Shown here: positions 1-64,000 of the stretch, piece after piece
Position numbering within the stretch: the stretch's first letter is position 1
Layout of the letters: each line of letters opens with the position of its first letter
DNA from: Acetobacter sp. DsW_063
GTDB taxonomy: Bacteria > Pseudomonadota > Alphaproteobacteria > Acetobacterales > Acetobacteraceae
DNA: 64,000 nt
Direction: 5' to 3'
NCBI RefSeq assembly: GCF_002153745.1
Contig: NZ_JOPL01000025.1
Span: forward strand, 62,001-126,000
Made by a program: the position numbers and the translations under genes
The notes under the pieces: generated by a model
Databases searched by the model: none
The model's input: the letters and a program-made list of their open reading frames with translations, nothing else
Told to the model about the DNA's origin: nothing

Positions 1-687
1 TGTCGGGCATAGCGCGCAGGCGGCCGTTTCCAGATCGTTATGCAGGCGCGACAGATCAGTCGCCATTTCTGCCGCATTCGCCCATGCGGCGGGCAATGCC
101 GGGGCGTCGGAGAAACCGCCATCGCGCGCGCGAAATACTGCGGGCGTCGAGACGCCGAGCCCGCAATTCACCAGAATCATGCCGCAATCAGGGAGCGCGG
201 GCGCGGGATCAAGGCGCTCGCCAACGCCGCCCATTCGCGCGGAGCGCTGCGCGAGGCAGACCGGCACGTCTGCGCCAAGTTTTTCCGCCAGTTCGAACAG
301 GCGCTCTTCAGGCACGGCAACGTCCCAAGCCCGCTGAAGCAGTCGCAGCGCCGCCGCCGCGTCGGCCGAGCCGCCGCCGATTCCCGACGCCACGGGCAAC
401 GCTTTTTCCAGAGTCAAAGCGCCTGTCGGCGCGCGTCCGGCTTCCTCAGCCAGCAGGCGTGCAGCGCGCATGACGAGGTTGTCGTCGGTTGCGCCTGTCG
501 AAAGCCCAGCGCCGAACGGACCACCAACAGACAAGGAGAGCGCGCCGGCGTCGGGTGAGAGCGACAGCGTGTCGGCTGCTCCGGCGAACACGGCAAGGCT
601 GTCCAGCAGGTGATAGCCGTCGTCCCTGCGGCCGGTCACGTGCAGGTAGAGGTTGATTTTCGCGTGCGCGGTTTCGGTCAGGATCAA
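1..687 (-). CDS. ispE: 4-diphosphocytidyl-2-C-methyl-D-erythritol kinase (IspE), 3' end cut by window
   Basis: GHMP-family kinase that phosphorylates CDP-methylerythritol in the MEP isoprenoid pathway in the cytoplasm. The translated N-terminus carries the IspE hallmark [13 protein letters not shown] with the catalytic lysine. It is followed by the GHMP phosphate loop [16 protein letters not shown], whose Asp is the second catalytic residue. The only start near the conserved N-terminus is TTG at 687, giving [12 protein letters not shown]; no ATG is in frame there and the ribosome binding site is weak, so the start could be slightly different. The reading frame is open to base 1, so 229 codons are present and the C-terminal part lies outside. 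It follows the TPR gene on the same strand after about 140 bases. Identity is secure; the start is less so. Confidence 0.93.
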
Positions 688-825
688 GAACTTAAGTCCG
701 TTCTGGCGCCCGGGACGGGGCGCGCGGCGAGGGAGGGCGTCCGCCCCGTGCGTCGGTCACCGGGCTGCGCCGGATCGAGGCCTACTCTAGCCCGAATGAC
801 GCTTTCATTCAAAAGCGGACGATGG

Positions 826-2625
826 TTAGCCGCCGTTGGTCGCTGTCGAAGACGCGACAGGCGAAGCAGGCGCGCCCGCGTCGCTGAGCGCCTTGCGGAT
901 CCGTTGCAGGTCATCGGGTTCGGGCTTCAGGCCCAGAGCCACGTTCCACTGATCGATCGCTTCCGCCTTGCGGCCCAGACGCCAGTAAGCGACGCCAAGA
1001 TGGTAGTTCACCTCCGGGTCGAGCGGCGTTTGCTCAGCCGCATGTTCCAGCAGCGCCGCCCCCTCCTGCGTCTGGTGGTTTTCGAGAAGCGCCCAGCCGA
1101 GGCTGTCCCGGATCGCCGCGTCATCGGGGTCGAGCGACGCTGCGCGTTGCAGCATCGAGATCGCTTCGTCCTTGTGAAGACCGCGCTGCACCCACCCGTA
1201 GCCCAGGAAATTCAGTATCAGCGGCTCGTCCGGCATCAGCTTGCGCGCCTCTTGGAGGTCTGCTTCGGCGCGAGCCCAGTTCCCGGCGCGCTCATAGGCG
1301 GCGGCCCGTCCGAACAGCAACGTCCAGTCTGCGAGATGCGCGGCCTTTGCCGAGGCGATGGCGCGGTCATAGGCGGCCGCCGATCCGGCCCAGTCTTTCT
1401 GTTCGAACAGAAGCATAGCCAGTGCGCGACAGATCAGGATTTGCCCGGGCTGGCCTTTCTCCAGATCCTCAAGTTCGCGGCGGGCGTCGACGGGATCGCC
1501 AAGCGCGTCCTGCAACAGCGCCGTGCGGTAACGCGCCACCCGGATCAGCGGATCGGTCGCCTCCACGCCGCGCAGGACCTGCAATGCGATATCCTTGTGA
1601 TCGCTGTTCTCCTCCACTTCGGACAGCATCAGGCGTGCGACGGAAAGGTGAGGATCGAGCGACAACGCCATGCCCAACATCATGCCTGCCGCTGCGTCGA
1701 TCTGTTTTTCCGCGTCGGCCTGACCGACATGGGCGGCCTGCTGGCGCAACACGTAAGCCCCCATCACGTAGGCGTAGGCGGCGCCCTCGGGGATGGTCGT
1801 CACGGGCGGAGCTGTGATGGCTTCCTGAAGATCTGCGCTGGCGAGGGCGAGCGGCGTGGGAGAGTCCGTCAGGCGACGCAGAAGCGCGCGTCCTTCCAGC
1901 CCGTGCCCGTCCTGCCAGAGCAGGTTGGCGCGCGCGCGGGCCAGCAGGAGATCGTCGCCTGTCGTTTGCGTCGTCGCCTGTCGGAACAGTTGTGTCGCGT
2001 GGGCTTTGTCGCCAGCGACGGAGGCAATGAGGCCCGCATGGATGACATAGAACGGGGTCATCGGCGAGGCGGCGCGCTCCGGCCCTGTCAGCAATTGGAT
2101 CGCTGCGTCTGTCTTGCCTGCTCCGGCGAGGCTCCACGCATGGAGAAACGGTTCGAGTAGCCGTGTAAGTGCGTCTTTCGGCATCGTCGCGAAGGTTTCG
2201 GCTGCGGCGCGCCAGTCCAGCTTAAGGATTGCGCTGTTCCCCAGCACGAAGGCGGTGACGATCGTCCGCTCCTCGGGGTGTCCGGACATCGCGCGCGCTA
2301 GGGCCGGCGCGTCAGCCGTTCCCGCGAGAGCGCTCTGGATAAACGCCTGACGCGTCAAGGCTGCATCGCGCGGATCGACGGCGAGCGCTGCGGCGAAGCG
2401 CCGTGCGGCTTCCGCGTGATCGTCCTGTCGCGCCGCTTGCAGGGCGACGAGGTAGTCGGACGAGTCGACAGGGGAGAGAGTGGTGGCTCCGGACGGAGGC
2501 GCAGCTGGCGCAGTGTGGGCCGGAGGGCGATGGACGTCCGCCGCGTATGCTGAAATATTCGCGCCGAGTCCGCCCCACAGGATCGGCGTCAGGAGAGCGA
2601 GGAGCGGGGCCGGACGAGAGGGCAT
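826..2625 (-). CDS. Exported tetratricopeptide repeat protein
   Basis: 599-residue protein. It begins with a hydrophobic signal-peptide-like stretch (about residues 5-28, ending near SAYAADV) and is otherwise built of degenerate 34-residue TPR helices from about residue 60 to 580. Characteristic TPR patterns include LNFLGYGWVQRG, AAIRDSLGWALL and VNYHLGVAYWRLGRKAEAI. TPR arrays are protein-protein scaffolds, so a periplasmic or envelope assembly role is an inference; no catalytic motif is seen. It reads toward ispE and could be co-transcribed with it. The open frame on the opposite strand (610-2160) is composition-driven and is not a gene. Confidence 0.85.
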   Translation of the reverse strand: MPSRPAPLLALLTPILWGGLGANISAYAADVHRPPAHTAPAAPPSGATTLSPVDSSDYLVALQAARQDDHAEAARRFAAALAVDPRDAALTRQAFIQSALAGTADAPALARAMSGHPEERTIVTAFVLGNSAILKLDWRAAAETFATMPKDALTRLLEPFLHAWSLAGAGKTDAAIQLLTGPERAASPMTPFYVIHAGLIASVAGDKAHATQLFRQATTQTTGDDLLLARARANLLWQDGHGLEGRALLRRLTDSPTPLALASADLQEAITAPPVTTIPEGAAYAYVMGAYVLRQQAAHVGQADAEKQIDAAAGMMLGMALSLDPHLSVARLMLSEVEENSDHKDIALQVLRGVEATDPLIRVARYRTALLQDALGDPVDARRELEDLEKGQPGQILICRALAMLLFEQKDWAGSAAAYDRAIASAKAAHLADWTLLFGRAAAYERAGNWARAEADLQEARKLMPDEPLILNFLGYGWVQRGLHKDEAISMLQRAASLDPDDAAIRDSLGWALLENHQTQEGAALLEHAAEQTPLDPEVNYHLGVAYWRLGRKAEAIDQWNVALGLKPEPDDLQRIRKALSDAGAPASPVASSTATNGG

Positions 2626-3043
2626 GGCGTTCTTGTACTCTTGTATTAAAGACTGAAGCGTCAGGGCACCGGGAGAAGAGGCGTCGCGTGGTATTGCGCC
2701 TTATGGTCTTAAGGCATTGTGTTCGGGACGTCAGGGCAGTCGGAAGATTCTCTTCATGGCTCTGTGGTCGCACGTCGTCACCGTCTTTTCGGGGCGCCCG
2801 GATTGGCAGGCGCGGTCCGCCACGCCGCTCTCGCACTGTAATATGAAGGCGGGATCGAAGGCGTTCGAAGCAGCCGGGTCGTAAGGAAGGGCGAAATGGG
2901 CCGGGCGGACAGCATCTGAGCAAGGGGATCTGGCGATGGCGGGAATCTCCAGGCTGCGGCCCGCGTGGCGGGATTTCGTCAATACGTGTAACCCGACGAA
3001 GGGGTTGCGCCAAATCATGATGCGACCGCGGCAGGAGGTGGCT
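2626..3043. other. Divergent intergenic region between TPR gene and glycosylase gene
   Basis: About 420 bases that must hold the promoters for the minus-strand TPR gene and the plus-strand glycosylase gene. No clear hairpin or operator stands out. One weak minus-strand reading frame (2731-3018) is listed separately. Confidence 0.4.
2731..3018 (-). CDS. Possible small hypothetical protein
   Basis: An open frame of 95 codons starting at an ATG (3018) and reading MIWRNPFVGLHVL onwards. Third codon positions are rich in G/C, as in real genes here, and there are four cysteines in the C-terminal half. I recognise no family, signal peptide or membrane segment, and there is no convincing ribosome binding site. 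In this composition open frames of this length arise by chance, so this is offered only as a candidate. Confidence 0.22.
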   Translation of the reverse strand: MIWRNPFVGLHVLTKSRHAGRSLEIPAIARSPCSDAVRPAHFALPYDPAASNAFDPAFILQCESGVADRACQSGRPEKTVTTCDHRAMKRIFRLP

Positions 3044-3133
3044 ATGGGGCGTCGGAACGGCAGCATGGCGGCTCAGTGCGACCGTTCATCAGCTTTGACT
3101 GAAACGCCTGATCGAACCATGTGGAGCGTTTGA
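3044..3133 (+). CDS. Possible 29-codon leader peptide coupled to the glycosylase gene
   Basis: A near-perfect Shine-Dalgarno AGGAGGT (3033-3039) lies 4 bases before an ATG at 3044. That start opens a short frame beginning MGRRNGSMAAQCDR and ending at a TGA (3131-3133), whose last base is the A of the next gene's ATG (TGATG). The strong ribosome site and stop-start overlap suggest a translated leader that couples translation of the glycosylase gene. No attenuator-like run of one amino acid is present. The evidence is purely positional. Confidence 0.35.
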   Translation: MGRRNGSMAAQCDRSSALTETPDRTMWSV

Positions 3134-4026
3134 TGGAACGCGAAATTGCCCAAGCTCCGTCGCGTGGAGACATCGCAGCGCTGATGCGCATGCAGATCGA
3201 GTGGGGGGTCGATGCAATCCTCGACGATGCACCGCATGATCGTTTCGCGGACTCGGCGCGTAACACCGTCAAACCCCCAGCGGAGGCTGCTGAGGCGAGG
3301 GCTTCGGCTGTGTCGGGTGGCGCCGGGCAGGCAGGGCGTCACCCTGCTATCGGGGCGCAGGCGACGGTCGCCTCTGCCGGGCCATCGGCGCGCAGTGTGG
3401 CGGCGACTGGCGCCGAACCCGCCCTCCCGGATGTAGCCACGTTGCTCGGACTCTCAACAGTCGAGGCGCTGGCGGCCGCGATAGAGAGCTTCGACGGATG
3501 CACGTTGCGGACGACCGCAACCCACACCGTGTTGCCCCGCGGGCCGGTCGGCGCGCGCCTGATGGTGATCGGCGATGCGCCCGATGCGGACGAGGATCGC
3601 AGCGGGGCGCCGTTTTCGGGAGCGTCCGGCGCCCTGTTCGACCGGATGCTGTCGAGCATCGGCCTATGTCGGGAAGAGATGGCGTTGGTTCCGTCGATTC
3701 CATGGCGCCCGCCGGGTGGCCGTCCGCCTTCGCGTGCAGAGAGCCTGGCATGCCGTCCACTGCTGCTGCGAGCGATCGGCCTCTACCAACCCGAACGTCT
3801 GCTGTTGTGCGGTGGGCTCGCGACCCGGATGATTCTGGGTGAGGACGCGAACCCAGGCAGGTTGCGGGGGCGGTGGAGAATGAGCGGATGGGGCGAGGAA
3901 TGGGGACCAGAACGCCCTGCGTTACCGATCCGACACCCGCTCCAGTTGCGCGTCGGTTCTTCCGCTCGTCGAGAGATATGGAACGATTTACTGTTGTTGT
4001 CTGTTACTCTTGATGAACTGCGGTGA
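3133..4026 (+). CDS. Uracil-DNA glycosylase superfamily protein (family 4-like, divergent)
   Basis: 297 residues from the ATG at 3133; a GTG at 3121 in the same frame is possible. After a variable N-terminal third of about 100 residues comes the glycosylase fold: MVIGDAPDADEDRSGAPFSGASGALFDRML aligns in order with the family 4 water-activating motif GEAPGxDED, WRPPGGRPP with the WRPPGNR motif, and IRHPLQL with the C-terminal HPAxL motif. The first motif reads GDAPD, so the usual Glu is Asp. Of the four iron-sulfur cysteines of classical family 4 enzymes only about two positions remain (GCTLR and LACRPL); the CRPP cysteine is Trp. The protein probably acts in base-excision repair or is a divergent relative. 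The N-terminal segment MRMQIEWGVDAILDDAP is, from memory, typical of alphaproteobacterial members. Confidence 0.8.
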   Translation: MEREIAQAPSRGDIAALMRMQIEWGVDAILDDAPHDRFADSARNTVKPPAEAAEARASAVSGGAGQAGRHPAIGAQATVASAGPSARSVAATGAEPALPDVATLLGLSTVEALAAAIESFDGCTLRTTATHTVLPRGPVGARLMVIGDAPDADEDRSGAPFSGASGALFDRMLSSIGLCREEMALVPSIPWRPPGGRPPSRAESLACRPLLLRAIGLYQPERLLLCGGLATRMILGEDANPGRLRGRWRMSGWGEEWGPERPALPIRHPLQLRVGSSARREIWNDLLLLSVTLDELR

Positions 4027-4210
4027 AATAAAGGCGCCGTCGCCAAATATTTGTTTAAATATGTCAGGAATACGATTTTTATCATTGCTCGTTGTGATCG
4101 AAGTAATATCCTGAATTCAATGCTTTAGACGTGGATACGTGAGCCGTATTGGTGAGTGGATCAGCGAAAGCTTGCCTTTGTGATCGGGAACTTATAAACC
4201 CCGCCGGACT
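4027..4210 (+). promoter_or_regulatory. Intergenic region, probable promoter of transglycosylase gene
   Basis: About 180 bases, AT-richer than the surroundings, between two plus-strand genes. It presumably carries the promoter of the transglycosylase gene. No precise -35/-10 pair or terminator hairpin could be fixed by eye. Confidence 0.3.
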
Positions 4211-6169
4211 ATGCGAGTCATCGGACAGTTCTCCCAAAATGTAGCCGTGCGCGTTCTGCTCGCGGGCGCAGCCTTGTTGACCGGAGCGTCAGCCACAGCG
4301 AGGGCTTCCGCCCCCGGCTCGGGCGGCGGCGATGGTGCGGCTGACGCCGAAAGCGGGGCGCGGCTCGCACGTTCCGGCGAACAGTATGCCATGGCGATCC
4401 CCCGTTTCGCGGCGCACGGCGGCGACGATGCCGTAGCGCTCCCACGGCCGCTTTCTTCCGACATTGCGACATTGGTCCGGTCGATATTTCGGCTCCAGCG
4501 GCAGGGCGCATTTCCCGATGCGCTCGCGGCCACGACCCGGCTGACCGACTCGACACTGCTCGGCGACATACTGGCCGAGCGCTATCTCAATCCCGCGTAT
4601 CACCCCACGGCTCTGGAACTGAGGCAGTGGCTCCACGCCAATGTCGACATGGCGGACGCTCCGGCAGTCTTTGCGCGCCTGTCCTCTATGCCGGATCACG
4701 GCGCCCTGCCGTCTCAACCGTCATCAGTGATGCTGGGCGGCGTCGGCGGCGTGAATCGTGACGATCCTTTCGACCGGGCCTTCAGCCGCAATCCGCTGCT
4801 GGACCGGACTGTGGCGGAGCGTGCGACGCAGGGCGTCAAGGGCGCCCGCAGCGCTATTCACCTGATCTCGATAACACCCGGAATGACTGCACCATATGCC
4901 GCCCAGCTGGGCGGTGAGGTCGCGCAGGTCCTTCTGAGCCAGGGGCATGGCGCCGAGGCGCTGGAGACGGCGACCGACGCATTCGTCCGCGGCGACGGAA
5001 AAGTAGGCTTCCCGGCCTATGTCGCCGGTCTTGCGGCCTGGGCGCTTGACCGTAAGGCTGACGCCGCACCCTTCTTCGAAACCGCCTCGCGGACGCCGCT
5101 TGCGACGCCGGAGCTGAAATCGGCCGCCGCGTTCTGGGCGGCCCGCACGCATCGCGAACTCGGCGAAGACAGCGCATTCCGTCCATGGCTGCAACGCGCC
5201 CTGACGGCGCCGAACAGCCTGTACGGCCTGCTTGCGCGCCGAATGCTCGATCGCGCGCCGCGTCATTCGTCCGGCGGTGGCGTGACGAACGCCACGCTGG
5301 AAACCCCCGTGGACGACGTTCCGGTGCGGCCTGTGTTGACCGAAATCGACGTGGAGGCCGTCGCCGCTACCCCGATCGGCAAGCGCGTCTTTGCGTTGTT
5401 GCAGGTGGGCGAGCAGGAACGCGCGGAGAATGCCTTCCGTCGCTACTGGACGAATGTGCAGCACGATACGGCTCTGGCGCGCTCCATGCAGCTGGTGGCC
5501 GAGGCGGCTGGGCTGAACGACCTCGCGCTCGAGATGGAGGACTCCATCCAGAGCCTGACGCAGGCCGCCGATCAGGAGGCGCCCAATCTGCCCTTGCCGT
5601 CGCTGCATCCTCGGCATGGGTTCACGGTCGATCCCGCGCTCGTCTACGCGCTGACCCGTCTGGAATCGAATTTCAAGCCTGGCGCGGTATCCGGTGCCGG
5701 AGCGCATGGGCTGATGCAGTTGCAGCCGGTGACGGCCGGGTTTGTCACAGGCGACGCCGCGCGCTTCACTGCGGCCCCGGAAGCGTTGCACGATCCGGGG
5801 CTGAACCTTGAGATCGGGCAGACCTATGTTCGCTACCTTGCCCATCTGACGGCTTCAAGCGCTGCGGCTTCACCGGACGGCGGGGACCTGATTCGCCTGC
5901 TGGCCAGTTACAACGCAGGTCCTGGCGCGATTGGGCGCTGGGAGGCGGCGAGCGGCGCTGCTGCCGATCCTCTCCTTTACATGGAGCGCCTGCCCAATCC
6001 GGAGACCCGGGTCTACGTGTCGCGGGCGCTGTCGTATCTCTGGATTTACGCTGAGCGTATGAGCCTGCCAACGCCTTCGCTAGAGGCTCTGGTGCGTGGC
6101 GAGTGGCCTGCGTTTGCGGCCGAGCAGACGCTCGCCACGACGCGGGGCCGCTCGCATCTGATTCACTGA
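4211..6169 (+). CDS. Soluble lytic murein transglycosylase (SLT domain)
   Basis: 652 residues. A signal peptide (hydrophobic stretch VRVLLAGAALLTGASATARA) is followed by a long helical region resembling the alpha-superhelical U domain of Slt70-type enzymes. The catalytic SLT domain covers roughly residues 475-610. It shows the expected order of motifs: LTRLESNFKPGAVSGAGA with the catalytic Glu near residue 486, then GLMQLQP, then LLASYNAGPGAIGRW, then the RVYVSRAL segment. The family cleaves the MurNAc-GlcNAc bond of peptidoglycan to form 1,6-anhydromuropeptides, in the periplasm. The ATG at 4211 gives the signal peptide directly; its ribosome site is poor. It lies just upstream of the tRNA-Lys gene on the same strand. 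Confidence 0.92.
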   Translation: MRVIGQFSQNVAVRVLLAGAALLTGASATARASAPGSGGGDGAADAESGARLARSGEQYAMAIPRFAAHGGDDAVALPRPLSSDIATLVRSIFRLQRQGAFPDALAATTRLTDSTLLGDILAERYLNPAYHPTALELRQWLHANVDMADAPAVFARLSSMPDHGALPSQPSSVMLGGVGGVNRDDPFDRAFSRNPLLDRTVAERATQGVKGARSAIHLISITPGMTAPYAAQLGGEVAQVLLSQGHGAEALETATDAFVRGDGKVGFPAYVAGLAAWALDRKADAAPFFETASRTPLATPELKSAAAFWAARTHRELGEDSAFRPWLQRALTAPNSLYGLLARRMLDRAPRHSSGGGVTNATLETPVDDVPVRPVLTEIDVEAVAATPIGKRVFALLQVGEQERAENAFRRYWTNVQHDTALARSMQLVAEAAGLNDLALEMEDSIQSLTQAADQEAPNLPLPSLHPRHGFTVDPALVYALTRLESNFKPGAVSGAGAHGLMQLQPVTAGFVTGDAARFTAAPEALHDPGLNLEIGQTYVRYLAHLTASSAAASPDGGDLIRLLASYNAGPGAIGRWEAASGAAADPLLYMERLPNPETRVYVSRALSYLWIYAERMSLPTPSLEALVRGEWPAFAAEQTLATTRGRSHLIH

Positions 6170-6239
6170 TCAGGCGACTTCTCGTCGATCAAGGGTTGCC
6201 CTGACCCCGTCTAGCATGTACAAGCCGCCCCGTTGGTGA

Positions 6240-6525
6240 GAGCCGGTAGCTCAGTCGGTAGAGCATTCGACTTTCAATGGGAGCGCGGTCGGGAAACCGG
6301 TCGTGGAACAGGCCTTAAATTCGGTGAACGCTCTGGCTCACGCCGTGCCGATACCGAGCCAAGCAAGTCGGTTACGACTTGAAGGTGTAGAGACTTGACA
6401 GGGCCCGCCTAAAGACCTCGGTCCATGGCGAAGATAAAGTCCAGACCACGAACCTTTACGGGCGGCGAAAGCCGAAGTGGTACGTAATCGAATGGTCGAG
6501 GGTTCGAGTCCCTCCCGGCTCACCA
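6240..6525 (+). tRNA. tRNA-Lys(UUU) interrupted by a group I intron in the anticodon loop
   Basis: Exon 1 is 6240-6274 and exon 2 is 6485-6525. Joined, they give a perfect 76-nt tRNA. The acceptor stem GAGCCGG pairs with CCGGCTC; the D arm is GCTC/GAGC; the anticodon stem TTCGA/TCGAA encloses the loop CTTTTAA, so the anticodon is UUU (lysine). The T arm is GAGGG/CCCTC with loop TTCGAGT, and CCA is encoded. Unspliced, the loop would be broken, so the tRNA depends on intron removal. The split falls after U36, the third base of the anticodon. The competing junction (exon 1 ending CTTTCAA) would give anticodon UUC but leaves no proper P1 helix or terminal G. Confidence 0.95.
6275..6484 (+). ncRNA. 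Self-splicing group I intron (IC3-like, related to Azoarcus tRNA-Ile intron)
   Basis: 210-nt intron without an open reading frame. P1 forms between exon CUUU (6271-6274) and intron GGAG (6280-6283), leaving the required U-G wobble at the 5' splice site. P2 is a stem with wobbles capped by a GAAA tetraloop (GGGAAACC). The core has TTAAATTCGGTGAACG, CCGAGCCAAGC, GAAGGTGTAGAGACTTGACA and AAAGTCCAGA, matching in order my recollection of the Azoarcus ribozyme. P7 pairs 6392-6396 (GACTT) with 6437-6441 (AAGTC). A hairpin CAAGTCG/CGACTTG follows the CCGAGCC segment. P9 is ACCAC/GTGGT enclosing CGGCGAAAGCCG. The intron ends in G at 6484, as omega-G must. Confidence 0.93.
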
Positions 6526-6642
6526 ATATCCCCCCAAAACTGGTTGCTTTCTGATTTCGGCCGAAAACGTATCTAGCTCTCACTTCGCGCGCCGGTTCCA
6601 TCAGCTATCTCCGGGCGCGTGGCCAATAATTTTAAAAGCCTC

Positions 6643-7416
6643 CTAGATCGACGCCAGATATCCACCATCGACAGGCAGGCACTGCCCGGTGATATAGGAC
6701 GCCGCGTCGGAGGACAGGAAAACCGCCGCCCCGACAAGGTCGTCGACCGCGCCAAAACGTCCGAGGGGAATCTTTGCCTGCATCGATTCGACCCACGTCG
6801 AATTTTCGTAAAACTCTTTCGTCATGTCTGTGTGAAAATAACCGGGAGCGATCGCGTTGACCCGAATGCCGAGAGGCGCCCATTCGGCGGCCAGAGCGCG
6901 GGTCATTCCCAGTATTCCTGATTTGGACGACCCGTAGGGCGTCGCCGTGGGCACGCCGACATAAGAGGTCAGGGAGGCCAGATTGATGATCGCGCCGCGT
7001 TTGCGCCCGGCCATGCGAGTGGCGGCGGCCTGCGCGACGAAAAATGCTCCTTTCAGGTTGGTGTCGATAATTTTGTCCCAGAGTTCTTCTTCGATATCGA
7101 GAGAGGGGCAAACGTCTTCAACGCCTGCGTTGTTGATCAGTACGTCGATGTGGCCGATGGCTGCGAACGCTGACCGAATGCCCGCTACGTTCGTCTGATC
7201 GAGCGCGATCTGTTCGACCGAACCCCCCAATGCTGAAATTTCAAAGGCGGTTTCGGCAAGTGAATCGATTTTGCGAGCTGCGATGATGACGTGGCATTCC
7301 GCCTGGGCGAAGCCCAGCGCGAGCGCCCGGCCAATTCCGCGGCTGGCGCCCGTGATCAGGACGCAACGGTCTTTCAGAGAAAACCGTTGCCACAGCAAAG
7401 ACTCGTCGCGATTCAT
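6643..7416 (-). CDS. SDR-family NAD(P)-dependent oxidoreductase
   Basis: 257 residues, the usual length for a classical short-chain dehydrogenase. The cofactor motif GASRGIG (about residues 23-29) and NNAG (about 93-96) are present. The catalytic Ser is in IINLASLTSYVG, with YGSSK further on giving the Tyr-x-x-x-Lys pair. The C-terminus ends in ITGQCLPVDGGY, typical of 3-oxoacyl reductase or gluconate 5-dehydrogenase-like enzymes. The substrate cannot be read from sequence; gluconate 5-dehydrogenase-like activity is a reasonable guess in an acetic acid bacterium. It ends about 120 bases after the tRNA-Lys gene, on the opposite strand. No partner gene in an operon. Confidence 0.88.
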   Translation of the reverse strand: MNRDESLLWQRFSLKDRCVLITGASRGIGRALALGFAQAECHVIIAARKIDSLAETAFEISALGGSVEQIALDQTNVAGIRSAFAAIGHIDVLINNAGVEDVCPSLDIEEELWDKIIDTNLKGAFFVAQAAATRMAGRKRGAIINLASLTSYVGVPTATPYGSSKSGILGMTRALAAEWAPLGIRVNAIAPGYFHTDMTKEFYENSTWVESMQAKIPLGRFGAVDDLVGAAVFLSSDAASYITGQCLPVDGGYLASI

Positions 7417-8320
7417 TGTTTACCCTTGATGGCTGGCTTCCGCTCTCGTCTCAGTATACGAGCATGGGCACGCTGCTCTGCTCAAGCTTTGTGATCGTGG
7501 GTGAGGTTATGATAGCCTGGCTCCTGACATCTTCGACTTCAGCGTGATTTGTTGGTCGCACACGGCGCCTCGCTCTAAAACGGCTTGTCCCCTGCTGTAT
7601 GGGGGGGCGTCGATACAATGAACGCAGTCTGGTGTTGTAAGCGAGAGCATCTTTGGCAGTTCCATACAGGGGGATTCCAATATGAGAAATACCATTTTTT
7701 ATTGAAATAACTGGAATTTTTTTACCGTCGCCGATTAGAAATTTATCGGTTGAATGTAAAATTATTCAATAACGTACAAGCAGTGTTTTGTTGTGTATCG
7801 ATGTATTCTTCTTGAATTGAACATCGTTCGACAATGAATAATAACCATTGTATTCTTTTTTCGTTTTAGGGTCATATGGTTATATTTCGATTATGAAATG
7901 CTATTTTGAATAATTTTTTTCGAAGCCTTTCCATGAAAAAAACTAGATGGCTTCGTCGATCAGGAGTCTTTCATTCCGAAACCGTGACATCTATCGTTCA
8001 GCCGATGACAGGCCGCAAGTAACGGATAATCGCCTGAAGCGAAAGGATGTGTGCGTCCATGCCCTGACACCTGAAGCCCATCCACCGATCCGCATGACTG
8101 CGGTTCAGGACTCATTTTCTTCGTTGCTGCCGGAATCGAGTGTGCGACGCTCTGTTTTGAATGGGTCTTACTGCAACGAACGGAAAGGGCAGGTTCGCAG
8201 GACGTCCTGCAGCCGGGCGAGGCTCGTGTTGGCGCCATGGCGCGCGGTGGCCTTTCGCTTTCGTCTTCCGATTTTCACGCGGCACGCTCTCGTGCGCCGC
8301 TCAACGCAGGAACCATCTCG
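7417..8320. other. Long intergenic region with an AT-rich core
   Basis: About 900 bases without a convincing gene. The stretch from about 7680 to 7935 is far richer in A/T than anything else in the window. It contains an inverted repeat ACAATG-9-CATTGT (7831-7851) followed by a T-rich run. The rest probably contains the divergent promoters of the SDR gene and the HisD-like gene. Small open frames at 7507-7695 and 7947-8339 have no recognisable protein character. Confidence 0.5.
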
Positions 8321-9652
8321 ATGTCTGATTTCTCTGTGATTTTCCACGATCTCAGCGCGACCAAGGGGTTTCCGTCCGAACTTCTCAAACGTAAAGAAAG
8401 CGATCTTTCTGTCTTTCTCGACCGTGTGAAGCCGATCATTGAGCGGGTGAAACAAGAGGGCGATGCTGCCCTGCAGCACTTCGCTCGTGAGCTGGACGGA
8501 GTCACGGCGTCGGAGATGACGATCCGCGCGACAGAAGAGGAGTTCGACGAAGCGTTCGCCGTGATCGAACCCGACGTAATGGACGCCATCAAATACGCCA
8601 TAGGGAACATCCGGCGCTTTCATGAGGCGCAAAAACCCGAAGATAGCTGGATGATAGAGGTTCAACCCGGAATCTGGGCGGGAGACCGGTGCCTCCCCAT
8701 CGATTCTGTGGCGTGTTACGTGCCGCGTGGCAAAGGATCGTTCCCGAGCGTCCTGAACATGACGGCCATCCCCGGCACGGTTGCAGGCGTGCCGCGTCTG
8801 ATCGTTGTGACGCCTCCAGCGCATGACGGGCGCGTGGACGCAGGGACGTTGGTGGCGGCGCGACTGATCGGGGTCAAGGACGTCTATAAGTGTGGCGGAG
8901 CACAGGCGGTCGCAGCGGTCGCTTTTGGTACGGAAACAGTGCCTGCCTGTGCGAAAATCGTCGGTCCGGGCAGCCCATACGTGGTGGCGGCGAAACGTCT
9001 GCTGGGCGATGTTCTCGATCCCGGAGTGCCTGCGGGGCCGAGCGAGGCGATTATTCTCACTGACGACAGCGTCGATCCGGTTCTTGCCGCCCTGGATCTG
9101 ATCATTGAATCCGAGCATGGACCTGATTCTTCCGCGTGGCTCGTCACCAGCAGTCGCCGCGTGGCGGAAGGCGTACGCACGGCGCTGGAAACTCATTGGG
9201 CGGCAATGGAAGCGAAACGGGCAGGTTTCTCTCGTGCGGTTCTTGGCGGCGAGTATGGCGGCATTATTCTGACCAAAGATTTCGACGCGGCAGTCGCGTT
9301 CACCAATGCCTACGCGCCTGAGCATCTTGAAATCCTGACCACGGATCCGATGGCCGATCTGGGCCGCATCCGAAACGCGGGAGAGGTTCTTCTCGGGCAT
9401 GCGACGCCGGTGACGCTGGGTAATTATGTGCTTGGTCCGAACGCGGTTTTGCCGACCAACCGCGCTGCGCGGACACATTCGCCGTTATCTGTTCATGATT
9501 TCATGAAACGGATGTCGTTCGCCCGCGTGTCTGACGAGGCGTACCCCGAAGCCGCACGGCATGCGGAACGCTTCGCGCGGTTCGAAGGTTTTGACGGTCA
9601 TGCACGCGCGGTCTCTTCCACCCGTCCAATGCCAAAGGTTGCGCCGCGATGA
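8321..9652 (+). CDS. Histidinol dehydrogenase family paralogue (non-canonical)
   Basis: 443 residues from the ATG at 8321 (AGGA upstream; a longer frame from 8237 adds no conserved sequence). Throughout it follows the HisD fold: CYVPRGKGSFPSVLNM, CGGAQAVAAVAFGT, KIVGPGSPYVVAAKR, GPSEAIILTD, ESEHGPDSS and YAPEHLEILT. The active-site Glu-His of YAPEHL is kept. Two zinc-ligand positions differ from E. coli HisD as I recall it: the Gln of QAEHGPD is Glu here (ESEHGPD), and the Asp of AGDYASGTNH is Asn here (LGNYVLGPNA). This suggests an alcohol dehydrogenase of the HisD superfamily with another substrate, as in sulfopropanediol dehydrogenases, rather than the histidine-pathway enzyme. No his genes are adjacent. 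Its stop overlaps the next start (ATGA), so the two are translationally coupled. Confidence 0.85.
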   Translation: MSDFSVIFHDLSATKGFPSELLKRKESDLSVFLDRVKPIIERVKQEGDAALQHFARELDGVTASEMTIRATEEEFDEAFAVIEPDVMDAIKYAIGNIRRFHEAQKPEDSWMIEVQPGIWAGDRCLPIDSVACYVPRGKGSFPSVLNMTAIPGTVAGVPRLIVVTPPAHDGRVDAGTLVAARLIGVKDVYKCGGAQAVAAVAFGTETVPACAKIVGPGSPYVVAAKRLLGDVLDPGVPAGPSEAIILTDDSVDPVLAALDLIIESEHGPDSSAWLVTSSRRVAEGVRTALETHWAAMEAKRAGFSRAVLGGEYGGIILTKDFDAAVAFTNAYAPEHLEILTTDPMADLGRIRNAGEVLLGHATPVTLGNYVLGPNAVLPTNRAARTHSPLSVHDFMKRMSFARVSDEAYPEAARHAERFARFEGFDGHARAVSSTRPMPKVAPR

Positions 9653-11019
9653 GCGTCGCCGCGCCGCACGAAGTGGGAGCTGCCGGAATCTTACGCGCAA
9701 GGCGTGAAGGTCGACTTGATGAGGCCAGCCTGGCGCTTGCGCAACTGATCAGGGAAGAGTTTGGCTTTGAGTCTTACGATATTTCTTTCGGTACAGATGG
9801 CTATAGCCTCAATTCAGTAAATGGATTCGTGACGCGCGACGACGGCGCCGTATTCTTCTTCAAGTTTCATCATGAGGAAGGCGAGGAGTCGGTTCTCGAG
9901 GAATTCTATCGTGGCGAGATCCTGCAGGACGCGGGATACCCCGTGGGTATGCCGGCCTATGTATGCCGGCGGATAGGGCGTCAGATTCTGCTCTATGACC
10001 GGCGTGCCACGCCGCGTCTGGCGGACGCGGCACGCGCTGTGGAGCAGGCGAGTCCGCTCGCGGGCGGCGATCGTGAGTCTCTGACCTGTGCGCAGGATGC
10101 ACTCGATCGTCTCAGCGCCAGAATATATCGCGATACCTGGCATCCGATCGATGGGGCAGAGAGCGCCGCCGAGCCGATCCATCAGCTATTCTACCACCGG
10201 CTCGCCGCTCCGGCAGATGCGGGTGGCCATGTTTCGCTGGGCGGCCGTGCGGCTGCATTCTTCGCTGACGAGCGACTCTTCGCGTTATCGGGCGCGACGC
10301 TGACAGGGGCGCAGGTGAAGGCGCTCGACTGGGTGATCGACGGCACGCGCTATGAAGGCACGCTTGGCGGCATACTCGAGCGCAGTCTCGCCCTGCTATC
10401 GCCTGCATCCCTCGCGCGGTATGGCGGCGTGATCGCGCATGGCGACGCACATAACGCCAATGTCTGGTTCACGGCTGCGAAAGACGATGCGCCTGCCTCA
10501 CTCACCTTTTTCGATCCGGCGTTCGCTGGGCGTAATATTCCGGCACTGCTCGCCGAGGTGAAAGCGACATTTCACAATATCTTTGCTCATGCCGAATGGC
10601 TTTACCATCCGGCCGACCTTGCCCCGTCTCCTGTGCTCCGGTTGGAGGGAGGCGTCGCGCATGTGACGACCAACTGGTCGCTTACGCCGTTGCGGCGTGC
10701 TTTTCTGCAAGGCAAGGCGCGTCTGTTGTGGCGTCCGTTGTTGGCGGATCTGCGCGCCCGTGGCGCTCTGCCAGCAGAGTGGCGGGAGACATTGCGCTGC
10801 GCGTTGTTCTGTTGCCCGACGTTGGTCATGGACCTCCGTGCCCCACCGCCGGAAATCGCCGCGACCGAGCAGCCCGCGCGCCACACGTCCGCTTCGTCTT
10901 TGCTGGGGCTGTCGATCGCAATGATGTGTGGCGCCCCCGCTCTGGGCGACGATCTGGTGTCGCGGTTCCTGACCGCGATCGATCCGGAGACAGCAGTGCC
11001 ATCGTTTGAGTCGATTTGA
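9649..11019 (+). CDS. Protein with aminoglycoside phosphotransferase/kinase-like fold, function unknown
   Basis: 456 residues. The part from about 260 on carries a kinase-like catalytic loop, IAHGDAHNANVWF (HGDxxxxN), and then LTFFDPAFAG, where the Asp would bind metal as in APH and choline kinases. The N-terminal half (SYDISFGTDGYSLNSVNGFV, then VFFFKFHHEEGEE with a candidate Lys) could be the nucleotide-binding lobe. The C-terminal 100 residues are not recognised. The start overlaps the stop of the HisD-like gene by four bases, so the products probably work together on a small molecule. The substrate is unknown. Confidence 0.7.
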   Translation: MSVAAPHEVGAAGILRARREGRLDEASLALAQLIREEFGFESYDISFGTDGYSLNSVNGFVTRDDGAVFFFKFHHEEGEESVLEEFYRGEILQDAGYPVGMPAYVCRRIGRQILLYDRRATPRLADAARAVEQASPLAGGDRESLTCAQDALDRLSARIYRDTWHPIDGAESAAEPIHQLFYHRLAAPADAGGHVSLGGRAAAFFADERLFALSGATLTGAQVKALDWVIDGTRYEGTLGGILERSLALLSPASLARYGGVIAHGDAHNANVWFTAAKDDAPASLTFFDPAFAGRNIPALLAEVKATFHNIFAHAEWLYHPADLAPSPVLRLEGGVAHVTTNWSLTPLRRAFLQGKARLLWRPLLADLRARGALPAEWRETLRCALFCCPTLVMDLRAPPPEIAATEQPARHTSASSLLGLSIAMMCGAPALGDDLVSRFLTAIDPETAVPSFESI

Positions 11020-11059
11020 GATCAGGCCGCTACAAGCAGGGTATTTGTGGCGGGCGACG

Positions 11060-11101
11060 CCTTACGCTGCTGACGCCAGAGCAGACGTCAGCAGCGTAAG
11101 G
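11060..11101. terminator. 16-bp perfect hairpin between convergent genes
   Basis: Arms 11060-11075 and 11086-11101 are perfect complements (CCTTACGCTGCTGACG and its reverse complement) around a 10-nt loop. It lies between a plus-strand gene ending at 11019 and a minus-strand gene ending at 11107, so it probably terminates both. No long T tract follows on either side. Confidence 0.7.
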
Positions 11102-11106
11102 TAATG

Positions 11107-12360
11107 TCACGCAAGGGGGGACGTCTCGCGCTCGGCGATGTGGCCGGCGAGATAATCCGCGTCGTGCCATACTCCCCAGATGAAGGGCGATGCGCGCCGC
11201 GATAGCCACGCGAGGCCGAGGAAGTAGAGGCCGGGCGTCTCTGAAACGCCGCAATCATGGTGCGGTTGGCCGTGTTCGTCAAAAACGTCCAGATCTATCC
11301 ATCCGAAATCCAACCGGTAGCCGGTCGCCCAGATAATTGTGCCGATCCCGGCCTTCGCCAGATCCAGTGCCGTCAAGGGATTTGTCACGCAGTCCGGCAA
11401 CGCGCCAAGTTCGCGTGCTTCGGGTTCTTCGGGCAGATCGAGGCCATGTTCGCGGACGTAAACGTCCGCTGCGTCGAGCATCGCAAGATAATTGGCGTCA
11501 CCGGCAACCACGTTGCGTTCGAGATCGGCGGCAAAACGCAATACGCCGTTCTCGTAGGCTTCGGTGCGGCCAACAAGGGTGATGCCCGTCGCAGCGATGT
11601 CACGAAAATCGACCGTATGCCCGCCGCGTGCGCCGCTGACCGCAATCGTTACGTGTTCAGTGCCGGGGCCGGGAACTTTCATGTCCCACATCCCCAGAAC
11701 GCCGAGCCACCAAACGAAATCACGCCCACGGTAGCGACGGGGTGGCCGGTCATGGGGCCCGACAGAAAGCCATACGTCGCGTCCTGCGCGACGCAGTTCC
11801 TCGGCGATCTGCGCGCCGGACGATCCGGCGCCGACTACGAGCACGCCGCCGTCGCGCAAAGCGCTCGGGTTGCGGTAGGCGTTGGAATGAATCTGGTCGA
11901 CGCCGCTGTCCGGCGGCAGAATTGCAGGAAAGGTCGGTTTCTGAAACGGGCCGGTAGCCACGACCACGTTTCGGCACCGGATCGTCCCGCCAGCCGTCTC
12001 CGCTTCGAAGCCTTCGCCTTCCGGGGCGCTGCGCAGCGCCGTGACTTCAACGCCGCAACGAACGGGGGCGCCGATCTGGTCTACATAACCCTCAAAATAC
12101 GAGACGATATCGGATTTCGATGCGAAGCTGTCGGGATCGAGTTGCTCGAACTTGCGGCCAGGGAAGCGGTCATGCCACGCCGGGCCGTTTGCGACGAGAG
12201 AATCCCAGCGCTCCGCGCGCCAGCGCTGGGCGATCTTTCCGCGTTCGACAACAAGATATGGAATGTTTCGCTTGCCGAGATGTTCGCTCATCGCGATACC
12301 CGCCTGCCCTCCGCCGATAATGAGGGTATCGACGGTTTCCACTGCATTTCCTGCCGACAT
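11107..12360 (-). CDS. Flavin-containing monooxygenase-like NAD(P)/FAD oxidoreductase
   Basis: 417 residues from the ATG at 12360, preceded by AGGAG at good spacing; an upstream in-frame start at 12447 adds an unlikely tail. The FAD-binding GxGxxG motif is in VDTLIIGGGQAGIAMSEHL. WRAERWDSL and FPGRKFEQL follow, typical of YUCCA/FMO-like proteins. An FMO-type signature QIHSNAYR occurs about midway. The NADPH-binding GxGxxG is in VLVVGAGSSGAQIAEEL, and the C-terminal IIWATGYRLDF closes the FAD site. Such enzymes oxygenate soft nucleophiles or ketones with NADPH and O2; the substrate is unknown. It faces the HisD-like pair with a shared terminator. Confidence 0.88.
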   Translation of the reverse strand: MSAGNAVETVDTLIIGGGQAGIAMSEHLGKRNIPYLVVERGKIAQRWRAERWDSLVANGPAWHDRFPGRKFEQLDPDSFASKSDIVSYFEGYVDQIGAPVRCGVEVTALRSAPEGEGFEAETAGGTIRCRNVVVATGPFQKPTFPAILPPDSGVDQIHSNAYRNPSALRDGGVLVVGAGSSGAQIAEELRRAGRDVWLSVGPHDRPPRRYRGRDFVWWLGVLGMWDMKVPGPGTEHVTIAVSGARGGHTVDFRDIAATGITLVGRTEAYENGVLRFAADLERNVVAGDANYLAMLDAADVYVREHGLDLPEEPEARELGALPDCVTNPLTALDLAKAGIGTIIWATGYRLDFGWIDLDVFDEHGQPHHDCGVSETPGLYFLGLAWLSRRASPFIWGVWHDADYLAGHIAERETSPLA

Positions 12361-13012
12361 GCCGGAGGTTTCTCCTGAACGGACATATGAAGCCTCTGCC
12401 AGAGGCGCGTAATCCTTGCTAGTGAAATTCCAACGAGATCGAAACAATTGAATTGATAGGGTTTGCTTAGAATTTTCCTAAGAAGAGCCGGTATTCTGTG
12501 CCGAAAAAGATGCTCTGGACTCCGCAACTTTTCCTGAACATGTGCGCAGACTCCGCTGCCCTCAGGACGACGTCGCCTCCCGGATGCGTTCTTCGGATGG
12601 GTCTGTCTTCCGCCAGAGAAGCGTTTTGGCGAGTCCAATTGTTTGCCAAAAGGTGTGAGAGCGCATGACGAACGCGACGCGTCGCAATTTGGTCACGTCG
12701 CTGCTGGGGGGGCACAGCAACCTCCCGATATCCGTATCTTTTATGCGCCGATAGACGCCACTGACATGGACATCGAGGAAGCGGTCCCGAGAGCCTTCGT
12801 CAGGTGTGAAGGGCCGGGCAAGTCAACTCAGCCCCTTTTTCCATGATTCCGCTTTTACTATGGGACAAATAACCCGCTCTGCGCGGATTCGGCGCCCGCA
12901 CTGATACATCCGTTGACCGACCATTGCTGGACCGACGAAAACTTCGTGAAGCTACCGCGGCCGGTCGATTGCGAGGACGCCGGAACGCAGCATCTCAGAA
13001 ATCCGGGTGGCG
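12361..13012. other. Intergenic region, no gene seen
   Basis: About 650 bases between two minus-strand genes. A short inverted repeat CTTAG-7-CTAAG lies near 12469, upstream of the monooxygenase gene. No reading frame resembles a protein. It probably holds the monooxygenase promoter and the 3' end of the peroxidase transcript. Confidence 0.4.
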
Positions 13013-13030
13013 CGACGGCGAAAGCCGTCG
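13013..13030 (-). terminator. GAAA-loop hairpin after peroxidase gene
   Basis: CGACGGC-GAAA-GCCGTCG, a 7-bp perfect stem with a stable GAAA tetraloop, 17 bases past the stop codon of the peroxidase gene. It lacks a T tract, so terminator function is probable but not certain. Confidence 0.5.
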
Positions 13031-13047
13031 GCCGATCCAGCAAGGTT

Positions 13048-14508
13048 TTACTGTGCGGCGCCGGACGTCGCATCCAGGGGCTTGCCGTTGTAACGTCCGG
13101 TGAGCGTTTTCAGAAATGCGGTGATATCATCGATGTCATTGTCCGACAGATCATGACGCGGGGTCTGGTAGAGCGCCATTTTGCGCACGGCCTGCTCCAG
13201 TGTCTTGGCGCTTCCGTCGTGGAACCATGGGCCTGTCAGTGCGACGTTACGCAACGTCGGCACAAGGAAACGCTCGCGATCGAGTTCGTCCTGTGTAACC
13301 GCGATGCGTCCGCCGTCGGCGTCGGTCAGCGCGCCGCCGCGCTCATGAAAGTAATCGCCTTCCAGACCCATGACTTCCATTGCGCCGCCGCCCATGGCTG
13401 GACCGTTATGGCAGCCTGAACAGCCAACACTCTTGAAGAGTTCGTAACCGTGCTTTTCCTGAGCGTTCAGCGCGGAGGTGTCCCCTTTCAGATACAGGTC
13501 GAAGCGACTATCCGGCGTGATCAGCGTTTTTTCATACTCCGCGATCGCGTCGGTAATCACGTCCTTGCCAACCGGCTGGTCAGGATAAAGCCGGGCGAAT
13601 GCGTCTGTATAATATGGATCGGACGACAGCTTCCCCGCGACCTCTGACCAATCGTGCGACCCCATCTCCTTCGGGTTCATGACTGGCCCCGCCGCCTGAT
13701 CGGCCAGAGTCTTTGCGCGCCCATTCCAGAACTGGACGATGTTGTAGGCTGAATTGTAGACGGTCGGCGCGTTGATGGGGCCCTTCTGGCCTTTGATGCC
13801 GGTTGCCGTCACCAGATTGTCGACGCCGCCCTTGTCCAGTCCATGGCAACTGGCGCAGTTCAATGTGCCGTCGCCGGAAAGCCGTTTGTCGAAAAACAGT
13901 TTTTCTCCGAGAGCGACCTTGTCCTTATCGACTGGCAGGCTCTCGGGGATGGGCTGTACAGGTTCGGCCGCGAAAGCGGGCGAGACCCCAGCCGTCTGGT
14001 AATGCGCGCGTCGCTCGGCCTTCACCCAGTCCAGAATGGCGTTACGCTGATCGCCGGACAGATGCGCATGCCAGTGCATCAGCAGATACTGCGCCGGAGG
14101 CATCCGGTTCTGTTGAATGACCTCTTCGATACGCGACAGCTGCTCTTCGCTCGGCGCTTCGCCTTTACGAAACGCCTTGATCACCGGCTCCATTCGGAAA
14201 TGACGCAGGCCTTCATGCAGGTCGTGCTGCATCAGTTGGTGAGCGCCCGGCAGGCTTGCATAAAAGGGGAGGGCGGCGCCCTGCGTATGGCAATAGTCGC
14301 AACGCGCTTCATCCAAAGCGTTGAATGCGGCCAGAGTGACCGGGTTGTGCTGCGTGGGGGATTCCGTGGGAAGCTGTGGTGCGCCAGCACGATCATAATG
14401 CGTCAGATAAGCAACCGTAGCGCCGTAAGCGAGCAGGCCAGCCCCTGCGATTCCCAGAACAATGCGTTTCACCTGCGCCCCCATGTCGATGCTATGCATT
14501 TTGTGCAT
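13048..14508 (-). CDS. yhjA: Triheme cytochrome c peroxidase, YhjA (quinol peroxidase) type
   Basis: 486 residues with an N-terminal membrane anchor (about residues 14-33) and three c-type heme motifs: CDYCH at 70, CASCH at 218 and CSGCH at 363. The two C-terminal hemes are those of the bacterial di-heme peroxidase/MauG fold. The extra N-terminal heme domain, with the anchor and the linker EPVQPIPESLP, matches the E. coli YhjA type, which passes electrons from the quinol pool to hydrogen peroxide at the periplasmic face. APTVYNSAYN and LRNVALTGPWFHDGS are typical family segments. The start could be the first ATG (14508), or those at 14499 or 14484; none has a strong ribosome site. Confidence 0.92.
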   Translation of the reverse strand: MHKMHSIDMGAQVKRIVLGIAGAGLLAYGATVAYLTHYDRAGAPQLPTESPTQHNPVTLAAFNALDEARCDYCHTQGAALPFYASLPGAHQLMQHDLHEGLRHFRMEPVIKAFRKGEAPSEEQLSRIEEVIQQNRMPPAQYLLMHWHAHLSGDQRNAILDWVKAERRAHYQTAGVSPAFAAEPVQPIPESLPVDKDKVALGEKLFFDKRLSGDGTLNCASCHGLDKGGVDNLVTATGIKGQKGPINAPTVYNSAYNIVQFWNGRAKTLADQAAGPVMNPKEMGSHDWSEVAGKLSSDPYYTDAFARLYPDQPVGKDVITDAIAEYEKTLITPDSRFDLYLKGDTSALNAQEKHGYELFKSVGCSGCHNGPAMGGGAMEVMGLEGDYFHERGGALTDADGGRIAVTQDELDRERFLVPTLRNVALTGPWFHDGSAKTLEQAVRKMALYQTPRHDLSDNDIDDITAFLKTLTGRYNGKPLDATSGAAQ

Positions 14509-14574
14509 TGATGTGAGGGTTAGGCGCTAATCTGTCAAAATAATAATTTTGATGAAAACAATCGGCAATGTCGA

Positions 14575-15501
14575 TCATTCATCGTCGCTTGCAGGCTCCT
14601 CGCTTAACCGCTGGCGCGCCACCGCGACGTAGGACGGGTCAATTTCCAGACCGATCCCGCGTGCGCCCATCCGCGCGGCGGCCAGCAGGGTCGTTCCGGT
14701 TCCCATAAACGGGTCAAGGACGCGGGCTTTCGGTTTGCCATGCAGGCGGATGCAGAGTTCCGGCAACTGCACAGGAAATGTGCCGGGGTGATTGAATTTC
14801 TGTAGCCGGTCCTGAACGGTTTCATACGGTATGAACCAGGTGTCGCCGCGACAGCGGCGGTCCTGCGCGTGGCCACGGCGGGCGATATTGCTCTTATCTT
14901 TGAAAGGTACGCCCGCGGCCAATCGATCTAGCGGAACGTCGCCCTTCAGCGTGAGGTGGAACAGGTGTTCGTGATTCCGATTGACATAGCGGGCGCTGTT
15001 GACCGGCTTGAAATGCCCTACGGAATCGCCCGGAATTGCGATCGATTTCACCCACGAGATATGGTTCTGCAACGCGAACAGGGAGCGCAGACGCACGGCG
15101 AGTTCGAACGGCAGCCAAGGTTCTGAGGATGTGCCTGCGATGTTGAGGAAAAACGAGCCGTCGGTCCGCAGCACACGGCGAATCTCGGTCGCGACCTCAA
15201 CCATCCAGTCGAGATACTCGTCCTCCTGACGCCGATCGCGGTAATTCGCGTAGCCTAGGCCGATATTATAGGGCGGCGAAGTGACCACAACGTCGATTTC
15301 GCCCGCCTTCATGCGTTGAAGCGCTTGGAGGCAGTCGCCAAGCACGATTTCCTGCCCGGCGACATGAAAACGGCGAAGGCGGGCAGGCTTCGTCGCCGGG
15401 GCGGCGGAAGAAGGCGCTTCAGGCGATAGAGGCGACGCTTTTGTGGCGTGCTCACCCGCTTCCGACCGTCCGGAGGTCGGTTTCGAAGGCTTCACAGGCA
15501 T
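14575..15501 (-). CDS. Solitary DNA methyltransferase (beta-class, N4-cytosine or N6-adenine)
   Basis: 308 residues. A low-complexity N-terminal tail of about 45 residues precedes the catalytic motif IV TSPPYNIG (74-81). Motif I DPFMGTGTT lies at the C-terminal end (about 263). The order IV, target recognition region, I defines the beta class, to which CcrM also belongs. CcrM has DPPY, whereas SPPY is more common among N4-cytosine enzymes, so base specificity is open. No restriction endonuclease gene is adjacent, so this appears to be an orphan methyltransferase with a possible regulatory or protective role. Confidence 0.88.
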   Translation of the reverse strand: MPVKPSKPTSGRSEAGEHATKASPLSPEAPSSAAPATKPARLRRFHVAGQEIVLGDCLQALQRMKAGEIDVVVTSPPYNIGLGYANYRDRRQEDEYLDWMVEVATEIRRVLRTDGSFFLNIAGTSSEPWLPFELAVRLRSLFALQNHISWVKSIAIPGDSVGHFKPVNSARYVNRNHEHLFHLTLKGDVPLDRLAAGVPFKDKSNIARRGHAQDRRCRGDTWFIPYETVQDRLQKFNHPGTFPVQLPELCIRLHGKPKARVLDPFMGTGTTLLAAARMGARGIGLEIDPSYVAVARQRLSEEPASDDE

Positions 15502-15535
15502 ACGATTTTAGCGCTCCGGGCGAGCCTGTGCAGCG

Positions 15536-16222
15536 TCAGGCGCTCCGCGCGGCAGACAGGCGCCAGCTGGAGCCAGCGTTGAGGAGGCGCTCGAATGTCC
15601 AGAGATCGGAGAATTCGGTCACAGATTCCGTGCCATGCACAGGTTGCCCGTTAGAATCGACGGTCAGGCTGATCTGGTCCGACACCACGCGTGCGTCGAT
15701 CGAGACCGCAGTGCCGGCAGCGATGTCCGCCATCCTGACATCTTCGATCGCGATCGAGTTGATGCTGCGAATCTCGCTACGCTGGGTTTGTCCGGCCGCT
15801 TCGCGCGCAGTGATCGCGGCGTCAAACGCAGTGAAGGCTTCTGGCGTCAACCGCTCTCGCAGCACGGTGCGATCTCCGGCGGCGAACGCTGTAACGACTT
15901 GACGAAACGCGCCTTCCACACCGGTCAGGAACTGCTGCGCGGTAAAGCCGCGATCTTTCTCCGCCACGGCGGCTAGAATTTGTCCGACACGCGTGCCGGA
16001 CGCCGGGATGTCGAATTTCGGTGTCGGGCTCTGCTCCGGTCGTCCTTCGATAATGGGGCCAACGGGTTCGCGCGCCATCGGCGGCGCCATCGGCGCAGCC
16101 TGAAGCCCTGCTTTCTTGCCCAGAACGCTGCGCAAGCGAAGGGCGAGAAACGCCGCGATCAGGGCGAAGAGAACGATATCGACCGGAAAGTGGCCGAGGG
16201 AGAGATCCATGTGCGGCGTCAT
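15536..16222 (-). CDS. Tim44/TimA-like membrane-anchored protein
   Basis: 228 residues. An N-terminal transmembrane segment (FPVDIVLFALIAAFLALRLRSVLG) is followed by a proline-rich linker. A C-terminal Tim44-like domain (about 95-225) includes FLTGVEGAFRQVVTAFAAGD, LRERLTPEAFTAFDAAI and TEFSDLWTFERLL. Alphaproteobacterial relatives are usually encoded beside secB, as here (secB begins 870 bases away on the other strand). By family knowledge it is an inner membrane protein, perhaps in respiratory complex or membrane assembly. The start may be 16222 or the ATG at 16210. Confidence 0.85.
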   Translation of the reverse strand: MTPHMDLSLGHFPVDIVLFALIAAFLALRLRSVLGKKAGLQAAPMAPPMAREPVGPIIEGRPEQSPTPKFDIPASGTRVGQILAAVAEKDRGFTAQQFLTGVEGAFRQVVTAFAAGDRTVLRERLTPEAFTAFDAAITAREAAGQTQRSEIRSINSIAIEDVRMADIAAGTAVSIDARVVSDQISLTVDSNGQPVHGTESVTEFSDLWTFERLLNAGSSWRLSAARSA

Positions 16223-16438
16223 CCGTAGTTCATGCTCAGGGCGTCACGCTCTGACGCGCCCTGAACGTCTGGTCCAGATACAACAGAATAGGCAGGGGCG
16301 CAGGCGGGCGCAATGACCGACGGTCCATAGCGTCTGTCGGTCCACAGAGCAGCATCGTTTTATATTGCGCGAAACGACAGGGGGCGGGGAGCGCCAAAAT
16401 CATTGCCGAGGGACGGTCCGAGGTCCTATCTCAGAAGC

Positions 16439-16975
16439 ATGATCGTTCTCAGACACTGCGAAAGCGAGTTCAATCGCCTGTTCACCGCCACGCGGCGAGA
16501 TCCAGGCATCTCCGATCCACCCTTGTCCACTCATGGTCTGGCGCAGGCCGATGGGCTGGTGACGGCGCTGGCCGGGCAGAAAATTCGCCGGATTCTCGTC
16601 TCTCCGTTCACGCGCGCCCTGCAAACTGCCGCGCCCGTTGCGCGAGCGCTTTCCCTGACGCCTCAAGTGCGCCCGCTCATCCGGGAGCGCGCGGCGTTTT
16701 CGTGCGATATCGGCTCTCCGCCTGCTCAACTGGCGTTGCAATGGCCAGGACTCGATTTCTCCGGGCTGGAGGAGCAGTGGTGGACTGAAGGCGTTGAAAC
16801 GCCTGAAGAAGTGGAGGAACGCGCCGCCCTCTTCCGCGCGGAGATGGCGGCGGACCCGGAGTGGCCGCACACGCTGGTCGTGTCCCACTGGGGCTTTCTC
16901 GTCGCCTTCGCTCGCGTCAGCATGGAGAACGGGAGCTGGCGTCGCCTCGACCCGACGGCGCCTTTGACGCACTGA
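16439..16975 (+). CDS. Histidine phosphatase (phosphoglycerate mutase) family protein
   Basis: 178 residues from the ATG at 16439, which starts directly at MIVLRHCESEFN. This contains the RHxE-type motif with the phosphohistidine; a TTG 36 bases upstream is less likely. ILVSPFTRALQTA and VVSHWGFL supply the second phosphate-binding Arg and the second catalytic His. The usual RHG is RHC here. The substrate is not predictable; members include phosphoglycerate mutases, SixA and small-molecule phosphatases. It sits upstream of secB in the same direction. Confidence 0.85.
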   Translation: MIVLRHCESEFNRLFTATRRDPGISDPPLSTHGLAQADGLVTALAGQKIRRILVSPFTRALQTAAPVARALSLTPQVRPLIRERAAFSCDIGSPPAQLALQWPGLDFSGLEEQWWTEGVETPEEVEERAALFRAEMAADPEWPHTLVVSHWGFLVAFARVSMENGSWRRLDPTAPLTH

Positions 16976-17090
16976 GCACGCCGGGCTGAAGCTTCAATAA
17001 TCTTCCGGCCGCGAGACGGTTGGCGAAGCGCGCACGCCATGCTACCGCCGCGAGAGCCCTACCACGGCACGAGACGAAGGAATCGACCAC

Positions 17091-17600
17091 ATGTCCGACA
17101 CGAACCAGACCATCGCCGAGGGCGCTCCGCCTGCTCTGCCGCTGGCGATCAACCTGCAGTACACCAAGGACCTGTCGTTCGAGGTTCCGGCCGGGGCCGA
17201 AATTTTCGCCTCCCTGCGCGCCGCGCCGCAGATCTCGGTGAACATCGACGTTCAGGCGAACCGCCTGCAGAACGACCAGCAGGTGTTCGAAGTCGCTCTG
17301 ACCATCAAGTCGGAAGCGAGTGAAGCTCCGGAGACCGAAGGTGGCCCTGCCGGTCGCAAGGTGTTCATCGCCGAGTTGACCTATGCCGCTGTCGTCACGC
17401 TGACCAACGCGCCGCCGGAACTGGTCGAGCCGATGCTGCTCGTCGAAGTGCCGCGTCTGATTTTCCCCTACGCCCGCAATATCATGGGCGACGTGACGCG
17501 TGACGGTGGATTCCCGCCGGTTGTGCTGCAGCCGATCGACTTCGTCGCCCTGTGGCAGGCGCGTCGCGCCGAGTTCCCGCAGACAGCTGGCAACGCCTGA
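17091..17600 (+). CDS. secB: Protein-export chaperone SecB
   Basis: 169 residues, the normal SecB length. LQYTKDLSFEVP at the N-terminus, KVFIAELTYAAVVTLTN in the middle and the strongly conserved LIFPYARNIMGDVTRDGGFPP near the C-terminus identify it. SecB is a homotetramer that keeps preproteins unfolded and hands them to SecA. A GAAGGA ribosome site precedes the ATG. It is followed after 47 bases by a small lipoprotein gene. Confidence 0.97.
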   Translation: MSDTNQTIAEGAPPALPLAINLQYTKDLSFEVPAGAEIFASLRAAPQISVNIDVQANRLQNDQQVFEVALTIKSEASEAPETEGGPAGRKVFIAELTYAAVVTLTNAPPELVEPMLLVEVPRLIFPYARNIMGDVTRDGGFPPVVLQPIDFVALWQARRAEFPQTAGNA

Positions 17601-17647
17601 TCGGGTTGATTCACCCTCCGGGACGCAAGGTGAGGATTATCGACGCG

Positions 17648-18085
17648 ATGCACAGGCTTAACTCCCCGATGTTTTCGCGTTTCTCCCTGCGTTCCGGCAC
17701 TGGTCTGCGGCGTTCGGCGCTGCTGCCGGTTCTGGCTTTTTGTCTTGCAGGTCTACCTGGTTGCGCGGACACCGAGTCCGCCTCCCAACCTGCCGCTGAC
17801 GCTCAGCCGCCTGCGGAGGCGCCAAAGCGCATACCGCCGCAGGACTTCCCGCCCGGCACAGTCGCGGAAATTCCGCCGCCGGAGGGAACGAAGCTGGTTA
17901 ACGATCCTTCTGCGCCAAACAACACGCCGCTTTGTGGCGCTGCGGCGCAGGAAGCCAACGCGACCGGCGCATCGATTTATCCCCAGCCTTTGTCGAGTGG
18001 CGACAGCTGCGTGCAAAACGCCTGCTTCGACCCGGCGACGTTAACCTACATCGCATCTGACGGCACGCGACGCGTCTGCCGGTAA
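17648..18085 (+). CDS. Small lipoprotein of unknown function
   Basis: 145 residues from the ATG at 17648. A basic N-terminus and hydrophobic core (SALLPVLAFCLAGLPGC) end in a lipobox-like LPGC, so the mature protein would begin at that Cys and be lipid-anchored. The remainder is Pro/Ala-rich with two more Cys pairs (LCGAA, SCVQNACFD). No domain is recognised. A longer frame from 17552 overlaps secB and lacks merit. It is downstream of secB in the same orientation. Confidence 0.7.
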   Translation: MHRLNSPMFSRFSLRSGTGLRRSALLPVLAFCLAGLPGCADTESASQPAADAQPPAEAPKRIPPQDFPPGTVAEIPPPEGTKLVNDPSAPNNTPLCGAAAQEANATGASIYPQPLSSGDSCVQNACFDPATLTYIASDGTRRVCR

Positions 18086-18486
18086 GGCGACATCCGACCC
18101 GGCAGATCGGGTGAAAATTTTGCCACAGTAAAAGTAGCGTTTTATTCGCACGCCGAGATGGGCAGGGGCTTTCGTAGGTGTACCAGTCAAAGGCGGCGCC
18201 GGATGAAGCTTGAACAGCCGTTTGTCAGCCTGACATTTTTGCAAGCTCCAGCGTTTTCCTGCCGACGGCAGGCGTCGCGGACGAGCGACACGAAAATTCG
18301 CAGATTTCCCAAACATCGCTACCGCGACATGCAAGCTTGTGAAGCCAGAAAATGTTCTGCTGACCACCGCGTTGACGCGCTGTTTTCCGAAGGACGTAAT
18401 AGTTCTTGGACTGACATGGCTATTTCGTCAGTAATCGGATCATTGCTCTCGCGTTTCGGGCGCCGGTCTTACGTCACGGTGCGGCG
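18086..18486. other. Intergenic region between convergent genes
   Basis: About 400 bases. A small hairpin ACCCG-6-CGGGT (18097-18112) followed by an A/T run may terminate the lipoprotein transcript. An open frame at 18158-18490 has no protein-like features. Nothing else was seen. Confidence 0.4.
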
Positions 18487-19407
18487 TTAGCGCCGCTCGC
18501 TCTCACATTCAAGGCACGCGGCGCCGAGTAGCCCGGCGTCTCTGCCCAAAACTGCTTGTACGACCAATGGCGCATCAGCCTGCACCAGAATTTTCTGCCG
18601 TACGCCGCGATCGATCGCGGCGATCAGGGCTGCAGAGCCGCCGAGGCCGCCCCCCACGGGAATGATCGTAGCGCCTGTCGTATTCACGACCAGCGCCAGT
18701 GCGGATCCAAGGTAGGCGAGATAGATGTCCATAGTCCGCCCGGCCTCAGGCTCGCCGCCCTCCCACTGAGTCAGTATCTCCCTGCTGGTCGCCGCCGAAC
18801 CGCCAGCCCACAGATGCAAGCGTTCCAGCGCCCGCGCTCCGGCAATGGTGTCGAGGCAGCCGGTCTGTCCGCATCCGCATCGAAACGAAGGAATGACGCG
18901 GGACAGGTCGAGCCCCGCCGGCGTTGCCGGAGGCGGGATGATGAATGGCCCATGTCCCCATTCCCCCGTCACACCGCCAAGGCCGCGCACGAGACGCCCA
19001 TCGATCACGAGGCCGCCGCCGACGCCTGTGCCGAGAATGACGCCGAACACATTCTTATGGCCGCGAGCGACGCCAAAACGCGCCTCCGCCAACGCGAAGC
19101 AGTCTGCGTCGTTGGCGATCAGAACTTGTCGCTGCGTACGTTCCTGCAAAAGCGACGTTAGCGGCGCGTTCGCCAGGCATGGAATATTTGCGGCGTGGAC
19201 GACGCCAGTTTCCGGGTTTTCGACTCCGGCAATGGCTATGTGCAAGGCGGCGTCAGGCCATGGCGCGCAAAATTTCGTCAGGATGTCGGCAAATGCTCGT
19301 ATATCGTGGATCGGAGTCGGTTCAGCCTGACGCTGGGCGACGCGGCCGTCCGGGCTGACGACTGCGAAATCAATAAAGGAGCCGCCGATATCCGCGCATA
19401 AAATCAT
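18487..19407 (-). CDS. ROK-family sugar kinase, probable N-acetylglucosamine kinase
   Basis: 306 residues. The N-terminal phosphate motif is ADIGGSFIDFAVV; IANDADCFALAEA contains the catalytic Asp; GTGVGGGLVIDGRLVRG is the sugar/ATP region. The ROK zinc motif is formed by EWGH plus CGCGQTGCLDT. Domain order and length match bacterial ROK kinases such as NagK. The neighbourhood (ROK repressor, nagB, hexosaminidase, transporter) makes N-acetylglucosamine the likeliest substrate, with fructose or glucose less likely. It is transcribed away from the repressor gene, sharing a 192-base intergenic region. Confidence 0.85.
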   Translation of the reverse strand: MILCADIGGSFIDFAVVSPDGRVAQRQAEPTPIHDIRAFADILTKFCAPWPDAALHIAIAGVENPETGVVHAANIPCLANAPLTSLLQERTQRQVLIANDADCFALAEARFGVARGHKNVFGVILGTGVGGGLVIDGRLVRGLGGVTGEWGHGPFIIPPPATPAGLDLSRVIPSFRCGCGQTGCLDTIAGARALERLHLWAGGSAATSREILTQWEGGEPEAGRTMDIYLAYLGSALALVVNTTGATIIPVGGGLGGSAALIAAIDRGVRQKILVQADAPLVVQAVLGRDAGLLGAACLECESERR

Positions 19408-19599
19408 AAAGGTTTCCGCATCTCTGTCTCACGCTCGTCGATCTGCGTGGAAGGCTCCGTCGAATGAATTCGGTTATCGAACGACCGGTTTTTTGTAAAT
19501 AAGACACAATGATTGCGCCGCAAATGGTTCATTTCATAAAAAAATGGTAGGCGTCATTTTCCTGCCGTTCTGTGGACGGACGCTGCTACTGGAGCCGCT
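19408..19599. promoter_or_regulatory. Divergent promoter region of ROK kinase and ROK repressor
   Basis: It contains AT-rich sequence and short symmetric elements: TTCG-5-CGAA around 19470 and AAATG-GTT-CATTT at 19522-19534. Similar AAATG half-sites recur upstream of the TonB receptor. These are candidate binding sites for the adjacent repressor; assignment is speculative. Confidence 0.35.
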
Positions 19600-20739
19600 A
19601 TGCTTTCGCCCGGCCATTACCAGATACTAACGACTCTCAGCCGCGGTGGACCGTGCAGTCGCACAGACCTCGCCCGCACACTGGGTGTTAGTAAGGCGAG
19701 TATCTCGGGACTCGTGCGGGATCTGTTGAACCAAAACATCCTGTGTGAACAGGAGCTTGTGTTTGGAGTCGGACGACCGTCTGTTTCGCTGGCGGTACGC
19801 GCCGACGCGGCGAGCTTCATAGGCGTGTCCCTGCAGCAGGATCCGGCCGTGCTGGTGCTGACCGATCTGCACGGCTCTGTGCTGGCGCGTGTGGAAGTGC
19901 CGCGCGCGGAGGATCCGGACCTGTGCGTCGAAAGTCTGGTTGCAGCAATCGATCAATTGCGTGCTACGGGCGGCGCATCGACCGAGCGACTGTCAGGCGT
20001 AGGCGTGGCGCTTCCCGGCTTCGTTTCGCATGATCGTCATACCTGTGTCGCCTCGACAGCGCTTGGCTGGCGCAATGTCGATATCGGCGCGGCGCTGACG
20101 GAGCGCACGGGGTTGCCGACTTGGGTGGAGAATGACGCCAATGCATTGATCCTCGGCGAACAATTATTCGGTCCGCTGCGCGGAAGTCCTGATTTCAGCA
20201 TGGTCTTCGTCAGCTATGGCATCGGTTGCGCGCACATCGTCAACAGGCGTCTGCTACGCGGCAACGCGGGCGGCGCCGGCGAAATATCGCATGCTCCCAT
20301 AGCCATCGAAGGGTTCGGGGCCGCCCCATGTCGCTGCGGCAACAAAGGGTGTCTTGAAACTGTCGCGTCTCTTCTGGCGATCACCAATGCGGCGAGGCGA
20401 GCGGGGTTGCCGGAGCAGATCGGTCCGCTGGCCGCTCTGGCGGCGAAAGGGCAGCCGGACGCTCTGGCGTTGTTGCATCGGGCAGGGTCTGCGTTGGGCC
20501 TGGCCACGGCGCAACTGATCCAGATGCTGGATCCCAGCCACGTCGTGGTGATGCTGGACCCGGCGTTGCACGACAGTGTTTTCGCTCATGCGCTGCGTAA
20601 GGAAGCGGATTCCCATATTCTGCACCGTGAGGGGCCGGGAACAATGGTCACGTTTCGTGACTTCGCGCCCGATAACTTCGCCAGCGGCGCAGCCAGCCTT
20701 GCTGCCCGCTACTTCATTTCCGGTTCGGACGCGCTTTAG
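19600..20739 (+). CDS. ROK-family transcriptional repressor (NagC-like)
   Basis: 379 residues. An N-terminal winged helix-turn-helix (about 1-60: RTDLARTLGVSKASISGLVRDLL) is fused to a ROK domain. ENDANALILGE and the zinc motif HAPI plus CRCGNKGCLETV are kept. The ATP-binding DxGG loop is replaced (IGVSLQQDPAVLVL), so it should bind a sugar ligand without phosphorylating it. By family, such proteins repress amino-sugar genes and are released by GlcNAc or GlcNAc-6-phosphate. It lies between the ROK kinase and the TonB receptor of the amino-sugar locus, which it probably controls. Confidence 0.88.
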   Translation: MLSPGHYQILTTLSRGGPCSRTDLARTLGVSKASISGLVRDLLNQNILCEQELVFGVGRPSVSLAVRADAASFIGVSLQQDPAVLVLTDLHGSVLARVEVPRAEDPDLCVESLVAAIDQLRATGGASTERLSGVGVALPGFVSHDRHTCVASTALGWRNVDIGAALTERTGLPTWVENDANALILGEQLFGPLRGSPDFSMVFVSYGIGCAHIVNRRLLRGNAGGAGEISHAPIAIEGFGAAPCRCGNKGCLETVASLLAITNAARRAGLPEQIGPLAALAAKGQPDALALLHRAGSALGLATAQLIQMLDPSHVVVMLDPALHDSVFAHALRKEADSHILHREGPGTMVTFRDFAPDNFASGAASLAARYFISGSDAL

Positions 20740-20973
20740 GGCGCACATGTTCGGGTATTCAACGCGGGCGGGGCGTCGTCCGTGCTCTCGTTATGCGACA
20801 GAAATGTGACATTTTCACAACAATGAGCTGGGTACGAAACAGAAATAATTTGTTTATATGATAAATTAATATATGAGGCTTTTGTAGATATTGCGGACAA
20901 AAGCGCGCCTGATCATTCTAATTTCAGGTTGGCAACGAACGGAGGCGCCGTTCGAATTGAGGAATAGAGCGCG
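20740..20973 (+). promoter_or_regulatory. Promoter region of TonB-dependent receptor
   Basis: A strongly AT-rich core (about 20845-20890) suits a promoter. A near-perfect symmetric element GAAATGT-G-ACATTTT lies at 20801-20815 and is a candidate operator. GAGGAAT a few bases before the ATG at 20974 provides the ribosome binding site. Confidence 0.4.
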
Positions 20974-23394
20974 ATGCGAGTGTCCCTACGACAAATTTCG
21001 GTGTCCTGCACGGTTCTTATCGGGCTTTTTGGCCTAGGCGCTCATGCGCAGACGGCTCCAAAAGTTAAGGCGGTTGGCAAGGGTAATGTTCGTCACACAT
21101 CCTCTGCGGCGCCGGATGCGCCCGCCGCAAGCGGCCTGTCTGCGTCGGTTCTGGGACAGTTCACGCAGGCGCCGGAGGAAATTTCGGTTAAGGGTGGTGT
21201 GCAGGCGGCAACCGGCATCACGAACCGCACTCCGGGCGGCGGGTTGATGCCGGTCCAGACGGCTCCCCGCTCACAGAGTGGCATCACGCGTGACTTCATC
21301 GCCAAGCAGTCGCCTACGTCCAACATCGCGTCCCTGATCGCCGATCTTCCTGGGGCCACAATGTCGTCGCAGGATCCGTTGGGCATGACCGGCGATCACA
21401 TCACCATGCGCGGCATGAACGAGACCCAGATCGGTTATCTGTTCGAGGGCGCGCCGCTTGCGGATCCGATTAACTATGCGCCCTACACCACCATGTTGGT
21501 GGATTCGGAAAACCTCGGCTCTGTCACGGTGTCGCAGGGGCAGCCGGATCTGAACGCCCCGTTCTATAACGCCGTTGGCGGGCAGATTACCGCGACAGAG
21601 ATGAATCCGTCGCACAAAGCCGGAGGCTTTATCGAGGCGGGTGGGGGAACGCACAGCGCCAACAAGGAATTCCTTCGTCTGGAAACAGGCGATATCGGAA
21701 ACACCGGTATTCGTGGTTTCGTGTCGTTCTCGCATTCCGGCTATAACAACTTCCGCGGCCCGGGCGGCTTGTTTCGCTATCACCTGGATTCGAAATTCGT
21801 AAAAGAGTGGGGTCAGGGCAACAGCATCGCCGCCGTATTCTCCTACAACCGGCAGGAGGCTACGTCCTGGCGCGAGCCGACCAAGGCTCAGTGGAAAGAG
21901 TATGGCCTTGGCTTCAACTACGCGTCCCAGTTCACGCCCGGCGAGAGCACGTACTACAAGCTGAACCGCAGCAACCTGAACAGTCAGCTGATTGTGCTGC
22001 CAATGCACTTCACGTTGGCCGACAAGCTGAAGCTGCAGGTGACGCCGTATTACGTGCATCAGTTCGGCCCGTCGCTTGGCGGTGAGAATATTCCGGCCTC
22101 AGGCGGTTATTACGGAACGCAGCAGTATGGCACCATCACTGCTGGCACCAATGTCAATGGCAACATCCTGACCTCCAGCCGCGATCCGTGGAATCAGAAA
22201 ACGGGCGGCATCAACGTCTCCGCCGACTGGGCGATCACGAAGTCGAACACCTTCTCGTTCGGCTGGTGGTACGCATACACGACGCATGAGGAGCTTTCCG
22301 ATTTCCGTCCGGTCTATGCAAACGGGCAGGGTTGGTCGGGCGACGTCATCACCGTCAACGGAAAGATTCTTTCCGGCTATGACCTGAACTTCGTCCAGCA
22401 GGTCAACACGCTGTTCATTGCCGACACCCAGAAGCTGTTTCATGACAAGTTGACCCTCAGCGCCGGTTTCCGTGTCGCGATGGTGTCTCGTCAGGGCACG
22501 AACCTGATCCCCGGCGCTGATCCGTACAAGTTGCAAGGCAATTACTTCGAACCGTTGCCGCAGTTTGCCGCCAGCTATCAGATCACGCCGCATGATCAGG
22601 TCTATATCAACGGCACCACTTCTTTCCGTGCGCCGGAATCGGTCGAGGCTTATTCTCAGATTTTCGACCCGAACAGCTCGCACGCCGTCGAGCAGCCGTC
22701 GAGCCTGAAGCCGGAATACTCAATCGGTGAAGAAATCGGGTATCGCCATCAGGGGTCGTTCTATAACTTCCAAGCGTCGTTCTTCAATTATAACATGACG
22801 AACCATCAGGTGACGTCGAGCGGCTACATCCCGAACACCAACATGCTGATCTCCAGTCCGATCAACGTCGGTGGCGAGACCGCGCGCGGTGTTCAGGCGG
22901 AGCTGGGCTTCAAGCGGTGGCATCACTTCGCCCCCTATTTCTCGGGGCAGTATCTGCATGCGACCTTTGACAACAACTACAACACGGGCTCGGGCTTGCT
23001 GCCGACAGCAGGAAAAACTGCCGTCGGTTCACCGAAATTTACTGGTGCCATTGGCCTGAGCTATGACGACGGCACCTATTTCGGAAATTTCCAGCTGCGC
23101 TACGTGGACACCCAGTACACGACATTCATGAATGACCAGAAGATGCCAGCATACCTGACGTCCGACGTCACGCTTGGCTATCGCTTTAAATCTTACGGAC
23201 GCGTTCGCCATCCGCAGATTCAGTTGAACCTGATGAATATCGGCGACAACAAATATCTGTCCGGCGCCGCAAGCTATACGGCCAGCGCCAATTCGCGCGT
23301 GACCTCGACCGGCGCGACTTACGCTGGCAGCTCGCCGACTTATATGGTCGCCGGTAACTTTGCGGCTTTTGTGTCCCTGTCGGCAGGGTTCTGA
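20974..23394 (+). CDS. TonB-dependent outer membrane receptor, probably for amino-sugar oligosaccharides
   Basis: 806 residues. A signal peptide (VLIGLFGLGAHAQ) leads into a plug domain, recognisable by IASLIADLPGATMSS, GDHITMRGMNETQIGYLFEGAPL and LGSVTVSQGQ (about 110-215). The remainder shows beta-barrel periodicity, e.g. GGFIEAGGGTHSANKEFLRLETG and repeated aromatic strands, ending in FAAFVSLSAGF with the terminal Phe expected of outer membrane proteins. Such receptors import ligands with TonB-ExbBD energy. The setting suggests chito-oligosaccharides or GlcNAc-containing glycans; the ligand is inferred. Confidence 0.9.
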   Translation: MRVSLRQISVSCTVLIGLFGLGAHAQTAPKVKAVGKGNVRHTSSAAPDAPAASGLSASVLGQFTQAPEEISVKGGVQAATGITNRTPGGGLMPVQTAPRSQSGITRDFIAKQSPTSNIASLIADLPGATMSSQDPLGMTGDHITMRGMNETQIGYLFEGAPLADPINYAPYTTMLVDSENLGSVTVSQGQPDLNAPFYNAVGGQITATEMNPSHKAGGFIEAGGGTHSANKEFLRLETGDIGNTGIRGFVSFSHSGYNNFRGPGGLFRYHLDSKFVKEWGQGNSIAAVFSYNRQEATSWREPTKAQWKEYGLGFNYASQFTPGESTYYKLNRSNLNSQLIVLPMHFTLADKLKLQVTPYYVHQFGPSLGGENIPASGGYYGTQQYGTITAGTNVNGNILTSSRDPWNQKTGGINVSADWAITKSNTFSFGWWYAYTTHEELSDFRPVYANGQGWSGDVITVNGKILSGYDLNFVQQVNTLFIADTQKLFHDKLTLSAGFRVAMVSRQGTNLIPGADPYKLQGNYFEPLPQFAASYQITPHDQVYINGTTSFRAPESVEAYSQIFDPNSSHAVEQPSSLKPEYSIGEEIGYRHQGSFYNFQASFFNYNMTNHQVTSSGYIPNTNMLISSPINVGGETARGVQAELGFKRWHHFAPYFSGQYLHATFDNNYNTGSGLLPTAGKTAVGSPKFTGAIGLSYDDGTYFGNFQLRYVDTQYTTFMNDQKMPAYLTSDVTLGYRFKSYGRVRHPQIQLNLMNIGDNKYLSGAASYTASANSRVTSTGATYAGSSPTYMVAGNFAAFVSLSAGF

Positions 23395-23400
23395 TGTTAA

Positions 23401-23429
23401 GCGACGGCTGCATGTCCCGCAGCCGTCGC
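23401..23429 (+). terminator. Hairpin after TonB receptor gene
   Basis: GCGACGGCTGC (23401-23411) and its exact complement (23419-23429) around a 7-nt loop, 6 bases after the receptor stop codon. GC-rich 11-bp stem followed by CCCATTTTA; probably a terminator or 3'-end stabiliser separating the receptor from the permease operon. Confidence 0.65.
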
Positions 23430-23455
23430 GCCCATTTTACGCGTTGACGCCGGAT

Positions 23456-23489
23456 CCCGGTAAACCGTGGCATGCCACGGTTTACCGGG
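23456..23489. repeat. 34-bp perfect palindrome upstream of the permease gene
   Basis: The sequence starts CCCGGTAAACCGTGG, turns at CATG, and continues with the exact reverse complement, so all 34 positions are self-complementary. It lies 112 bases before the permease start and 27 bases after the preceding hairpin. It may be a second terminator, an operator, or an RNA processing hairpin. Confidence 0.75.
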
Positions 23490-23600
23490 CATGTTGTCAT
23501 CGCTGACGGTTTTCGTCCGATCGCATGATGTTCTAGAACGGACGACCGAACGGGACGGGGCGCCTCTGCGTCGCGCCTCCTGAAAACAGGGAGTAAGGCG

Positions 23601-24911
23601 TTGCGGAAAATGATCGAGAGCCCGGCTGGCTCCTATGGCTGGCGGCCGGTGCTCATCATGGCGGCGCTGTTCTTCAGCATCGGCTTCGTGACCTGGTTGA
23701 ACGGCCCGCTCATCACATTCGTGCAGGTGGCGTTCAGCCTCGACGACGTCACGGCTTTCCTTGTGCCGATGTGCTTTTATCTGGCGTATTTCTTTTTTCC
23801 GCTCCCTGCGACGATGCTTTCCCGCAAGATCGGGCTTCGCAAGGGGCTGATCGTCGCTCTCTTTGTCATGGCGGCGGGCACCGCTCTTTTCGGCGAGTGC
23901 GTCACGGCGCGTTTCTACGCCGGAGCGCTGGGGGGACTGACGGTCATCGGCGCAGGGCTTTCCCTGTTGCAGATTACGGTCAACCCTTATGTGAGCCTTC
24001 TTGGCGATCATGACCGCGCGGCGCAACGCATCGCTATCATGGGCACGGCCAACAAATTCGCGGGCATTCTGGCTCCTATGTTGTTCGCCGTTCTGGTCAT
24101 GCCGCATGTGAGCGACGTCGCCGCCAGCCTTCGCACCATTCCTGCGGGGCCCGAACGCGATACGATTCTGGCGAATTTCGCGCACGCAGTTCATGCGCCT
24201 TATGCGGCGATGGCCGGGGTGCTGGTCCTGCTCGCCATACTTGTGGCGCGGTCTTCGCTTCCTGAAATTTCTCTTGAAGCGGCAACGCCGGCAGCTTCAG
24301 GCGCGCGCGCGCATCCGCTCTGGCTCGCCACCGGGGTGCTGTCGATGTTTCTTTACGTTGGCGTCGAAGTTCTCGCTGGCGACGCGATCGGACTTTACGG
24401 ACGTTCGTTCGGATTATCTCTGGACATCACGAAATATCTGACGGCGCTCACGCTTGCAGCCATGATGGCGGGGTACCTCGTCGGTATGGTCGTCGTGCCC
24501 CGTTTCGTCACGCAGAGACGCTATACGGTTTTCTGCTGCGTTCTCGGCATCGCGTTCTGCCTGCTGGCGTTATTCGCCGCCGCGACGTCCGGCTCCGGAA
24601 TCGCGCCGGTTCTGTGCGTGGCGCTGCTTGGGTTCGCCAACGCGATGATTCTGCCAGCGCTTTTCCCTGTCGTGCTGGCTGAGGCCGGGGCGGACCCGGG
24701 AAGGGCCACGGCTTTTCTGGTCATGGCGTATTCCGGCGGCGCCGTCATACCGCAGATCTTTGTCCATCTTGCGCCGCGCATCGGTGTTCCCGAGGCGTTC
24801 ATGGCGCTGGCCATACCGTGCTATGTCGTCATCGCTGGCTGGATGCTCGCCTTTATGGCGCGCACGGCCAAGACGTCCTCCCCGGCAGGCCTGAAGCTTA
24901 CGGAAGGTTGA
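23601..24911 (+). CDS. MFS sugar permease, FHS (FucP/NagP) type
   Basis: 436 residues with about 12 hydrophobic segments and no signal peptide. GFVTWLNGPLITFVQ near the N-terminus and LQITVNPYVSLLG are characteristic of the fucose-galactose-glucose:H+ symporter family that includes FucP and the GlcNAc permease NagP. The gene begins at TTG 23601 (AGGGAG upstream) or ATG 23610. nagB follows after 5 bases, so GlcNAc or GlcN is the likely substrate in the inner membrane. Substrate is inferred from context. Confidence 0.88.
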   Translation: MRKMIESPAGSYGWRPVLIMAALFFSIGFVTWLNGPLITFVQVAFSLDDVTAFLVPMCFYLAYFFFPLPATMLSRKIGLRKGLIVALFVMAAGTALFGECVTARFYAGALGGLTVIGAGLSLLQITVNPYVSLLGDHDRAAQRIAIMGTANKFAGILAPMLFAVLVMPHVSDVAASLRTIPAGPERDTILANFAHAVHAPYAAMAGVLVLLAILVARSSLPEISLEAATPAASGARAHPLWLATGVLSMFLYVGVEVLAGDAIGLYGRSFGLSLDITKYLTALTLAAMMAGYLVGMVVVPRFVTQRRYTVFCCVLGIAFCLLALFAAATSGSGIAPVLCVALLGFANAMILPALFPVVLAEAGADPGRATAFLVMAYSGGAVIPQIFVHLAPRIGVPEAFMALAIPCYVVIAGWMLAFMARTAKTSSPAGLKLTEG

Positions 24912-24916
24912 TAAGC

Positions 24917-25720
24917 ATGAAACTGGTCATCTGCCCGGATGCAGCCGCTGCCCGTGCGGTGGCGGCGCGCGTCATCGCTCGTCAGATCCGTCGCAAGCCG
25001 TCCTCCGTTCTGGGACTTGCCACCGGACGGACGATGGAGGCGATCTACCAACTGCTCGTCCAAGAGCATGCCGAGCTTGGTCTCGATTTTTCCGAAGTCA
25101 CCACGTTCAACCTTGACGAATATGTCGGCCTGCCGGGCTCACACGAGCAGTCTTATCGCCATTATATGCGCGCGCATCTGTTCGACCGGGTGAATATTCG
25201 CTCTGAACACGCGCATGTTCCTGACGGCGCGGCGGCAAATCCGGACGTAGAGGCTTTGGCTTACGAAGCTGCGATCGTTTCCAGCGGCGGCATCGATCTG
25301 CAATTGCTTGGGCTCGGGGAAAACGGTCACATCGGCTTCAACGAACCGCTGTCGGCGCTGCGCTCACGCACTCGAGCCGTTACGCTCGATCGCGCCACGC
25401 GGGAGCAGAATGCGGGCATGTTCGGCGGCGATCCGGATTGCGTCCCTGCTCGTGCGTTAACCATGGGCACCGGCACGATCCTCGACGCCCGCGAAACGTT
25501 GATGGTCGTCACGGGAGCGGCCAAGGCGGATATTCTTGCGCGCGTCGTGGAGGGGCCTGTTTCCGCCTTCGTGCCGGGATCGGCATTGCAATTGCACGAA
25601 CGTTGCCTGGTCGTTCTTGACGAAGCTGCAGCGTCTGGCCTGACGCAGCGCGACGTGATCGCCTGGCAGATGAGCCACGACCCGGAACTGACGGCGTTGC
25701 TTGAGGCCGTGCAGGGGTGA
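24917..25720 (+). CDS. nagB: Glucosamine-6-phosphate deaminase
   Basis: 267 residues from the ATG at 24917, preceded by GGAAGGTT. GLATGRTMEAIY binds phosphate and TFNLDEYVGLP carries the catalytic Asp. GLGENGHIGFNEP holds the ring-opening His and the Glu. This variant has Glu where E. coli NagB has Asp141, a difference I associate with Gram-positive-type NagB. It converts glucosamine-6-phosphate to fructose-6-phosphate and ammonia in the cytoplasm. It follows the permease with a 5-base gap, and its stop overlaps the cutC start (GTGA). Confidence 0.95.
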   Translation: MKLVICPDAAAARAVAARVIARQIRRKPSSVLGLATGRTMEAIYQLLVQEHAELGLDFSEVTTFNLDEYVGLPGSHEQSYRHYMRAHLFDRVNIRSEHAHVPDGAAANPDVEALAYEAAIVSSGGIDLQLLGLGENGHIGFNEPLSALRSRTRAVTLDRATREQNAGMFGGDPDCVPARALTMGTGTILDARETLMVVTGAAKADILARVVEGPVSAFVPGSALQLHERCLVVLDEAAASGLTQRDVIAWQMSHDPELTALLEAVQG

Positions 25721-26493
25721 CGGTGAAACCCGTTCCCGGTCTGGAGGTTTGCGTCGACTCCATCGGCGATCTGCGCGCCGTATGGGAGGGGGGGGCGGAC
25801 CGGATCGAATTATGCGCTGCCCTGTCGTTAGGCGGCCTGACGCCGTCTCCCGGTTTGTTGGCCATGGCGGCGCAGGGTGTGACGCCGGTCTATGTCATGA
25901 TCAGGCCGCGCGGCGGAGATTTCGTCTTTTCCACAGATGAGGAAGCGACGATGCGCCGCGATATCGACGCGGTCGCCGTCGCCTTCGAACAGAAGGCCGG
26001 GACCGTCGGCGTCGTGCTGGGCGCTTCGCTCGCTGACGGGCGGCTCGACGTCTCGTGTTTGGAGCGCCTGTTGCAACATGCTCGTTCCGTCGGGCTGTCG
26101 CGCGCCACGCTTCACCGCGCTTTTGATCTTACGCCAGATCCTGCCGAAGCGTTGGAACAGGCTATCGGGCTCGGGTTTGAGCGTGTGTTGACGTCCGGTT
26201 GCGCGAAGACCGCGCGCGACGGCGCTGAAATATTGCGGATGCTGCGCGAACAGGCGGGCGAACGCATTTCGATCATGGCGGGCGGGGGCCTGACGCCGGA
26301 GAACGTGGCGCAGGTGATCACCGTTACGGGTGTCACAGAGGTTCATGCCTCCTGCCGCGGGCCTGCCCCGCAGGAGCAGGGAGACGGACGCGGCCTCGCG
26401 TTCGGCTTCGGAGCGCGTCCGGGAGAGACGGACGCCGGGCGTGTGCGCGCCATGCGCTCCATCGTTATGTCTACGGCAAGAAACGGAGAATAA
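25717..26493 (+). CDS. cutC: CutC family protein
   Basis: 258 residues from a GTG at 25717 that overlaps the nagB stop. The PF03932 family is recognised by LEVCVDSIGDLRAVWEGGADRIELC at the N-terminus, VYVMIRPRGGDFVFS, LHRAFDLTPD and VLTSGCAKTARDG. It adopts a TIM-barrel fold. The family was named for copper homeostasis, but that role is poorly supported, and location inside a nag operon argues for a link to sugar metabolism. Its stop overlaps the next start (TAATG), so it is translationally locked into the operon. Confidence 0.92.
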   Translation: MTVKPVPGLEVCVDSIGDLRAVWEGGADRIELCAALSLGGLTPSPGLLAMAAQGVTPVYVMIRPRGGDFVFSTDEEATMRRDIDAVAVAFEQKAGTVGVVLGASLADGRLDVSCLERLLQHARSVGLSRATLHRAFDLTPDPAEALEQAIGLGFERVLTSGCAKTARDGAEILRMLREQAGERISIMAGGGLTPENVAQVITVTGVTEVHASCRGPAPQEQGDGRGLAFGFGARPGETDAGRVRAMRSIVMSTARNGE

Positions 26494-28673
26494 TGCGTAT
26501 GAAAAGAGGTTTCTCGACCGGATTCCGGGCTGGTCTGATGGCTGCGGCGGCATTGCTGGCGTTCGACATGGTAGGCGCCCCTGCGGTCGCCGCAACGTCG
26601 GGAGCATCCGTCGTGGCGCAATCCGCAGCGCTTCCGGCGCTGATGCCCGCTCCGTCGTCGGCGCAGTTCCCGGCTGGCGCCCTGCCTGCGTCCGGCGGTT
26701 TTTCCTTGACCTGGGACAGTGCGCCCACGCCGATGCTCGACCGTGCTGCTGCGCGTTTTAACGCAAGGACCGCAGTTCTGGCTGGCGGCGCACGCGCTGG
26801 CTCGAGCAGTGGTGCCATTCCGGTGCGCGTGCATGTCGGCGAAGATCCGAACGTGCTGACCGTTCAGGCGAAAGAGGGCTACACGCTCTCCGTCGGCGCA
26901 AATGGCGTTGTGTTGAATGCCGACGGCCCCACAGGCGTTCTGCGTGGCTTTGCAACGCTTGCGCAGTTGATCCGTTCTGGCGCGAGCGGCCCGGAACTGG
27001 CGTTCGCGACCATCTCCGACGCGCCCCGTTTTCCGTGGCGCGGCATGATGATCGACACGTCGCGGCATTTCATGAGCGTAGAGACGGTGAAACGCCAGAT
27101 CGACGCGATGGAACTGGTGAAGCTCAATGTGCTGCATTTCCATCTCAGCGATGGGACCGGGTTCCGCGTCGAGAGCAAGGTGCTGCCTTCTCTGACGTCG
27201 AAAGGTTCGCACGGCGAATACTACACACAGGCGCAACTGCGTGATCTGGTCGCCTACGCTGCCGATCGTGGCGTGCGCGTCGTCCCGGAATTTGACGTGC
27301 CGGGCCATGCTTTGGCCATTTTGCTCGCGCGGCCTGACCTCGCTGCACAGCATCCGGTCGATCCGAATCCGAAGAACAAAAACAATGCCGCGCTCGATCC
27401 GACAGTTCCCGGAACCCTGGAACTGATCAAAAAGCTTTACGCAGAAATGGGCGCCATTTTCCCGGATCAGTATTTCCATGCAGGCGGCGACGAGGTCAGC
27501 CCGAAGCAGTGGACAACCAATCCGAAGATCGTCGCCTACATGCATGCGCACGGCTTCGCCACGCCGCAGGCGTTGCAGGCCGCCTTCACCGCCGATGTCG
27601 AAAAGATCCTGGCGTCGCAGGGCAAGATCATGGTCGGCTGGGACGAGGTCAGCGAAGCTCCGATCCCGAAGAACGTAGTCGTCGAGGCTTGGCGCAGCTC
27701 CAAGTTCATCTCTTCCGCTACAGCGGAAGGGCATCCGGTCATCGTCGCCGTCGGGTATTATCTCGATTTGCTGCAATCGGCGGGCCAGCATTATCTGGTC
27801 GATCCGTATGACCCGTCCTCGGTCGGCGTGACGCGCGAGCAGGCGAACAAGATGCTCGCCAAAGGCGGCGATCCTGTCCTGATCAACGCGTTCCTGAATG
27901 ACCCGGCACCGCCGCCGCTGAACGACGCGCAAAAGAAGCTGGTTCTTGGCGGAGAGACGCCGCTCTGGGCTGAACTGGTGACCGACGAGACTCTGGACGC
28001 ACGATTCTGGCCGCGTAGCGCCGCGATCGCCGAGCGTTTCTGGTCTTCCGCCGCGGTACGCGATGTCGACGACATGTATCGGCGCCTTGCGACCGTCGAC
28101 ACCGAGCTGACTGCGTTGGGCCTGCAATCCGAAATCAACACCCGCCGTATGATGGCTCGTCTGGCGCCGGAAGATCCCGATGCAGTGCAGACCTTGGTCA
28201 GCGCCATCGTGCCGATCCGCAATTATCGGCTGAACCGTTATTCGGGCGCGCATGGCGATCATCTGGACGAAATCGCGGAGATCGCCTCGCCAGATCCGAT
28301 CGCGTCGATCCGCTTCAATGCGCTGGCGGCTCGCTATGCTGCGGGCGATCATTCGGTCGCGTCGGAACTGCGTGCGCAGTTGCAGGCGTGGAAAGACAAT
28401 GACGCCGCCTACACCAAGGTCGCGACCAGTCGTGGGCTTGTCGAGGCTGTGCCGGTGTCGCACGATGTGGCGAGTCTGGCGACGCTTGGCCTGAACGCTC
28501 TCGACGGAAACGCGGGCGCTTCTGACGCAGGGGCTCGCGCTGTTCTCGACAGTAACCTCGCGCAGTTGGCGCTCTCGACCGACATCACCGCAGCGTTTGG
28601 CGCAGCCAACACGCCGGTTGCGGGGGTGATGATCGCGTTCGCTCCGGGCGTGAAAGCGTTGCTCGGCAAGTAG
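26493..28673 (+). CDS. Beta-N-acetylhexosaminidase, GH20, exported
   Basis: 726 residues. A signal peptide (FRAGLMAAAALLAFDMVGAPAVAA) precedes the GH20 N-terminal alpha/beta domain. The catalytic barrel opens with FPWRGMMIDTSRHFMSVETVKRQID, and the signature HAGGDEV gives the Asp-Glu catalytic pair at 333-334. MVGWDEVSEAPIPK and the downstream region are also typical. The family removes terminal GlcNAc/GalNAc by substrate-assisted catalysis in the periplasm or outside. It is the last gene of the permease-nagB-cutC operon and would feed GlcNAc to the permease. The long open frame on the opposite strand (26343-29072) is a compositional shadow. Confidence 0.95.
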   Translation: MRMKRGFSTGFRAGLMAAAALLAFDMVGAPAVAATSGASVVAQSAALPALMPAPSSAQFPAGALPASGGFSLTWDSAPTPMLDRAAARFNARTAVLAGGARAGSSSGAIPVRVHVGEDPNVLTVQAKEGYTLSVGANGVVLNADGPTGVLRGFATLAQLIRSGASGPELAFATISDAPRFPWRGMMIDTSRHFMSVETVKRQIDAMELVKLNVLHFHLSDGTGFRVESKVLPSLTSKGSHGEYYTQAQLRDLVAYAADRGVRVVPEFDVPGHALAILLARPDLAAQHPVDPNPKNKNNAALDPTVPGTLELIKKLYAEMGAIFPDQYFHAGGDEVSPKQWTTNPKIVAYMHAHGFATPQALQAAFTADVEKILASQGKIMVGWDEVSEAPIPKNVVVEAWRSSKFISSATAEGHPVIVAVGYYLDLLQSAGQHYLVDPYDPSSVGVTREQANKMLAKGGDPVLINAFLNDPAPPPLNDAQKKLVLGGETPLWAELVTDETLDARFWPRSAAIAERFWSSAAVRDVDDMYRRLATVDTELTALGLQSEINTRRMMARLAPEDPDAVQTLVSAIVPIRNYRLNRYSGAHGDHLDEIAEIASPDPIASIRFNALAARYAAGDHSVASELRAQLQAWKDNDAAYTKVATSRGLVEAVPVSHDVASLATLGLNALDGNAGASDAGARAVLDSNLAQLALSTDITAAFGAANTPVAGVMIAFAPGVKALLGK

Positions 28674-29191
28674 CAGGCTGTCGCTTTGGCGACACGAAAG
28701 CCAGCCGAACTTTGGCGTTCGGCTGGTGACGGCTCGGGGCTGCGACGCCTCGATCCGCTCGACGATATGTTGCGTCGATAATGACGCAACTTCGCGTGAC
28801 GTTCCCGCATGCGCGGGGCTTGTGCGATATTTGGGGCTGCAATATGGCGGTGCCAGATAAAACTGCCTGACGTCGCCGGGCGTTAGTGAATGCCAACTCT
28901 GAAAAGAAGCATTTTCAGTAGCCCTGCGGCTCCGGGGCAGGTCGCAGCATTTCCGTAAAGCTGCAGTTCGTACGAATGGCGATGACGCCGGTTGGATGGA
29001 TCGTACGACAGCGGGTAGCCAGAGGTTCGGCGCGGCGGAGGGCAACAGTTCTGTGTCGCTTGGTGAGCGCATGCATTAAGGGGGCGAGCCGTCCGAACCA
29101 CCGATGCCGAACCCCGTTCCATAAGCACGATTGACCCGGCGTCCACGAGAGGCGACGCTGTGGCCAACTATATCGACCGGAAACGGAGACT
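28674..29191. other. Intergenic region after hexosaminidase gene
   Basis: About 520 bases. Apart from the hairpin at 28701-28726 nothing gene-like was found. The last part should hold the promoter of the sorbosone dehydrogenase-like gene. Confidence 0.4.
28701..28726 (+). terminator. Hairpin at end of the amino-sugar operon
   Basis: CCAGCCGAAC (28701-28710), loop TTTGGC, then the exact complement (28717-28726): a 10-bp perfect stem 27 bases after the hexosaminidase stop. No T tract follows. Confidence 0.6.
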
Positions 29192-30535
29192 ATGATGAAC
29201 CGCAAGTTGTCGGGTTATCTGGCCGGAGGGGCGGTCGTCGCTCTTGCCGTCATCGGATTTGGCGGATGGTCCGTCATCGCGCGTCCGGAGCAAGCGAGGC
29301 TCAGCGTCGCCGCCGGGCAGGGCGCCGATCCAGCGTTGCCCGCGCCGAACAAGACGCTGTTCCCAACCATCAATGTTGCGACGCCCATTGGCTGGCATGC
29401 GGGTGAAACGCCGACGCCCGCGCCGGGGCTTGCAGTGAAGGCGTTCGCCGCAGGGCTGCAGCACCCGCGTTGGCTCTACGTCCTGCCGAACGGCGACGTG
29501 CTGGTTGCTGAAACCGACTCTCCCGGCACCGATATACAAACGCTGAAGAACCGCATCGCGGGCTTTATCATGCGCAAGGTCGGCGCGGGCACGAAGAGCC
29601 CGAACAAGATCATGATTTTGCAGGACAAGGATGGAGACGGCGTGGCGGAAAGTCGCAGCGTCTTCATCGACAATCTGTATTCCCCGTTTGGTATGGCTTT
29701 GATCGGGGACGCGCTTTACGTCGCCAATGCGGACGCGGTTCTGCGTTTCCCGTATCACGAGGGCGAGACGCACATCGCCGAACCGGGCACGAAAGTCGTC
29801 GATCTGCCATCAGGATATAATCATCACTGGACCAAGAACCTGATCGCAAGCCCTGACGGGTCGAGTCTGTTCGTCACGGTCGGTTCAAACAGCAACGTCG
29901 GCGACAACGGCATGGAGGTTGAGGAGGGACGGGCGAGGATCGATCGTCTGGACCTCGCGACCGGTAAGCTGACGCCCTACGCGACTGGCCTGCGCAACCC
30001 GAACGGCATGGCGTGGGAGCCGCAGACCGGGAAGCTTTGGGTCACTGTCAACGAACGCGACGAAATCGGCAGCGATCTTGTGCCAGACTACATTACGTCC
30101 GTCACGGAGGGCGCTTTCTACGGCTGGCCCTACAGCTATTACGGACAACACGTCGACACGCGCATACAGCCGCAACGCCCGGACCTGGTCGCCAAGGCCA
30201 TCGCGCCGGACTACGCGGTTGGACCGCATACGGCGTCTCTGGGGCTCACCTTTTCTTTTGCCGCCGCGCTTCTGCCTGCGGAATGGCGTGGCGGCGCAAT
30301 TGTGGGGCAGCACGGGTCATGGAACCGCCGACCGAAGAGCGGCTATCGCGTGATCTACGTGCCTTTCACCGATGGCAAACCATCCGCTCCGCCGCGTGAC
30401 GTGCTGACCGGGTTCCTGAGCAACGATCAGGGCGAAACCCGTGGGCGTCCGGTCGGGGTGACGCTGAGCCATGATGGCGCGTTGCTGGTGGCGGATGACG
30501 TCGGTGGGACGGTCTGGCGTGTGACGGGGAAATAG
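29192..30535 (+). CDS. L-sorbosone dehydrogenase-like quinoprotein (PQQ beta-propeller)
   Basis: 447 residues. An N-terminal membrane anchor/signal ([20 protein letters not shown]) leads to a six-bladed sugar dehydrogenase propeller. Typical blade sequences are [84 protein letters not shown] and [15 protein letters not shown]. These match the PQQ-dependent sorbosone/pyranose dehydrogenases of acetic acid bacteria, which oxidise sugars in the periplasm and feed the respiratory chain. The true substrate is not established by sequence. It starts at the first of two tandem ATGs (29192/29195) with GGAGA upstream. Monocistronic. Confidence 0.88.
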
Positions 30536-30568
30536 ATCGGGGCACGGCGGGCGTTAATATGCCGGTGG

Positions 30569-30600
30569 AAAGCGTTTCTCGGTTTTCTCGGAAGCGCTTT
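30569..30600. terminator. Hairpin between convergent genes
   Basis: AAAGCGTTTC (30569-30578) pairs with GAAGCGCTTT (30591-30600) with one G-T wobble, across a 12-nt loop, followed by TTCG. It sits between the plus-strand quinoprotein gene and the minus-strand effector module. Confidence 0.5.
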
Positions 30601-30727
30601 TCGTTTGAACGGAGATAAGGCGCCGTCCAGCACTCCTGCCGGGCGTTGGGTGGGCCTCCGGTTCTCGAACGGGCAGTCTAATCTTATCGCGTCGCCTGGG
30701 CGTATCGGGTCTGGAAGTGTGTGTTTG

Positions 30728-31174
30728 TCAGGAAAAATTCAGGCTTTTTCGCATATTGTAAAAAATATTTACTAGGGCAGGAAAATCCTCCCGACCAGCG
30801 CCGGCGGTGGTGACCAACGCGCGGCCATTGTTCAGAGCAGAAAGTGTTATCCACTGGGTGATGGCGAAGCCCTCTACTTCACAGTGAAAGGTGATTTCCC
30901 ACAGGCCCGTTTTTCCAGACTGCGCCATGTCGGTCGCCAGTTCAAAACCTGCGTAGCCGCGCTTGAGGCGTTCTGCGTAACGGTTGGCGAACGTGGCCAT
31001 ATTCTCGCTGGTGGCCCCCTGCAGATCGCTCGACAAGTCCTCGCACGTCGCCAGAAAAGAAGGCGTGACGCCGGTTCGCGCGCTGGGAAAAGGCGCAGTG
31101 ATCAGGACGGAGGTCTCATTGATCCATTCTCGCGGCGCTGCGATGGACGCCGCATACTCGACTGGCCCACTCAT
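30728..31174 (-). CDS. DUF1795/DcrB-like protein, probable second effector chaperone
   Basis: 148 residues from the ATG at 31174, whose first bases overlap the stop of the ankyrin gene (ATGA). The layout resembles DUF1795 (Eag) proteins: an N-terminal strand region with VLITAPFP, a central acidic helix (ENMATFANRYAERLKRGYAGFELATD), then LWEITFHCEVEGFAITQWITLS and GRALVTTAGAGREDFPALVNIFYNMRKSLNF, close to the RALVLT...F..L...SL pattern of the family. Members act as adaptors that load effectors onto the type VI secretion spike. It is the last gene of the four-gene module. Family membership is a moderate-confidence reading; an additional immunity function is an alternative. Confidence 0.62.
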   Translation of the reverse strand: MSGPVEYAASIAAPREWINETSVLITAPFPSARTGVTPSFLATCEDLSSDLQGATSENMATFANRYAERLKRGYAGFELATDMAQSGKTGLWEITFHCEVEGFAITQWITLSALNNGRALVTTAGAGREDFPALVNIFYNMRKSLNFS

Positions 31175-31665
31175 TTGCGTGCGCTCGACGGTGGCCATTT
31201 TCCCTCTTTTTCCAGTTGCAGCACCGTATCGCTGTCAGGAGGCGGAAATGGGTATCCCTGCGCCTTCATTTTCTCAATGACACGTAGTCGCGCCTGATCC
31301 TCCGAAGTTCCTGGGAGGATTCGGCTATTCACAGTCATCTGCGCGGCGGTAACACCAAAACGGTCATGCGCCCATATATCCGCGCCATGATCTATCAAAA
31401 CCTCAGCCGACGGCCATTGGTCGGTCGTGGCCGCAACGATAAGGGGTGTGGTCCTTTGTCCGGAATATACATCATTTATTCCGACATTCTTTTCGGCGAG
31501 GGCTCTGACATCGTCCGCTGATCCTTCCATGACAGCGCCCATCATCGCGCTGGACTGCATCTCCTCAGCCGTTTGCCTGCCTGCGGCCATAGATTGTCCT
31601 CCAATAAGCTTCAACAAAGTTGTGGCGAGCGTCATGACAAGAAATACTTTGGCCTTCACTGGCAT
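31171..31665 (-). CDS. Exported ankyrin-repeat protein, probable immunity protein
   Basis: 164 residues. A signal peptide (VFLVMTLATTLLKLIGGQSMAAG) predicts export. About two ankyrin repeats follow in the middle: MMGAVMEGSADDVRALAEKN, then QRTTPLIVAATTDQWPSAEVLIDHGADIWAHD. The start overlaps the end of the PAAR-lipase gene by 10 bases, and its stop overlaps the next gene. Ankyrin proteins of this size beside lipase effectors are commonly immunity factors, and a periplasmic location suits protection against a phospholipase delivered to the periplasm. Immunity is inferred from position. Confidence 0.75.
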   Translation of the reverse strand: MPVKAKVFLVMTLATTLLKLIGGQSMAAGRQTAEEMQSSAMMGAVMEGSADDVRALAEKNVGINDVYSGQRTTPLIVAATTDQWPSAEVLIDHGADIWAHDRFGVTAAQMTVNSRILPGTSEDQARLRVIEKMKAQGYPFPPPDSDTVLQLEKEGKWPPSSARK

Positions 31666-32741
31666 CCGTTCTTTTTCCTGTCAGCAAGAATATCAGAAAT
31701 TTTCTGATCAATAGCGGGTTGGACATTGCCCATCATGTGTAGAAGACCACTGCGTAGTAAGCCGCCGCTAATTGTGGTGACCTTCAAGAGTTTGGGCCCC
31801 TTTTGCCATGGCAAAACTTTGACTGGATTCAGAGGCCAGTGCCGACTACCGGCGGCGGTTGGTATTTTTGGAATAATCGCTTGTGATGTATGCAGGATTT
31901 CTCCGCGGACGTACACGTCGTCAATATTATCGCCGACAGGATGCGGCACCGTTTTGGCGTTTAATCCGGCAGCATTGTAGGTCACGGCTGGTCGTCCGGT
32001 TGCTCTTGCCGCTGCAGCGGCCATACCGCCTCCCAGGGAGTGGCCGGTAAATGTAACGTCCTTTCCAGCCGGACTGGCTGCGGCAGTTCGCGCGATAAAC
32101 TGCGCCTGCCGGTAGTAAAAAGTGTCTCGTCCTAGCGCTTGCTTTCTATCGACCTTCCAGTCTTCGCCGCTTGTGAACGTTGTGCCCTTGTATGCCACCA
32201 GCGGCGCTCCCGAGCGCTCGTTGATGAAAACAGCTGCCCGGAAGTTGGTCTTCTTTTGTGTTTTGGGATCCACTGGATTTTCAAGCATGCTCTGGTCAAG
32301 CCGAAGCTTGTCCAGATCGGCTGCGGTCGCGTTTCTATATCCTTCCGGCGGTGTCCTGCTTTCCGGCGGGTCGTAAGCCGCCGCAGCCGCCTGCGCCTGG
32401 ATACGAAATTTTTCAAACTGAGCCAGTTCTGCAGCGAGCGATGCGCATACTGCGGACAGGCAGGGTCCGCCAATCAACACGGTTGGGCAACCTGCGCTGA
32501 TGAGCCCGCCGTGTCCGGTCGCATCCCCCATACGAACGGCGGGTCTACCGTTGATGAGGACTGTCGCCGCGCCTATGGCGGCGGGGTCGGACGGCGTGAT
32601 GCATTGCGCCATATCGCCCATTCGCGCAGCTGGCAGCCCGCCAATGAGAACGTTTGGCGACCCTTGCAGGATGGGTCCGCCCACATGGATTGGGCATACG
32701 TGCATGTCCGTGAGGCGAGCGGCAGGGCGGGCGTCAGGCAT
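31656..32741 (-). CDS. PAAR-domain lipase, probable type VI secretion effector
   Basis: 361 residues from the ATG at 32741, one base after the stop of the upstream chaperone gene. Residues 1-95 form a PAAR domain with repeated units (GSPNVLIGGLPAARMGD, GAATVLINGRPAVRMGD and GCPTVLIGG) and the metal-site residues of HVCPIH and GHGG. After a helical linker comes a class 3 lipase-like domain (about 165-310) with GHSLGGG, nucleophile Ser235, downstream Asp candidates in GDNIDDVY, and His in SRHWPLNP. PAAR tips the VgrG spike; the lipase would attack membrane phospholipids of a rival. No transmembrane segment is apparent. No VgrG or sheath gene is in the window. Confidence 0.88.
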   Translation of the reverse strand: MPDARPAARLTDMHVCPIHVGGPILQGSPNVLIGGLPAARMGDMAQCITPSDPAAIGAATVLINGRPAVRMGDATGHGGLISAGCPTVLIGGPCLSAVCASLAAELAQFEKFRIQAQAAAAAYDPPESRTPPEGYRNATAADLDKLRLDQSMLENPVDPKTQKKTNFRAAVFINERSGAPLVAYKGTTFTSGEDWKVDRKQALGRDTFYYRQAQFIARTAAASPAGKDVTFTGHSLGGGMAAAAARATGRPAVTYNAAGLNAKTVPHPVGDNIDDVYVRGEILHTSQAIIPKIPTAAGSRHWPLNPVKVLPWQKGPKLLKVTTISGGLLRSGLLHMMGNVQPAIDQKISDILADRKKNGCQ

Positions 32742-32742
32742 A

Positions 32743-33183
32743 TTAGCTGTCCTTCGCCGCCGATGCGGTGAAGCGGAGGCTCGATGCGACGGCGTTGAGG
32801 ACGGCCAGTTGTTCGGAGGTGAAGTCACCCTGCACGCTGACTGTCATTTTTAAGAGACTGTCATCGTTTTTGATATAGACAAGTCTTTGTGCAATCGGGC
32901 TATCGCTCATGTCGTAGCGTATCGCCACGATGCATGCGTCCCGCCCGTCGAGCTGGTGGTCGCGGCTCCAGATTTTCTCAAATCCCTCAGATCGTTGCGC
33001 AATCTGGTTCAGTTCATTCTGAGCCAGATCACCCAGCGAACGATCAGGGAGCGCAGGTTGCCTGTGAATCGTCAGGCTCAATGGCGTGGCTCCGCTTACA
33101 GGAATCGTCAAAACCTGAACGCTATCGTCCCTGACGTCCGCAGGAAGGACAAGGCTCGCTTCATGAAACGTATAACGCATCAC
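32743..33183 (-). CDS. DUF1795 (Eag/DcrB-like) type VI effector chaperone
   Basis: 146 residues. The N-terminus MRYTFHEASLVLPADVRDDSVQVLTIP, the middle PLSLTIHRQPALPDRSLGDLAQNELNQIAQRSEGFEKI and the C-terminal QRLVYIKNDDSLLKMTVSVQGDFTSEQLAVLNAVASSLRF reproduce the DUF1795 pattern closely. These small acidic proteins bind PAAR-containing effectors and help mount them on VgrG. The gene is first in the module, immediately before the PAAR-lipase gene (stop TAA, one base, ATG), which fits a chaperone-effector pair. Confidence 0.82.
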   Translation of the reverse strand: MMRYTFHEASLVLPADVRDDSVQVLTIPVSGATPLSLTIHRQPALPDRSLGDLAQNELNQIAQRSEGFEKIWSRDHQLDGRDACIVAIRYDMSDSPIAQRLVYIKNDDSLLKMTVSVQGDFTSEQLAVLNAVASSLRFTASAAKDS

Positions 33184-33285
33184 GAAAGTTTAGCGTCGGA
33201 TTCTCCGGGGCGCCATTACAGGGCGGTTACAAAAAACGTCTGCCGTATCGGAGACGACGCCAAACCGTTGTTGACGTTGCGTCCT

Positions 33286-34326
33286 TTACCCCAGCCGTCG
33301 CCGCAAGTTCTCTGCAACACGTACTGATCCGACCGAAATCCCGTTCCAGTTCCGCAATTCCTGCTCGGTCCATCCTGCAAGCACCGGGCTATCGGAAACG
33401 CCCTCTCCGCCGAAACGCGCCAGCACAGCGGCCATTGCGGCTTCTGCGCCGCGCAATCCGCCGTCGCGACATTTGATCGCGACGCCCAGGCCGGTCTGCG
33501 GCAGGCTCGCCACCAGCACGCCTTCTGCGCCGATCTTGGTGAAGGCGCGTTCGCCCAGCGCTTCCATGACCACAGTGTCGAAGCCGCCCGTGCCGCTGAC
33601 CATGAACGGGGCGCTGGCGACGGCGCGACGCAGTCGCTCGGCGGCGCGGGCGAGGTCGGGGCTGAAGCCCTGTCCCGTCGCGAAACGGGCATAGGCGAGC
33701 GCGAGGGCGCGCATCGGGATGGCGTAAGTCGGAATGGAGCAGCCGTCGACGCCGCGATTGGAGGCGTCGTGCGCGGCGCCGGTCACTTCGGTCATGGTCT
33801 GGGCCACGCGCTGCATGACCGGATGATCCGGCCGGATGTAACCTTCAACGTCGACGCCCTCTGCACAGGCGACGCAGATGAAACCGGAATGCTTGCCGGA
33901 GCAGTTGTTATGCAGCGCGCAGGGCTCTTCTCCTGCCGCGGCCAGACCGCGTGCCGCCGCCGCGTTGGTCGGCCAGTGTGCGCCGCATTCGAGTGAAGTC
34001 TGGTCCCGGCCCAACCGCCCGAGAATGCGTGAGGCGACGGCGGCGTGGGCGGGTTCGCCTCCGTGTGAAGCGCAGGCGAGCGCGAGGTCTTCCGGGATCA
34101 GGCCAAAGCGGTCCGCAGCCCCGCTTTCGATCAGCGGCAACGCCTGCAACGCCTTGACCGTGGAGCGGGGGAATACTGGCGCGTCGATATCGCCCTGCGA
34201 GAACGCTATGGCTCCGTTGGGGTCGGAAACCACGATGACGCCCGTGTGCAGGGATTCGACGCGCCCGCCGCGCAGCACTTCGGCCAGAGGCGCGTCGGTC
34301 CGGTGTGAGGCGTATTCAGTCGTCAT
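33286..34326 (-). CDS. L-asparaginase, Rhizobium etli type (AnsA/ReAV class)
   Basis: 346 residues. The Rhizobium-type asparaginase family (PF06089), structurally related to serine beta-lactamases, is recognised by RSTVKALQALPLIESG, with the Ser and Lys of the SxxK pair, and by LHNNCSGKHSGFICVA, containing the Cys/Lys/His zinc-site motif. SHGGEPAH and MVSGTGGFDTVVM are further conserved segments. The enzyme hydrolyses L-asparagine to aspartate and ammonia and lacks similarity to E. coli AnsB. Its start overlaps the upstream unknown gene by 11 bases. It precedes the type VI module on the same strand, with a 100-base gap. Confidence 0.92.
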   Translation of the reverse strand: MTTEYASHRTDAPLAEVLRGGRVESLHTGVIVVSDPNGAIAFSQGDIDAPVFPRSTVKALQALPLIESGAADRFGLIPEDLALACASHGGEPAHAAVASRILGRLGRDQTSLECGAHWPTNAAAARGLAAAGEEPCALHNNCSGKHSGFICVACAEGVDVEGYIRPDHPVMQRVAQTMTEVTGAAHDASNRGVDGCSIPTYAIPMRALALAYARFATGQGFSPDLARAAERLRRAVASAPFMVSGTGGFDTVVMEALGERAFTKIGAEGVLVASLPQTGLGVAIKCRDGGLRGAEAAMAAVLARFGGEGVSDSPVLAGWTEQELRNWNGISVGSVRVAENLRRRLG

Positions 34327-34978
34327 CCCTGTCTCCCGTCAGCAACCAGACGCGCAGGCCTTCGGTCCGCGATCCGTCCGGGTCAATCTCGATGGCGCGC
34401 TCCATCACCGCGCGCCGCAGACGCAACAGCGCGGGAGCATCCATGGCGCCTGTTTCCGCGTTCTCCTGCCGCTCCGCAAGCCATGCCAAAGCGGCGCCCG
34501 CTTCCCGCAACGCGGGTGGTGCGTCGCGATCGGGGGATAGTCCGTCTTCGACCAGAGCGCGCGCCTCAGTTTCATCGTCGCAGCAGACGTATAGCCAGAC
34601 GTCGGCGGCGTCGGGTTGGGCGGACGCGGCGAACTGCCTCAAAGAGACAGGCGCGGGCAGGAAGCGGACCGATTCGCGGTTCCGAGATTGTGAGAGTGAG
34701 GGCGGCAGAGGCGCCGGGCCGCTCGGCTGAGCTATGGGGGGCGCTTTTGTGGTTGTATTTTCGGTGTCCGGCGTGCTTGTGGCCTCCGCGGCTACGTTAG
34801 CCGAGGCGTCAGACGCCGCCGCCGCGGGAAAGAGATCGAATTGCGCGTCTTGCGTTCCGTGGCGCGTGCGACCCCTGCGGGTGATCCCGCGCGGTTTGGC
34901 GGGCACAGCGACCGCGTCGTCCGAAATCATTCCATCGAGCGCAGGCTGTTGCGTTTTCCGGGCCGGTGATCTCGTCAT
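34316..34978 (-). CDS. Conserved-looking protein of unknown function, coupled to asparaginase gene
   Basis: 220 residues. The N-terminal 100 are Ala/Pro/Thr-rich, basic at first and probably disordered. The C-terminal part (about 105-215) looks folded: VRFLPAPVSLRQFAASAQPDAADVWLYVCCDDETEARALVEDG, then ALREAGAALAWLAERQ and ALLRLRRAVMERAIEIDPDGSRTEGLRVWLLTGD. No known domain is recognised, and there is no signal peptide or membrane segment. Its 3' end overlaps the asparaginase start by 11 bases, implying translational coupling. The G/C-rich third positions and the overlap support a real gene. Confidence 0.6.
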   Translation of the reverse strand: MTRSPARKTQQPALDGMISDDAVAVPAKPRGITRRGRTRHGTQDAQFDLFPAAAASDASANVAAEATSTPDTENTTTKAPPIAQPSGPAPLPPSLSQSRNRESVRFLPAPVSLRQFAASAQPDAADVWLYVCCDDETEARALVEDGLSPDRDAPPALREAGAALAWLAERQENAETGAMDAPALLRLRRAVMERAIEIDPDGSRTEGLRVWLLTGDRDDD

Positions 34979-35045
34979 CGCGCAGCCATCGCTGTGTGGC
35001 GGTCAGGGAAACGTCGCCACGACGACGGGTGCGTCCCGCGCCGCG

Positions 35046-35606
35046 TCATTGCGGCGGAAGGGAAGCCGTTTCTTTCGCCCCGGAAGCCAGACACTCGGCG
35101 CATAACCCTTCAATCTCGATCGTCGAATGCTGGACATGAAAGCCCGCATTACGCGACGCGAGTGAAATCGCTCGTACGATTCCGCCGTCTTCCAGCTCCA
35201 TGACGCGCGCGCAGGCCCGGCAGATCAGAAATTGGGTGGCGTGGGCGCAGTCCCCGTCATGGTCATGGGAATGATCAAGCACATGCACGCACGGCACGAA
35301 GGAGGACAGGCGTTCGATTTTGTGCGCGAGCCCGTGCTCCAAAAGGAAGTCGAGCGCACGATAGACCGTGGGCGGCGCGGCGCCTGCGTGACGGGCCTGC
35401 AACTGCTCGAGCAGATCGTAAGCGCGCAGCGGGTGCGACGATTCCAGCATCAGCCCCATTACCTGTCGCCGGAGCGCTGTCATCCGCACGCCGCGCTTCA
35501 CGCACAGAGAGTCCGCGCGGTCCAGCAGGGCCTCGGTGCGGGGAGAGAGCCGATCTCCTTCGGGAACGACGGAGGCTTCGGACGTAGGGCGGGTGGCGGT
35601 CGGCAT
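35046..35606 (-). CDS. zur: Zinc uptake regulator Zur (Fur family)
   Basis: 186 residues. The DNA-binding winged helix includes RMTALRRQVMGLMLES and PPTVYRALDFLLEHGLAHKIERL. A metal-binding stretch HSHDHDGDCAHATQFLIC follows, with two CxxC pairs (CRAC and CAEC) for the structural zinc. The pattern with LICRAC...LCAEC is Zur rather than Fur or PerR. It is divergent from a metal ABC importer, with a Zur-box-like sequence in between, so it should repress znuABC when zinc is ample. The short His-containing tail and basic N-terminus are unremarkable. Confidence 0.92.
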   Translation of the reverse strand: MPTATRPTSEASVVPEGDRLSPRTEALLDRADSLCVKRGVRMTALRRQVMGLMLESSHPLRAYDLLEQLQARHAGAAPPTVYRALDFLLEHGLAHKIERLSSFVPCVHVLDHSHDHDGDCAHATQFLICRACARVMELEDGGIVRAISLASRNAGFHVQHSTIEIEGLCAECLASGAKETASLPPQ

Positions 35607-35673
35607 TGCTCACGTATCGTAGGCCATGTAGCGGGCGCTGCCCATACCCGCACGTGGTCGTCGTAATTTCATA

Positions 35674-35690
35674 TTGATATATTATAACAT
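35674..35690. promoter_or_regulatory. Candidate Zur box
   Basis: TTGATATATTATAACAT resembles the AT-rich Zur/Fur-type palindrome (GTTATAATATAAC core, read on the other strand). It lies about 20 bases before the znuA start and 68 bases upstream of zur, so binding could repress both directions. Confidence 0.7.
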
Positions 35691-35711
35691 CACGCTTACA
35701 CCCGCCCGACC

Positions 35712-36674
35712 ATGCGCCTTTCTCCTCCTTCCGATCAGCGGGACTTACTTGCGCCCGGCGCAGTGCGACGGCTGACCCGGCGCCGCGTGTTCGCTGTATG
35801 CGCCGGGGCTGGCGTCGTTGCGTATGCTGGTTGCGTTGAAGAAGTTTCTGCGATGACGCCTGTGCGTGCGCTCGCGGCGGAGGCCGTCTGGCGCGACATA
35901 GCGATGCAGATCGGCGGCGACGCCGTGGCGGTCGACTGCGTCATGACAGCGCCTGAACTTGACCCGCATCTGTTCGAACCGACTCCCGCAACAGCGCGGG
36001 CCGTCGCGGCCGCGGACGTGCTGATCGCCAACGGTGGCGGATACGACGCCTGGATGGATCGCCTCGTCGATGCGGGAAAGAGCTCGGGCGCGCGCTATAT
36101 TCGTATCTCCGACGTCATTGGCTGGCGCGAACCTGACAATACGCATTTCTGGTACGACCCCGTCATTGTGCGACAGGCGGCGGCGGCGATCGCCTCGGCC
36201 TTCTCGGGGTATGCGGGATACGCCGCGCCAGCCATCGCTGCCCGTAAGGAAGCGCTGTTGCGCGATATCGATGCTATCGCCGCGCGCATTCGCGCGCTGC
36301 GTGCAAGATTCTCCGGTGCGCGCGTCGCTGCGACAGAGCCATTTCTTGACCGTCTGCTCGGCGCACTTGGGCTTGATGAAGCGCACGCAGAGTTTCAGCG
36401 ATCGGTCATGAACGACGTCGAGCCAGGTCCGGCCGACGTGGCGGCGTTCGAGAGCGATCTGCGAAATGGGCGTCTGAGCATGTTGGTCTACAATGCGCAA
36501 ACGGTGACTCCGGCCACCACGCGCTTGCTGTCGTTGGCCAGTGCCGCGCGGATTCCGACAATATCGGTGACGGAGACGCTGCCGCCGAAACTGCGCTGGC
36601 AGGATTGGATGAGCGGCATACTTGATCAAATCGAGCAGGCCCTGAGCTCCAACGTCAATCGGAGGCCTGCATGA
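35712..36674 (+). CDS. znuA: Metal ABC transporter substrate-binding lipoprotein (ZnuA/TroA family)
   Basis: 320 residues. The N-terminus has RRLTRRRVFAVCAGAGVVAYAGC: consecutive arginines, a hydrophobic core and a lipobox-like YAGC, suggesting an exported lipoprotein, possibly via Tat. The family motifs DPHLFEPTP (His86) and NTHFWYDP (His145) give two metal ligands. At the third-ligand position the sequence is ATEPFL (Glu209), where E. coli ZnuA has His. The fourth appears to be Glu in VTETLPP. That His-His-Glu-acid set is nearer to manganese-type members, and there is no His-rich loop. Zinc is still favoured by the adjacent zur. Overlaps znuC by 4 bases. Confidence 0.85.
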   Translation: MRLSPPSDQRDLLAPGAVRRLTRRRVFAVCAGAGVVAYAGCVEEVSAMTPVRALAAEAVWRDIAMQIGGDAVAVDCVMTAPELDPHLFEPTPATARAVAAADVLIANGGGYDAWMDRLVDAGKSSGARYIRISDVIGWREPDNTHFWYDPVIVRQAAAAIASAFSGYAGYAAPAIAARKEALLRDIDAIAARIRALRARFSGARVAATEPFLDRLLGALGLDEAHAEFQRSVMNDVEPGPADVAAFESDLRNGRLSMLVYNAQTVTPATTRLLSLASAARIPTISVTETLPPKLRWQDWMSGILDQIEQALSSNVNRRPA

Positions 36675-37525
36675 GTGCGAACGTCGATGGCGTGACCGGG
36701 ACAATGACGATGGCGCGCCCTGTTGTGACTGGTGGTGCGTCGCCTGATGGCGTCGCCCAGCCAACTGCTGCGGTTTCCTGTCGGGCTCTCTCCATCGGTC
36801 ATGGGGAGCGCGTCGTTCTGCAATCCGCCAGTTTTTCCATTCCGGCGGGCAGCTTTGTCGGTCTTCTCGGTCCGAACGGCGCGGGAAAGACGACCTTCCT
36901 GCGCGCTTTGCTCGGGCTGACGCCGGTGCGAAGCGGGGAGTTGCATGTTTTCGGCGCGTCGCCGGTCTGCGGCGACAGTAACGTCGGATACATGCCCCAG
37001 AGCCGCACACCGATCCGCGTTCGTCTGACCGGGCGCGATATGCTGGCGTCCTCCTTGCACGGCGAGAGATGGGGGTTGCCATTAGTGCGCGCCGAAGGCG
37101 CCAGGCGGATCGACGAGGCTCTTCATGCGGCGGATGCGCAGGATTTGGCCGAACGCCGGATCGACGCTCTTTCAGGTGGTGAGTTGCAGAGACTCCGCCT
37201 TGCGCAGGCGCTTCTGAGCGCGCCGAGACTGCTGCTGCTCGACGAACCGCTGGCGAGTTTCGATCCGGTGCGCATGCGCGAGGCCGCGCTGCAAATCCGT
37301 GATGTTGCGCGTCGCGCAGGAGCCACGGTGATCTGTTCCGCGCACGATATCGATCCATTGCTCGGCGTCATGGATTCCGTGCTTTATATTGCGCGGGGTC
37401 GGGCCAGGCTGGGCTCGGTGGACGAAGTGATCACCAGTTCCGCGCTATCTGACCTGTATGGCGCTCCGGTTGAAGTGTATCGGTCCCCCCGGGGGGGAAT
37501 TTTCGTCAGCGCCGACGCCGCATGA
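36671..37525 (+). CDS. znuC: Metal ABC transporter ATP-binding protein
   Basis: 284 residues. Walker A is GPNGAGKTTF, the signature is LSGGELQRL, and Walker B is LLLLDEPLASFD, followed by the switch His in ICSAHDIDPLL. The start ATG overlaps the znuA stop. An extra N-terminal stretch of about 30 residues precedes the first strand, so a start slightly further in is possible. It powers import through the ZnuB-type permease. Confidence 0.93.
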   Translation: MSANVDGVTGTMTMARPVVTGGASPDGVAQPTAAVSCRALSIGHGERVVLQSASFSIPAGSFVGLLGPNGAGKTTFLRALLGLTPVRSGELHVFGASPVCGDSNVGYMPQSRTPIRVRLTGRDMLASSLHGERWGLPLVRAEGARRIDEALHAADAQDLAERRIDALSGGELQRLRLAQALLSAPRLLLLDEPLASFDPVRMREAALQIRDVARRAGATVICSAHDIDPLLGVMDSVLYIARGRARLGSVDEVITSSALSDLYGAPVEVYRSPRGGIFVSADAA

Positions 37526-37602
37526 GAGAGGCTTGCGCCGAACGCCTGCGCGCGTAGTCTCCCCGCCGCCTGTCCATATCCCTGTCGCTGCTGGTTCCGT
37601 CG

Positions 37603-38424
37603 ATGCTCGAATATGATTTCATGCGCATGGCTTTCGCCGCGTCCGGGTGCGTGGCCGTACTGGCGGGGCCTGTAGGCTGGTTCCTTGCATTGCGCGGGCA
37701 GAGTTTTGCGGGACATGCGTTGTCGCATATTGGCTTCGCGGGCGCAGTTGGCGCGGCGTTGCTTGGTTGGCCGCCGCTCGCGGGGTTGCTGGTGGTGGCG
37801 GTGGCGTCGGGCGCGGGCATGGGCGCGCTGGGGGGTAGGGCTACGGGGCGGGACGTTGCGATCGGCATGATCCTCTCGCTCGCCATGGGGTGTGGCGCGC
37901 TGTTCCTGCATCTGCTCACCCACTCCGCCATGACGGCGACGGCTCTGCTGTTCGGTAACGTTCTCGGCGTCACGCACGGAACGCTCGCATCGCTGGCGGT
38001 GATCACGGCGTTTTCGCTGGCGATGCTGGCTTTTCTCTCGCGTCCTTTGCTGTTCGCAAGCCTTCAGCCTGAACTGGCGGAGGCGCGGGGCGTCAGGATG
38101 ACCCTTCTTTCGGTTCTGTTCCTGATGCTGGTCGGCGTCGCAACGGCCGGCTGTGCGCAGGTGACGGGCGTTTTACTGGTCTTCACGCTTATGGTCGGCC
38201 CGGGGGCGACGATCCTGCGGGTCGGGCTGTCGCCTGCGCTCGCGCTGCCGGCCGCAGCGGTTTTGGCGCTGGCTGAGGCGTGGGGCGGTCTGGCGTTGTC
38301 ATGGTGGAGCAACGCTCCGGCGTCGTTCTGGATAGCGGTCTTGAGCGTCGTCTGTTTTCTTGTCTCAGGTATTCCGGCGCAGTCTTTGCGGTTCAGGCGT
38401 GAGGGGGACGCGGGTTCCTGCTGA
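37603..38424 (+). CDS. znuB: Metal ABC transporter permease
   Basis: 273 residues with about eight hydrophobic segments. LRGQSFAGHALSHIGFAGAVGAALL is the conserved start of the ABC-3 (ZnuB/MntB) permease family, and GVLLVFTLMVGPGATILR is another typical segment. It forms the inner membrane channel with ZnuC. It begins 77 bases after znuC in the same direction; the ribosome site is weak, and the second ATG (37621) is an alternative. Confidence 0.9.
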   Translation: MLEYDFMRMAFAASGCVAVLAGPVGWFLALRGQSFAGHALSHIGFAGAVGAALLGWPPLAGLLVVAVASGAGMGALGGRATGRDVAIGMILSLAMGCGALFLHLLTHSAMTATALLFGNVLGVTHGTLASLAVITAFSLAMLAFLSRPLLFASLQPELAEARGVRMTLLSVLFLMLVGVATAGCAQVTGVLLVFTLMVGPGATILRVGLSPALALPAAAVLALAEAWGGLALSWWSNAPASFWIAVLSVVCFLVSGIPAQSLRFRREGDAGSC

Positions 38425-38628
38425 TCGCGGGATTGGTGACAAGCAGGGAATGTCACCGACCAGGTGGGATGGCGCAGGTGTTGAAGTGCCCCCCCTTCAA
38501 CGAACAACGCCTGATTTTACAAAGTTTTTTGCTTCTTTTTCTTCAGCATAAAGAAGACGCAGATGGCTCCCGGGGCGCTTCGAAAAGAATGAGCGCGTCC
38601 CCGTGATATGTCGCTCTGTCTGTAGGTT

Positions 38629-39087
38629 CTATCGCCCGATCAGATTGGACCAGGGATGGCTTGCGGTTCTCGTCATGACGATATGGGCTCTGCACGTTGG
38701 CGTCCCGAATACGCCGGCGATAGTGTCGCCGTCCGGGTGACCTTCGAACACCATGGGCAAGGGACGGCGGCTGGCGTCGGTAAGCTTGAGCTGCGCGTGG
38801 AAGCGCTTGTGGTCCGCGTCCGGATGGCCGCGCAGGGTCAGGGCCCCGGTGCCGGGGGAGAAGACCAGACGGTCTGACTGGATCTGCAGGACGGAGTCCG
38901 TCTGATCGGGGCAAGCGCCCCGGTCTGTAACCAGGCGTCCAGTCCAGTTTCCGTAGGGATCGTCCTGGGCTGACTGCGCCGCGAGAGCTGGCGTCGCGAG
39001 AAGCGGGAGCAGGGCGACAAGAGCGCCAGCGCCGCCGAGCCTGCTGGCTCCGACTGCGCAAGGTCTCGGAAAAATGCGCCGTAACAT
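38629..39087 (-). CDS. Small secreted protein of unknown function
   Basis: 152 residues. A clear signal peptide ([19 protein letters not shown]) is followed by a beta-rich domain of about 115 residues with one cysteine pair (Cys in DRGACPDQT and in GTPTCRAH). Segments include [37 protein letters not shown] and [20 protein letters not shown]. No family is recognised. GGAGG lies 9 bases before the ATG. It is divergent from guaA and convergent with znuB. A different frame, 38543-39061, overlaps it but shows no protein features. Confidence 0.72.
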
Positions 39088-39304
39088 GATCTCGGCCTCC
39101 GGTTCGTTAGCGGCGGCGGAGCCTTCTGCTGGGCGTCCGCTTCGCCCGGCGCACCTCCCATGCGGTGAAAGAGGTGCGAAAAGGATGGAAACTGGTGACG
39201 CTGGGCCGCCATCGTCCTATACCGCGCCGATAACCCGCCGCAACACCTCCGCCGCCATGCCATCGTATCACCACGACGGAGGCGGCGACAGCAAGGACCC
39301 GCCG

Positions 39305-40903
39305 ATGACCGGACCCGCTCAGGACACGCCACTGCCGCTCGACGCCTCGCTGCATTCGGACCGGATACTGATTCTGGATTTCGGGTCGCAGGTGACGCAG
39401 TTGATCGCCCGTCGCGTGCGTGAGAGCGGCGTCTATTGCGAGATCTGGCCGTTCACGGCCGACGCCGAGCGCATCCGTTCTTTCGCGCCGCGCGGCGTCA
39501 TCCTGTCTGGCGGTCCCGCCAGCGTTCATGACGCAGGAGCTCCCGTCGTTCCGGACGTCGTCTTCACTCTCAATGTCCCGGTTCTGGGCATCTGCTACGG
39601 TCAGCAGGCGATGTGCAACCAGCTGGGCGGCAAGGTGGAGGGATCGGACCATCGGGAGTTCGGTCGGGCGTTCGTCGAAATCACCGAGGATTGCGCGCTG
39701 TTCCGTGGCGTGTGGGCGCGCGGCGGGCGTGAACAGGTATGGATGAGCCATGGTGATCGCGTGACGCAGATCCCTCCGGGGTTCCGCGCCGTCGCGACGT
39801 CCGAAGGCGCGCCGTTCGCCGTGATCGCCGACGAGGGACGCAGGCTTTATGGCGTGCAGTTCCACCCGGAGGTGGTGCACACGCCGCATGGCGCCGCGCT
39901 GCTGCGCAACTTCACGCACCATGTCGCCGGCTGCACCGGGTCGTGGACGATGGCGGGTTTCCGTGACGTCGAGGTCGAGAAGATCCGCAAGCAGGTTGGC
40001 GACAAACGGGTGATTTGCGGCCTTTCGGGCGGCGTCGACTCATCTGTCGCAGCAGTGCTGATTCACGAGGCTATCGGCGACCAGTTGACCTGCATTTTCG
40101 TCGATCACGGGATGCTGCGTCTGGGTGAGGCGGAGGAGGTGGTCAACACGTTCCGCGGTCGCTTCAACATCAAGCTGGTGCATCGCGACGCGTCCGAACT
40201 GTTCCTGTCGGAGCTTGAAGGCGTGACCGACCCGGAGATCAAGCGCAAGACGATCGGGCGGTTGTTCGTCGAGGTGTTCGAGGAGGAAGCGGCGAAGATC
40301 GGCGGCGCCGATTTCCTCGCGCAGGGCACGCTGTATCCGGATGTGATCGAGAGCGTCAGCTTCACCGGCGGCCCTTCGGTCACCATCAAATCTCATCACA
40401 ACGTCGGCGGTCTGCCGGAGCGTATGAACATGGGGCTGGTGGAGCCTCTGCGTGAGCTGTTCAAGGACGAGGTCCGCGCCCTCGGGCGCGAACTGGGCAT
40501 TCCAGAGGTCATCGTGGGCCGCCATCCCTTCCCCGGGCCGGGGCTTGCGATCCGCATACCGACGGACGCCATCACGCGCGAGAAGCTCGATCTTCTGCGC
40601 CGCGTCGACGCGATTTATCTGGAAGAAATCCGTAACGCCGGTCTTTACGACGCGATCTGGCAGGCGTTCGCGGTGCTCCTGCCTGTGAAGACGGTCGGCG
40701 TGATGGGCGACGGACGCACATATGATCAGGCCTGCGCGCTGCGCGCCGTGACCAGCACGGACGGAATGACGGCGGAGGTTTATCCGTTCGACATGGGATT
40801 CCTGAATCGTGTGGCGAGCCGCATCGTCAATGAGGTACGTGGGGTCAACCGGGTTACCTACGACATTACGTCAAAGCCGCCGGGCACGATCGAATGGGAA
40901 TGA
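39305..40903 (+). CDS. guaA: GMP synthase (glutamine-hydrolysing)
   Basis: 532 residues from the ATG at 39305 (AAGGA upstream). The frame is open further upstream but lacks conserved sequence there. The class I glutamine amidotransferase domain has [16 protein letters not shown] with the nucleophile Cys and [14 protein letters not shown] with the His-x-Glu. The ATP-pyrophosphatase domain has the P-loop [13 protein letters not shown]. The C-terminal dimerisation domain ends [17 protein letters not shown]. It aminates XMP to GMP in the cytoplasm. It is followed by a strong terminator. Confidence 0.98.
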
Positions 40904-41315
40904 TTCGGCGTCTGACGCTAAAACGAAGTGGGTTTGTGAAAACTTCATATTGTTGAGGTTTTGAGTGACTCTCCGCCGCTCGACATTTTCGAGCGGCTTT
41001 TTTTATGCGCTGTGAAACAGGCTTATCGGCGAAGGTTCTTCTTCATGTCGGTGTTCGCTATTGACGTTGCGTAATCTGCGCCCGTTGTGCCGCGCAAACG
41101 CCACGCGAGCCATGCGGTCACTTCACGATCAAGGACCGGGATCGACAGCGTGCAGCATCGCTAATTTTCTTTTCCAGCCGATATCGCGTAATGGCGGCAG
41201 ACTCGATCGTAGCGCAAGGCGGCTATGGTCGTCGGCGGAAAAGGGCGGCGAGAAGGTCTCTTACGACTGTTTTTAAGAGGCGACGTTTAGCGCGATCTAA
41301 GGTTGTGCAAGGGGG
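40904..41315. other. Intergenic region after guaA
   Basis: About 410 bases. It holds the guaA terminator (40975-41004). The rest, up to the 3' end of the TetR gene, contains nothing gene-like. Confidence 0.4.
40975..41004 (+). terminator. Rho-independent terminator of guaA
   Basis: GCCGCTCGA (40975-40983), a 5-nt loop, then TCGAGCGGC (40989-40997) followed by seven T. This is the best intrinsic terminator in the window, 72 bases after the guaA stop codon. Confidence 0.93.
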
Positions 41316-41888
41316 TTAGGAAAGTAACCCTAATTTGTGATAATTTTCTATGATTTCATCAAAGACAGAGATTTCAGATCGACTCTTTGCAAGAAGCTGC
41401 GCGCCGGACACAGCGGAAAAAACCGCCTGCGCCCGCAGAGTGCGGTCTTCCGGGGAGAGGTTCGCTGAGGTCTGCACCACCGCGCTGAGCCACGTGATAT
41501 TGACGTCGACGAACGTCTGAACCTCTTGCTTCACCACGTCGGGCAGATCGTCGTACTCCGCGCTCATAAAGCTGCACAGACAGAGTCTGTTTCCATTTTG
41601 AAGTGAACGCCTGAATATCTCGGGGTAGCGAAGCAGGCATTGTTGGGGCGAAGGATTGGCTTCTTGCAGTTTTTTTAAATCTGCAAGCGTATCCTCCCAG
41701 TAACGTCGCGCCACGGCCGCGCCCAGGTCGGCCTTGCTGGGAAAATGATAGTATATACTGGCGGCTTTTATGCCGACCTCGTTCGCTATATCGCGAAAAT
41801 TTAGCCCGCCATATCCGTGGGTCTGAGCTGTTCGCTTTGCGACGGCGAGAATGGCTTCTCGAGCATTGGGATGGGCCTTGAGGTTCAC
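41316..41888 (-). CDS. TetR/AcrR-family transcriptional regulator
   Basis: 190 residues. The N-terminal helix-turn-helix is standard: REAILAVAKRTAQTHGYGGLNFRDIANEVGIKAASIYYHFPSKADLGAAV (about 9-58). The C-terminal ligand domain contains RLCLCSFMSAEYDDLP, whose cysteines and position resemble electrophile- or aldehyde-responsive members. It is divergent from a glutathione S-transferase gene, and the shared region holds two operator-like repeats, so autoregulation and control of the transferase are likely. Confidence 0.9.
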   Translation of the reverse strand: MNLKAHPNAREAILAVAKRTAQTHGYGGLNFRDIANEVGIKAASIYYHFPSKADLGAAVARRYWEDTLADLKKLQEANPSPQQCLLRYPEIFRRSLQNGNRLCLCSFMSAEYDDLPDVVKQEVQTFVDVNITWLSAVVQTSANLSPEDRTLRAQAVFSAVSGAQLLAKSRSEISVFDEIIENYHKLGLLS

Positions 41889-41904
41889 CGGGTTGCCGCC
41901 TTTC

Positions 41905-41927
41905 GCCTACCATCTGGCAGATAAGGC
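41905..41927. promoter_or_regulatory. Operator-like site 1 (imperfect)
   Basis: GCCTACCATCTGGCAGATAAGGC, imperfectly symmetric, 17 bases upstream of the TetR start codon. A minus-strand promoter TTGCAA-15-TTATCT would place the -10 hexamer inside it, so a bound repressor would block transcription of its own gene. Confidence 0.55.
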
Positions 41928-41959
41928 TTGACGATGCAATTGCAAAGCGTCACGGTTGC

Positions 41960-41977
41960 CTACCATCTGGAAGGTAG
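41960..41977. promoter_or_regulatory. Operator-like site 2
   Basis: CTACC-ATCTGGAA-GGTAG, symmetric ends with an 8-base spacer, sharing CTACCATCTGG with site 1. Typical size and form of a TetR-family operator; suited to control of the plus-strand GST gene. Confidence 0.6.
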
Positions 41978-42231
41978 ATAACTTTGACGCTGGACGCGCG
42001 TGCCTCAGTTCGTGTCGGCGGGGGGCACCAGAACGGCCCGGGAAGCTGCCTCAACAGCCTTGTCATGGAGAAAATCGCTTTTGAGTCAGGAGCGTTAACA
42101 AAAATTTTTCTAATCACGCGCGAGTCCCGGGACGCAATTTCGTCCGGGTCATCGGCGTGAATTCACTGGCGGTTGCGCTCGCCCGGGCTCTCACGTTGCG
42201 TGTCCCGGCGGGTCTGCAAGGGAAGATAGAG

Positions 42232-42870
42232 ATGAAGATTTATGACTGGCCCACAGGGCCTTATCCTGCTCGTGTGCGGATCGCCCTGAGTGAGAAGGGC
42301 ATGGAGTCCGAAGTCGCGTTCGAAACGGTTGATCTTTGGAAGGGAGAGCACAAGATGGCGGGCTTCCTGAAGAAGAACTACTCCGGCACCTTACCGGTGC
42401 TGGAACTCGACGACGGCGCGTTTATCGCCGAATGTACGGCCATCACAGAATATCTTGATAATCTAGATGGCAATCCGATTTTGACCGGGAATACTTCCCG
42501 CGAGAAGGGAGACATCCACATGATGAGCAAGCGCGCCGAACTGGAGGTGATGGATGCGGTCAGCGTCTATTTCCACCATGCGACGCCGGGCCTTGGGCCG
42601 GATGTAGAACTCTACCAGAATAACGAATGGGGTTTGAGGCAACGGGACAAAGCTCTGAGGGGTATGCGTTATTTTGATTCCGTCTTGCGAGAGCGCCCGT
42701 TTGTCGCTGGCGACAAATTCTCGATGGCCGATATCACCCTTGTCGGCGGCCTGATCTTTGCGTCGATTGTCGACCTGCCAGTTCCTGGAGAATGCACCGC
42801 TTTACTGGAATGGTACGAGAGAATGAAAGAACGCCCTAGCGTATCCAAGCAGCTTGCACTTAAAGCATAG
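42232..42870 (+). CDS. Glutathione S-transferase family protein
   Basis: 212 residues from the ATG at 42232 (GGAAGATAGAG upstream). The N-terminal thioredoxin-like domain reads MKIYDWPTGPYPARVRIALSEKG. SGTLPVLELDDGAFIAECTAITEYLD carries the cis-Pro and the glutathione-binding Glu-Cys (usually Glu-Ser). The C-terminal all-helical domain has FVAGDKFSMADITLVGGLIFA with the N-capping motif. Likely detoxifies electrophiles with glutathione. It is divergently transcribed from the TetR regulator that probably controls it. Confidence 0.9.
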   Translation: MKIYDWPTGPYPARVRIALSEKGMESEVAFETVDLWKGEHKMAGFLKKNYSGTLPVLELDDGAFIAECTAITEYLDNLDGNPILTGNTSREKGDIHMMSKRAELEVMDAVSVYFHHATPGLGPDVELYQNNEWGLRQRDKALRGMRYFDSVLRERPFVAGDKFSMADITLVGGLIFASIVDLPVPGECTALLEWYERMKERPSVSKQLALKA

Positions 42871-43236
42871 AATAAAAAACGATTACTTAACATAAAGCCG
42901 ATTTCGCCTTCATGGCGTCGGTAGGGACTCGCGGCGCTGAGATTGAGTTTATAAATTAGAAAAGTCGTCGCGTGGCACTGTTGCGTCGCTAAACCAAAAT
43001 TTTTACGGTGGCAGTGCTCTCGACTCACATCAAAATTCTGGTGGCCGAAGCTTCTGCGTGTCTAAATAGAAGCGAAATCTTACGCGCGTCCGATATTTTT
43101 CACGGATTGTGTGGTGATAGAAGGCTGAGTGGACGAAACTAACTGCGTGGGCGAATGACCGCATCCGCCAGATTTTTTTACGTCCGATCGCTTTCAGTAA
43201 ATCAACCGCCAGCGGGGCGCCGTGTGCGGCAGGACG
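42871..43236. other. Intergenic region, nothing identified
   Basis: About 366 bases between the convergent GST and YceI genes. No clear hairpin with a T tract, RNA gene or open frame was seen. Confidence 0.35.
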
Positions 43237-43794
43237 TCAATTCAGCGTGATGACTGTTTCGGTGCGAACATGGGGGTCGACCGTATTCAGCATTGTGCTC
43301 AAACCCCATTGGCGCTGATCGAAAGTTGTGGCGCTCGAGATCTTCGTCAACGTGTTTTTCTGGAAAACCATGTTGACATCGAAGGTCAATGGGTGGGTTT
43401 GCCCTCTCATGGTAAGCGAGCCGACCAGTTGCGTGCGCACTTTGCCATTGTGGATTTTTGGGTGACAGTCGCCAACATAATGCATGGCGGGATGATCGTC
43501 GCCGTCAAGCATTAGCCCTGACAGCATCACGGTGCGCAGAACGGCGCTGCCGACTTTGATGGAGTTGACGTCCATCGTAAGATCAACGTGGCAGGTCTGG
43601 TCAGTCAGGTCGTAAGTCACGCTCCCGTTAAGTTTCTCGAATGATCCATCGATATCGGTGACAGCGCTTTTCGCGTGCAGCGTCGCCTGTGTGTTCGAAC
43701 GCGTCAGCGTAACGTGCTGGGTGGCTGCGTGGGCGATCGGAACGAGGATCGGGCTGGCGCACAGGAGAAAGAGTGTGGGCAGAGCGTGTTTCAT
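43237..43794 (-). CDS. YceI-family periplasmic lipid-binding protein
   Basis: 185 residues. A signal peptide (LPTLFLLCASPILVPIAHAA) is followed by the YceI beta-barrel: TVTYDL-like strands, CHVDLTMDVNSIKVG, LRTVMLSGLMLDGDDHPAMHYVG and TMRGQTHPLTFDV, the usual order of family motifs. Members bind isoprenoid quinone-like lipids in the periplasm; the physiological role here is unknown. The protein is of normal length. Confidence 0.88.
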   Translation of the reverse strand: MKHALPTLFLLCASPILVPIAHAATQHVTLTRSNTQATLHAKSAVTDIDGSFEKLNGSVTYDLTDQTCHVDLTMDVNSIKVGSAVLRTVMLSGLMLDGDDHPAMHYVGDCHPKIHNGKVRTQLVGSLTMRGQTHPLTFDVNMVFQKNTLTKISSATTFDQRQWGLSTMLNTVDPHVRTETVITLN

Positions 43795-44047
43795 GCGGCG
43801 TCAACGCGCATGTAGTCTGAAAGATGCCGCGGATTCAGTAAGGAAGAAGGAATTTCTTAGAATTGACCGCTTTCTTTCCAGGGACCGTTCATGGAATAAC
43901 GGCTAAGGCGCGTGCGGTGAGGTGGAGCCAGTCTGGAAGCGTTCTCAGCTTATAAGCAGCTTGGTTCGAATGCGCACCATATGGCTCGCTGGCTCGGTTC
44001 ACGTGTCGTCGCCGACGTCGGTAGCCGACACGGCCGTCTCCGCATCA

Positions 44048-45682
44048 CTACGGCGCTCCCATGGACGACGCCATGGGGACATCCTCCGCGGTTCCGAGTG
44101 CGCCTGCTGAAAACGCGAGACTGGCAGCGGAGATCAGCGCCGCGTAATAGGCGTCCGATCGTGTCAGACGGGCGTCGAACAGGCCATTCTGAGCCAGAGA
44201 CGCCTGAGTGACGGAGCCGACGCCGCTGCGATATGCGGTGAAGGCGGCGTCGAATGTCGTGCGCGCGGCGGTTTGCAGCCGGTCCGAAGCGGCATAGGCG
44301 CTGAGGCTGGTCCGCAGGCTGTTCTGTGCGGCCACGATTTGTCGAACGGAGTCGTCGATGGTCTGGCGCAGGGTGACGCTGGCGGTGTCTGATTGGTTCT
44401 GCGCTTGTCGGACGAGCGCGGCGCGTGTGCCGCCATCGAAAATCGGCACGGTAATGCCGCCGAGGATCAGGCTGCTGAAATTATTGGTGGACAGGTTGAG
44501 CGTCGGGGAGGAGTCGGATCCAACGCCCGGAACCGAGGATAACGAAAGGCCGCCCGTACTGTAAGCGACGTTTCCGGTAAGGAAAATTTTTGGCAGAAAC
44601 TCTGCTTTCGCGGCGATGACGCGACTTTGCGCCGATCGGGCGGTCGCGTAGGCGGCCAGAACGTCTGGTCGGCGGGACACGGCCTGTCGCACCATGGCGT
44701 CGGTCATACGCATGTCGGAAAGGGCCAGAGGGCGGTTGGAAATATCCTGTGCCTGCAGGCGGGTTTCGGGCGACACGCCCATGGCGGTCATGAGGTCGAG
44801 ATAACGATTCTCCGCTTCGCCTTCGGCTTGTACAAGGCGAAGTTCCGCCTGCGCGGTCGCCTGCTGCGTTTGGGTGACGTCGACGATCGTGCCCTGGCCC
44901 TGTTTCAGCCGGGCTTCGGCCGCCTTCTGGACCTGCCGCGCATTGTCCAGCGCTTCGCGGATCAAGGTGACGCGGGCCGCGGCCGCCGCATGTGTGTAGA
45001 AGGCCAAGGAGACGCTGTAGATAACCTTCTGGTGGGCCGCGGTGAACAGTATGTTGCTGGCGACCTGTGCCTGCTGCGCCGCGTCGATGGTCGCCTCGCG
45101 CTTGCCGAAATCGAACAGCAGCCACTCAATGCTCAGTGTCTGGACTTCGCCGCTGCCGGAGGTGTTGTTGCGTACGCCATTGGTCAGGTTACGCAGGTCG
45201 CTCGCACCAGTGTTAAATGCGTCGCCGATAACGCCGCCATTGCTGATGGAGGGGTTGGCCCCATTGTTGCGCGTGTGGTTGTAGCCCCCCACCACCGTGG
45301 CGCTGAGGCGAGGCAGATAGCTGCTGCGCGCAATTCCGACTGCCAGAGCACTGTCACGCGCGGTGTTCCATGCCCGGCGGGTGAATGGATTGGCCGATTG
45401 CGCGATATCAATGAGATCGACCAAGGAGTAGGCGCGACTTGCGGTGATGTCCGGAGAGGCGTCCCGCGTATGAATGGCCGTGTTGGCGGGAAGCGCGAAG
45501 CCGGGCGGCAGAGTCAGGCCCTGTGCGTGTTCTCGTCCCGGCAGGATTTCTCCACTTTGGGAGACGTTGGGCTTCCACGGGGCGTCGGGATGCGCCGGGG
45601 CAGTCTGGAGAGCGTCCGTGGCGCATGCGCCAAGGCAGCAGAGCGTGACGCTGGCTATGGACCGAAGATACAGGGCGTTCAT
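44048..45682 (-). CDS. RND/FUSC-type outer membrane efflux lipoprotein (OMF, NodT-like)
   Basis: 544 residues. The lipobox CLGAC after a short hydrophobic N-terminus predicts lipid anchoring, as in NodT/OprM channels. Two outer-membrane-efflux domains follow, with long heptad-rich helices (e.g. AEARLKQGQGTIVDVTQTQQATAQAELRLVQAEGEAENRYL and the SQSRVIAAKAEFLPKIFLTGNV region). It would form the trimeric exit duct for the pump encoded upstream. The start overlaps the FUSC stop (ATGA), and it is the last gene of the operon. Confidence 0.9.
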   Translation of the reverse strand: MNALYLRSIASVTLCCLGACATDALQTAPAHPDAPWKPNVSQSGEILPGREHAQGLTLPPGFALPANTAIHTRDASPDITASRAYSLVDLIDIAQSANPFTRRAWNTARDSALAVGIARSSYLPRLSATVVGGYNHTRNNGANPSISNGGVIGDAFNTGASDLRNLTNGVRNNTSGSGEVQTLSIEWLLFDFGKREATIDAAQQAQVASNILFTAAHQKVIYSVSLAFYTHAAAAARVTLIREALDNARQVQKAAEARLKQGQGTIVDVTQTQQATAQAELRLVQAEGEAENRYLDLMTAMGVSPETRLQAQDISNRPLALSDMRMTDAMVRQAVSRRPDVLAAYATARSAQSRVIAAKAEFLPKIFLTGNVAYSTGGLSLSSVPGVGSDSSPTLNLSTNNFSSLILGGITVPIFDGGTRAALVRQAQNQSDTASVTLRQTIDDSVRQIVAAQNSLRTSLSAYAASDRLQTAARTTFDAAFTAYRSGVGSVTQASLAQNGLFDARLTRSDAYYAALISAASLAFSAGALGTAEDVPMASSMGAP

Positions 45683-47520
45683 GGAGTGCGAGCTTCCAGC
45701 GCAGCGAGGCGCGTGGCGAGGGCGGGCGACGCGGGGGACAGCAGCGTGTCCGCCGTCAGTTCGGCGGCCTTGCTCATGATGTCATGATATTGCGCAAGCC
45801 TGTCCATCTGGGCGCGCATATGCGCGGGCTCGACGGTAGCGTTCTCAAATACGCGTTCGGCGGCGGACAGGGCCGTCTGTGCGTCTGCCGCGCAGAGCAT
45901 CCGGTCCGGTTCCGTTCGCGCTGAAATCTGGCGCCGCAACGCTGCGAACATGGCGTCCAGACGTTTCGGGATTTTCTGATAGGCGCTGCTGGGCCAGAAA
46001 CTTGTGAACATTGCGTAGGTGATCAGATTGCCAAGCATGATGCCGACGATACGATCGCGTGCGGTGGTCATGTCGGTTGTTGGGCCATAGTCTTTGAGGT
46101 CAGACAGGAAGAATGCAAGGCCGATCTGAAAACCGGCGTACGCAATGCGCTCGTCTCCTGTTTTTACCCATGCGCCGATCAGCGACCCGATGAAGATGAG
46201 GAGTAGAAAAGCGGCGACGTTGTGAAGATGGGGCATGACGAACACGATAGACAGAATGCCCAGTGTGGCTCCGACAAGCGCGCCTGAAATGCGTAACGAG
46301 AGCTTTGAAATCATTTCGCCCATTGTCGGTTGGGCGACGATGAAGCAGGTGATGATGCTGGTATGAATGCCCTGCCAGTTTAAAATCTTGAACACGAAAT
46401 AACTAAACATGACGGCGGCCGTTCCTTTGACGGCGAAGCGCACATGCTCGGGGTTGGTGAATGCGTCCGCAAAGAAGAAGCCGCTCCCTTCGGGTTGGGG
46501 AGCCGGAGAGTGAGACTGAGCGGGATTTGTGAAAGAGGAAAGAATGTCGACCATGGCGTCATGGCTCGTCTGGCCGATCCGTGTTGGAGAAAGAATGTCG
46601 GTAGGATAATCGCCTTCCTCAAAAATGATCGCCATTTCCTGCATGAATGGCGTCAGATCCTCCAGAGAAACAACGTCGTCGCTACGGCTTGCGTGGGCGC
46701 GGGCGAGAATCAGCAGAGCGACGCTGCTGCGCGCGGCCTGCTCCAGCGCCGCCAGATCGTTTGCGCGCCAGATTTTCTCGAGCCGCGCCATTTTCAGATT
46801 CTTCGCCATGCCAGACATGCCTTCGCGCATCATGTCGTCGGCGCGTTCCAGCAGCAGGGGATCAGGGGCTGCAAGCAGCGCAGCGCTCATGCGCAGGCGC
46901 GCAGCGATACGTCGGGTCAGGAGCGCTTTTGGAGACGGACAGATCAGCAGTCCAAGCACGACCATTACAACACCGGGTGCGAGCGTGAACAGGTCGGCGT
47001 AAAGCAGGGCGCGTGTCGCCAGCTCGCCGACAGGAACCTGATCGACTGCGATCATCGCATAGACGACGATCAGGCCAAGCATGTATGCGACCGGTTTGAG
47101 TTTGCTTGCCGAGCCCAGAAAGAAAAATCCACACGAAAGCAGTGCGACGGCAATGACGATGCCCAGCGGATGATCCAGCGTAACGCGGATAATTCCGTAA
47201 ACCAGAGCCAAAAGTATCAGAATCAACAGATTGACGCCGGCCCCGGCGATGGCGTTGGTCGTGCGGTCCTCCTGCCAGAGAGCCATGGTGACGAGGGCCG
47301 GGACAGCGAGTTCCGGGATTTGCCAGATTTCACCGATCAGAACGGTCGTCGTGCAGCCGGCCGCCATGCGCAGGGCATAGCCCATGCGACCCGGCGCAGG
47401 ATTGCATATAAGGCGCCACAGACGTCGCGTGGACGGTCCTGTCGGCAGGACGAACTGACCGCGCGGTGTGACGTCGGCATAGGGCCCCATGTCGGGCGCC
47501 CTATCGACAGGCGGCGCCAT
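45679..47520 (-). CDS. FUSC-family efflux transporter (AaeB-like)
   Basis: 613 residues with two blocks of hydrophobic segments (about 35-170 and 345-475) separated by a soluble region, the arrangement of the FUSC/AaeB family. The second block has VKGTAAVMFSYFVFKILNWQGIHTSIITCFIVAQPTMG. E. coli AaeB exports aromatic carboxylic acids. The start at 47520 overlaps the HlyD gene by 20 bases; an internal ATG at 47490 would leave a 10-base gap. It acts with the upstream membrane fusion protein and downstream outer membrane channel. Confidence 0.88.
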   Translation of the reverse strand: MAPPVDRAPDMGPYADVTPRGQFVLPTGPSTRRLWRLICNPAPGRMGYALRMAAGCTTTVLIGEIWQIPELAVPALVTMALWQEDRTTNAIAGAGVNLLILILLALVYGIIRVTLDHPLGIVIAVALLSCGFFFLGSASKLKPVAYMLGLIVVYAMIAVDQVPVGELATRALLYADLFTLAPGVVMVVLGLLICPSPKALLTRRIAARLRMSAALLAAPDPLLLERADDMMREGMSGMAKNLKMARLEKIWRANDLAALEQAARSSVALLILARAHASRSDDVVSLEDLTPFMQEMAIIFEEGDYPTDILSPTRIGQTSHDAMVDILSSFTNPAQSHSPAPQPEGSGFFFADAFTNPEHVRFAVKGTAAVMFSYFVFKILNWQGIHTSIITCFIVAQPTMGEMISKLSLRISGALVGATLGILSIVFVMPHLHNVAAFLLLIFIGSLIGAWVKTGDERIAYAGFQIGLAFFLSDLKDYGPTTDMTTARDRIVGIMLGNLITYAMFTSFWPSSAYQKIPKRLDAMFAALRRQISARTEPDRMLCAADAQTALSAAERVFENATVEPAHMRAQMDRLAQYHDIMSKAAELTADTLLSPASPALATRLAALEARTP

Positions 47521-48550
47521 GTCGAATCTCGACGGTTGCGGTCGCCCCCAGACGCAGAAGGGCCGGGTCTGCGTGATCGAGTTTCACTCTGACTGGAAAA
47601 CGTTGTGCGACATGCACCCAGTCCATTTCCCGGGGAACGATCGGAAGCGCGCGCGCGATGCCCGCGGTGTCGGCCGATAGAACGCCCCAGCCGATGCTTT
47701 CGACGTGACCACGGATCGACGCGTTTCGGTCGATCATTGAATAAACCGTCGCGCAGTCGCCGGGACGTATGACGCTCAGATTGACTTCGCGGATATTCGC
47801 GATCGCAAACCACGCGTCGTCTGCGATCAGGGTAAAAAGAACCTGCGATGGGGCAAGAATCTCTCCGGGCAGAACGTGCAGGCTCGTGACGTAGCCATCC
47901 GCGGGCGCGACGACGACAGTTTGTCGCAGCTCATAGCGCGCGTGATCAAGGGCGGCCTGACTGGCAGCCTCTGCGGCGAGGGAGCTCTTCAGGTCTCCGA
48001 TGGCGATTTGTGCGGCTGACGACTGCTGATGCGCCTGCTCCAGCGACACTTCTGCATCATGCAACGCCACGCGAGCCTGATCGTATTGCTGCCAGGGGAT
48101 GTAGGCATGGTTCGCCAGTGGGGAAAGACGCTCCACCGTACGCGCGGCGAGGTCACGATTGGTTTGCGCGCGCAGGGTCTGATCCTGGGCTACGGCCGAG
48201 TTGGCTGTTTTTACAGCCACCAGACGTTTTTGGTTCTCTACTTCAGCTTGAGCCAACGCCAGGTTGGCTTCCGCCTGTCGAACCGTCAGTTCGTAGGGTT
48301 CAGGGTCGAGGCGGTACAGCAGATCGCCCTTATGAACGTGTTGGTTTACATGCACCGGCAGCTCTATCAACCGGCCTCCAACCGTAGTGGCGATGTGAAC
48401 GAGTTCAGCGTCAATCACGCCGCTGTCGGAGGAGGGATGCATGCGATCCTCGTGCGCAACATGCATGCCGAGGAAAGTAGCGATTGCGATGCTGAGCACG
48501 GCGACGCCAATGCCGATCGGTTTGCCGCTGGAGAGGTGTACGCGTTTCAT
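47501..48550 (-). CDS. HlyD/EmrA-type membrane fusion protein
   Basis: 349 residues. An N-terminal transmembrane helix (GIGVAVLSIAIATFLGMHVA) is followed by a biotinyl-lipoyl-like hairpin (VDAELVHIATTVGGRLIELPVHVNQHVHKGDLLYRLDP), long coiled-coil helices (about 88-205) and the second lipoyl half VVVAPADGYVTSLHVLPGEIL. The beta-barrel domain includes WFAIANIREVNL. It bridges the FUSC transporter and the outer membrane factor. It begins 2 bases after the DUF1656 gene. Confidence 0.92.
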   Translation of the reverse strand: MKRVHLSSGKPIGIGVAVLSIAIATFLGMHVAHEDRMHPSSDSGVIDAELVHIATTVGGRLIELPVHVNQHVHKGDLLYRLDPEPYELTVRQAEANLALAQAEVENQKRLVAVKTANSAVAQDQTLRAQTNRDLAARTVERLSPLANHAYIPWQQYDQARVALHDAEVSLEQAHQQSSAAQIAIGDLKSSLAAEAASQAALDHARYELRQTVVVAPADGYVTSLHVLPGEILAPSQVLFTLIADDAWFAIANIREVNLSVIRPGDCATVYSMIDRNASIRGHVESIGWGVLSADTAGIARALPIVPREMDWVHVAQRFPVRVKLDHADPALLRLGATATVEIRHGAACR

Positions 48551-48552
48551 AA

Positions 48553-48819
48553 TCAGGGACCGAACCAGATCAGCCAGATGGACAAGGCGACGATGACCCC
48601 GAGCGCGCTATAGGTAAACAGCCGGAATCTCAGAAATGCGTCGATCGTCGTAAACACGAAGATAACCCGCAGACCCACGGCTGCGAGGACACCGCAAATG
48701 GCGCAAAGCATCCAGTCCGGGAAATAGGCGCCGACCAACGAAAAGGAGGGGGCGGCGTCAGTCGAGCATCCGGCAAGGAGCAGGCACGACGCCATCGAGA
48801 GAGAGCGTGGTCGAGGCAT
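48553..48819 (-). CDS. DUF1656 (AaeX-like) small membrane protein with lipobox
   Basis: 88 residues from the ATG at 48819. The C-terminal 65 residues match DUF1656: YFPDWMLCAICGVLAAVGLRVIF, then a second helix FTYSALGVIVALSIWLIWFG. Unusually it begins with a lipoprotein-like signal, SMASCLLLAGCST, giving a lipobox LAGC. The family is usually a plain two-helix protein of about 65-70 residues, as in the second operon here. First gene of the four-gene efflux operon. Confidence 0.8.
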   Translation of the reverse strand: MPRPRSLSMASCLLLAGCSTDAAPSFSLVGAYFPDWMLCAICGVLAAVGLRVIFVFTTIDAFLRFRLFTYSALGVIVALSIWLIWFGP

Positions 48820-49090
48820 GGCGATAACGATCTGACCGTCTCCGCTCTGAAGGCAACGAAGATAACGACGGTAACGATACAAGGTTCTGTTGGCAAAATT
48901 TCTTTTCAAATTGGCGAATGCGCGGGTTCTGCGTTACCCATCACGGGGCCTTTTTGTGCGCGTAACACGTTGATTGGGAGTGTTATGTGGTGAGCGTCTG
49001 GGTCAGACCTTATTTGTGTCGCGTTCAGGTCGTGATTCCAATTGTCCATCAAGAGTAGCAACGAGCTCTGATTGCCTGTCCTTCCCGGCA

Positions 49091-50047
49091 TCAACGCCGG
49101 GAGCCGGAGCCAATACCGAATACATCGTCGTGGAGGCGATCAAATACGTCCTGAATTGTGTCGTGGGCTCGCCGTCCCTTGCTATCGACGATTGTTACGG
49201 TGGCAGTCATCCCGGCGGCAAGTGTGACGTTGGCAGGTATGCTGTCTATCCGAATTCGCACAGGGATGCGTTGGGCCAGACGGACCCAGGTGTAAACCGG
49301 GTCGACGCTCGGCAGCCCCTGTGCGCCTGCTCCAGCGTTCGAGGTCGCGATACCACGGGTGATGCTCACGACATGTCCCCGGAGAGGCGAACGGTATCCC
49401 ATGAGATCAATGCGCACTTTATCGTTGATGTTGACCGAACTGATCTTGGTTTCCTCGAAGTAGCCATCAACCCAGTAAGACGATGAATCAACGACAGTGA
49501 CATTGGGGACGCCGGCTGTTGCGAAATCACCGACACGCATGATCAGGTTATTCACGGTGCCGGTGACGGTGCTGCGGACATGCGTGCGGTCGAGATTGAT
49601 CTTCGCTTGAGACAGACTTGCCAGGGCTTCGGCGTATTGAGCTCTGGCCACTTGTGCGGTCGCTTCGTACACCTGCTTTTCTTCGCGGGATGCGGCGGCC
49701 TCCGTAAGGTGCGTGCGGCGTTCATGTTGGGCGGTTTTCAGAACCATGTCGGCTTGCCGCTGTTCCGACACCGCAGTAGCGGTGGCGACCGCTACCTGGA
49801 AGTCGAATGGGTCAATGTCGTAGAGTACGTCTCCGGCATGAACGACCTGATTGTCTTTGACATACACAGCAACGATCTGTCCGGAGACGCGGGGGGCGAT
49901 ATTGGCGACCTGCGCGCGCACCTGACCATTCCGTGTCCATGGCGCTGCAGTGTAATAGTCCCAGAGAACGAACGCCGTTACCATCGCAATGCCCAGAATT
50001 ATCATTGTGGTGGTAACTTTGATCGCAAGCCGCGCCCTGTCAAACAT
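49091..50047 (-). CDS. HlyD/EmrA-type membrane fusion protein (second efflux operon)
   Basis: 318 residues. Transmembrane helix TTTMIILGIAMVTAFVLWDYYT, then YTAAPWTRNGQVRAQVANIAPRVSGQIVAVYVKDNQVVHAGDVLYDIDP, which is typical of AaeA-like proteins. Coiled-coil helices run from about 85 to 155 and the second lipoyl half is VRSTVTGTVNNLIMRVGDFAT. YWVDGYFEETKISSVNI belongs to the barrel. It lies 128 bases after the small DUF1656 gene and closes the operon. No outer membrane factor gene follows; it may share the one at 44048. Confidence 0.9.
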   Translation of the reverse strand: MFDRARLAIKVTTTMIILGIAMVTAFVLWDYYTAAPWTRNGQVRAQVANIAPRVSGQIVAVYVKDNQVVHAGDVLYDIDPFDFQVAVATATAVSEQRQADMVLKTAQHERRTHLTEAAASREEKQVYEATAQVARAQYAEALASLSQAKINLDRTHVRSTVTGTVNNLIMRVGDFATAGVPNVTVVDSSSYWVDGYFEETKISSVNINDKVRIDLMGYRSPLRGHVVSITRGIATSNAGAGAQGLPSVDPVYTWVRLAQRIPVRIRIDSIPANVTLAAGMTATVTIVDSKGRRAHDTIQDVFDRLHDDVFGIGSGSRR

Positions 50048-50175
50048 GTCAGTAAATTCCTTATGATATACAAAAAATACTGACGATGGGTCTGTATGAA
50101 GATTGACGGGTCATAGGCATTGTATTTTTCACCGTGACAGTTGCTCTGGATCGGCGCGCTATTGTAGCCAAGGGG

Positions 50176-50379
50176 TCACAGGGCAAGGGAATAAACCCCG
50201 GTCAGAATGATCAACAGACCGAACTCCGCCAGAGGGATATTCCATACGAATCGCTCCAGTCGAGTTTTCGCGATCAGTGGGCGAAGGGCGAGCATCGTCA
50301 TCACGGCGAGTCCGACGTGAAGGAGAAATGACGATACAAGGAGACCGTCCACATCCAGAACCGATGGAATTTCCATCAC
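50176..50379 (-). CDS. DUF1656 (AaeX-like) small membrane protein (second operon)
   Basis: 67 residues with two transmembrane helices: LLVSSFLLHVGLAVMTMLALRPLIA and AEFGLLIILTGVYSLAL. PSVLDVDGLLVSSFL at the N-terminus follows the DUF1656 pattern. The ATG overlaps the FUSC stop by four bases. Function unknown, but the family is an obligate neighbour of FUSC/HlyD efflux pairs. Confidence 0.85.
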   Translation of the reverse strand: MMEIPSVLDVDGLLVSSFLLHVGLAVMTMLALRPLIAKTRLERFVWNIPLAEFGLLIILTGVYSLAL

Positions 50380-52466
50380 GCGGCGTTCCGGGGTTTCGGC
50401 AGTATTTTATAAAGATTTATGGCGGATCGATTTCGTTGCAAAAGCATGATCGATCCCGTCATGCCGGACACCGCCCCGACGACTGTGATCATTTTTCCAG
50501 CGGATAGTTCTCTCGATCGAGCGAGAAGCTGTTCAGCGGATGCCCGCATGAAAGAAATTCCTTCGTCACAGTCGCGTATTTCAGTGGCACGCATCGCTGC
50601 GTCGCATTCGACGCGTATTGTGGCGATCGTCGCGGCCCGCCCAAGATGGCGTCGTGCGCGCGCCAGAGCTGCGGCAAGATCCTCGAGTTCCGCCATTCTG
50701 GAAAGAACGCGCACCTGCGAAAGGGATTTCGGGAGATAGCCGTTCCAGAGCAGGATACGCGCCAACCGATCGTAATTCCGGCTGATCAGCACGGAGCCCG
50801 CCTGCCTGTCATTTCCGAGGCATTGCGAACGCAGCGTGAAGCCGATGGCCATCGCAACGCGAAACCTCCGTGAGCGCGCAGACGGAGGCAGCAGAAGCGT
50901 CAAGGCGACGAAAATCAGTAACGCAGCAAGGATATAAAACACGTTCCTGTTTATGAAATTTTCTGGATTGAATTCCTGCCTGTTGCTTACGCCAAGCATG
51001 ACGAAGAAGAAAACGCCGGCGTTCAGGCCGATCGCCGATGTCTTCGGCCGAAGCAGCAACAGGCAGCCGCCAAAGACGGCGGGCACCGCCGCGAGTGCAA
51101 GAAACGTCATTTCAGACCCGCGCGTGAGCACGAAGAAATTCAGAAACGCCGCGACTGCGACAGCCATGGGCGTGCCGATCAGCGCTCCCATTCCGAAGGC
51201 GCGGACGTTGTAAGTGGTGGCTGCGAGCATAATGATGATCGACGCCTGGGACAGAACTGCGACGCTGCCTGGTATGCCGGAGAGAATGCACAACCAGGCG
51301 GAAAGACTGAAGCCGATGAGCAGACGCAGGCCGTTTAGCAGGGCCATGATGACGTCATGATGTCCGGCGATCGGAAAGTCAGGGGCTGGATTCTGCGTCG
51401 CAGAGCCGTCGCGGACCGTGCAGAGTCCGTCTTCGGCCCATCGCCAGAAGGACAGAAGCGCCATGGAGCATTCCGCAAACCATGCGTCTTCTATTGTCAG
51501 TTCCTCCGCTACTCCCTCCGACGATCTTCGCGGACGCTCCAGTAACCCTTCCAGCGCTTTCATCGCAGCAGGCGGGGAGTCCGGGCAGGATGCGCTTTCG
51601 AATACAGCCCGAACATCCTTGATCATTGATGGGGAAACGCGCCCCTCTTCAAGAGCGTAGCCAATGGCGCGGCTGCGGCTCAGCATTTCCATCAACGACA
51701 CCATGGCCGACCGGGCGCCTGCCAGCCGTGTGCGGCCGTCTCCGATCTCCGTGCGGGCGTAGGAAACCTGTGTGGTAAGCGCCATGATGCGGCCTGCCAA
51801 CTCGGCGCACGTGACGGCGTCGGGTATGGAGCGTCCGAGGACCGCATTCCGTGCGATCATCTGCGCTTCACGCGCTGTAGCCTCCAACCCCGACACCAGA
51901 TTGTTCCATGCAGTAGGCGCACCGATCACGTCATTGACGGCTGCGGTCGCCGCGATGCCGATCAGGATCGCGGATACGCGGTTGACCGTCACTGCGAATG
52001 CGTCTTGCGGTGAATCTATGCAGCCGATGGCGATCAGGGCGACAGTATATCCCGCCAGCATCGCGGCGTAGGCCCGGAAATCTCGCTCCAGAGTTCCGAC
52101 GATGCAACACAGGCCCAGCCAAAGTCCTGTGCAGCCCAGTAACACGGCGCGATCCTGACTGAAGCACGCGGTCAGGAACAGGGCGACAAAGGCTCCGATC
52201 AACGTGCCGAGCAGTCGGTAAAGCGCTTTGGAGAGGGTCTGCCCTCGTAACGGTTGGGCGAGAATCATCACCGTGACCGCCGCCGTGGCTGGTGAAGATA
52301 TCTGGAACCAGAGCGCCGCGGCGAGCGCGAGTGATACGGAGAGCCATGTACGCAGGCAGAACGCGAATGCGCCCGGTGGAAACAGCCCATGCAAAAAGTC
52401 CGGGATCCAGAAAAAATCTTTCAGGGCGCGAATGCGCCTGCCCGTTGTTTCGTCAACAGCGCTCAC
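50376..52466 (-). CDS. FUSC-family efflux transporter (AaeB-like, second operon)
   Basis: 696 residues. Two hydrophobic blocks: residues about 30-190 (LRTWLSVSLALAAALWFQISSPATAAVTVMIL onwards) and about 375-520 (LLIGFSLSAWLCILSGIPGSVAVLSQASIIIMLAATT), with soluble regions between and after them. The domain order is that of AaeB. It is 80 residues longer than the first copy and clearly divergent from it, so it is not a recent duplicate. It is the first gene of the FUSC-DUF1656-HlyD operon. Confidence 0.9.
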   Translation of the reverse strand: MSAVDETTGRRIRALKDFFWIPDFLHGLFPPGAFAFCLRTWLSVSLALAAALWFQISSPATAAVTVMILAQPLRGQTLSKALYRLLGTLIGAFVALFLTACFSQDRAVLLGCTGLWLGLCCIVGTLERDFRAYAAMLAGYTVALIAIGCIDSPQDAFAVTVNRVSAILIGIAATAAVNDVIGAPTAWNNLVSGLEATAREAQMIARNAVLGRSIPDAVTCAELAGRIMALTTQVSYARTEIGDGRTRLAGARSAMVSLMEMLSRSRAIGYALEEGRVSPSMIKDVRAVFESASCPDSPPAAMKALEGLLERPRRSSEGVAEELTIEDAWFAECSMALLSFWRWAEDGLCTVRDGSATQNPAPDFPIAGHHDVIMALLNGLRLLIGFSLSAWLCILSGIPGSVAVLSQASIIIMLAATTYNVRAFGMGALIGTPMAVAVAAFLNFFVLTRGSEMTFLALAAVPAVFGGCLLLLRPKTSAIGLNAGVFFFVMLGVSNRQEFNPENFINRNVFYILAALLIFVALTLLLPPSARSRRFRVAMAIGFTLRSQCLGNDRQAGSVLISRNYDRLARILLWNGYLPKSLSQVRVLSRMAELEDLAAALARARRHLGRAATIATIRVECDAAMRATEIRDCDEGISFMRASAEQLLARSRELSAGKMITVVGAVSGMTGSIMLLQRNRSAINLYKILPKPRNAA

Positions 52467-52565
52467 TGCATGCCTGCCTTCAGCCCGTAGCGCGGATGAT
52501 CATCCGCAGCCCTTTTTGTATCGGGCCCTTCGGGCGTCAGGCCAAATGACAAAACAAGGCTTGGC

Positions 52566-52602
52566 CTGCGTCGGGCTGGATCAAGCTATTCGCCCGACGC
52601 AG
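52566..52602 (-). terminator. Hairpin after the GNAT-like gene
   Basis: CTGCGTCGGGC (52566-52576) and its exact complement (52592-52602) around a 15-nt loop, 12 bases after the stop codon of the minus-strand GNAT-like gene. 11-bp GC-rich stem without a T tract. Confidence 0.6.
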
Positions 52603-52614
52603 CGCGAATAGAAA

Positions 52615-53787
52615 TCAGGCGGTAAGGTCTCGCGTGTAGACGCGGTGACGCTTGGAAGGCTCGGGGGCGATGCGCTCTATCAGGCGGCGCATAGGCTGGT
52701 TCGTCTCCAGAACCCAGCCCAACTCGATCCGGCGATATGGAAGAGTTCGGCCCCGTTTCATCAACTCGGCAATTACGAGGCCGGGCAGTAAAGAACCTAG
52801 GGCCGTGCCGACTACGGCGCGATTGACGCCAAGGAGGATGACGCGCGCAGAGTGGAATTCGTGACGCAGCAGGCGTTTACCCAGACGCGCCCAGCCGAAA
52901 GGCGACGGCGCGCCGCCGAGATCCCCTGCGATGTCGAAGACATTGGGGATCACCAGAGCAACCGCCATTGGTTCTCCTGCGCGCTCGACCAGCACGAACA
53001 ACTCGTCGCGAAGAATCGGCTTGATCTGGTGGATCATGGTTTTCATTTCCGTATCTGCATACGGAATGAAGCCCCACGTATCGCGCCATGTGTCGTTGTA
53101 CAGTTGGAGCAGGATATCGCCGTCACGGGAAATTTCGCGGCGGTTGAGCTGGCGTACCGAAAGGTCGCCCAGCCGCCCTTCGCCCACACGAAGCCCGCGC
53201 GGCACGATATGCGCCTCTTCGGCTTCGGGGCCGACCTGCATGTCATAAGACAGAACGTCCATCGCCTTGGTCATGCCAGAGGCTTCGACTGCCGCGCCCA
53301 GCTCTTTCGGATGCCAGGGCATCATGATCATCGGGGGCGCCGTCTGCCCTTCGATCATAAGGCCGTATTCTCCGTTACTGTTCAGAGTCCAGGGGCCAAG
53401 CATCCGTGTTCGGCCCTGTGCGCGCAGCCAGTCCGCCGCCGCGTCGAGCAAGGGTGGGACGATCTCAGGACTCGCCGCATCCAGCGCGCCGAAAAAACCT
53501 GTGTCTGTCGACAGGCCTGTCGCCGTCGATGTCTGGCCGATCAGGTCGTCGATCTGCGCGGAAATGCGACCGACGGGTTTCCCGTCGCGTAGCGCCAGAA
53601 AATACTGGGCTTTGCCATGCGAGAAAAAAGCCGACCGTTTCGGGTCGAGCAGATCGCGCTGTTCCATGTCCAGTGGCGACGTGTATCCCGACATGCCTGC
53701 ATAGATTTGGCGTGGCAGTCGCACGAACGCGGACAACGCGCGAAATCCGGAAACTGGACTAATGACAAGGCGCGCCGGCTGGGTCAT
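52615..53787 (-). CDS. Acyl-CoA N-acyltransferase-fold (GNAT-like) protein
   Basis: 390 residues. PKRSAFFSHGKAQYFLALRDGKPVGRISAQID (about 50-81) resembles a GNAT strand pair. LGPWTLNSNGEYGLMIEG, MPWHPKELGAAVEASGMTKAMDVLSYDMQV and YNDTWRDTWGFIPYADTEM are features I associate with a family of uncharacterised N-acetyltransferase-like proteins common in Alphaproteobacteria. The C-terminal half repeats the fold (LFVLVERAGEPMAVALVIPN, RRIELGWVLETNQPMRRLIERI). Its substrate is unknown. No operon partner. Confidence 0.75.
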   Translation of the reverse strand: MTQPARLVISPVSGFRALSAFVRLPRQIYAGMSGYTSPLDMEQRDLLDPKRSAFFSHGKAQYFLALRDGKPVGRISAQIDDLIGQTSTATGLSTDTGFFGALDAASPEIVPPLLDAAADWLRAQGRTRMLGPWTLNSNGEYGLMIEGQTAPPMIMMPWHPKELGAAVEASGMTKAMDVLSYDMQVGPEAEEAHIVPRGLRVGEGRLGDLSVRQLNRREISRDGDILLQLYNDTWRDTWGFIPYADTEMKTMIHQIKPILRDELFVLVERAGEPMAVALVIPNVFDIAGDLGGAPSPFGWARLGKRLLRHEFHSARVILLGVNRAVVGTALGSLLPGLVIAELMKRGRTLPYRRIELGWVLETNQPMRRLIERIAPEPSKRHRVYTRDLTA

Positions 53788-53856
53788 GACATCTCCCTCT
53801 AAGCGCGTAGCGCCCCTTACGCGAAAGGCCCCTCTGGGGGGCGGGACGCTGATCGC

Positions 53857-54744
53857 ATGGAAACGCCTGCAAACGAAATAAGCCGAGACGTAACCTTGTG
53901 TAACAAAATCTTGCCGAGGGTCATGCGCCGTATCGTCCGTACGCTCGCCAGAGCGGGATTATACACGCATCGACCTTCTTTCCGGGCGATCCTTATCACC
54001 GGCGCTTCAAGTGGCATAGGCGCAGCATTGGCTCGTTTTTACGCTGCGCCCCATCGCACCCTTATGCTTTGGGGGCGCGACGAAGCGCGACTTGGCGAAG
54101 TTGCTGCGGCATGTCGGGCGGGCGGCGCGACGGTTCTGACGCGGTCCGTGGACCTGGCGGACGGCGTGGCGGCGTTGGAAGCATTTCGTGAAGACGACGC
54201 GGCCACGCCGTTCGATCTGGTGGCGCTCTCGGCCGGGTTGGGGGACATGAAAAGAGCCTCTGATCAGGTCGAGCGCGCCGAATCCGTGTTCAAGCTGGGT
54301 GTGGTGAACTATGCGACGCCTGCCGCCCTTACCATGGCGGCGGCCGAGCGTATGAAGGAGCGTGGCGGCGGATCAATCGGTCTGATCGGTTCGGCCGGCG
54401 CGTTTCACGATGTGCCCTTTGCCGCCGGATATGGCGGATCGAAGGCCGGGTTGGCGCGATTCGCCAGTTCGGCCCGGATTGCTCTCGCGCCGTTTGGTGT
54501 CCGGATCACGTTGATTGCGCCGGGATTCGTCGACACGGCCATGAGTCGCAAACTCGTGGGGCCGCGTCCTTTTTTGGTGTCGGCGGACGATGCCGCGCGA
54601 CGTATTGCGAAAGCGCTGGCCGTTGGCCGAGCGGAACTCGTCTTCCCGTGGCCGTTCCGTCTGTTGCGTCGCATTGATCAACTTACGCCGCGCCCCCTCG
54701 GGGACGCGCTCATGCGGCGTCTGAAAGCGGATCAAAAGGCGTAG
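53857..54744 (+). CDS. SDR-family short-chain dehydrogenase
   Basis: 295 residues from ATG 53857; the ATG at 53923 (MRRIVRTLARAG) is a good alternative. ILITGASSGIGAALARFYA is the cofactor site. LVALSAGLGD replaces the usual NNAG. SIGLIGSAGAFHDVPFAAGYGGSKAGL contains the Ser and Tyr-x-x-x-Lys catalytic residues. The C-terminal region FPWPFRLLRRIDQLTPRPLGDALMRRL resembles the DltE/YqjQ-like SDR group linked to envelope lipids. The substrate is unknown. Confidence 0.85.
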   Translation: METPANEISRDVTLCNKILPRVMRRIVRTLARAGLYTHRPSFRAILITGASSGIGAALARFYAAPHRTLMLWGRDEARLGEVAAACRAGGATVLTRSVDLADGVAALEAFREDDAATPFDLVALSAGLGDMKRASDQVERAESVFKLGVVNYATPAALTMAAAERMKERGGGSIGLIGSAGAFHDVPFAAGYGGSKAGLARFASSARIALAPFGVRITLIAPGFVDTAMSRKLVGPRPFLVSADDAARRIAKALAVGRAELVFPWPFRLLRRIDQLTPRPLGDALMRRLKADQKA

Positions 54745-54903
54745 GCGGCTTTGCCGCCACATCCCGCCAACCGTGTAGAAAACTGCGCGTTAGAACTCCA
54801 AAACCTGAGGAGAACCCCGGGGGCGCCTGAGTAGCGCAGGTAAGGCGCGCAGGTCGTGTCATTCGGATGGCAGCCGAAAAATCTGGAAGTTAGGGGACTG
54901 GAC

Positions 54904-55890
54904 GTGAGCGAAATTGTAACCGCAGACATTGGCGGAACCAACGCCCGCTTCGCCGTGGCCACGATTGCGGACGGCGCCGTGCTGGAACTCTCGGAGCCCG
55001 TGACGCTTCCCGTGCGTGACCACGACAGTCTCGGCTCGGCTTGGCGCGCCTTCCAAGAGCGTCATGGGCGCCCATTGCCCAAACAGGCGGCGTTGGCTCT
55101 CGCCTGTCCGGTGCAGGGCGAAGTCCTGACAATGGCGAACAGCCCCTGGGTCATCACTCGCGCGACATTGCCTGACGAATTGGGCGTCGAAGAGCCATTG
55201 CTGGTGAATGACTTTGAGGCAGTGGCCCATGCGGTCGCCAGTCTCGACGCTTCATGCCTTCCTCATCTGAGCGGACCGGATCGACCGCTGCCAAGTGAGG
55301 GCACGGTCGTAGCGATCGGACCTGGCACCGGGCTTGGAACCGCGTCGATCATCCGCCGGGACGGGCGCGTCCTCGTGTGCGGCGCGGAGGGCGGGCATAT
55401 CGGTTTCGCGCCCTTCGACGCGTTCGAGGACAGGCTTCTCGACAAGCTCAGGGCCGTTCATGGGCGAGTTTCCGCCGAGCGAGTCATCTCCGGGCCAGGT
55501 ATCATCCCGATCTGCGCCAGTCTGGCGGAAGAGCGGGGGGATTCGTTGCATGGGCTCGACGATCGACAGATCTGGACGCTCGCTCTCGAAGGTCACGACC
55601 GACTCGCGGTCGAGGGCATGACCCGATTTTGCCGCGCGTTGGGCGCCTTTGCTGGCGACATGGCCCTGGCGCATTGCGCGAGCGGCGTGGTCATCGCGGG
55701 TGGGTTGGGCAAACGCCTTATGAATGTCTTGCCATCGTCCGACTTCGCCGAGCGATTCGTGGCGAAGGGACGATTCGAAACGATGTTGCGGCGTATCCCG
55801 GTTCGCATGATTCGTTACCCGGAACCGGGGCTGTTCGGCGCAGCCTCCGCACTGGCCCGTCGTTTGGACGAGGCGGCGCAGGCGACCTGA
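54904..55890 (+). CDS. glk: Glucokinase
   Basis: 328 residues from a GTG at 54904 with AGGGGACT upstream; an in-frame GTG at 54856 adds 16 unconserved residues. VTADIGGTNARFAVA (ATP phosphate), LALACPVQGEVLTMANSPW, NDFEAVAHAV (catalytic Asp), IGPGTGLGTASI and GAEGGHIGFAPFD are the E. coli Glk-type glucokinase motifs. It phosphorylates glucose with ATP in the cytoplasm. It follows the SDR gene after 159 bases, without obvious operon structure. Confidence 0.93.
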   Translation: MSEIVTADIGGTNARFAVATIADGAVLELSEPVTLPVRDHDSLGSAWRAFQERHGRPLPKQAALALACPVQGEVLTMANSPWVITRATLPDELGVEEPLLVNDFEAVAHAVASLDASCLPHLSGPDRPLPSEGTVVAIGPGTGLGTASIIRRDGRVLVCGAEGGHIGFAPFDAFEDRLLDKLRAVHGRVSAERVISGPGIIPICASLAEERGDSLHGLDDRQIWTLALEGHDRLAVEGMTRFCRALGAFAGDMALAHCASGVVIAGGLGKRLMNVLPSSDFAERFVAKGRFETMLRRIPVRMIRYPEPGLFGAASALARRLDEAAQAT

Positions 55891-56185
55891 GGGCGTTCTG
55901 GTGGCACGACTACCGGCGCAGCCGTTTCTGGGCGGGTAGCTCGCGTCGATACGGAGGCCTCGTCGCCTTGTCCCATTAGCGGCGGTGGTTCGCGCTCTGC
56001 GGCGAGCCAGCCTTTCCGTAGAGTTTTCGAGCTTGAGTTGCAGCTAGGGCGCCAGCGTAAGAGGCCGGGGTTCGGGCGAGGGTACGATCACAGAGGCCGC
56101 GCCTCCGCCATGAAAATGACCGGAAAACTGCGTCTCACGGACGGGTAATCGCGCTTTCGTCCACAATTTCGGGAAACGCCCATTG
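55891..56185. other. Intergenic region between glucokinase gene and tRNA-Cys
   Basis: About 295 bases. Nothing gene-like was found; it should include the end of the glk transcript and the 3' trailer of the minus-strand tRNA. Confidence 0.35.
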
Positions 56186-56259
56186 TGGAGGTCCGGGCGG
56201 GAATCGAACCCACATTCGCGGATTTGCAGTCCGCTGCATCACCATTCTGCCACCGGACC
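56186..56259 (-). tRNA. tRNA-Cys(GCA)
   Basis: 74 nt. On the minus strand the acceptor GGTCCGG pairs with CCGGACC, followed by T and encoded CCA. The anticodon stem GCGGA/TCCGC encloses CTGCAAA, so the anticodon is GCA (56227-56225). The T loop is TTCGATT with stem TGGG-type pairs. No intron. Confidence 0.95.
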
Positions 56260-56396
56260 CCGTATGGGGTTGCGCTATATCCACCAGCGAGGCATCGCTG
56301 GTCAAGCCGGTCTGTGAAGTCATCATGGTTCGCGGGGTCGTTGCGCCGTGCGGACGGTCGATCGGCAGTGCTGTTATTGAGGTTCTGGGGCGCAAA

Positions 56397-57167
56397 ATGA
56401 GTGAGAGCGAAGGACAAACGATAGTGGCCGCGCGCAACGCCGGGACGAGCGCCCCGCACATCGATTTCGATGCGGCGCGCTCGCTGATGGTGGACGATCA
56501 GGTGCGGCCGATCGAGGTGGACGATCCGCGCATACTGTCGGCGATGCGCACTCTGCCACGCGAACGGTGCGCGCCGGACGCAGAGCGTCAGTTCGCCTAC
56601 GCCGACCGTACGCTGCCCCTGACGGATGGACGTTATCTGCTTCAGCCCATGATCGCCGCGCGCCTGACGCAGGCGGCGGGAATTGTGAACGAAGAGCGTA
56701 TTCTGGTCGTCGCCGCAGGGACGGGTTATTTGGCGGCGCTCGCATCGCATCTGGGCGGGCGTGTCATTGCCGTCGAATCCGATTCCGATTTGCGTGCGGT
56801 TGGCGAGGCGTTCACGGGCGATGTCGCGCCGGGTGTCGTGTGGCGGCATGGACCGCTCGAGTCCGGGGCGGCGGCAGATGCGCCGTTCGACCTCATCCTC
56901 ATTGATGGCGGTGTTCAGGAAATTCCGGATTTCTGCGCGGCGCAACTGGCGCCCGGGGGGCGTGTGGTCGGGTTGCTGTCGCGCGACGGCGTCGCCTCGT
57001 CAGCGTTCGTCGCGGAGTTGGATCGCTCGACGGCCAAGGGGAACGCCGCGAAAGGCGGGCAGCCGATTGTTTCGCAAGGCGAAAGCGCATGGGCGATTCG
57101 CCTTCAGTTCGACGCTCCGGCGCCGCTCCTGCAGGAGTTGCTCCCGAAGCCGGTCTTCTCATTCTGA
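56397..57167 (+). CDS. pcm: Protein-L-isoaspartate O-methyltransferase family protein
   Basis: 256 residues from the ATG at 56397; the frame is open from 56325 but the extension is unconserved. MVDDQVRPIEVDDPRILSAMRTLPRERCAP and YADRTLPLTDGRYLLQPMIAARLTQAA match the Pcm N-terminal region. RILVVAAGTGYLAALASHLGGRVIAVESD is the AdoMet-binding motif I; the more usual GTGSGY is GTGYLA. FDLILIDGGVQEIP is motif II. In Alphaproteobacteria this divergent Pcm homologue regularly precedes tolC, as here, so a role other than isoaspartate repair is possible. Confidence 0.82.
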   Translation: MSESEGQTIVAARNAGTSAPHIDFDAARSLMVDDQVRPIEVDDPRILSAMRTLPRERCAPDAERQFAYADRTLPLTDGRYLLQPMIAARLTQAAGIVNEERILVVAAGTGYLAALASHLGGRVIAVESDSDLRAVGEAFTGDVAPGVVWRHGPLESGAAADAPFDLILIDGGVQEIPDFCAAQLAPGGRVVGLLSRDGVASSAFVAELDRSTAKGNAAKGGQPIVSQGESAWAIRLQFDAPAPLLQELLPKPVFSF

Positions 57168-57343
57168 GACGGGCCGAAGCGTCCGGACTTCCGGCTTTTC
57201 GTGCGGATGCGTTTTTTCAGATTGCCGGGCGACGGCAAGACGCTGTTAAGTTCATGAGTGGAGTATCAAAATATAACGTGGCATAAGCGTCTTGGCTCGA
57301 CGCCGCGTGCGGGACAGGGCGAGTGGCGGAGACGAGAACGGCG

Positions 57344-58783
57344 ATGAAGCATTCCTGTGGCGTAGGGTTGGGATTGGCTGCACTCTTGTACAGCTCCACC
57401 GCTCTGGCCCAGAAATACGACGGCAGCGGGGCGCCAAGCTTTATTCCACACACCCTGCAAGAAGCGTTGTCGGCGGCGTATTTGACCAACCCGACGCTTC
57501 AGCAAGAACGCGCGACGTTGCGCGCAACCGACGAAACGGTGCCTACTGCGCTCGCTGGCTGGCGCCCGAAAATTCAGGGGACGTTCTCGCCAAGTTATTA
57601 TCAGGGATATAATAACTACCGGGGAAATACGGACGTCCCTGGTTCAGGGTATTTCCGCAGCTACAGCACTGGGGGCTATCAGGCTCAGGTCTCGATTCAG
57701 CAACCTATATACAGCGGCGGCAAGACGACGGCGTCGACGCATGAGGCCGTCAATCAGGTGATGGCGGAGCGCGCCAAGCTTATTTCGGCCGAACAGCAGG
57801 TGTTTATGGACGTCGTCAACGCCTATGTCGGCGTCATTGAAGACGAGCAATTATTACAGCTGAATATCAACAACGAACGCGTTCTCGAGCAGCAGTTACG
57901 CGCGACCAACGAACGCTTCCACGTTGGCGAAATCACGCGCACCGATGTGGCTCAGGCAGAGGCTGCGTTCGCCAGTGCGAAGGCGACGCGCCAGCAGGCT
58001 GAAGGCACCCTGCAGACGGCTCAGGCGACCTATATGCAGATCGTCGGCATGGCTCCGCCGCCGAATCTTGAGCCTCCGCAGCCGCTGGTGCTGCCCGTCA
58101 AGTCGGAAGCTGAAGCCGTTGCGCTCGCGATCAAAAATAATCCGGACGTCGTGAACGCGTTATTTACCGAATCAGCGCAAAAAGATGCTGTCGGCGTCGC
58201 TATGGCGGCGATCATGCCCACCGTTTCTGTGGAGGGCGCGTATATGAAATCGAAGAATCAGGAGCTGAACAACCAGATCAACGAAAACAAATATGCGCTT
58301 CTGAACGTCAACGTGCCTATTTATCAGGGTGGTTCGGAGTACGCGGCGATCCGGCAGGCGCGCCAGCAGGCTTTGGCGGCAAGACGCGCAGTCGACGTGC
58401 AACGACGGACTGCGGCTCAGGCCGCTGCGTCAAACTGGCAGAAGCTGGCTTCTTATAAGGCGGCTATCGAAAGCAACCGTATGGCCATCAAGGCCGGTCT
58501 GGTTGCGCTGGACGGAGTGGAGCGCCAGGCGATTGTTGGAACCAGCACCACCCTTGAGGTGTTACAGCAGCAGGGGACCCTGCTGCAGGCTCAGGTGGCG
58601 CTGGTGCAGAGTCTCAGCAACATGGTGACAGCGTCTTACAATGTGGCTTCGTCGATCGGGCGTCTTACCGCGTCCGATCTGCATCTGAATGTCCCGTTGT
58701 ATGATGAAAAAGCGTATTATAATGCGGTAAAAGATCGACTTTGGGGAATTAGTGACTACGCGGTTAACCAGCCGGGCCGTTAG
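57344..58783 (+). CDS. tolC: TolC-family outer membrane channel protein
   Basis: 479 residues from the ATG at 57344, which begins the signal peptide MKHSCGVGLGLAALLYSSTALAQ; a GTG at 57323 is less likely. HTLQEALSAAYLTNPTLQQERATLRATDE opens the first efflux domain. ERFHVGEITRTDVAQAEAAFASAKATRQQAEGTL and the later SKNQELNNQINENKYALLNVNVPIYQGG belong to the two repeats. It lacks a lipobox, unlike the channel at 44048. It forms a trimeric export duct for type I secretion and multidrug pumps. Followed after 37 bases by popZ. Confidence 0.93.
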   Translation: MKHSCGVGLGLAALLYSSTALAQKYDGSGAPSFIPHTLQEALSAAYLTNPTLQQERATLRATDETVPTALAGWRPKIQGTFSPSYYQGYNNYRGNTDVPGSGYFRSYSTGGYQAQVSIQQPIYSGGKTTASTHEAVNQVMAERAKLISAEQQVFMDVVNAYVGVIEDEQLLQLNINNERVLEQQLRATNERFHVGEITRTDVAQAEAAFASAKATRQQAEGTLQTAQATYMQIVGMAPPPNLEPPQPLVLPVKSEAEAVALAIKNNPDVVNALFTESAQKDAVGVAMAAIMPTVSVEGAYMKSKNQELNNQINENKYALLNVNVPIYQGGSEYAAIRQARQQALAARRAVDVQRRTAAQAAASNWQKLASYKAAIESNRMAIKAGLVALDGVERQAIVGTSTTLEVLQQQGTLLQAQVALVQSLSNMVTASYNVASSIGRLTASDLHLNVPLYDEKAYYNAVKDRLWGISDYAVNQPGR

Positions 58784-58820
58784 TCTGGGTATTTCGAGCG
58801 GGCTGCCAGGGGACGTCTAG

Positions 58821-59792
58821 ATGACAGATGAGCATGACAGCCACGCCGAGAGCGGTTCGATAGAGACTGTCCTGTCGTCTATCCGTCGTATTCTTCAGGA
58901 TGGCCGGGATGACGCCGCTTCTCCCGAGGCGAATGTCGGCCATGCGGCGTATGATGACGACGAAGATGACGAAGACAGTGTTCTCGTCTTGGACTCTTCC
59001 ATGATCGCGGAAGACGATGGCGACGAGCTCTCGGCTCATGATGCGCAGCAGGTTGCTGACTCTTCGGAGCGTGAGCATGGGCTTGGTGCGGAAAAATCCA
59101 CGACGGATGTGACAAAGGCGAAGAGTGTCGACCCGGTTGAGGCAGACGAAGGGCATGTGACGTCGGACGTCGTGACTCCCCTTGCGGAGACGCCAGGGGA
59201 CGAATTTGTCGAGTCGCCTACGGAACAACCAGTCGCGGCAACCCCTTCGGCCGCCAAGAGCGTTAGCACTGAATCTGACGCTTCTGCGTCGGAGGGTGAA
59301 GGTAAAATTTCGTCAAAAGACGAGACGGTAAGCGAAGTTGTCGCTGAAGACCTATCTTCGGCGGTCGTTTCGCCGCATGAAGAAAAGGCTGCGGCGACAC
59401 AACCAGAGCGGCCGCAGGTAATCCAATCTGGGGGGATAATGAGCGAAGAGAAAAATACGTCGACCGACGGGCAGAGCTTCGCGCAGGGGTATGGAGCCGC
59501 TGGAGCCGCTCCCGAGAGCGATGCGCCTGCGCCTGTCTCCATCGCGCTGGACAAGCAGACAGTCGGCGCGACGGAACATTCATTCGGCGCGTTGCAGCAG
59601 ATGCTGCGCCGTAAACAGTCCAACGAACACAGGGAGAGACGAGTGGCTATTACGCGTGGTGGAAACCTGACCATTGAAGACATCGTTCGCGACGAAGTCC
59701 GCGCCTTCCTCAAGGAGTGGCTCGACAATCACCTTTCCAGCATCGTGCAGCAGGCCGTGCAGAAAGAGATCGAACGCCTCAGCGACCGGTAA
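58821..59792 (+). CDS. popZ: Polar organizing protein PopZ family (DUF2497)
   Basis: 323 residues. The short N-terminal helix SIETVLSSIRRILQDG binds client proteins in PopZ. A long acidic, Ser/Glu/Asp/Pro/Val-rich disordered middle follows (about 30-260). The conserved C-terminal oligomerisation region is NLTIEDIVRDEVRAFLKEWLDNHLSSIVQQAVQKEIERLSDR. In Caulobacter PopZ forms a polar condensate that anchors the chromosome origin and cell-cycle kinases. The disordered part here is longer than the Caulobacter PopZ as I remember it. Placed between tolC and valS, with a terminator after it. Confidence 0.9.
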   Translation: MTDEHDSHAESGSIETVLSSIRRILQDGRDDAASPEANVGHAAYDDDEDDEDSVLVLDSSMIAEDDGDELSAHDAQQVADSSEREHGLGAEKSTTDVTKAKSVDPVEADEGHVTSDVVTPLAETPGDEFVESPTEQPVAATPSAAKSVSTESDASASEGEGKISSKDETVSEVVAEDLSSAVVSPHEEKAAATQPERPQVIQSGGIMSEEKNTSTDGQSFAQGYGAAGAAPESDAPAPVSIALDKQTVGATEHSFGALQQMLRRKQSNEHRERRVAITRGGNLTIEDIVRDEVRAFLKEWLDNHLSSIVQQAVQKEIERLSDR

Positions 59793-59820
59793 ACAGTTTG
59801 GCTCTGGACTGAATAGGGAA

Positions 59821-59856
59821 CAGGCAATCGGCGACGATTGCCTGTTTCTCATTTTG
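59821..59856 (+). terminator. Terminator between popZ and valS
   Basis: CAGGCAATCG (59821-59830), loop GCGA, CGATTGCCTG (59835-59844), then TTTCTCATTTT. A 10-bp perfect stem with a T-rich tail, 29 bases after the popZ stop. Confidence 0.85.
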
Positions 59857-59941
59857 GGCTCCTGTGCCAGATAGGGCGATCATCCTGACGATTATGTGGC
59901 GGCCCCGCTGATCGTCGCGCGCTCTCTTCTGGTTATGGACG

Positions 59942-62635
59942 ATGCTCGACAAGACGTTTCAGGCGACAGACACCGAAGCCCGTCTCTATGCGGCGTGGGA
60001 GAAGGACGGGGCGTTCGCGGCCGACCCGCAAAGCCCAGCCTCTCCTTTCACGGTTATGATCCCGCCGCCGAACGTCACCGGCGTACTGCATATGGGGCAT
60101 GCCCTGACCATGACGGTTCAGGACATCCTGATCCGCTGGCGGCGTATGCAGGGGCGGGACGCGTTGTGGCAGCCGGGCACTGACCACGCGGGCATTGCGA
60201 CCCAACTGGTGGTCGAACGGCAACTCTCCCTTGAGCAGCAGACGCGTCAGGCGCTGGGACGCGACGCGTTCATCGAGCGGGTCTGGAAGTGGAAAGCTGA
60301 GTCAGGCGACGGCATTACGAAGCAGTTGCGTCGCCTCGGCGCGTCGCTCGACTGGTCGCGCGAACGATTTACGATGGACGAAGGCCTTTCCCGCGCTGTG
60401 CGCGAGGTGTTCGTTACGCTCCATCGGCAAAAGCTGATCTATCGCGATCGCCGACTGGTCAACTGGGACCCGCATTTCCGTACCGCGATTTCCGATCTGG
60501 AAGTCGAAAGCAAGGAAGTGCGCGGCAACCTCTGGTACATCCGTTACCCGGTCGACGGCGCTCCCGACCTGTCGATAACCGTTGCGACCACGCGCCCGGA
60601 GACGATGCTGGGCGACGTGGCTGTCGCTGTCCATCCGGAAGATGAGCGTTATGCGGCCCTGATTGGGCGTTCGGTGATCCTGCCTCTGACAGGGCGACGT
60701 ATCCCTGTCGTCGCTGATGAATATTCCAACCCGGAAAAAGGTACGGGCGCGGTCAAGATAACGCCAGCTCATGACTTCAACGATTTTGAGGTCGGCAAAC
60801 GTCACGACCTGCCTCTGATCGTCGTTCTGGATGCCGGCGCGAATATTACGCTGGAGGACATCGAGTCCGACCTGCGGATTGAGCCCGGCCTTGCCGACCC
60901 CGAGTTTGTACGTGGCCTGCAGGGCCTGCAACGGGACGATGCGCGCCGCGTCATCGTGGAAGAGCTGGAGCGCCTGGGTCTTCTGGGGAAAATCGAACCG
61001 CATACGCATCAGGTTCCGCATGCGGAGCGCGGCGGCGCGGTGGTCGAGCCGCGCCTGACGACGCAGTGGTACTGCGATGCGGCGACGCTGGCCGGACCGG
61101 CGATCGAAGCGGTCGAGAGCGGACGCGTAACCTTCGTGCCGCGTCAGTGGGAGAACACGTTCTTTTCCTGGATGCGCAACATCCAGCCCTGGTGCATTTC
61201 CCGGCAGTTATGGTGGGGGCACCGGATTCCCGCGTGGTACGGTCCCGATGGCGAGGTCTTCGTCGCGCATGACGAAGCAGGCGCCGCCACGCTCGCCGCC
61301 GCGCATTATGGCGAGACAGTCGCGCTGACTCAGGACGAGGACGTTCTCGACACGTGGTTCTCGTCTGGCCTCTGGCCGTTCTCGACGCTCGGCTGGCCGG
61401 ATAAGACGCCCGAACTGGCGCGTTACTATCCGACCGACGTGCTGGTTACAGGCTTCGACATCATCTTCTTCTGGGTCGCCCGGATGATGATGATGGGTCT
61501 GCACTTTATGGACGACGTGCCGTTCCACACTGTCTTCATCCACGGCCTCGTTCGCGACGAGCGTGGCCAGAAGATGTCGAAAAGCAAGGGCAACGGCATC
61601 GATCCACTGGAGCTGCTGGACACTTATGGCGCAGACGCAGTTCGTTTCACGATCTGCGCCCTCACCGGCGTCGGGCGGGATCTGAAATTCGGTCCGAAGC
61701 GGGTTGAGGATAACCGGGCTTTCATCACGAAGCTCTGGAACGCCGCGCGATTCTGCGAGATGAACGGCGTCAAGGCGGCTCCCGGCTTCGATCCGGCGAA
61801 GGTCGTCAGCCCGCTGGGTCGCTGGATTCTGCATGAAACGTCCAAAGCCGTGCAGGAAGCGACGGCGGCTCTGGAGGCGTATCGCTTCGACGACTACGCA
61901 GGCGCCTGCTACCGCTTTGTGTGGAACCGGTTCTGCGACTGGTATCTGGAGTTCACCAAGCCGGCCTTCACCGGGGAAGCAGGACCAGAAGCGGAAGAAC
62001 TGCGCGCCGTCACCGCGCACGTGCTCGATGTGGTGTTGCGCCTGTTGCAGCCGGTCATGCCATTCGTGACCGACACGTTGTGGAGCGAATTCGGGTTCGG
62101 TTCTTCGGGTGGATTGATTGGCGCCGCGTGGCCGGAACAGATTCCGGTGACGGATGCTGCTGGGGCGGCGGCGGAACTTGACTGGGTGATCCGCTTCATT
62201 TCCGAAATTCGCACAGTGCGATCGGAGATGAACGTGCCGCCGTCGCGCCTGTCGCCGGTTCTGCTTCAGGGAGCCACGCAGGAAAACGTTGATTGCGCGA
62301 CGCGCTGGCGTGAAGCGATCGGGCGTATGGCTCGTGTCTCTGAGATCGAGGCGCTGCAGGGCGAACCGCCGCGTGGGTCCGCCCAGACCGTGCTTGGGGA
62401 TACGACGCTGGTCCTGCCGCTCGCCGATCTGATCGATCTGGACGTGGAGCGCGCGCGCCTGACGAAAGAGCTGGACAAGGCGCGCGGCGAAATCGAGAAA
62501 ACCGAGCGCAAGCTGGGCAACGCCGATTTCATCGCCCGCGGCAAGCCGGAGGTCGTCGAGGAAACCCGGGAGCGTCTGGTGGCGCAGCAGGGCGAGCGGG
62601 ATCGGTTGCAGGTCGCACTGGGGCGCCTCGCCTGA
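59942..62635 (+). CDS. valS: Valyl-tRNA synthetase
   Basis: 897 residues. PPPNVTGVLHMGHALTMTVQD has the HIGH-type motif and KMSKSKGNGIDP the KMSKS motif. The editing domain lies between them (TTRPETMLGDVAVAVHPEDERY). The C-terminal coiled-coil arm (LTKELDKARGEIEKTERKLGNADF onward) is characteristic of ValRS. It charges tRNA-Val with valine and edits threonine. Full length, ATG start at 59942, separated from popZ by a terminator. Confidence 0.98.
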   Translation: MLDKTFQATDTEARLYAAWEKDGAFAADPQSPASPFTVMIPPPNVTGVLHMGHALTMTVQDILIRWRRMQGRDALWQPGTDHAGIATQLVVERQLSLEQQTRQALGRDAFIERVWKWKAESGDGITKQLRRLGASLDWSRERFTMDEGLSRAVREVFVTLHRQKLIYRDRRLVNWDPHFRTAISDLEVESKEVRGNLWYIRYPVDGAPDLSITVATTRPETMLGDVAVAVHPEDERYAALIGRSVILPLTGRRIPVVADEYSNPEKGTGAVKITPAHDFNDFEVGKRHDLPLIVVLDAGANITLEDIESDLRIEPGLADPEFVRGLQGLQRDDARRVIVEELERLGLLGKIEPHTHQVPHAERGGAVVEPRLTTQWYCDAATLAGPAIEAVESGRVTFVPRQWENTFFSWMRNIQPWCISRQLWWGHRIPAWYGPDGEVFVAHDEAGAATLAAAHYGETVALTQDEDVLDTWFSSGLWPFSTLGWPDKTPELARYYPTDVLVTGFDIIFFWVARMMMMGLHFMDDVPFHTVFIHGLVRDERGQKMSKSKGNGIDPLELLDTYGADAVRFTICALTGVGRDLKFGPKRVEDNRAFITKLWNAARFCEMNGVKAAPGFDPAKVVSPLGRWILHETSKAVQEATAALEAYRFDDYAGACYRFVWNRFCDWYLEFTKPAFTGEAGPEAEELRAVTAHVLDVVLRLLQPVMPFVTDTLWSEFGFGSSGGLIGAAWPEQIPVTDAAGAAAELDWVIRFISEIRTVRSEMNVPPSRLSPVLLQGATQENVDCATRWREAIGRMARVSEIEALQGEPPRGSAQTVLGDTTLVLPLADLIDLDVERARLTKELDKARGEIEKTERKLGNADFIARGKPEVVEETRERLVAQQGERDRLQVALGRLA

Positions 62636-62966
62636 AGAACTCCGAGGCTGAAAGGCGTACTGTTTTTCCGGGGATATCGGCGGCATGGCAACGCGTGAGC
62701 ATGGCTCCCGTCTTGCGTCGCTTCAGGTCTCCGGAAAACTGCCTTGGCGGGGCTGAAATCTTGGATGGTTCTTTCGAATGAAAGCGAGAATCGATCGGTC
62801 CTGCGTTCACCCTGACTACGCAGCGCGTCTTCTGCCGAAATACAGGGCTCATGGGCGCCAGTATTCTGGACCCGAATATCCTTCCCGCTAAAACACAAGA
62901 TATTGGAGGTGCGTTCCTTGAGACCGGAATGTCGCTCCAAAAATCAAACACTCTGGAGAATTTCTT
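62636..62966. other. Intergenic region between valS and ester hydrolase gene
   Basis: About 330 bases. No strong hairpin or open frame stands out; it should contain the promoter for the following gene, whose ribosome site GGAGAA lies about 8 bases before its ATG. Confidence 0.35.
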
Positions 62967-64000
62967 ATGAACCGTGTGCGCGCAACCACCGTGACTTCCC
63001 GTCTGCGTCGTCGCGTCGGGATCGCGCTGGGCGTGTCGGCGTCGGCCCTGCTGTGCGCCGCAGCGCCTGTGGATTCCAACACGGTGGCGACCGGCAATGA
63101 CATACCGGCCCATGTCACATTCCCGACGGCGCAACGCGATTACGTTAAACGCGAAGTCATGATCCCCATGCGGGACGGCGTGAAGCTTTATACTGTCATC
63201 GTCGTGCCGAAAGGCGCTCACGACGCGCCGATCCTGCTGACCCGTACGCCGTACAACGCCAAGATGCGCGCCAACCGCGTACCAGACGCTCCGACCATGC
63301 GCGCCCTTTTGCCGCAGGGCGACGACGTGTTCGTCGATGGCGGCTACATCCGCGTGTTTCAGGATATTCGCGGTAAATACGGTTCGGAAGGCGATTACGT
63401 CATGACGCGTCCGCCGCGTGGCGCGCTCAACCCGACCAACACGGATGAAACGACCGACGCGTGGGACACGATTGCCTGGCTGGTGAAAAATACGCCCGAG
63501 TCTAATGGGCGCGTCGGCATGACCGGGTCGTCCTACGAAGGCTTCACCGTCGTAATGGCTCTGCTCGACCCGCACCCGGCGCTTAAGGTTGCCGCTCCGG
63601 AAAGCCCGATGGTCGATGGATGGATGGGCGACGACTGGTTCCATTACGGCGCGTTCCGGCAGGGAAGTCTGGATTACTTCACTGAGCAGATGACGGTGCG
63701 CGGCGAGGCGAATACGATCCCGCGCGTGGGTCTGGACGATTATTCGAATTTTCTCGCGGCGGGTTCCGCCGGCGCGTTCGCGACCCAGGCCGGGCTGGAT
63801 CAGTTTCCCTTCTGGCGTCGGATGAAGGCGCATCCCGCCTATGACGCATTCTGGCAAGGGCAGGCTCTGGACAAACTGATTGCGCAGCGCAAGCCCACCG
63901 TGCCCATGATCTGGGAGCAGGGCTTGTGGGATCAGGAGGACATGTGGGGCGCGATCCACAGTTGGCAGGCACTGCGCAACGCGGGCGTTTCGACGCCCAA
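62967..64000 (+). CDS. aehA: Alpha-amino-acid ester hydrolase (CocE/NonD family), 3' end cut by window
   Basis: 344 codons are present. A signal peptide (VGIALGVSASALLCAAAP) is followed by KREVMIPMRDGVKLYTVIVVPKGAHDAPILLTRTPYNAK. The nucleophile motif GMTGSSYEGF has Ser189 as the second Ser of GSSYEG. VAAPESPMVDGWMGDDWFHYGAFRQGSLDYF and PFWRRMKAHPAYDAFWQGQALD follow. The whole stretch closely resembles my recollection of the Acetobacter turbidans enzyme, which hydrolyses and transfers alpha-amino acid esters, including beta-lactam side chains. The catalytic Asp and His lie beyond the edge. Periplasmic; physiological substrate unknown. Confidence 0.93.
   Translation, partial: MNRVRATTVTSRLRRRVGIALGVSASALLCAAAPVDSNTVATGNDIPAHVTFPTAQRDYVKREVMIPMRDGVKLYTVIVVPKGAHDAPILLTRTPYNAKMRANRVPDAPTMRALLPQGDDVFVDGGYIRVFQDIRGKYGSEGDYVMTRPPRGALNPTNTDETTDAWDTIAWLVKNTPESNGRVGMTGSSYEGFTVVMALLDPHPALKVAAPESPMVDGWMGDDWFHYGAFRQGSLDYFTEQMTVRGEANTIPRVGLDDYSNFLAAGSAGAFATQAGLDQFPFWRRMKAHPAYDAFWQGQALDKLIAQRKPTVPMIWEQGLWDQEDMWGAIHSWQALRNAGVSTP

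Follow-up and report, generated by a model that had tools for sequence, protein, structure and literature searches.

A tRNA-Lys(UUU) gene of Acetobacter split by a small group I intron and its probable descent from phage-borne replacement tRNAs

The window analysed in this study is a stretch of 64,000 nucleotides from Acetobacter sp. DsW_063. Its forward strand contains a tRNA-Lys(UUU) gene that is divided into a 5′ exon (6240-6274), which ends in CUUU (tRNA positions 32-35), and a 3′ exon (6485-6525; UAAUCGAAUGG...), in which the CCA end is encoded. Between U35 and U36 the exons are separated by 210 nt (6275-6484, last base G6484) that have the anatomy of a small, IC3-like group I intron. The gene is preceded by a promoter-like leader (6196-6239, forward strand; TTGCCCT ... 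TTGGTGA) whose spacing matches that of the prophage-borne leaders described below, and its neighbours are the genes of a lytic transglycosylase (4211-6169, forward strand; PF01464, 1.2e-19) and a short-chain dehydrogenase (6643-7416, reverse strand; PF13561, 8.1e-59). With 6275-6484 taken out, ARAGORN identified the joined exons as a 76-nt tRNA-Lys(ttt) with full stems and an encoded CCA. The first-pass annotation of the sequence, which had proposed a perfect 76-nt tRNA-Lys(UUU) interrupted by an insert at these positions, was thus exact. As judged by eye, the cut after U35 is the sole choice that yields both a complete tRNA and an intron-terminal G. ARAGORN run without introns called no tRNA in the unspliced sequence of 6240-6525, and the sole tRNA called in the window by ARAGORN and an Rfam scan at gathering level was a tRNA-Cys elsewhere. 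In its intron mode, ARAGORN mis-spliced 6240-6525 as a tRNA-SeC(tca) with a 192-nt intron, so that automatic annotation may yield a false selenocysteine tRNA. Standard annotation can overlook split tRNA genes, as at this locus, where either no gene was called or a wrong name was assigned.

The predicted intron structure begins with the internal guide GGAG (6280-6283, forward strand, like all helices listed here), which pairs with the exon sequence CUUU (6271-6274) to form P1. As in group I introns, the exon-terminal U is paired with a guide G at the splice site and the intron ends in G (CUUU/GGAG and G6484, by eye). P1 is followed by the GAAA-capped stem P2 (6284-6305), by P3 (6311-6316 with 6400-6405), which encloses P4, P5, and P6/P6a (6311-6405), by P7 (6392-6441; GACUU 6392-6396 with AAGUC 6437-6441), which we take to be the guanosine-binding helix, and by the P8 stem-loop (6406-6430) and P9 with a GAAA-capped branch (6446-6480), the latter two backed by both the drawn structure and covariation. 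All drawn pairs are standard in the window sequence. The U-G pair at the 5′ splice site, the GAAA-capped P2, the 5-bp P7 and the terminal G, all noted in the first reading of the sequence, were found again in the sequence and the drawn structure.

Across 27 aligned introns, 34 of the 55 proposed pairs change on both sides and 90.8% of the cells are paired; the alignment was built without structure and the helices P2-P9 were drawn on the window sequence, which favours that structure. The covariation score of these 27 introns was 0.416, compared with 0.135 in shuffles, none of which reached it (0/500), and a maximum of 0.104 when the pairings were slid. Pairing is complete (100%) in P3, in P7 and at the base of P8, with both sides changed in five of the six P3 pairs and in two of the five P7 pairs. 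The least-kept helices in the 27-intron alignment were P2 (only 67.5% of cells paired), one P9 branch (67.9%) and P5a (76.4%). Covariation thus retains the P3-P8 and P4-P6 core with P7 that characterizes IC3-like group I introns. Scoring with the Rfam group I model, which the first-pass annotation had suggested, gave a match in a permissive scan of 471 nt (RF00028, 6264-6462, E 1.9e-6), but its 32.0 bits fall below the gathering score of 50. The intron appeared neither in the gathering-level scan of the window nor in an RF00028 scan of the own genome, and it is not an RF00028 member by Rfam's own rule; in the family, 84 of 299 genomes match RF00028, 17 of them above the cut-off. The group I structure is better backed by covariation. 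A model built from these introns (R1) assigned 199.1 bits to the window intron, whose sequence is in the R1 training set. Energy folding gave a weak signal (z −1.65, 11/200 shuffles as good), and minimum-energy folding cannot represent the P3-P7 pseudoknot. Taken together, the sequence evidence supports a tRNA-Lys(UUU) gene split by a small IC3-like group I intron, from which a spliced tRNA-Lys(UUU) is predicted.

Known bacterial host tRNAs of group IC3 self-splicing introns include Leu(UAA), fMet, Ile(CAU), and Arg(CCU). Part of this list is given in the accessible text of PMC8450103 and PMC5733544. Consistent with the first reading, to which tRNA-Lys(UUU) was unfamiliar as a host, no bacterial tRNA-Lys(UUU) host was found in the open-access literature, and this tRNA is a host for which no description has been found so far, for an intron class that is known. 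'Group I' introns of 22-49 nt in cyanobacterial tRNAs, tRNA-Lys(CTT) among them, were claimed in 2017 (PMC5733544, as far as its accessible text goes), but we do not regard them as a precedent because they are far too short for a group I core.

The assembly that contains the window has 3.03 Mb in 176 contigs and is 68.9% complete. Among its 25 tRNA matches above the cut-off are an intact tRNA-Lys(CTT) and no intact tRNA-Lys(TTT), which is the count of further tRNA-Lys genes that the first-pass annotation had called for. AAA codons should not be read by tRNA-Lys(CUU), so that their decoding probably requires the split gene. A second group I intron of the same genome resides in tRNA-Arg(CCU), a classical host. 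No intact tRNA-Lys(UUU) was detected in any of the six Acetobacteraceae genomes with the split gene (6/6, E 0.01), whereas each of the seven relatives searched that have no intron contains one match spanning tRNA-Lys(UUU) 1-76 in full. The genomes of Brytella acorum (G079), Gluconacetobacter dulcium (G300), and Ga. sacchari (G376) are 99-100% complete, compared with 68.9% for the own assembly and no available value for Acetobacter sacchari and A. nitrogenifigens. The split gene is the only source of tRNA-Lys(UUU) found in the own genome and in its split-gene relatives. Because neither the own assembly nor the five relatives contain an intact second tRNA-Lys(UUU), growth likely depends on the ribozyme.

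In a blastn search of 397 Acetobacteraceae genomes, 6260-6500 had four full-length relatives (the window itself, B. acorum, Ga. dulcium, and Ga. sacchari; 83-87% identity), all of them with the split after U35 and an intron of 207-210 nt. Scanning named genomes with a sequence pattern retrieved five records with the split gene, namely B. acorum, Ga. sacchari, Ga. dulcium, A. nitrogenifigens, and A. sacchari. The window locus is syntenic and nearly identical in the two Acetobacter species. The split gene of A. sacchari has 0/286 changes and lies in an aligned stretch of 2,382 bp (gene included) that is 97.6% identical to the window, and that of A. nitrogenifigens has 2/286 changes, both in the intron, within a 4.8-kb stretch (gene included) of 91.9% identity. 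Relative to the window, A. sacchari has an insert of ~5 kb just after the split tRNA gene (L204:2381-7357), which was considered as a phage relic and dropped, as four ORFs tried had no Pfam match. In the intron tree, the five Lys introns of the family form one clade (100/100). One locus (L070) was left out of alignment A1 and the trees because a nearby half gene had caused a wrong 352-nt boundary.

The copy in Ga. dulcium lies on a much larger element, the only one found whole, as a prophage whose two ends lie on a single contig. The 5′ half of a tRNA-Lys gene (1-39) at C3:114897 and the 3′ half (31-76) at C3:153920 bound this element of 38,993 bp and share a 9-bp core, ACTTTTAAT, which corresponds to the anticodon loop with its border. 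First on the element comes a tyrosine integrase gene (PF00589, phrog_1), 153 bp beyond the core, and the 20 ORFs scanned include genes for tail sheath, tape measure, baseplate, terminase, portal, and major head. A complete split tRNA-Lys(UUU) gene is located 122 bp inside the right end, and its intron splits the same core ACTTTTAAT. The intact tRNA-Lys locus of another genome (G042) represents the empty site: its left flank is ~91% (91.5%) and its right flank 89.9% identical to Ga. dulcium, with the right-flank match beginning ~1.4 kb beyond the 3′ half. Since both flanks match this intact locus, the two halves in Ga. dulcium are one native tRNA-Lys gene cut in two, and the element is, as judged from its sequence, a myovirus prophage inserted in the native tRNA-Lys. 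A tyrosine integrase whose short core lies in a tRNA left unreconstructed and an element-borne tRNA of the same isotype are features of tRNA-dependent lysogeny, as described by Guerrero-Bustamante and Hatfull in 2024 (PMC10865867, accessible text), and the Ga. dulcium element shows both. No intact host copy was found, and the prophage-borne tRNA-Lys of Ga. dulcium may be required for lysogeny.

The integrase of this prophage had only weak matches in a phage collection (25-27% identity). It matched two IMG/VR records, one of which has the tRNA 5′ half only; the split tRNA was found in neither record. In Ga. sacchari, the left half is kept and the intron-bearing gene is joined to the host right flank, with two contigs ending in the same sequence, inverted. 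No copy of the Ga. dulcium integrase was found in this genome, and we read the locus as a probable decayed or badly assembled form of the prophage arrangement.

The leader of the window copy resembles that of these prophage-type copies. The 60 nt in front of the window gene have 28/60 ungapped matches to the leaders of Ga. dulcium and Ga. sacchari, two almost identical sequences (shuffle p = 0.0008 and p < 0.0002, respectively), compared with 14-19/60 for seven native tRNA-Lys leaders and 16/60 for B. acorum, whose leader is unlike the phage leader. Based on this leader match and on the single clade of the family's Lys introns, we propose, with moderate confidence, a phage-borne gene as the ancestor of the window gene. 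The argument is indirect, because the B. acorum leader does not resemble the phage leader and the link between the window and the phage copies consists of the leader (28/60) and the intron tree only. A four-sequence integrase profile had no match in C142:1-126000 and no core lies beside the gene, so that the window was not filed as a lysogeny locus and no att-bounded prophage was recognized there. The one 9-base core match, 13.5 kb upstream (C142:54721), lies at the end of a small reading frame and is probably due to chance. The flank that borders the native gene in relatives was located 13 kb from the window gene, inverted and without a tRNA-Lys half after it, and the other native flank was not found in the own assembly, which is incomplete (68.9%).

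The layout recurs, in full or in part, at tRNA-Thr(GGU), tRNA-Leu(UAA), and tRNA-Lys(CUU) and in the Gordonia phage Daredevil. For tRNA-Thr(GGU), the 5′ half (1-37) and the 3′ half (30-75) flank a reversely oriented split copy within 1.6 kb in one genome (G209), where the locus gave no integrase match. In another (G024), the 5′ half is followed after 107 bp by a split copy and an integrase, and the 3′ half sits on a separate contig. Two further genomes (G112, G088) have the split copy only. None of these four genomes contains an intact tRNA-Thr(GGU), and G275 has one. For tRNA-Leu(UAA), two genomes (G285, G014; layout read from one element end) show a native-looking 5′ half ending in GGACTTAAAA, then an integrase and then a split tRNA-Leu of different sequence. 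This integrase has 394 aa and N-terminal SAM-like domains above the cut-off, while its PF00589 score of 20 bits is under the cut-off.

At the class level, 14 of 385 genomes matched at E 1e-16, and eight split tRNA-Lys loci were identified, of which five are UUU (L340, L341, L346, L350, L351) and three CUU (L344, L347, L348). Two of these eight loci, both Lys(UUU), were assigned by eye. A tRNA-Lys 5′ half is situated just upstream in two of the eight, 77 nt away in G769 (UUU) and 121 nt away in G770 (CUU), and the other six had no half gene within the stretch fetched (at most ~10 kb per side, less on short contigs). A five-sequence integrase profile had no match at any of the eight. In a scan of 109 loci, which include duplicates and represent 94 distinct genes (70 of them Arg(CCU)), junction-spanning half genes were found beside one Lys locus (L117) and two of the 11 Leu(UAA) loci (L044 and L046). 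The remaining 9/11 split Leu(UAA) loci were scarless in the stretches scanned, and the four Thr(GGU) loci were examined apart. As a control, 0/84 Arg(CCU)-intron loci had a junction-spanning partial copy; for 45 of these the sequence extended 1.2 kb or more to either side. Because each locus was scanned with the exons of its own gene, halves that have diverged may have escaped detection; short non-junction matches at L098, L103, and the viral locus L283 were not counted, and a 21-base match at L358 (E 0.016) was not used.

Host tRNAs were assigned with a tRNA-splicing script, which gave no host for seven of the first 88 loci (by eye three Thr(GGU), one Asn(GUU), and two Leu-like, with L050 left unassigned), for one of 30, for 11 of 80 viral and for two of 13 class-level loci, the last two being Lys(UUU) by eye. 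Doubtful script labels of a few Leu-like genes (L094 and L098 as Ile, L107 as Ala, and L045 as Leu(CAA)) were not used. Several further split tRNA genes were observed. The tRNA-Asn(GUU) of G143 is split by a divergent group I intron (L030, intron 1511-1757; RF00028 78.5 bits, by eye), with no half gene beside it in L205. Split tRNA-Arg(UCU) genes occur in four genomes of one genus, g76 (L087, L106, L108, L115), a split tRNA-Thr(UGU) in G357 (L138), and intron-containing Leu-like tRNA genes (GGCCCTCTGTCGG... and similar) with approximate borders at L076, L102, L107, and L142. The window gene also matches 1263 of 72,556 plasmid records over the intron core. These are mostly enterobacterial, and the two matches inspected (L196, L197) lie beside an aac(3)-IId region.

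Daredevil contains, unannotated at 41862-42124, a tRNA-Lys(UUU) gene split after U34 by a 238-nt intron, which scored 162.9 bits with the intron model (its own sequence is in the training set). Its core CGGACTTTTAATCCGC lies between the split tRNA and the integrase, 153 bp from the former and 397 bp from the latter, and the T-loop of the tRNA reads ATCGAAA, not TTC. The intron falls outside the Acetobacteraceae Lys-intron group and its insertion site is one base away, and for these two reasons the arrangement is probably independent. Daredevil forms clear plaques according to the accessible text of PMC10865867, and the split tRNA may therefore not support lysogeny, or may fail in the host. The same text states that only Mollymur, not Daredevil, encodes its own tRNA, a statement that the split tRNA-Lys(UUU) qualifies.

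We consider it fairly probable, from the sequence comparisons, that the window gene originates from the replacement tRNA of phages with tRNA-dependent lysogeny, with the intron located in the core, and that the prophage decayed after loss of the native gene. The phage would integrate via the short core ACTTTTAAT in the anticodon loop of the native tRNA-Lys(UUU), thereby breaking that gene, and would supply its own tRNA-Lys(UUU) copy beside attP. With the intron inside the core of the replacement, transcription and self-splicing would restore the mature tRNA, and the split DNA would no longer be an integrase target, so that the rescue gene would be safe from integration or deletion by the phage itself or its later relatives. 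After loss of the native gene, the cell would be locked to the phage copy, and the prophage would decay around it; a scarred locus would come first, followed by an isolated split tRNA gene like that in the window. More tentatively, and as a reading that may well fail, we suggest that a ribozyme in the integration core acts as a DNA-level shield of the replacement tRNA, that such shields have arisen more than once (in Lys(UUU) of Gluconacetobacter prophages, in Lys(UUU) of Daredevil, and in the Thr(GGU) and Leu(UAA) elements), and that they leave bacteria depending on a phage-descended ribozyme.

The shield is the least certain step, to which we would give slightly less than an even chance, because introns and integrases both favour anticodon loops. 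Anticodon loops are where bacterial tRNA introns and many integrases act, and the position of the intron within the core could be a coincidence. An intron is also not required for tRNA-dependent lysogeny, as PMC10865867 mentions none in the tRNAs of its phages; the word 'intron' appears a single time in the accessible main text, within the title of a reference. A role of the intron in protection from anticodon nucleases was rejected, since splicing would yield a tRNA with the same loop.

An alternative that we consider unlikely is that the intron is a selfish passenger, which spreads by reverse splicing between anticodon loops and uses phage tRNA genes as vehicles, with no gain for host or phage. 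It draws on the viral data, as 117 IMG/VR viral contig stretches match the group I core pattern. We analysed 80 of these 117 loci (L222-L301), and the script assigned 69 of the 80, many of them near-identical, to split tRNA genes, mostly Leu(UAA) (55), followed by Arg(UCU) (6), Lys(UUU) (5, including Daredevil) and one each of Glu(UUC), Ala(UGC), and a CAU tRNA; 11 had no assignment. Phage tRNA genes with group I introns thus look common. A 2014 review states, in the part accessible, that every phage intron then known interrupted a protein-coding gene, even though phage tRNAs are numerous (PMC3984707), and no report of group I introns in phage tRNA genes was found in the open-access literature (PubMed Central; most subscription journals are outside this scope). 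In a 595-kb phage (LR756511.1, L190), we observed by eye a group I intron in a Leu-type tRNA (~904-1602) with an apparent internal HNH endonuclease frame. Two integrase queries and a four-sequence profile matched only 1/80 viral loci, Daredevil's own record, and no convincing second junction copy was found in the others, which contained a few 10-12 base matches to Leu(UAA) loops. These other viral introns are therefore not evidence for a shield and agree with a passenger, as do the varying insertion sites (after 34, 35 or 36). Two viral-contig matches of an 18-base junction pattern lay in terminase-like coding sequence of one kind and were discarded as chance. A passenger by itself does not account for half-gene elements that carry a split version of the very tRNA they break.

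We also judge it improbable that the intron is an ordinary, vertically kept tRNA intron, which was inserted in chromosomal tRNA-Lys genes as in tRNA-Arg(CCU), while phages captured the split gene by chance and it has no role in integration. Scarless split tRNA-Lys genes in three Acetobacter genomes, in Brytella, and at 6/8 class-level loci agree with such a history, and one cluster (91/84) spanning several families holds most Lys introns of Alphaproteobacteria, among them every one located after U35. Arg(CCU) introns are frequent in the family (84 script-assigned loci, also L001; 70/94 distinct genes) and, as described above, have no scar at any of 84 loci. This same control speaks against a purely vertical history, as anticodon-loop half genes occur beside split genes for four bacterial tRNAs and beside none of Arg(CCU); in addition, the native gene has been lost and the leader in the window resembles that of the phage copies. 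As only one whole element was found and most split Leu and class-level Lys loci are scarless, we slightly reduced our confidence in descent from a lysogeny replacement tRNA and raised that in an ordinary intron. That the window gene is a decayed, unspliced pseudogene, with tRNA-Lys(UUU) located elsewhere in unassembled sequence, would agree with the 68.9% completeness of the assembly and the RF00028 score under the cut-off, but is very improbable given that five further genomes, three of them rated 99-100% complete, also have no intact copy, that the gene is more conserved than the surrounding stretch, and that all drawn pairs are standard.

Bacterial tRNA introns are usually regarded as neutral. 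Descent from a shielded replacement tRNA would offer a testable adaptive role for a bacterial self-splicing intron, and lysogeny suggests a one-step route by which an essential tRNA gene may come to depend on an intron. Like group IC3 tRNA introns, the window intron is ~200 nt long, sits in the anticodon loop after a U, and has a U-G pair in P1, a GNRA-capped P2, a P3-P9 core, and a terminal G. It differs from them in its host, which is tRNA-Lys(UUU) here and Lys(CUU), Thr, Arg(UCU), and Asn elsewhere, and in that some copies reside on elements whose integration core is the same loop.

The system is likely a new variant of tRNA-dependent lysogeny. As described in the accessible text of PMC10865867, both combine a tyrosine integrase with a core of ~10 bp in tRNA-Lys-TTT, a tRNA that is not reconstructed, and a phage tRNA of the same isotype. 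In contrast to the phages of that report, the replacement tRNA is here split by an intron inside the core, the prophage is an alphaproteobacterial myovirus, and the tRNA may persist after the phage is gone. The authors of that paper speculate about the integration of a second plasmid into the plasmid-borne tRNA, a problem that an intron in the core would solve. Islander genomic islands (PMC4383910, accessible text) likewise use a tyrosine integrase and a tRNA target, but rebuild the interrupted tRNA at the junction with sequence from the island, whereas the tRNA appears to be broken and replaced in our case. With IStrons, as portrayed in the accessible part of PMC4227781, the arrangement shares a ribozyme that is tied to a mobile element and makes an insertion harmless; unlike in IStrons, the ribozyme resides in the replacement gene and not at the insertion site, and its mobility would be provided by the phage integrase.
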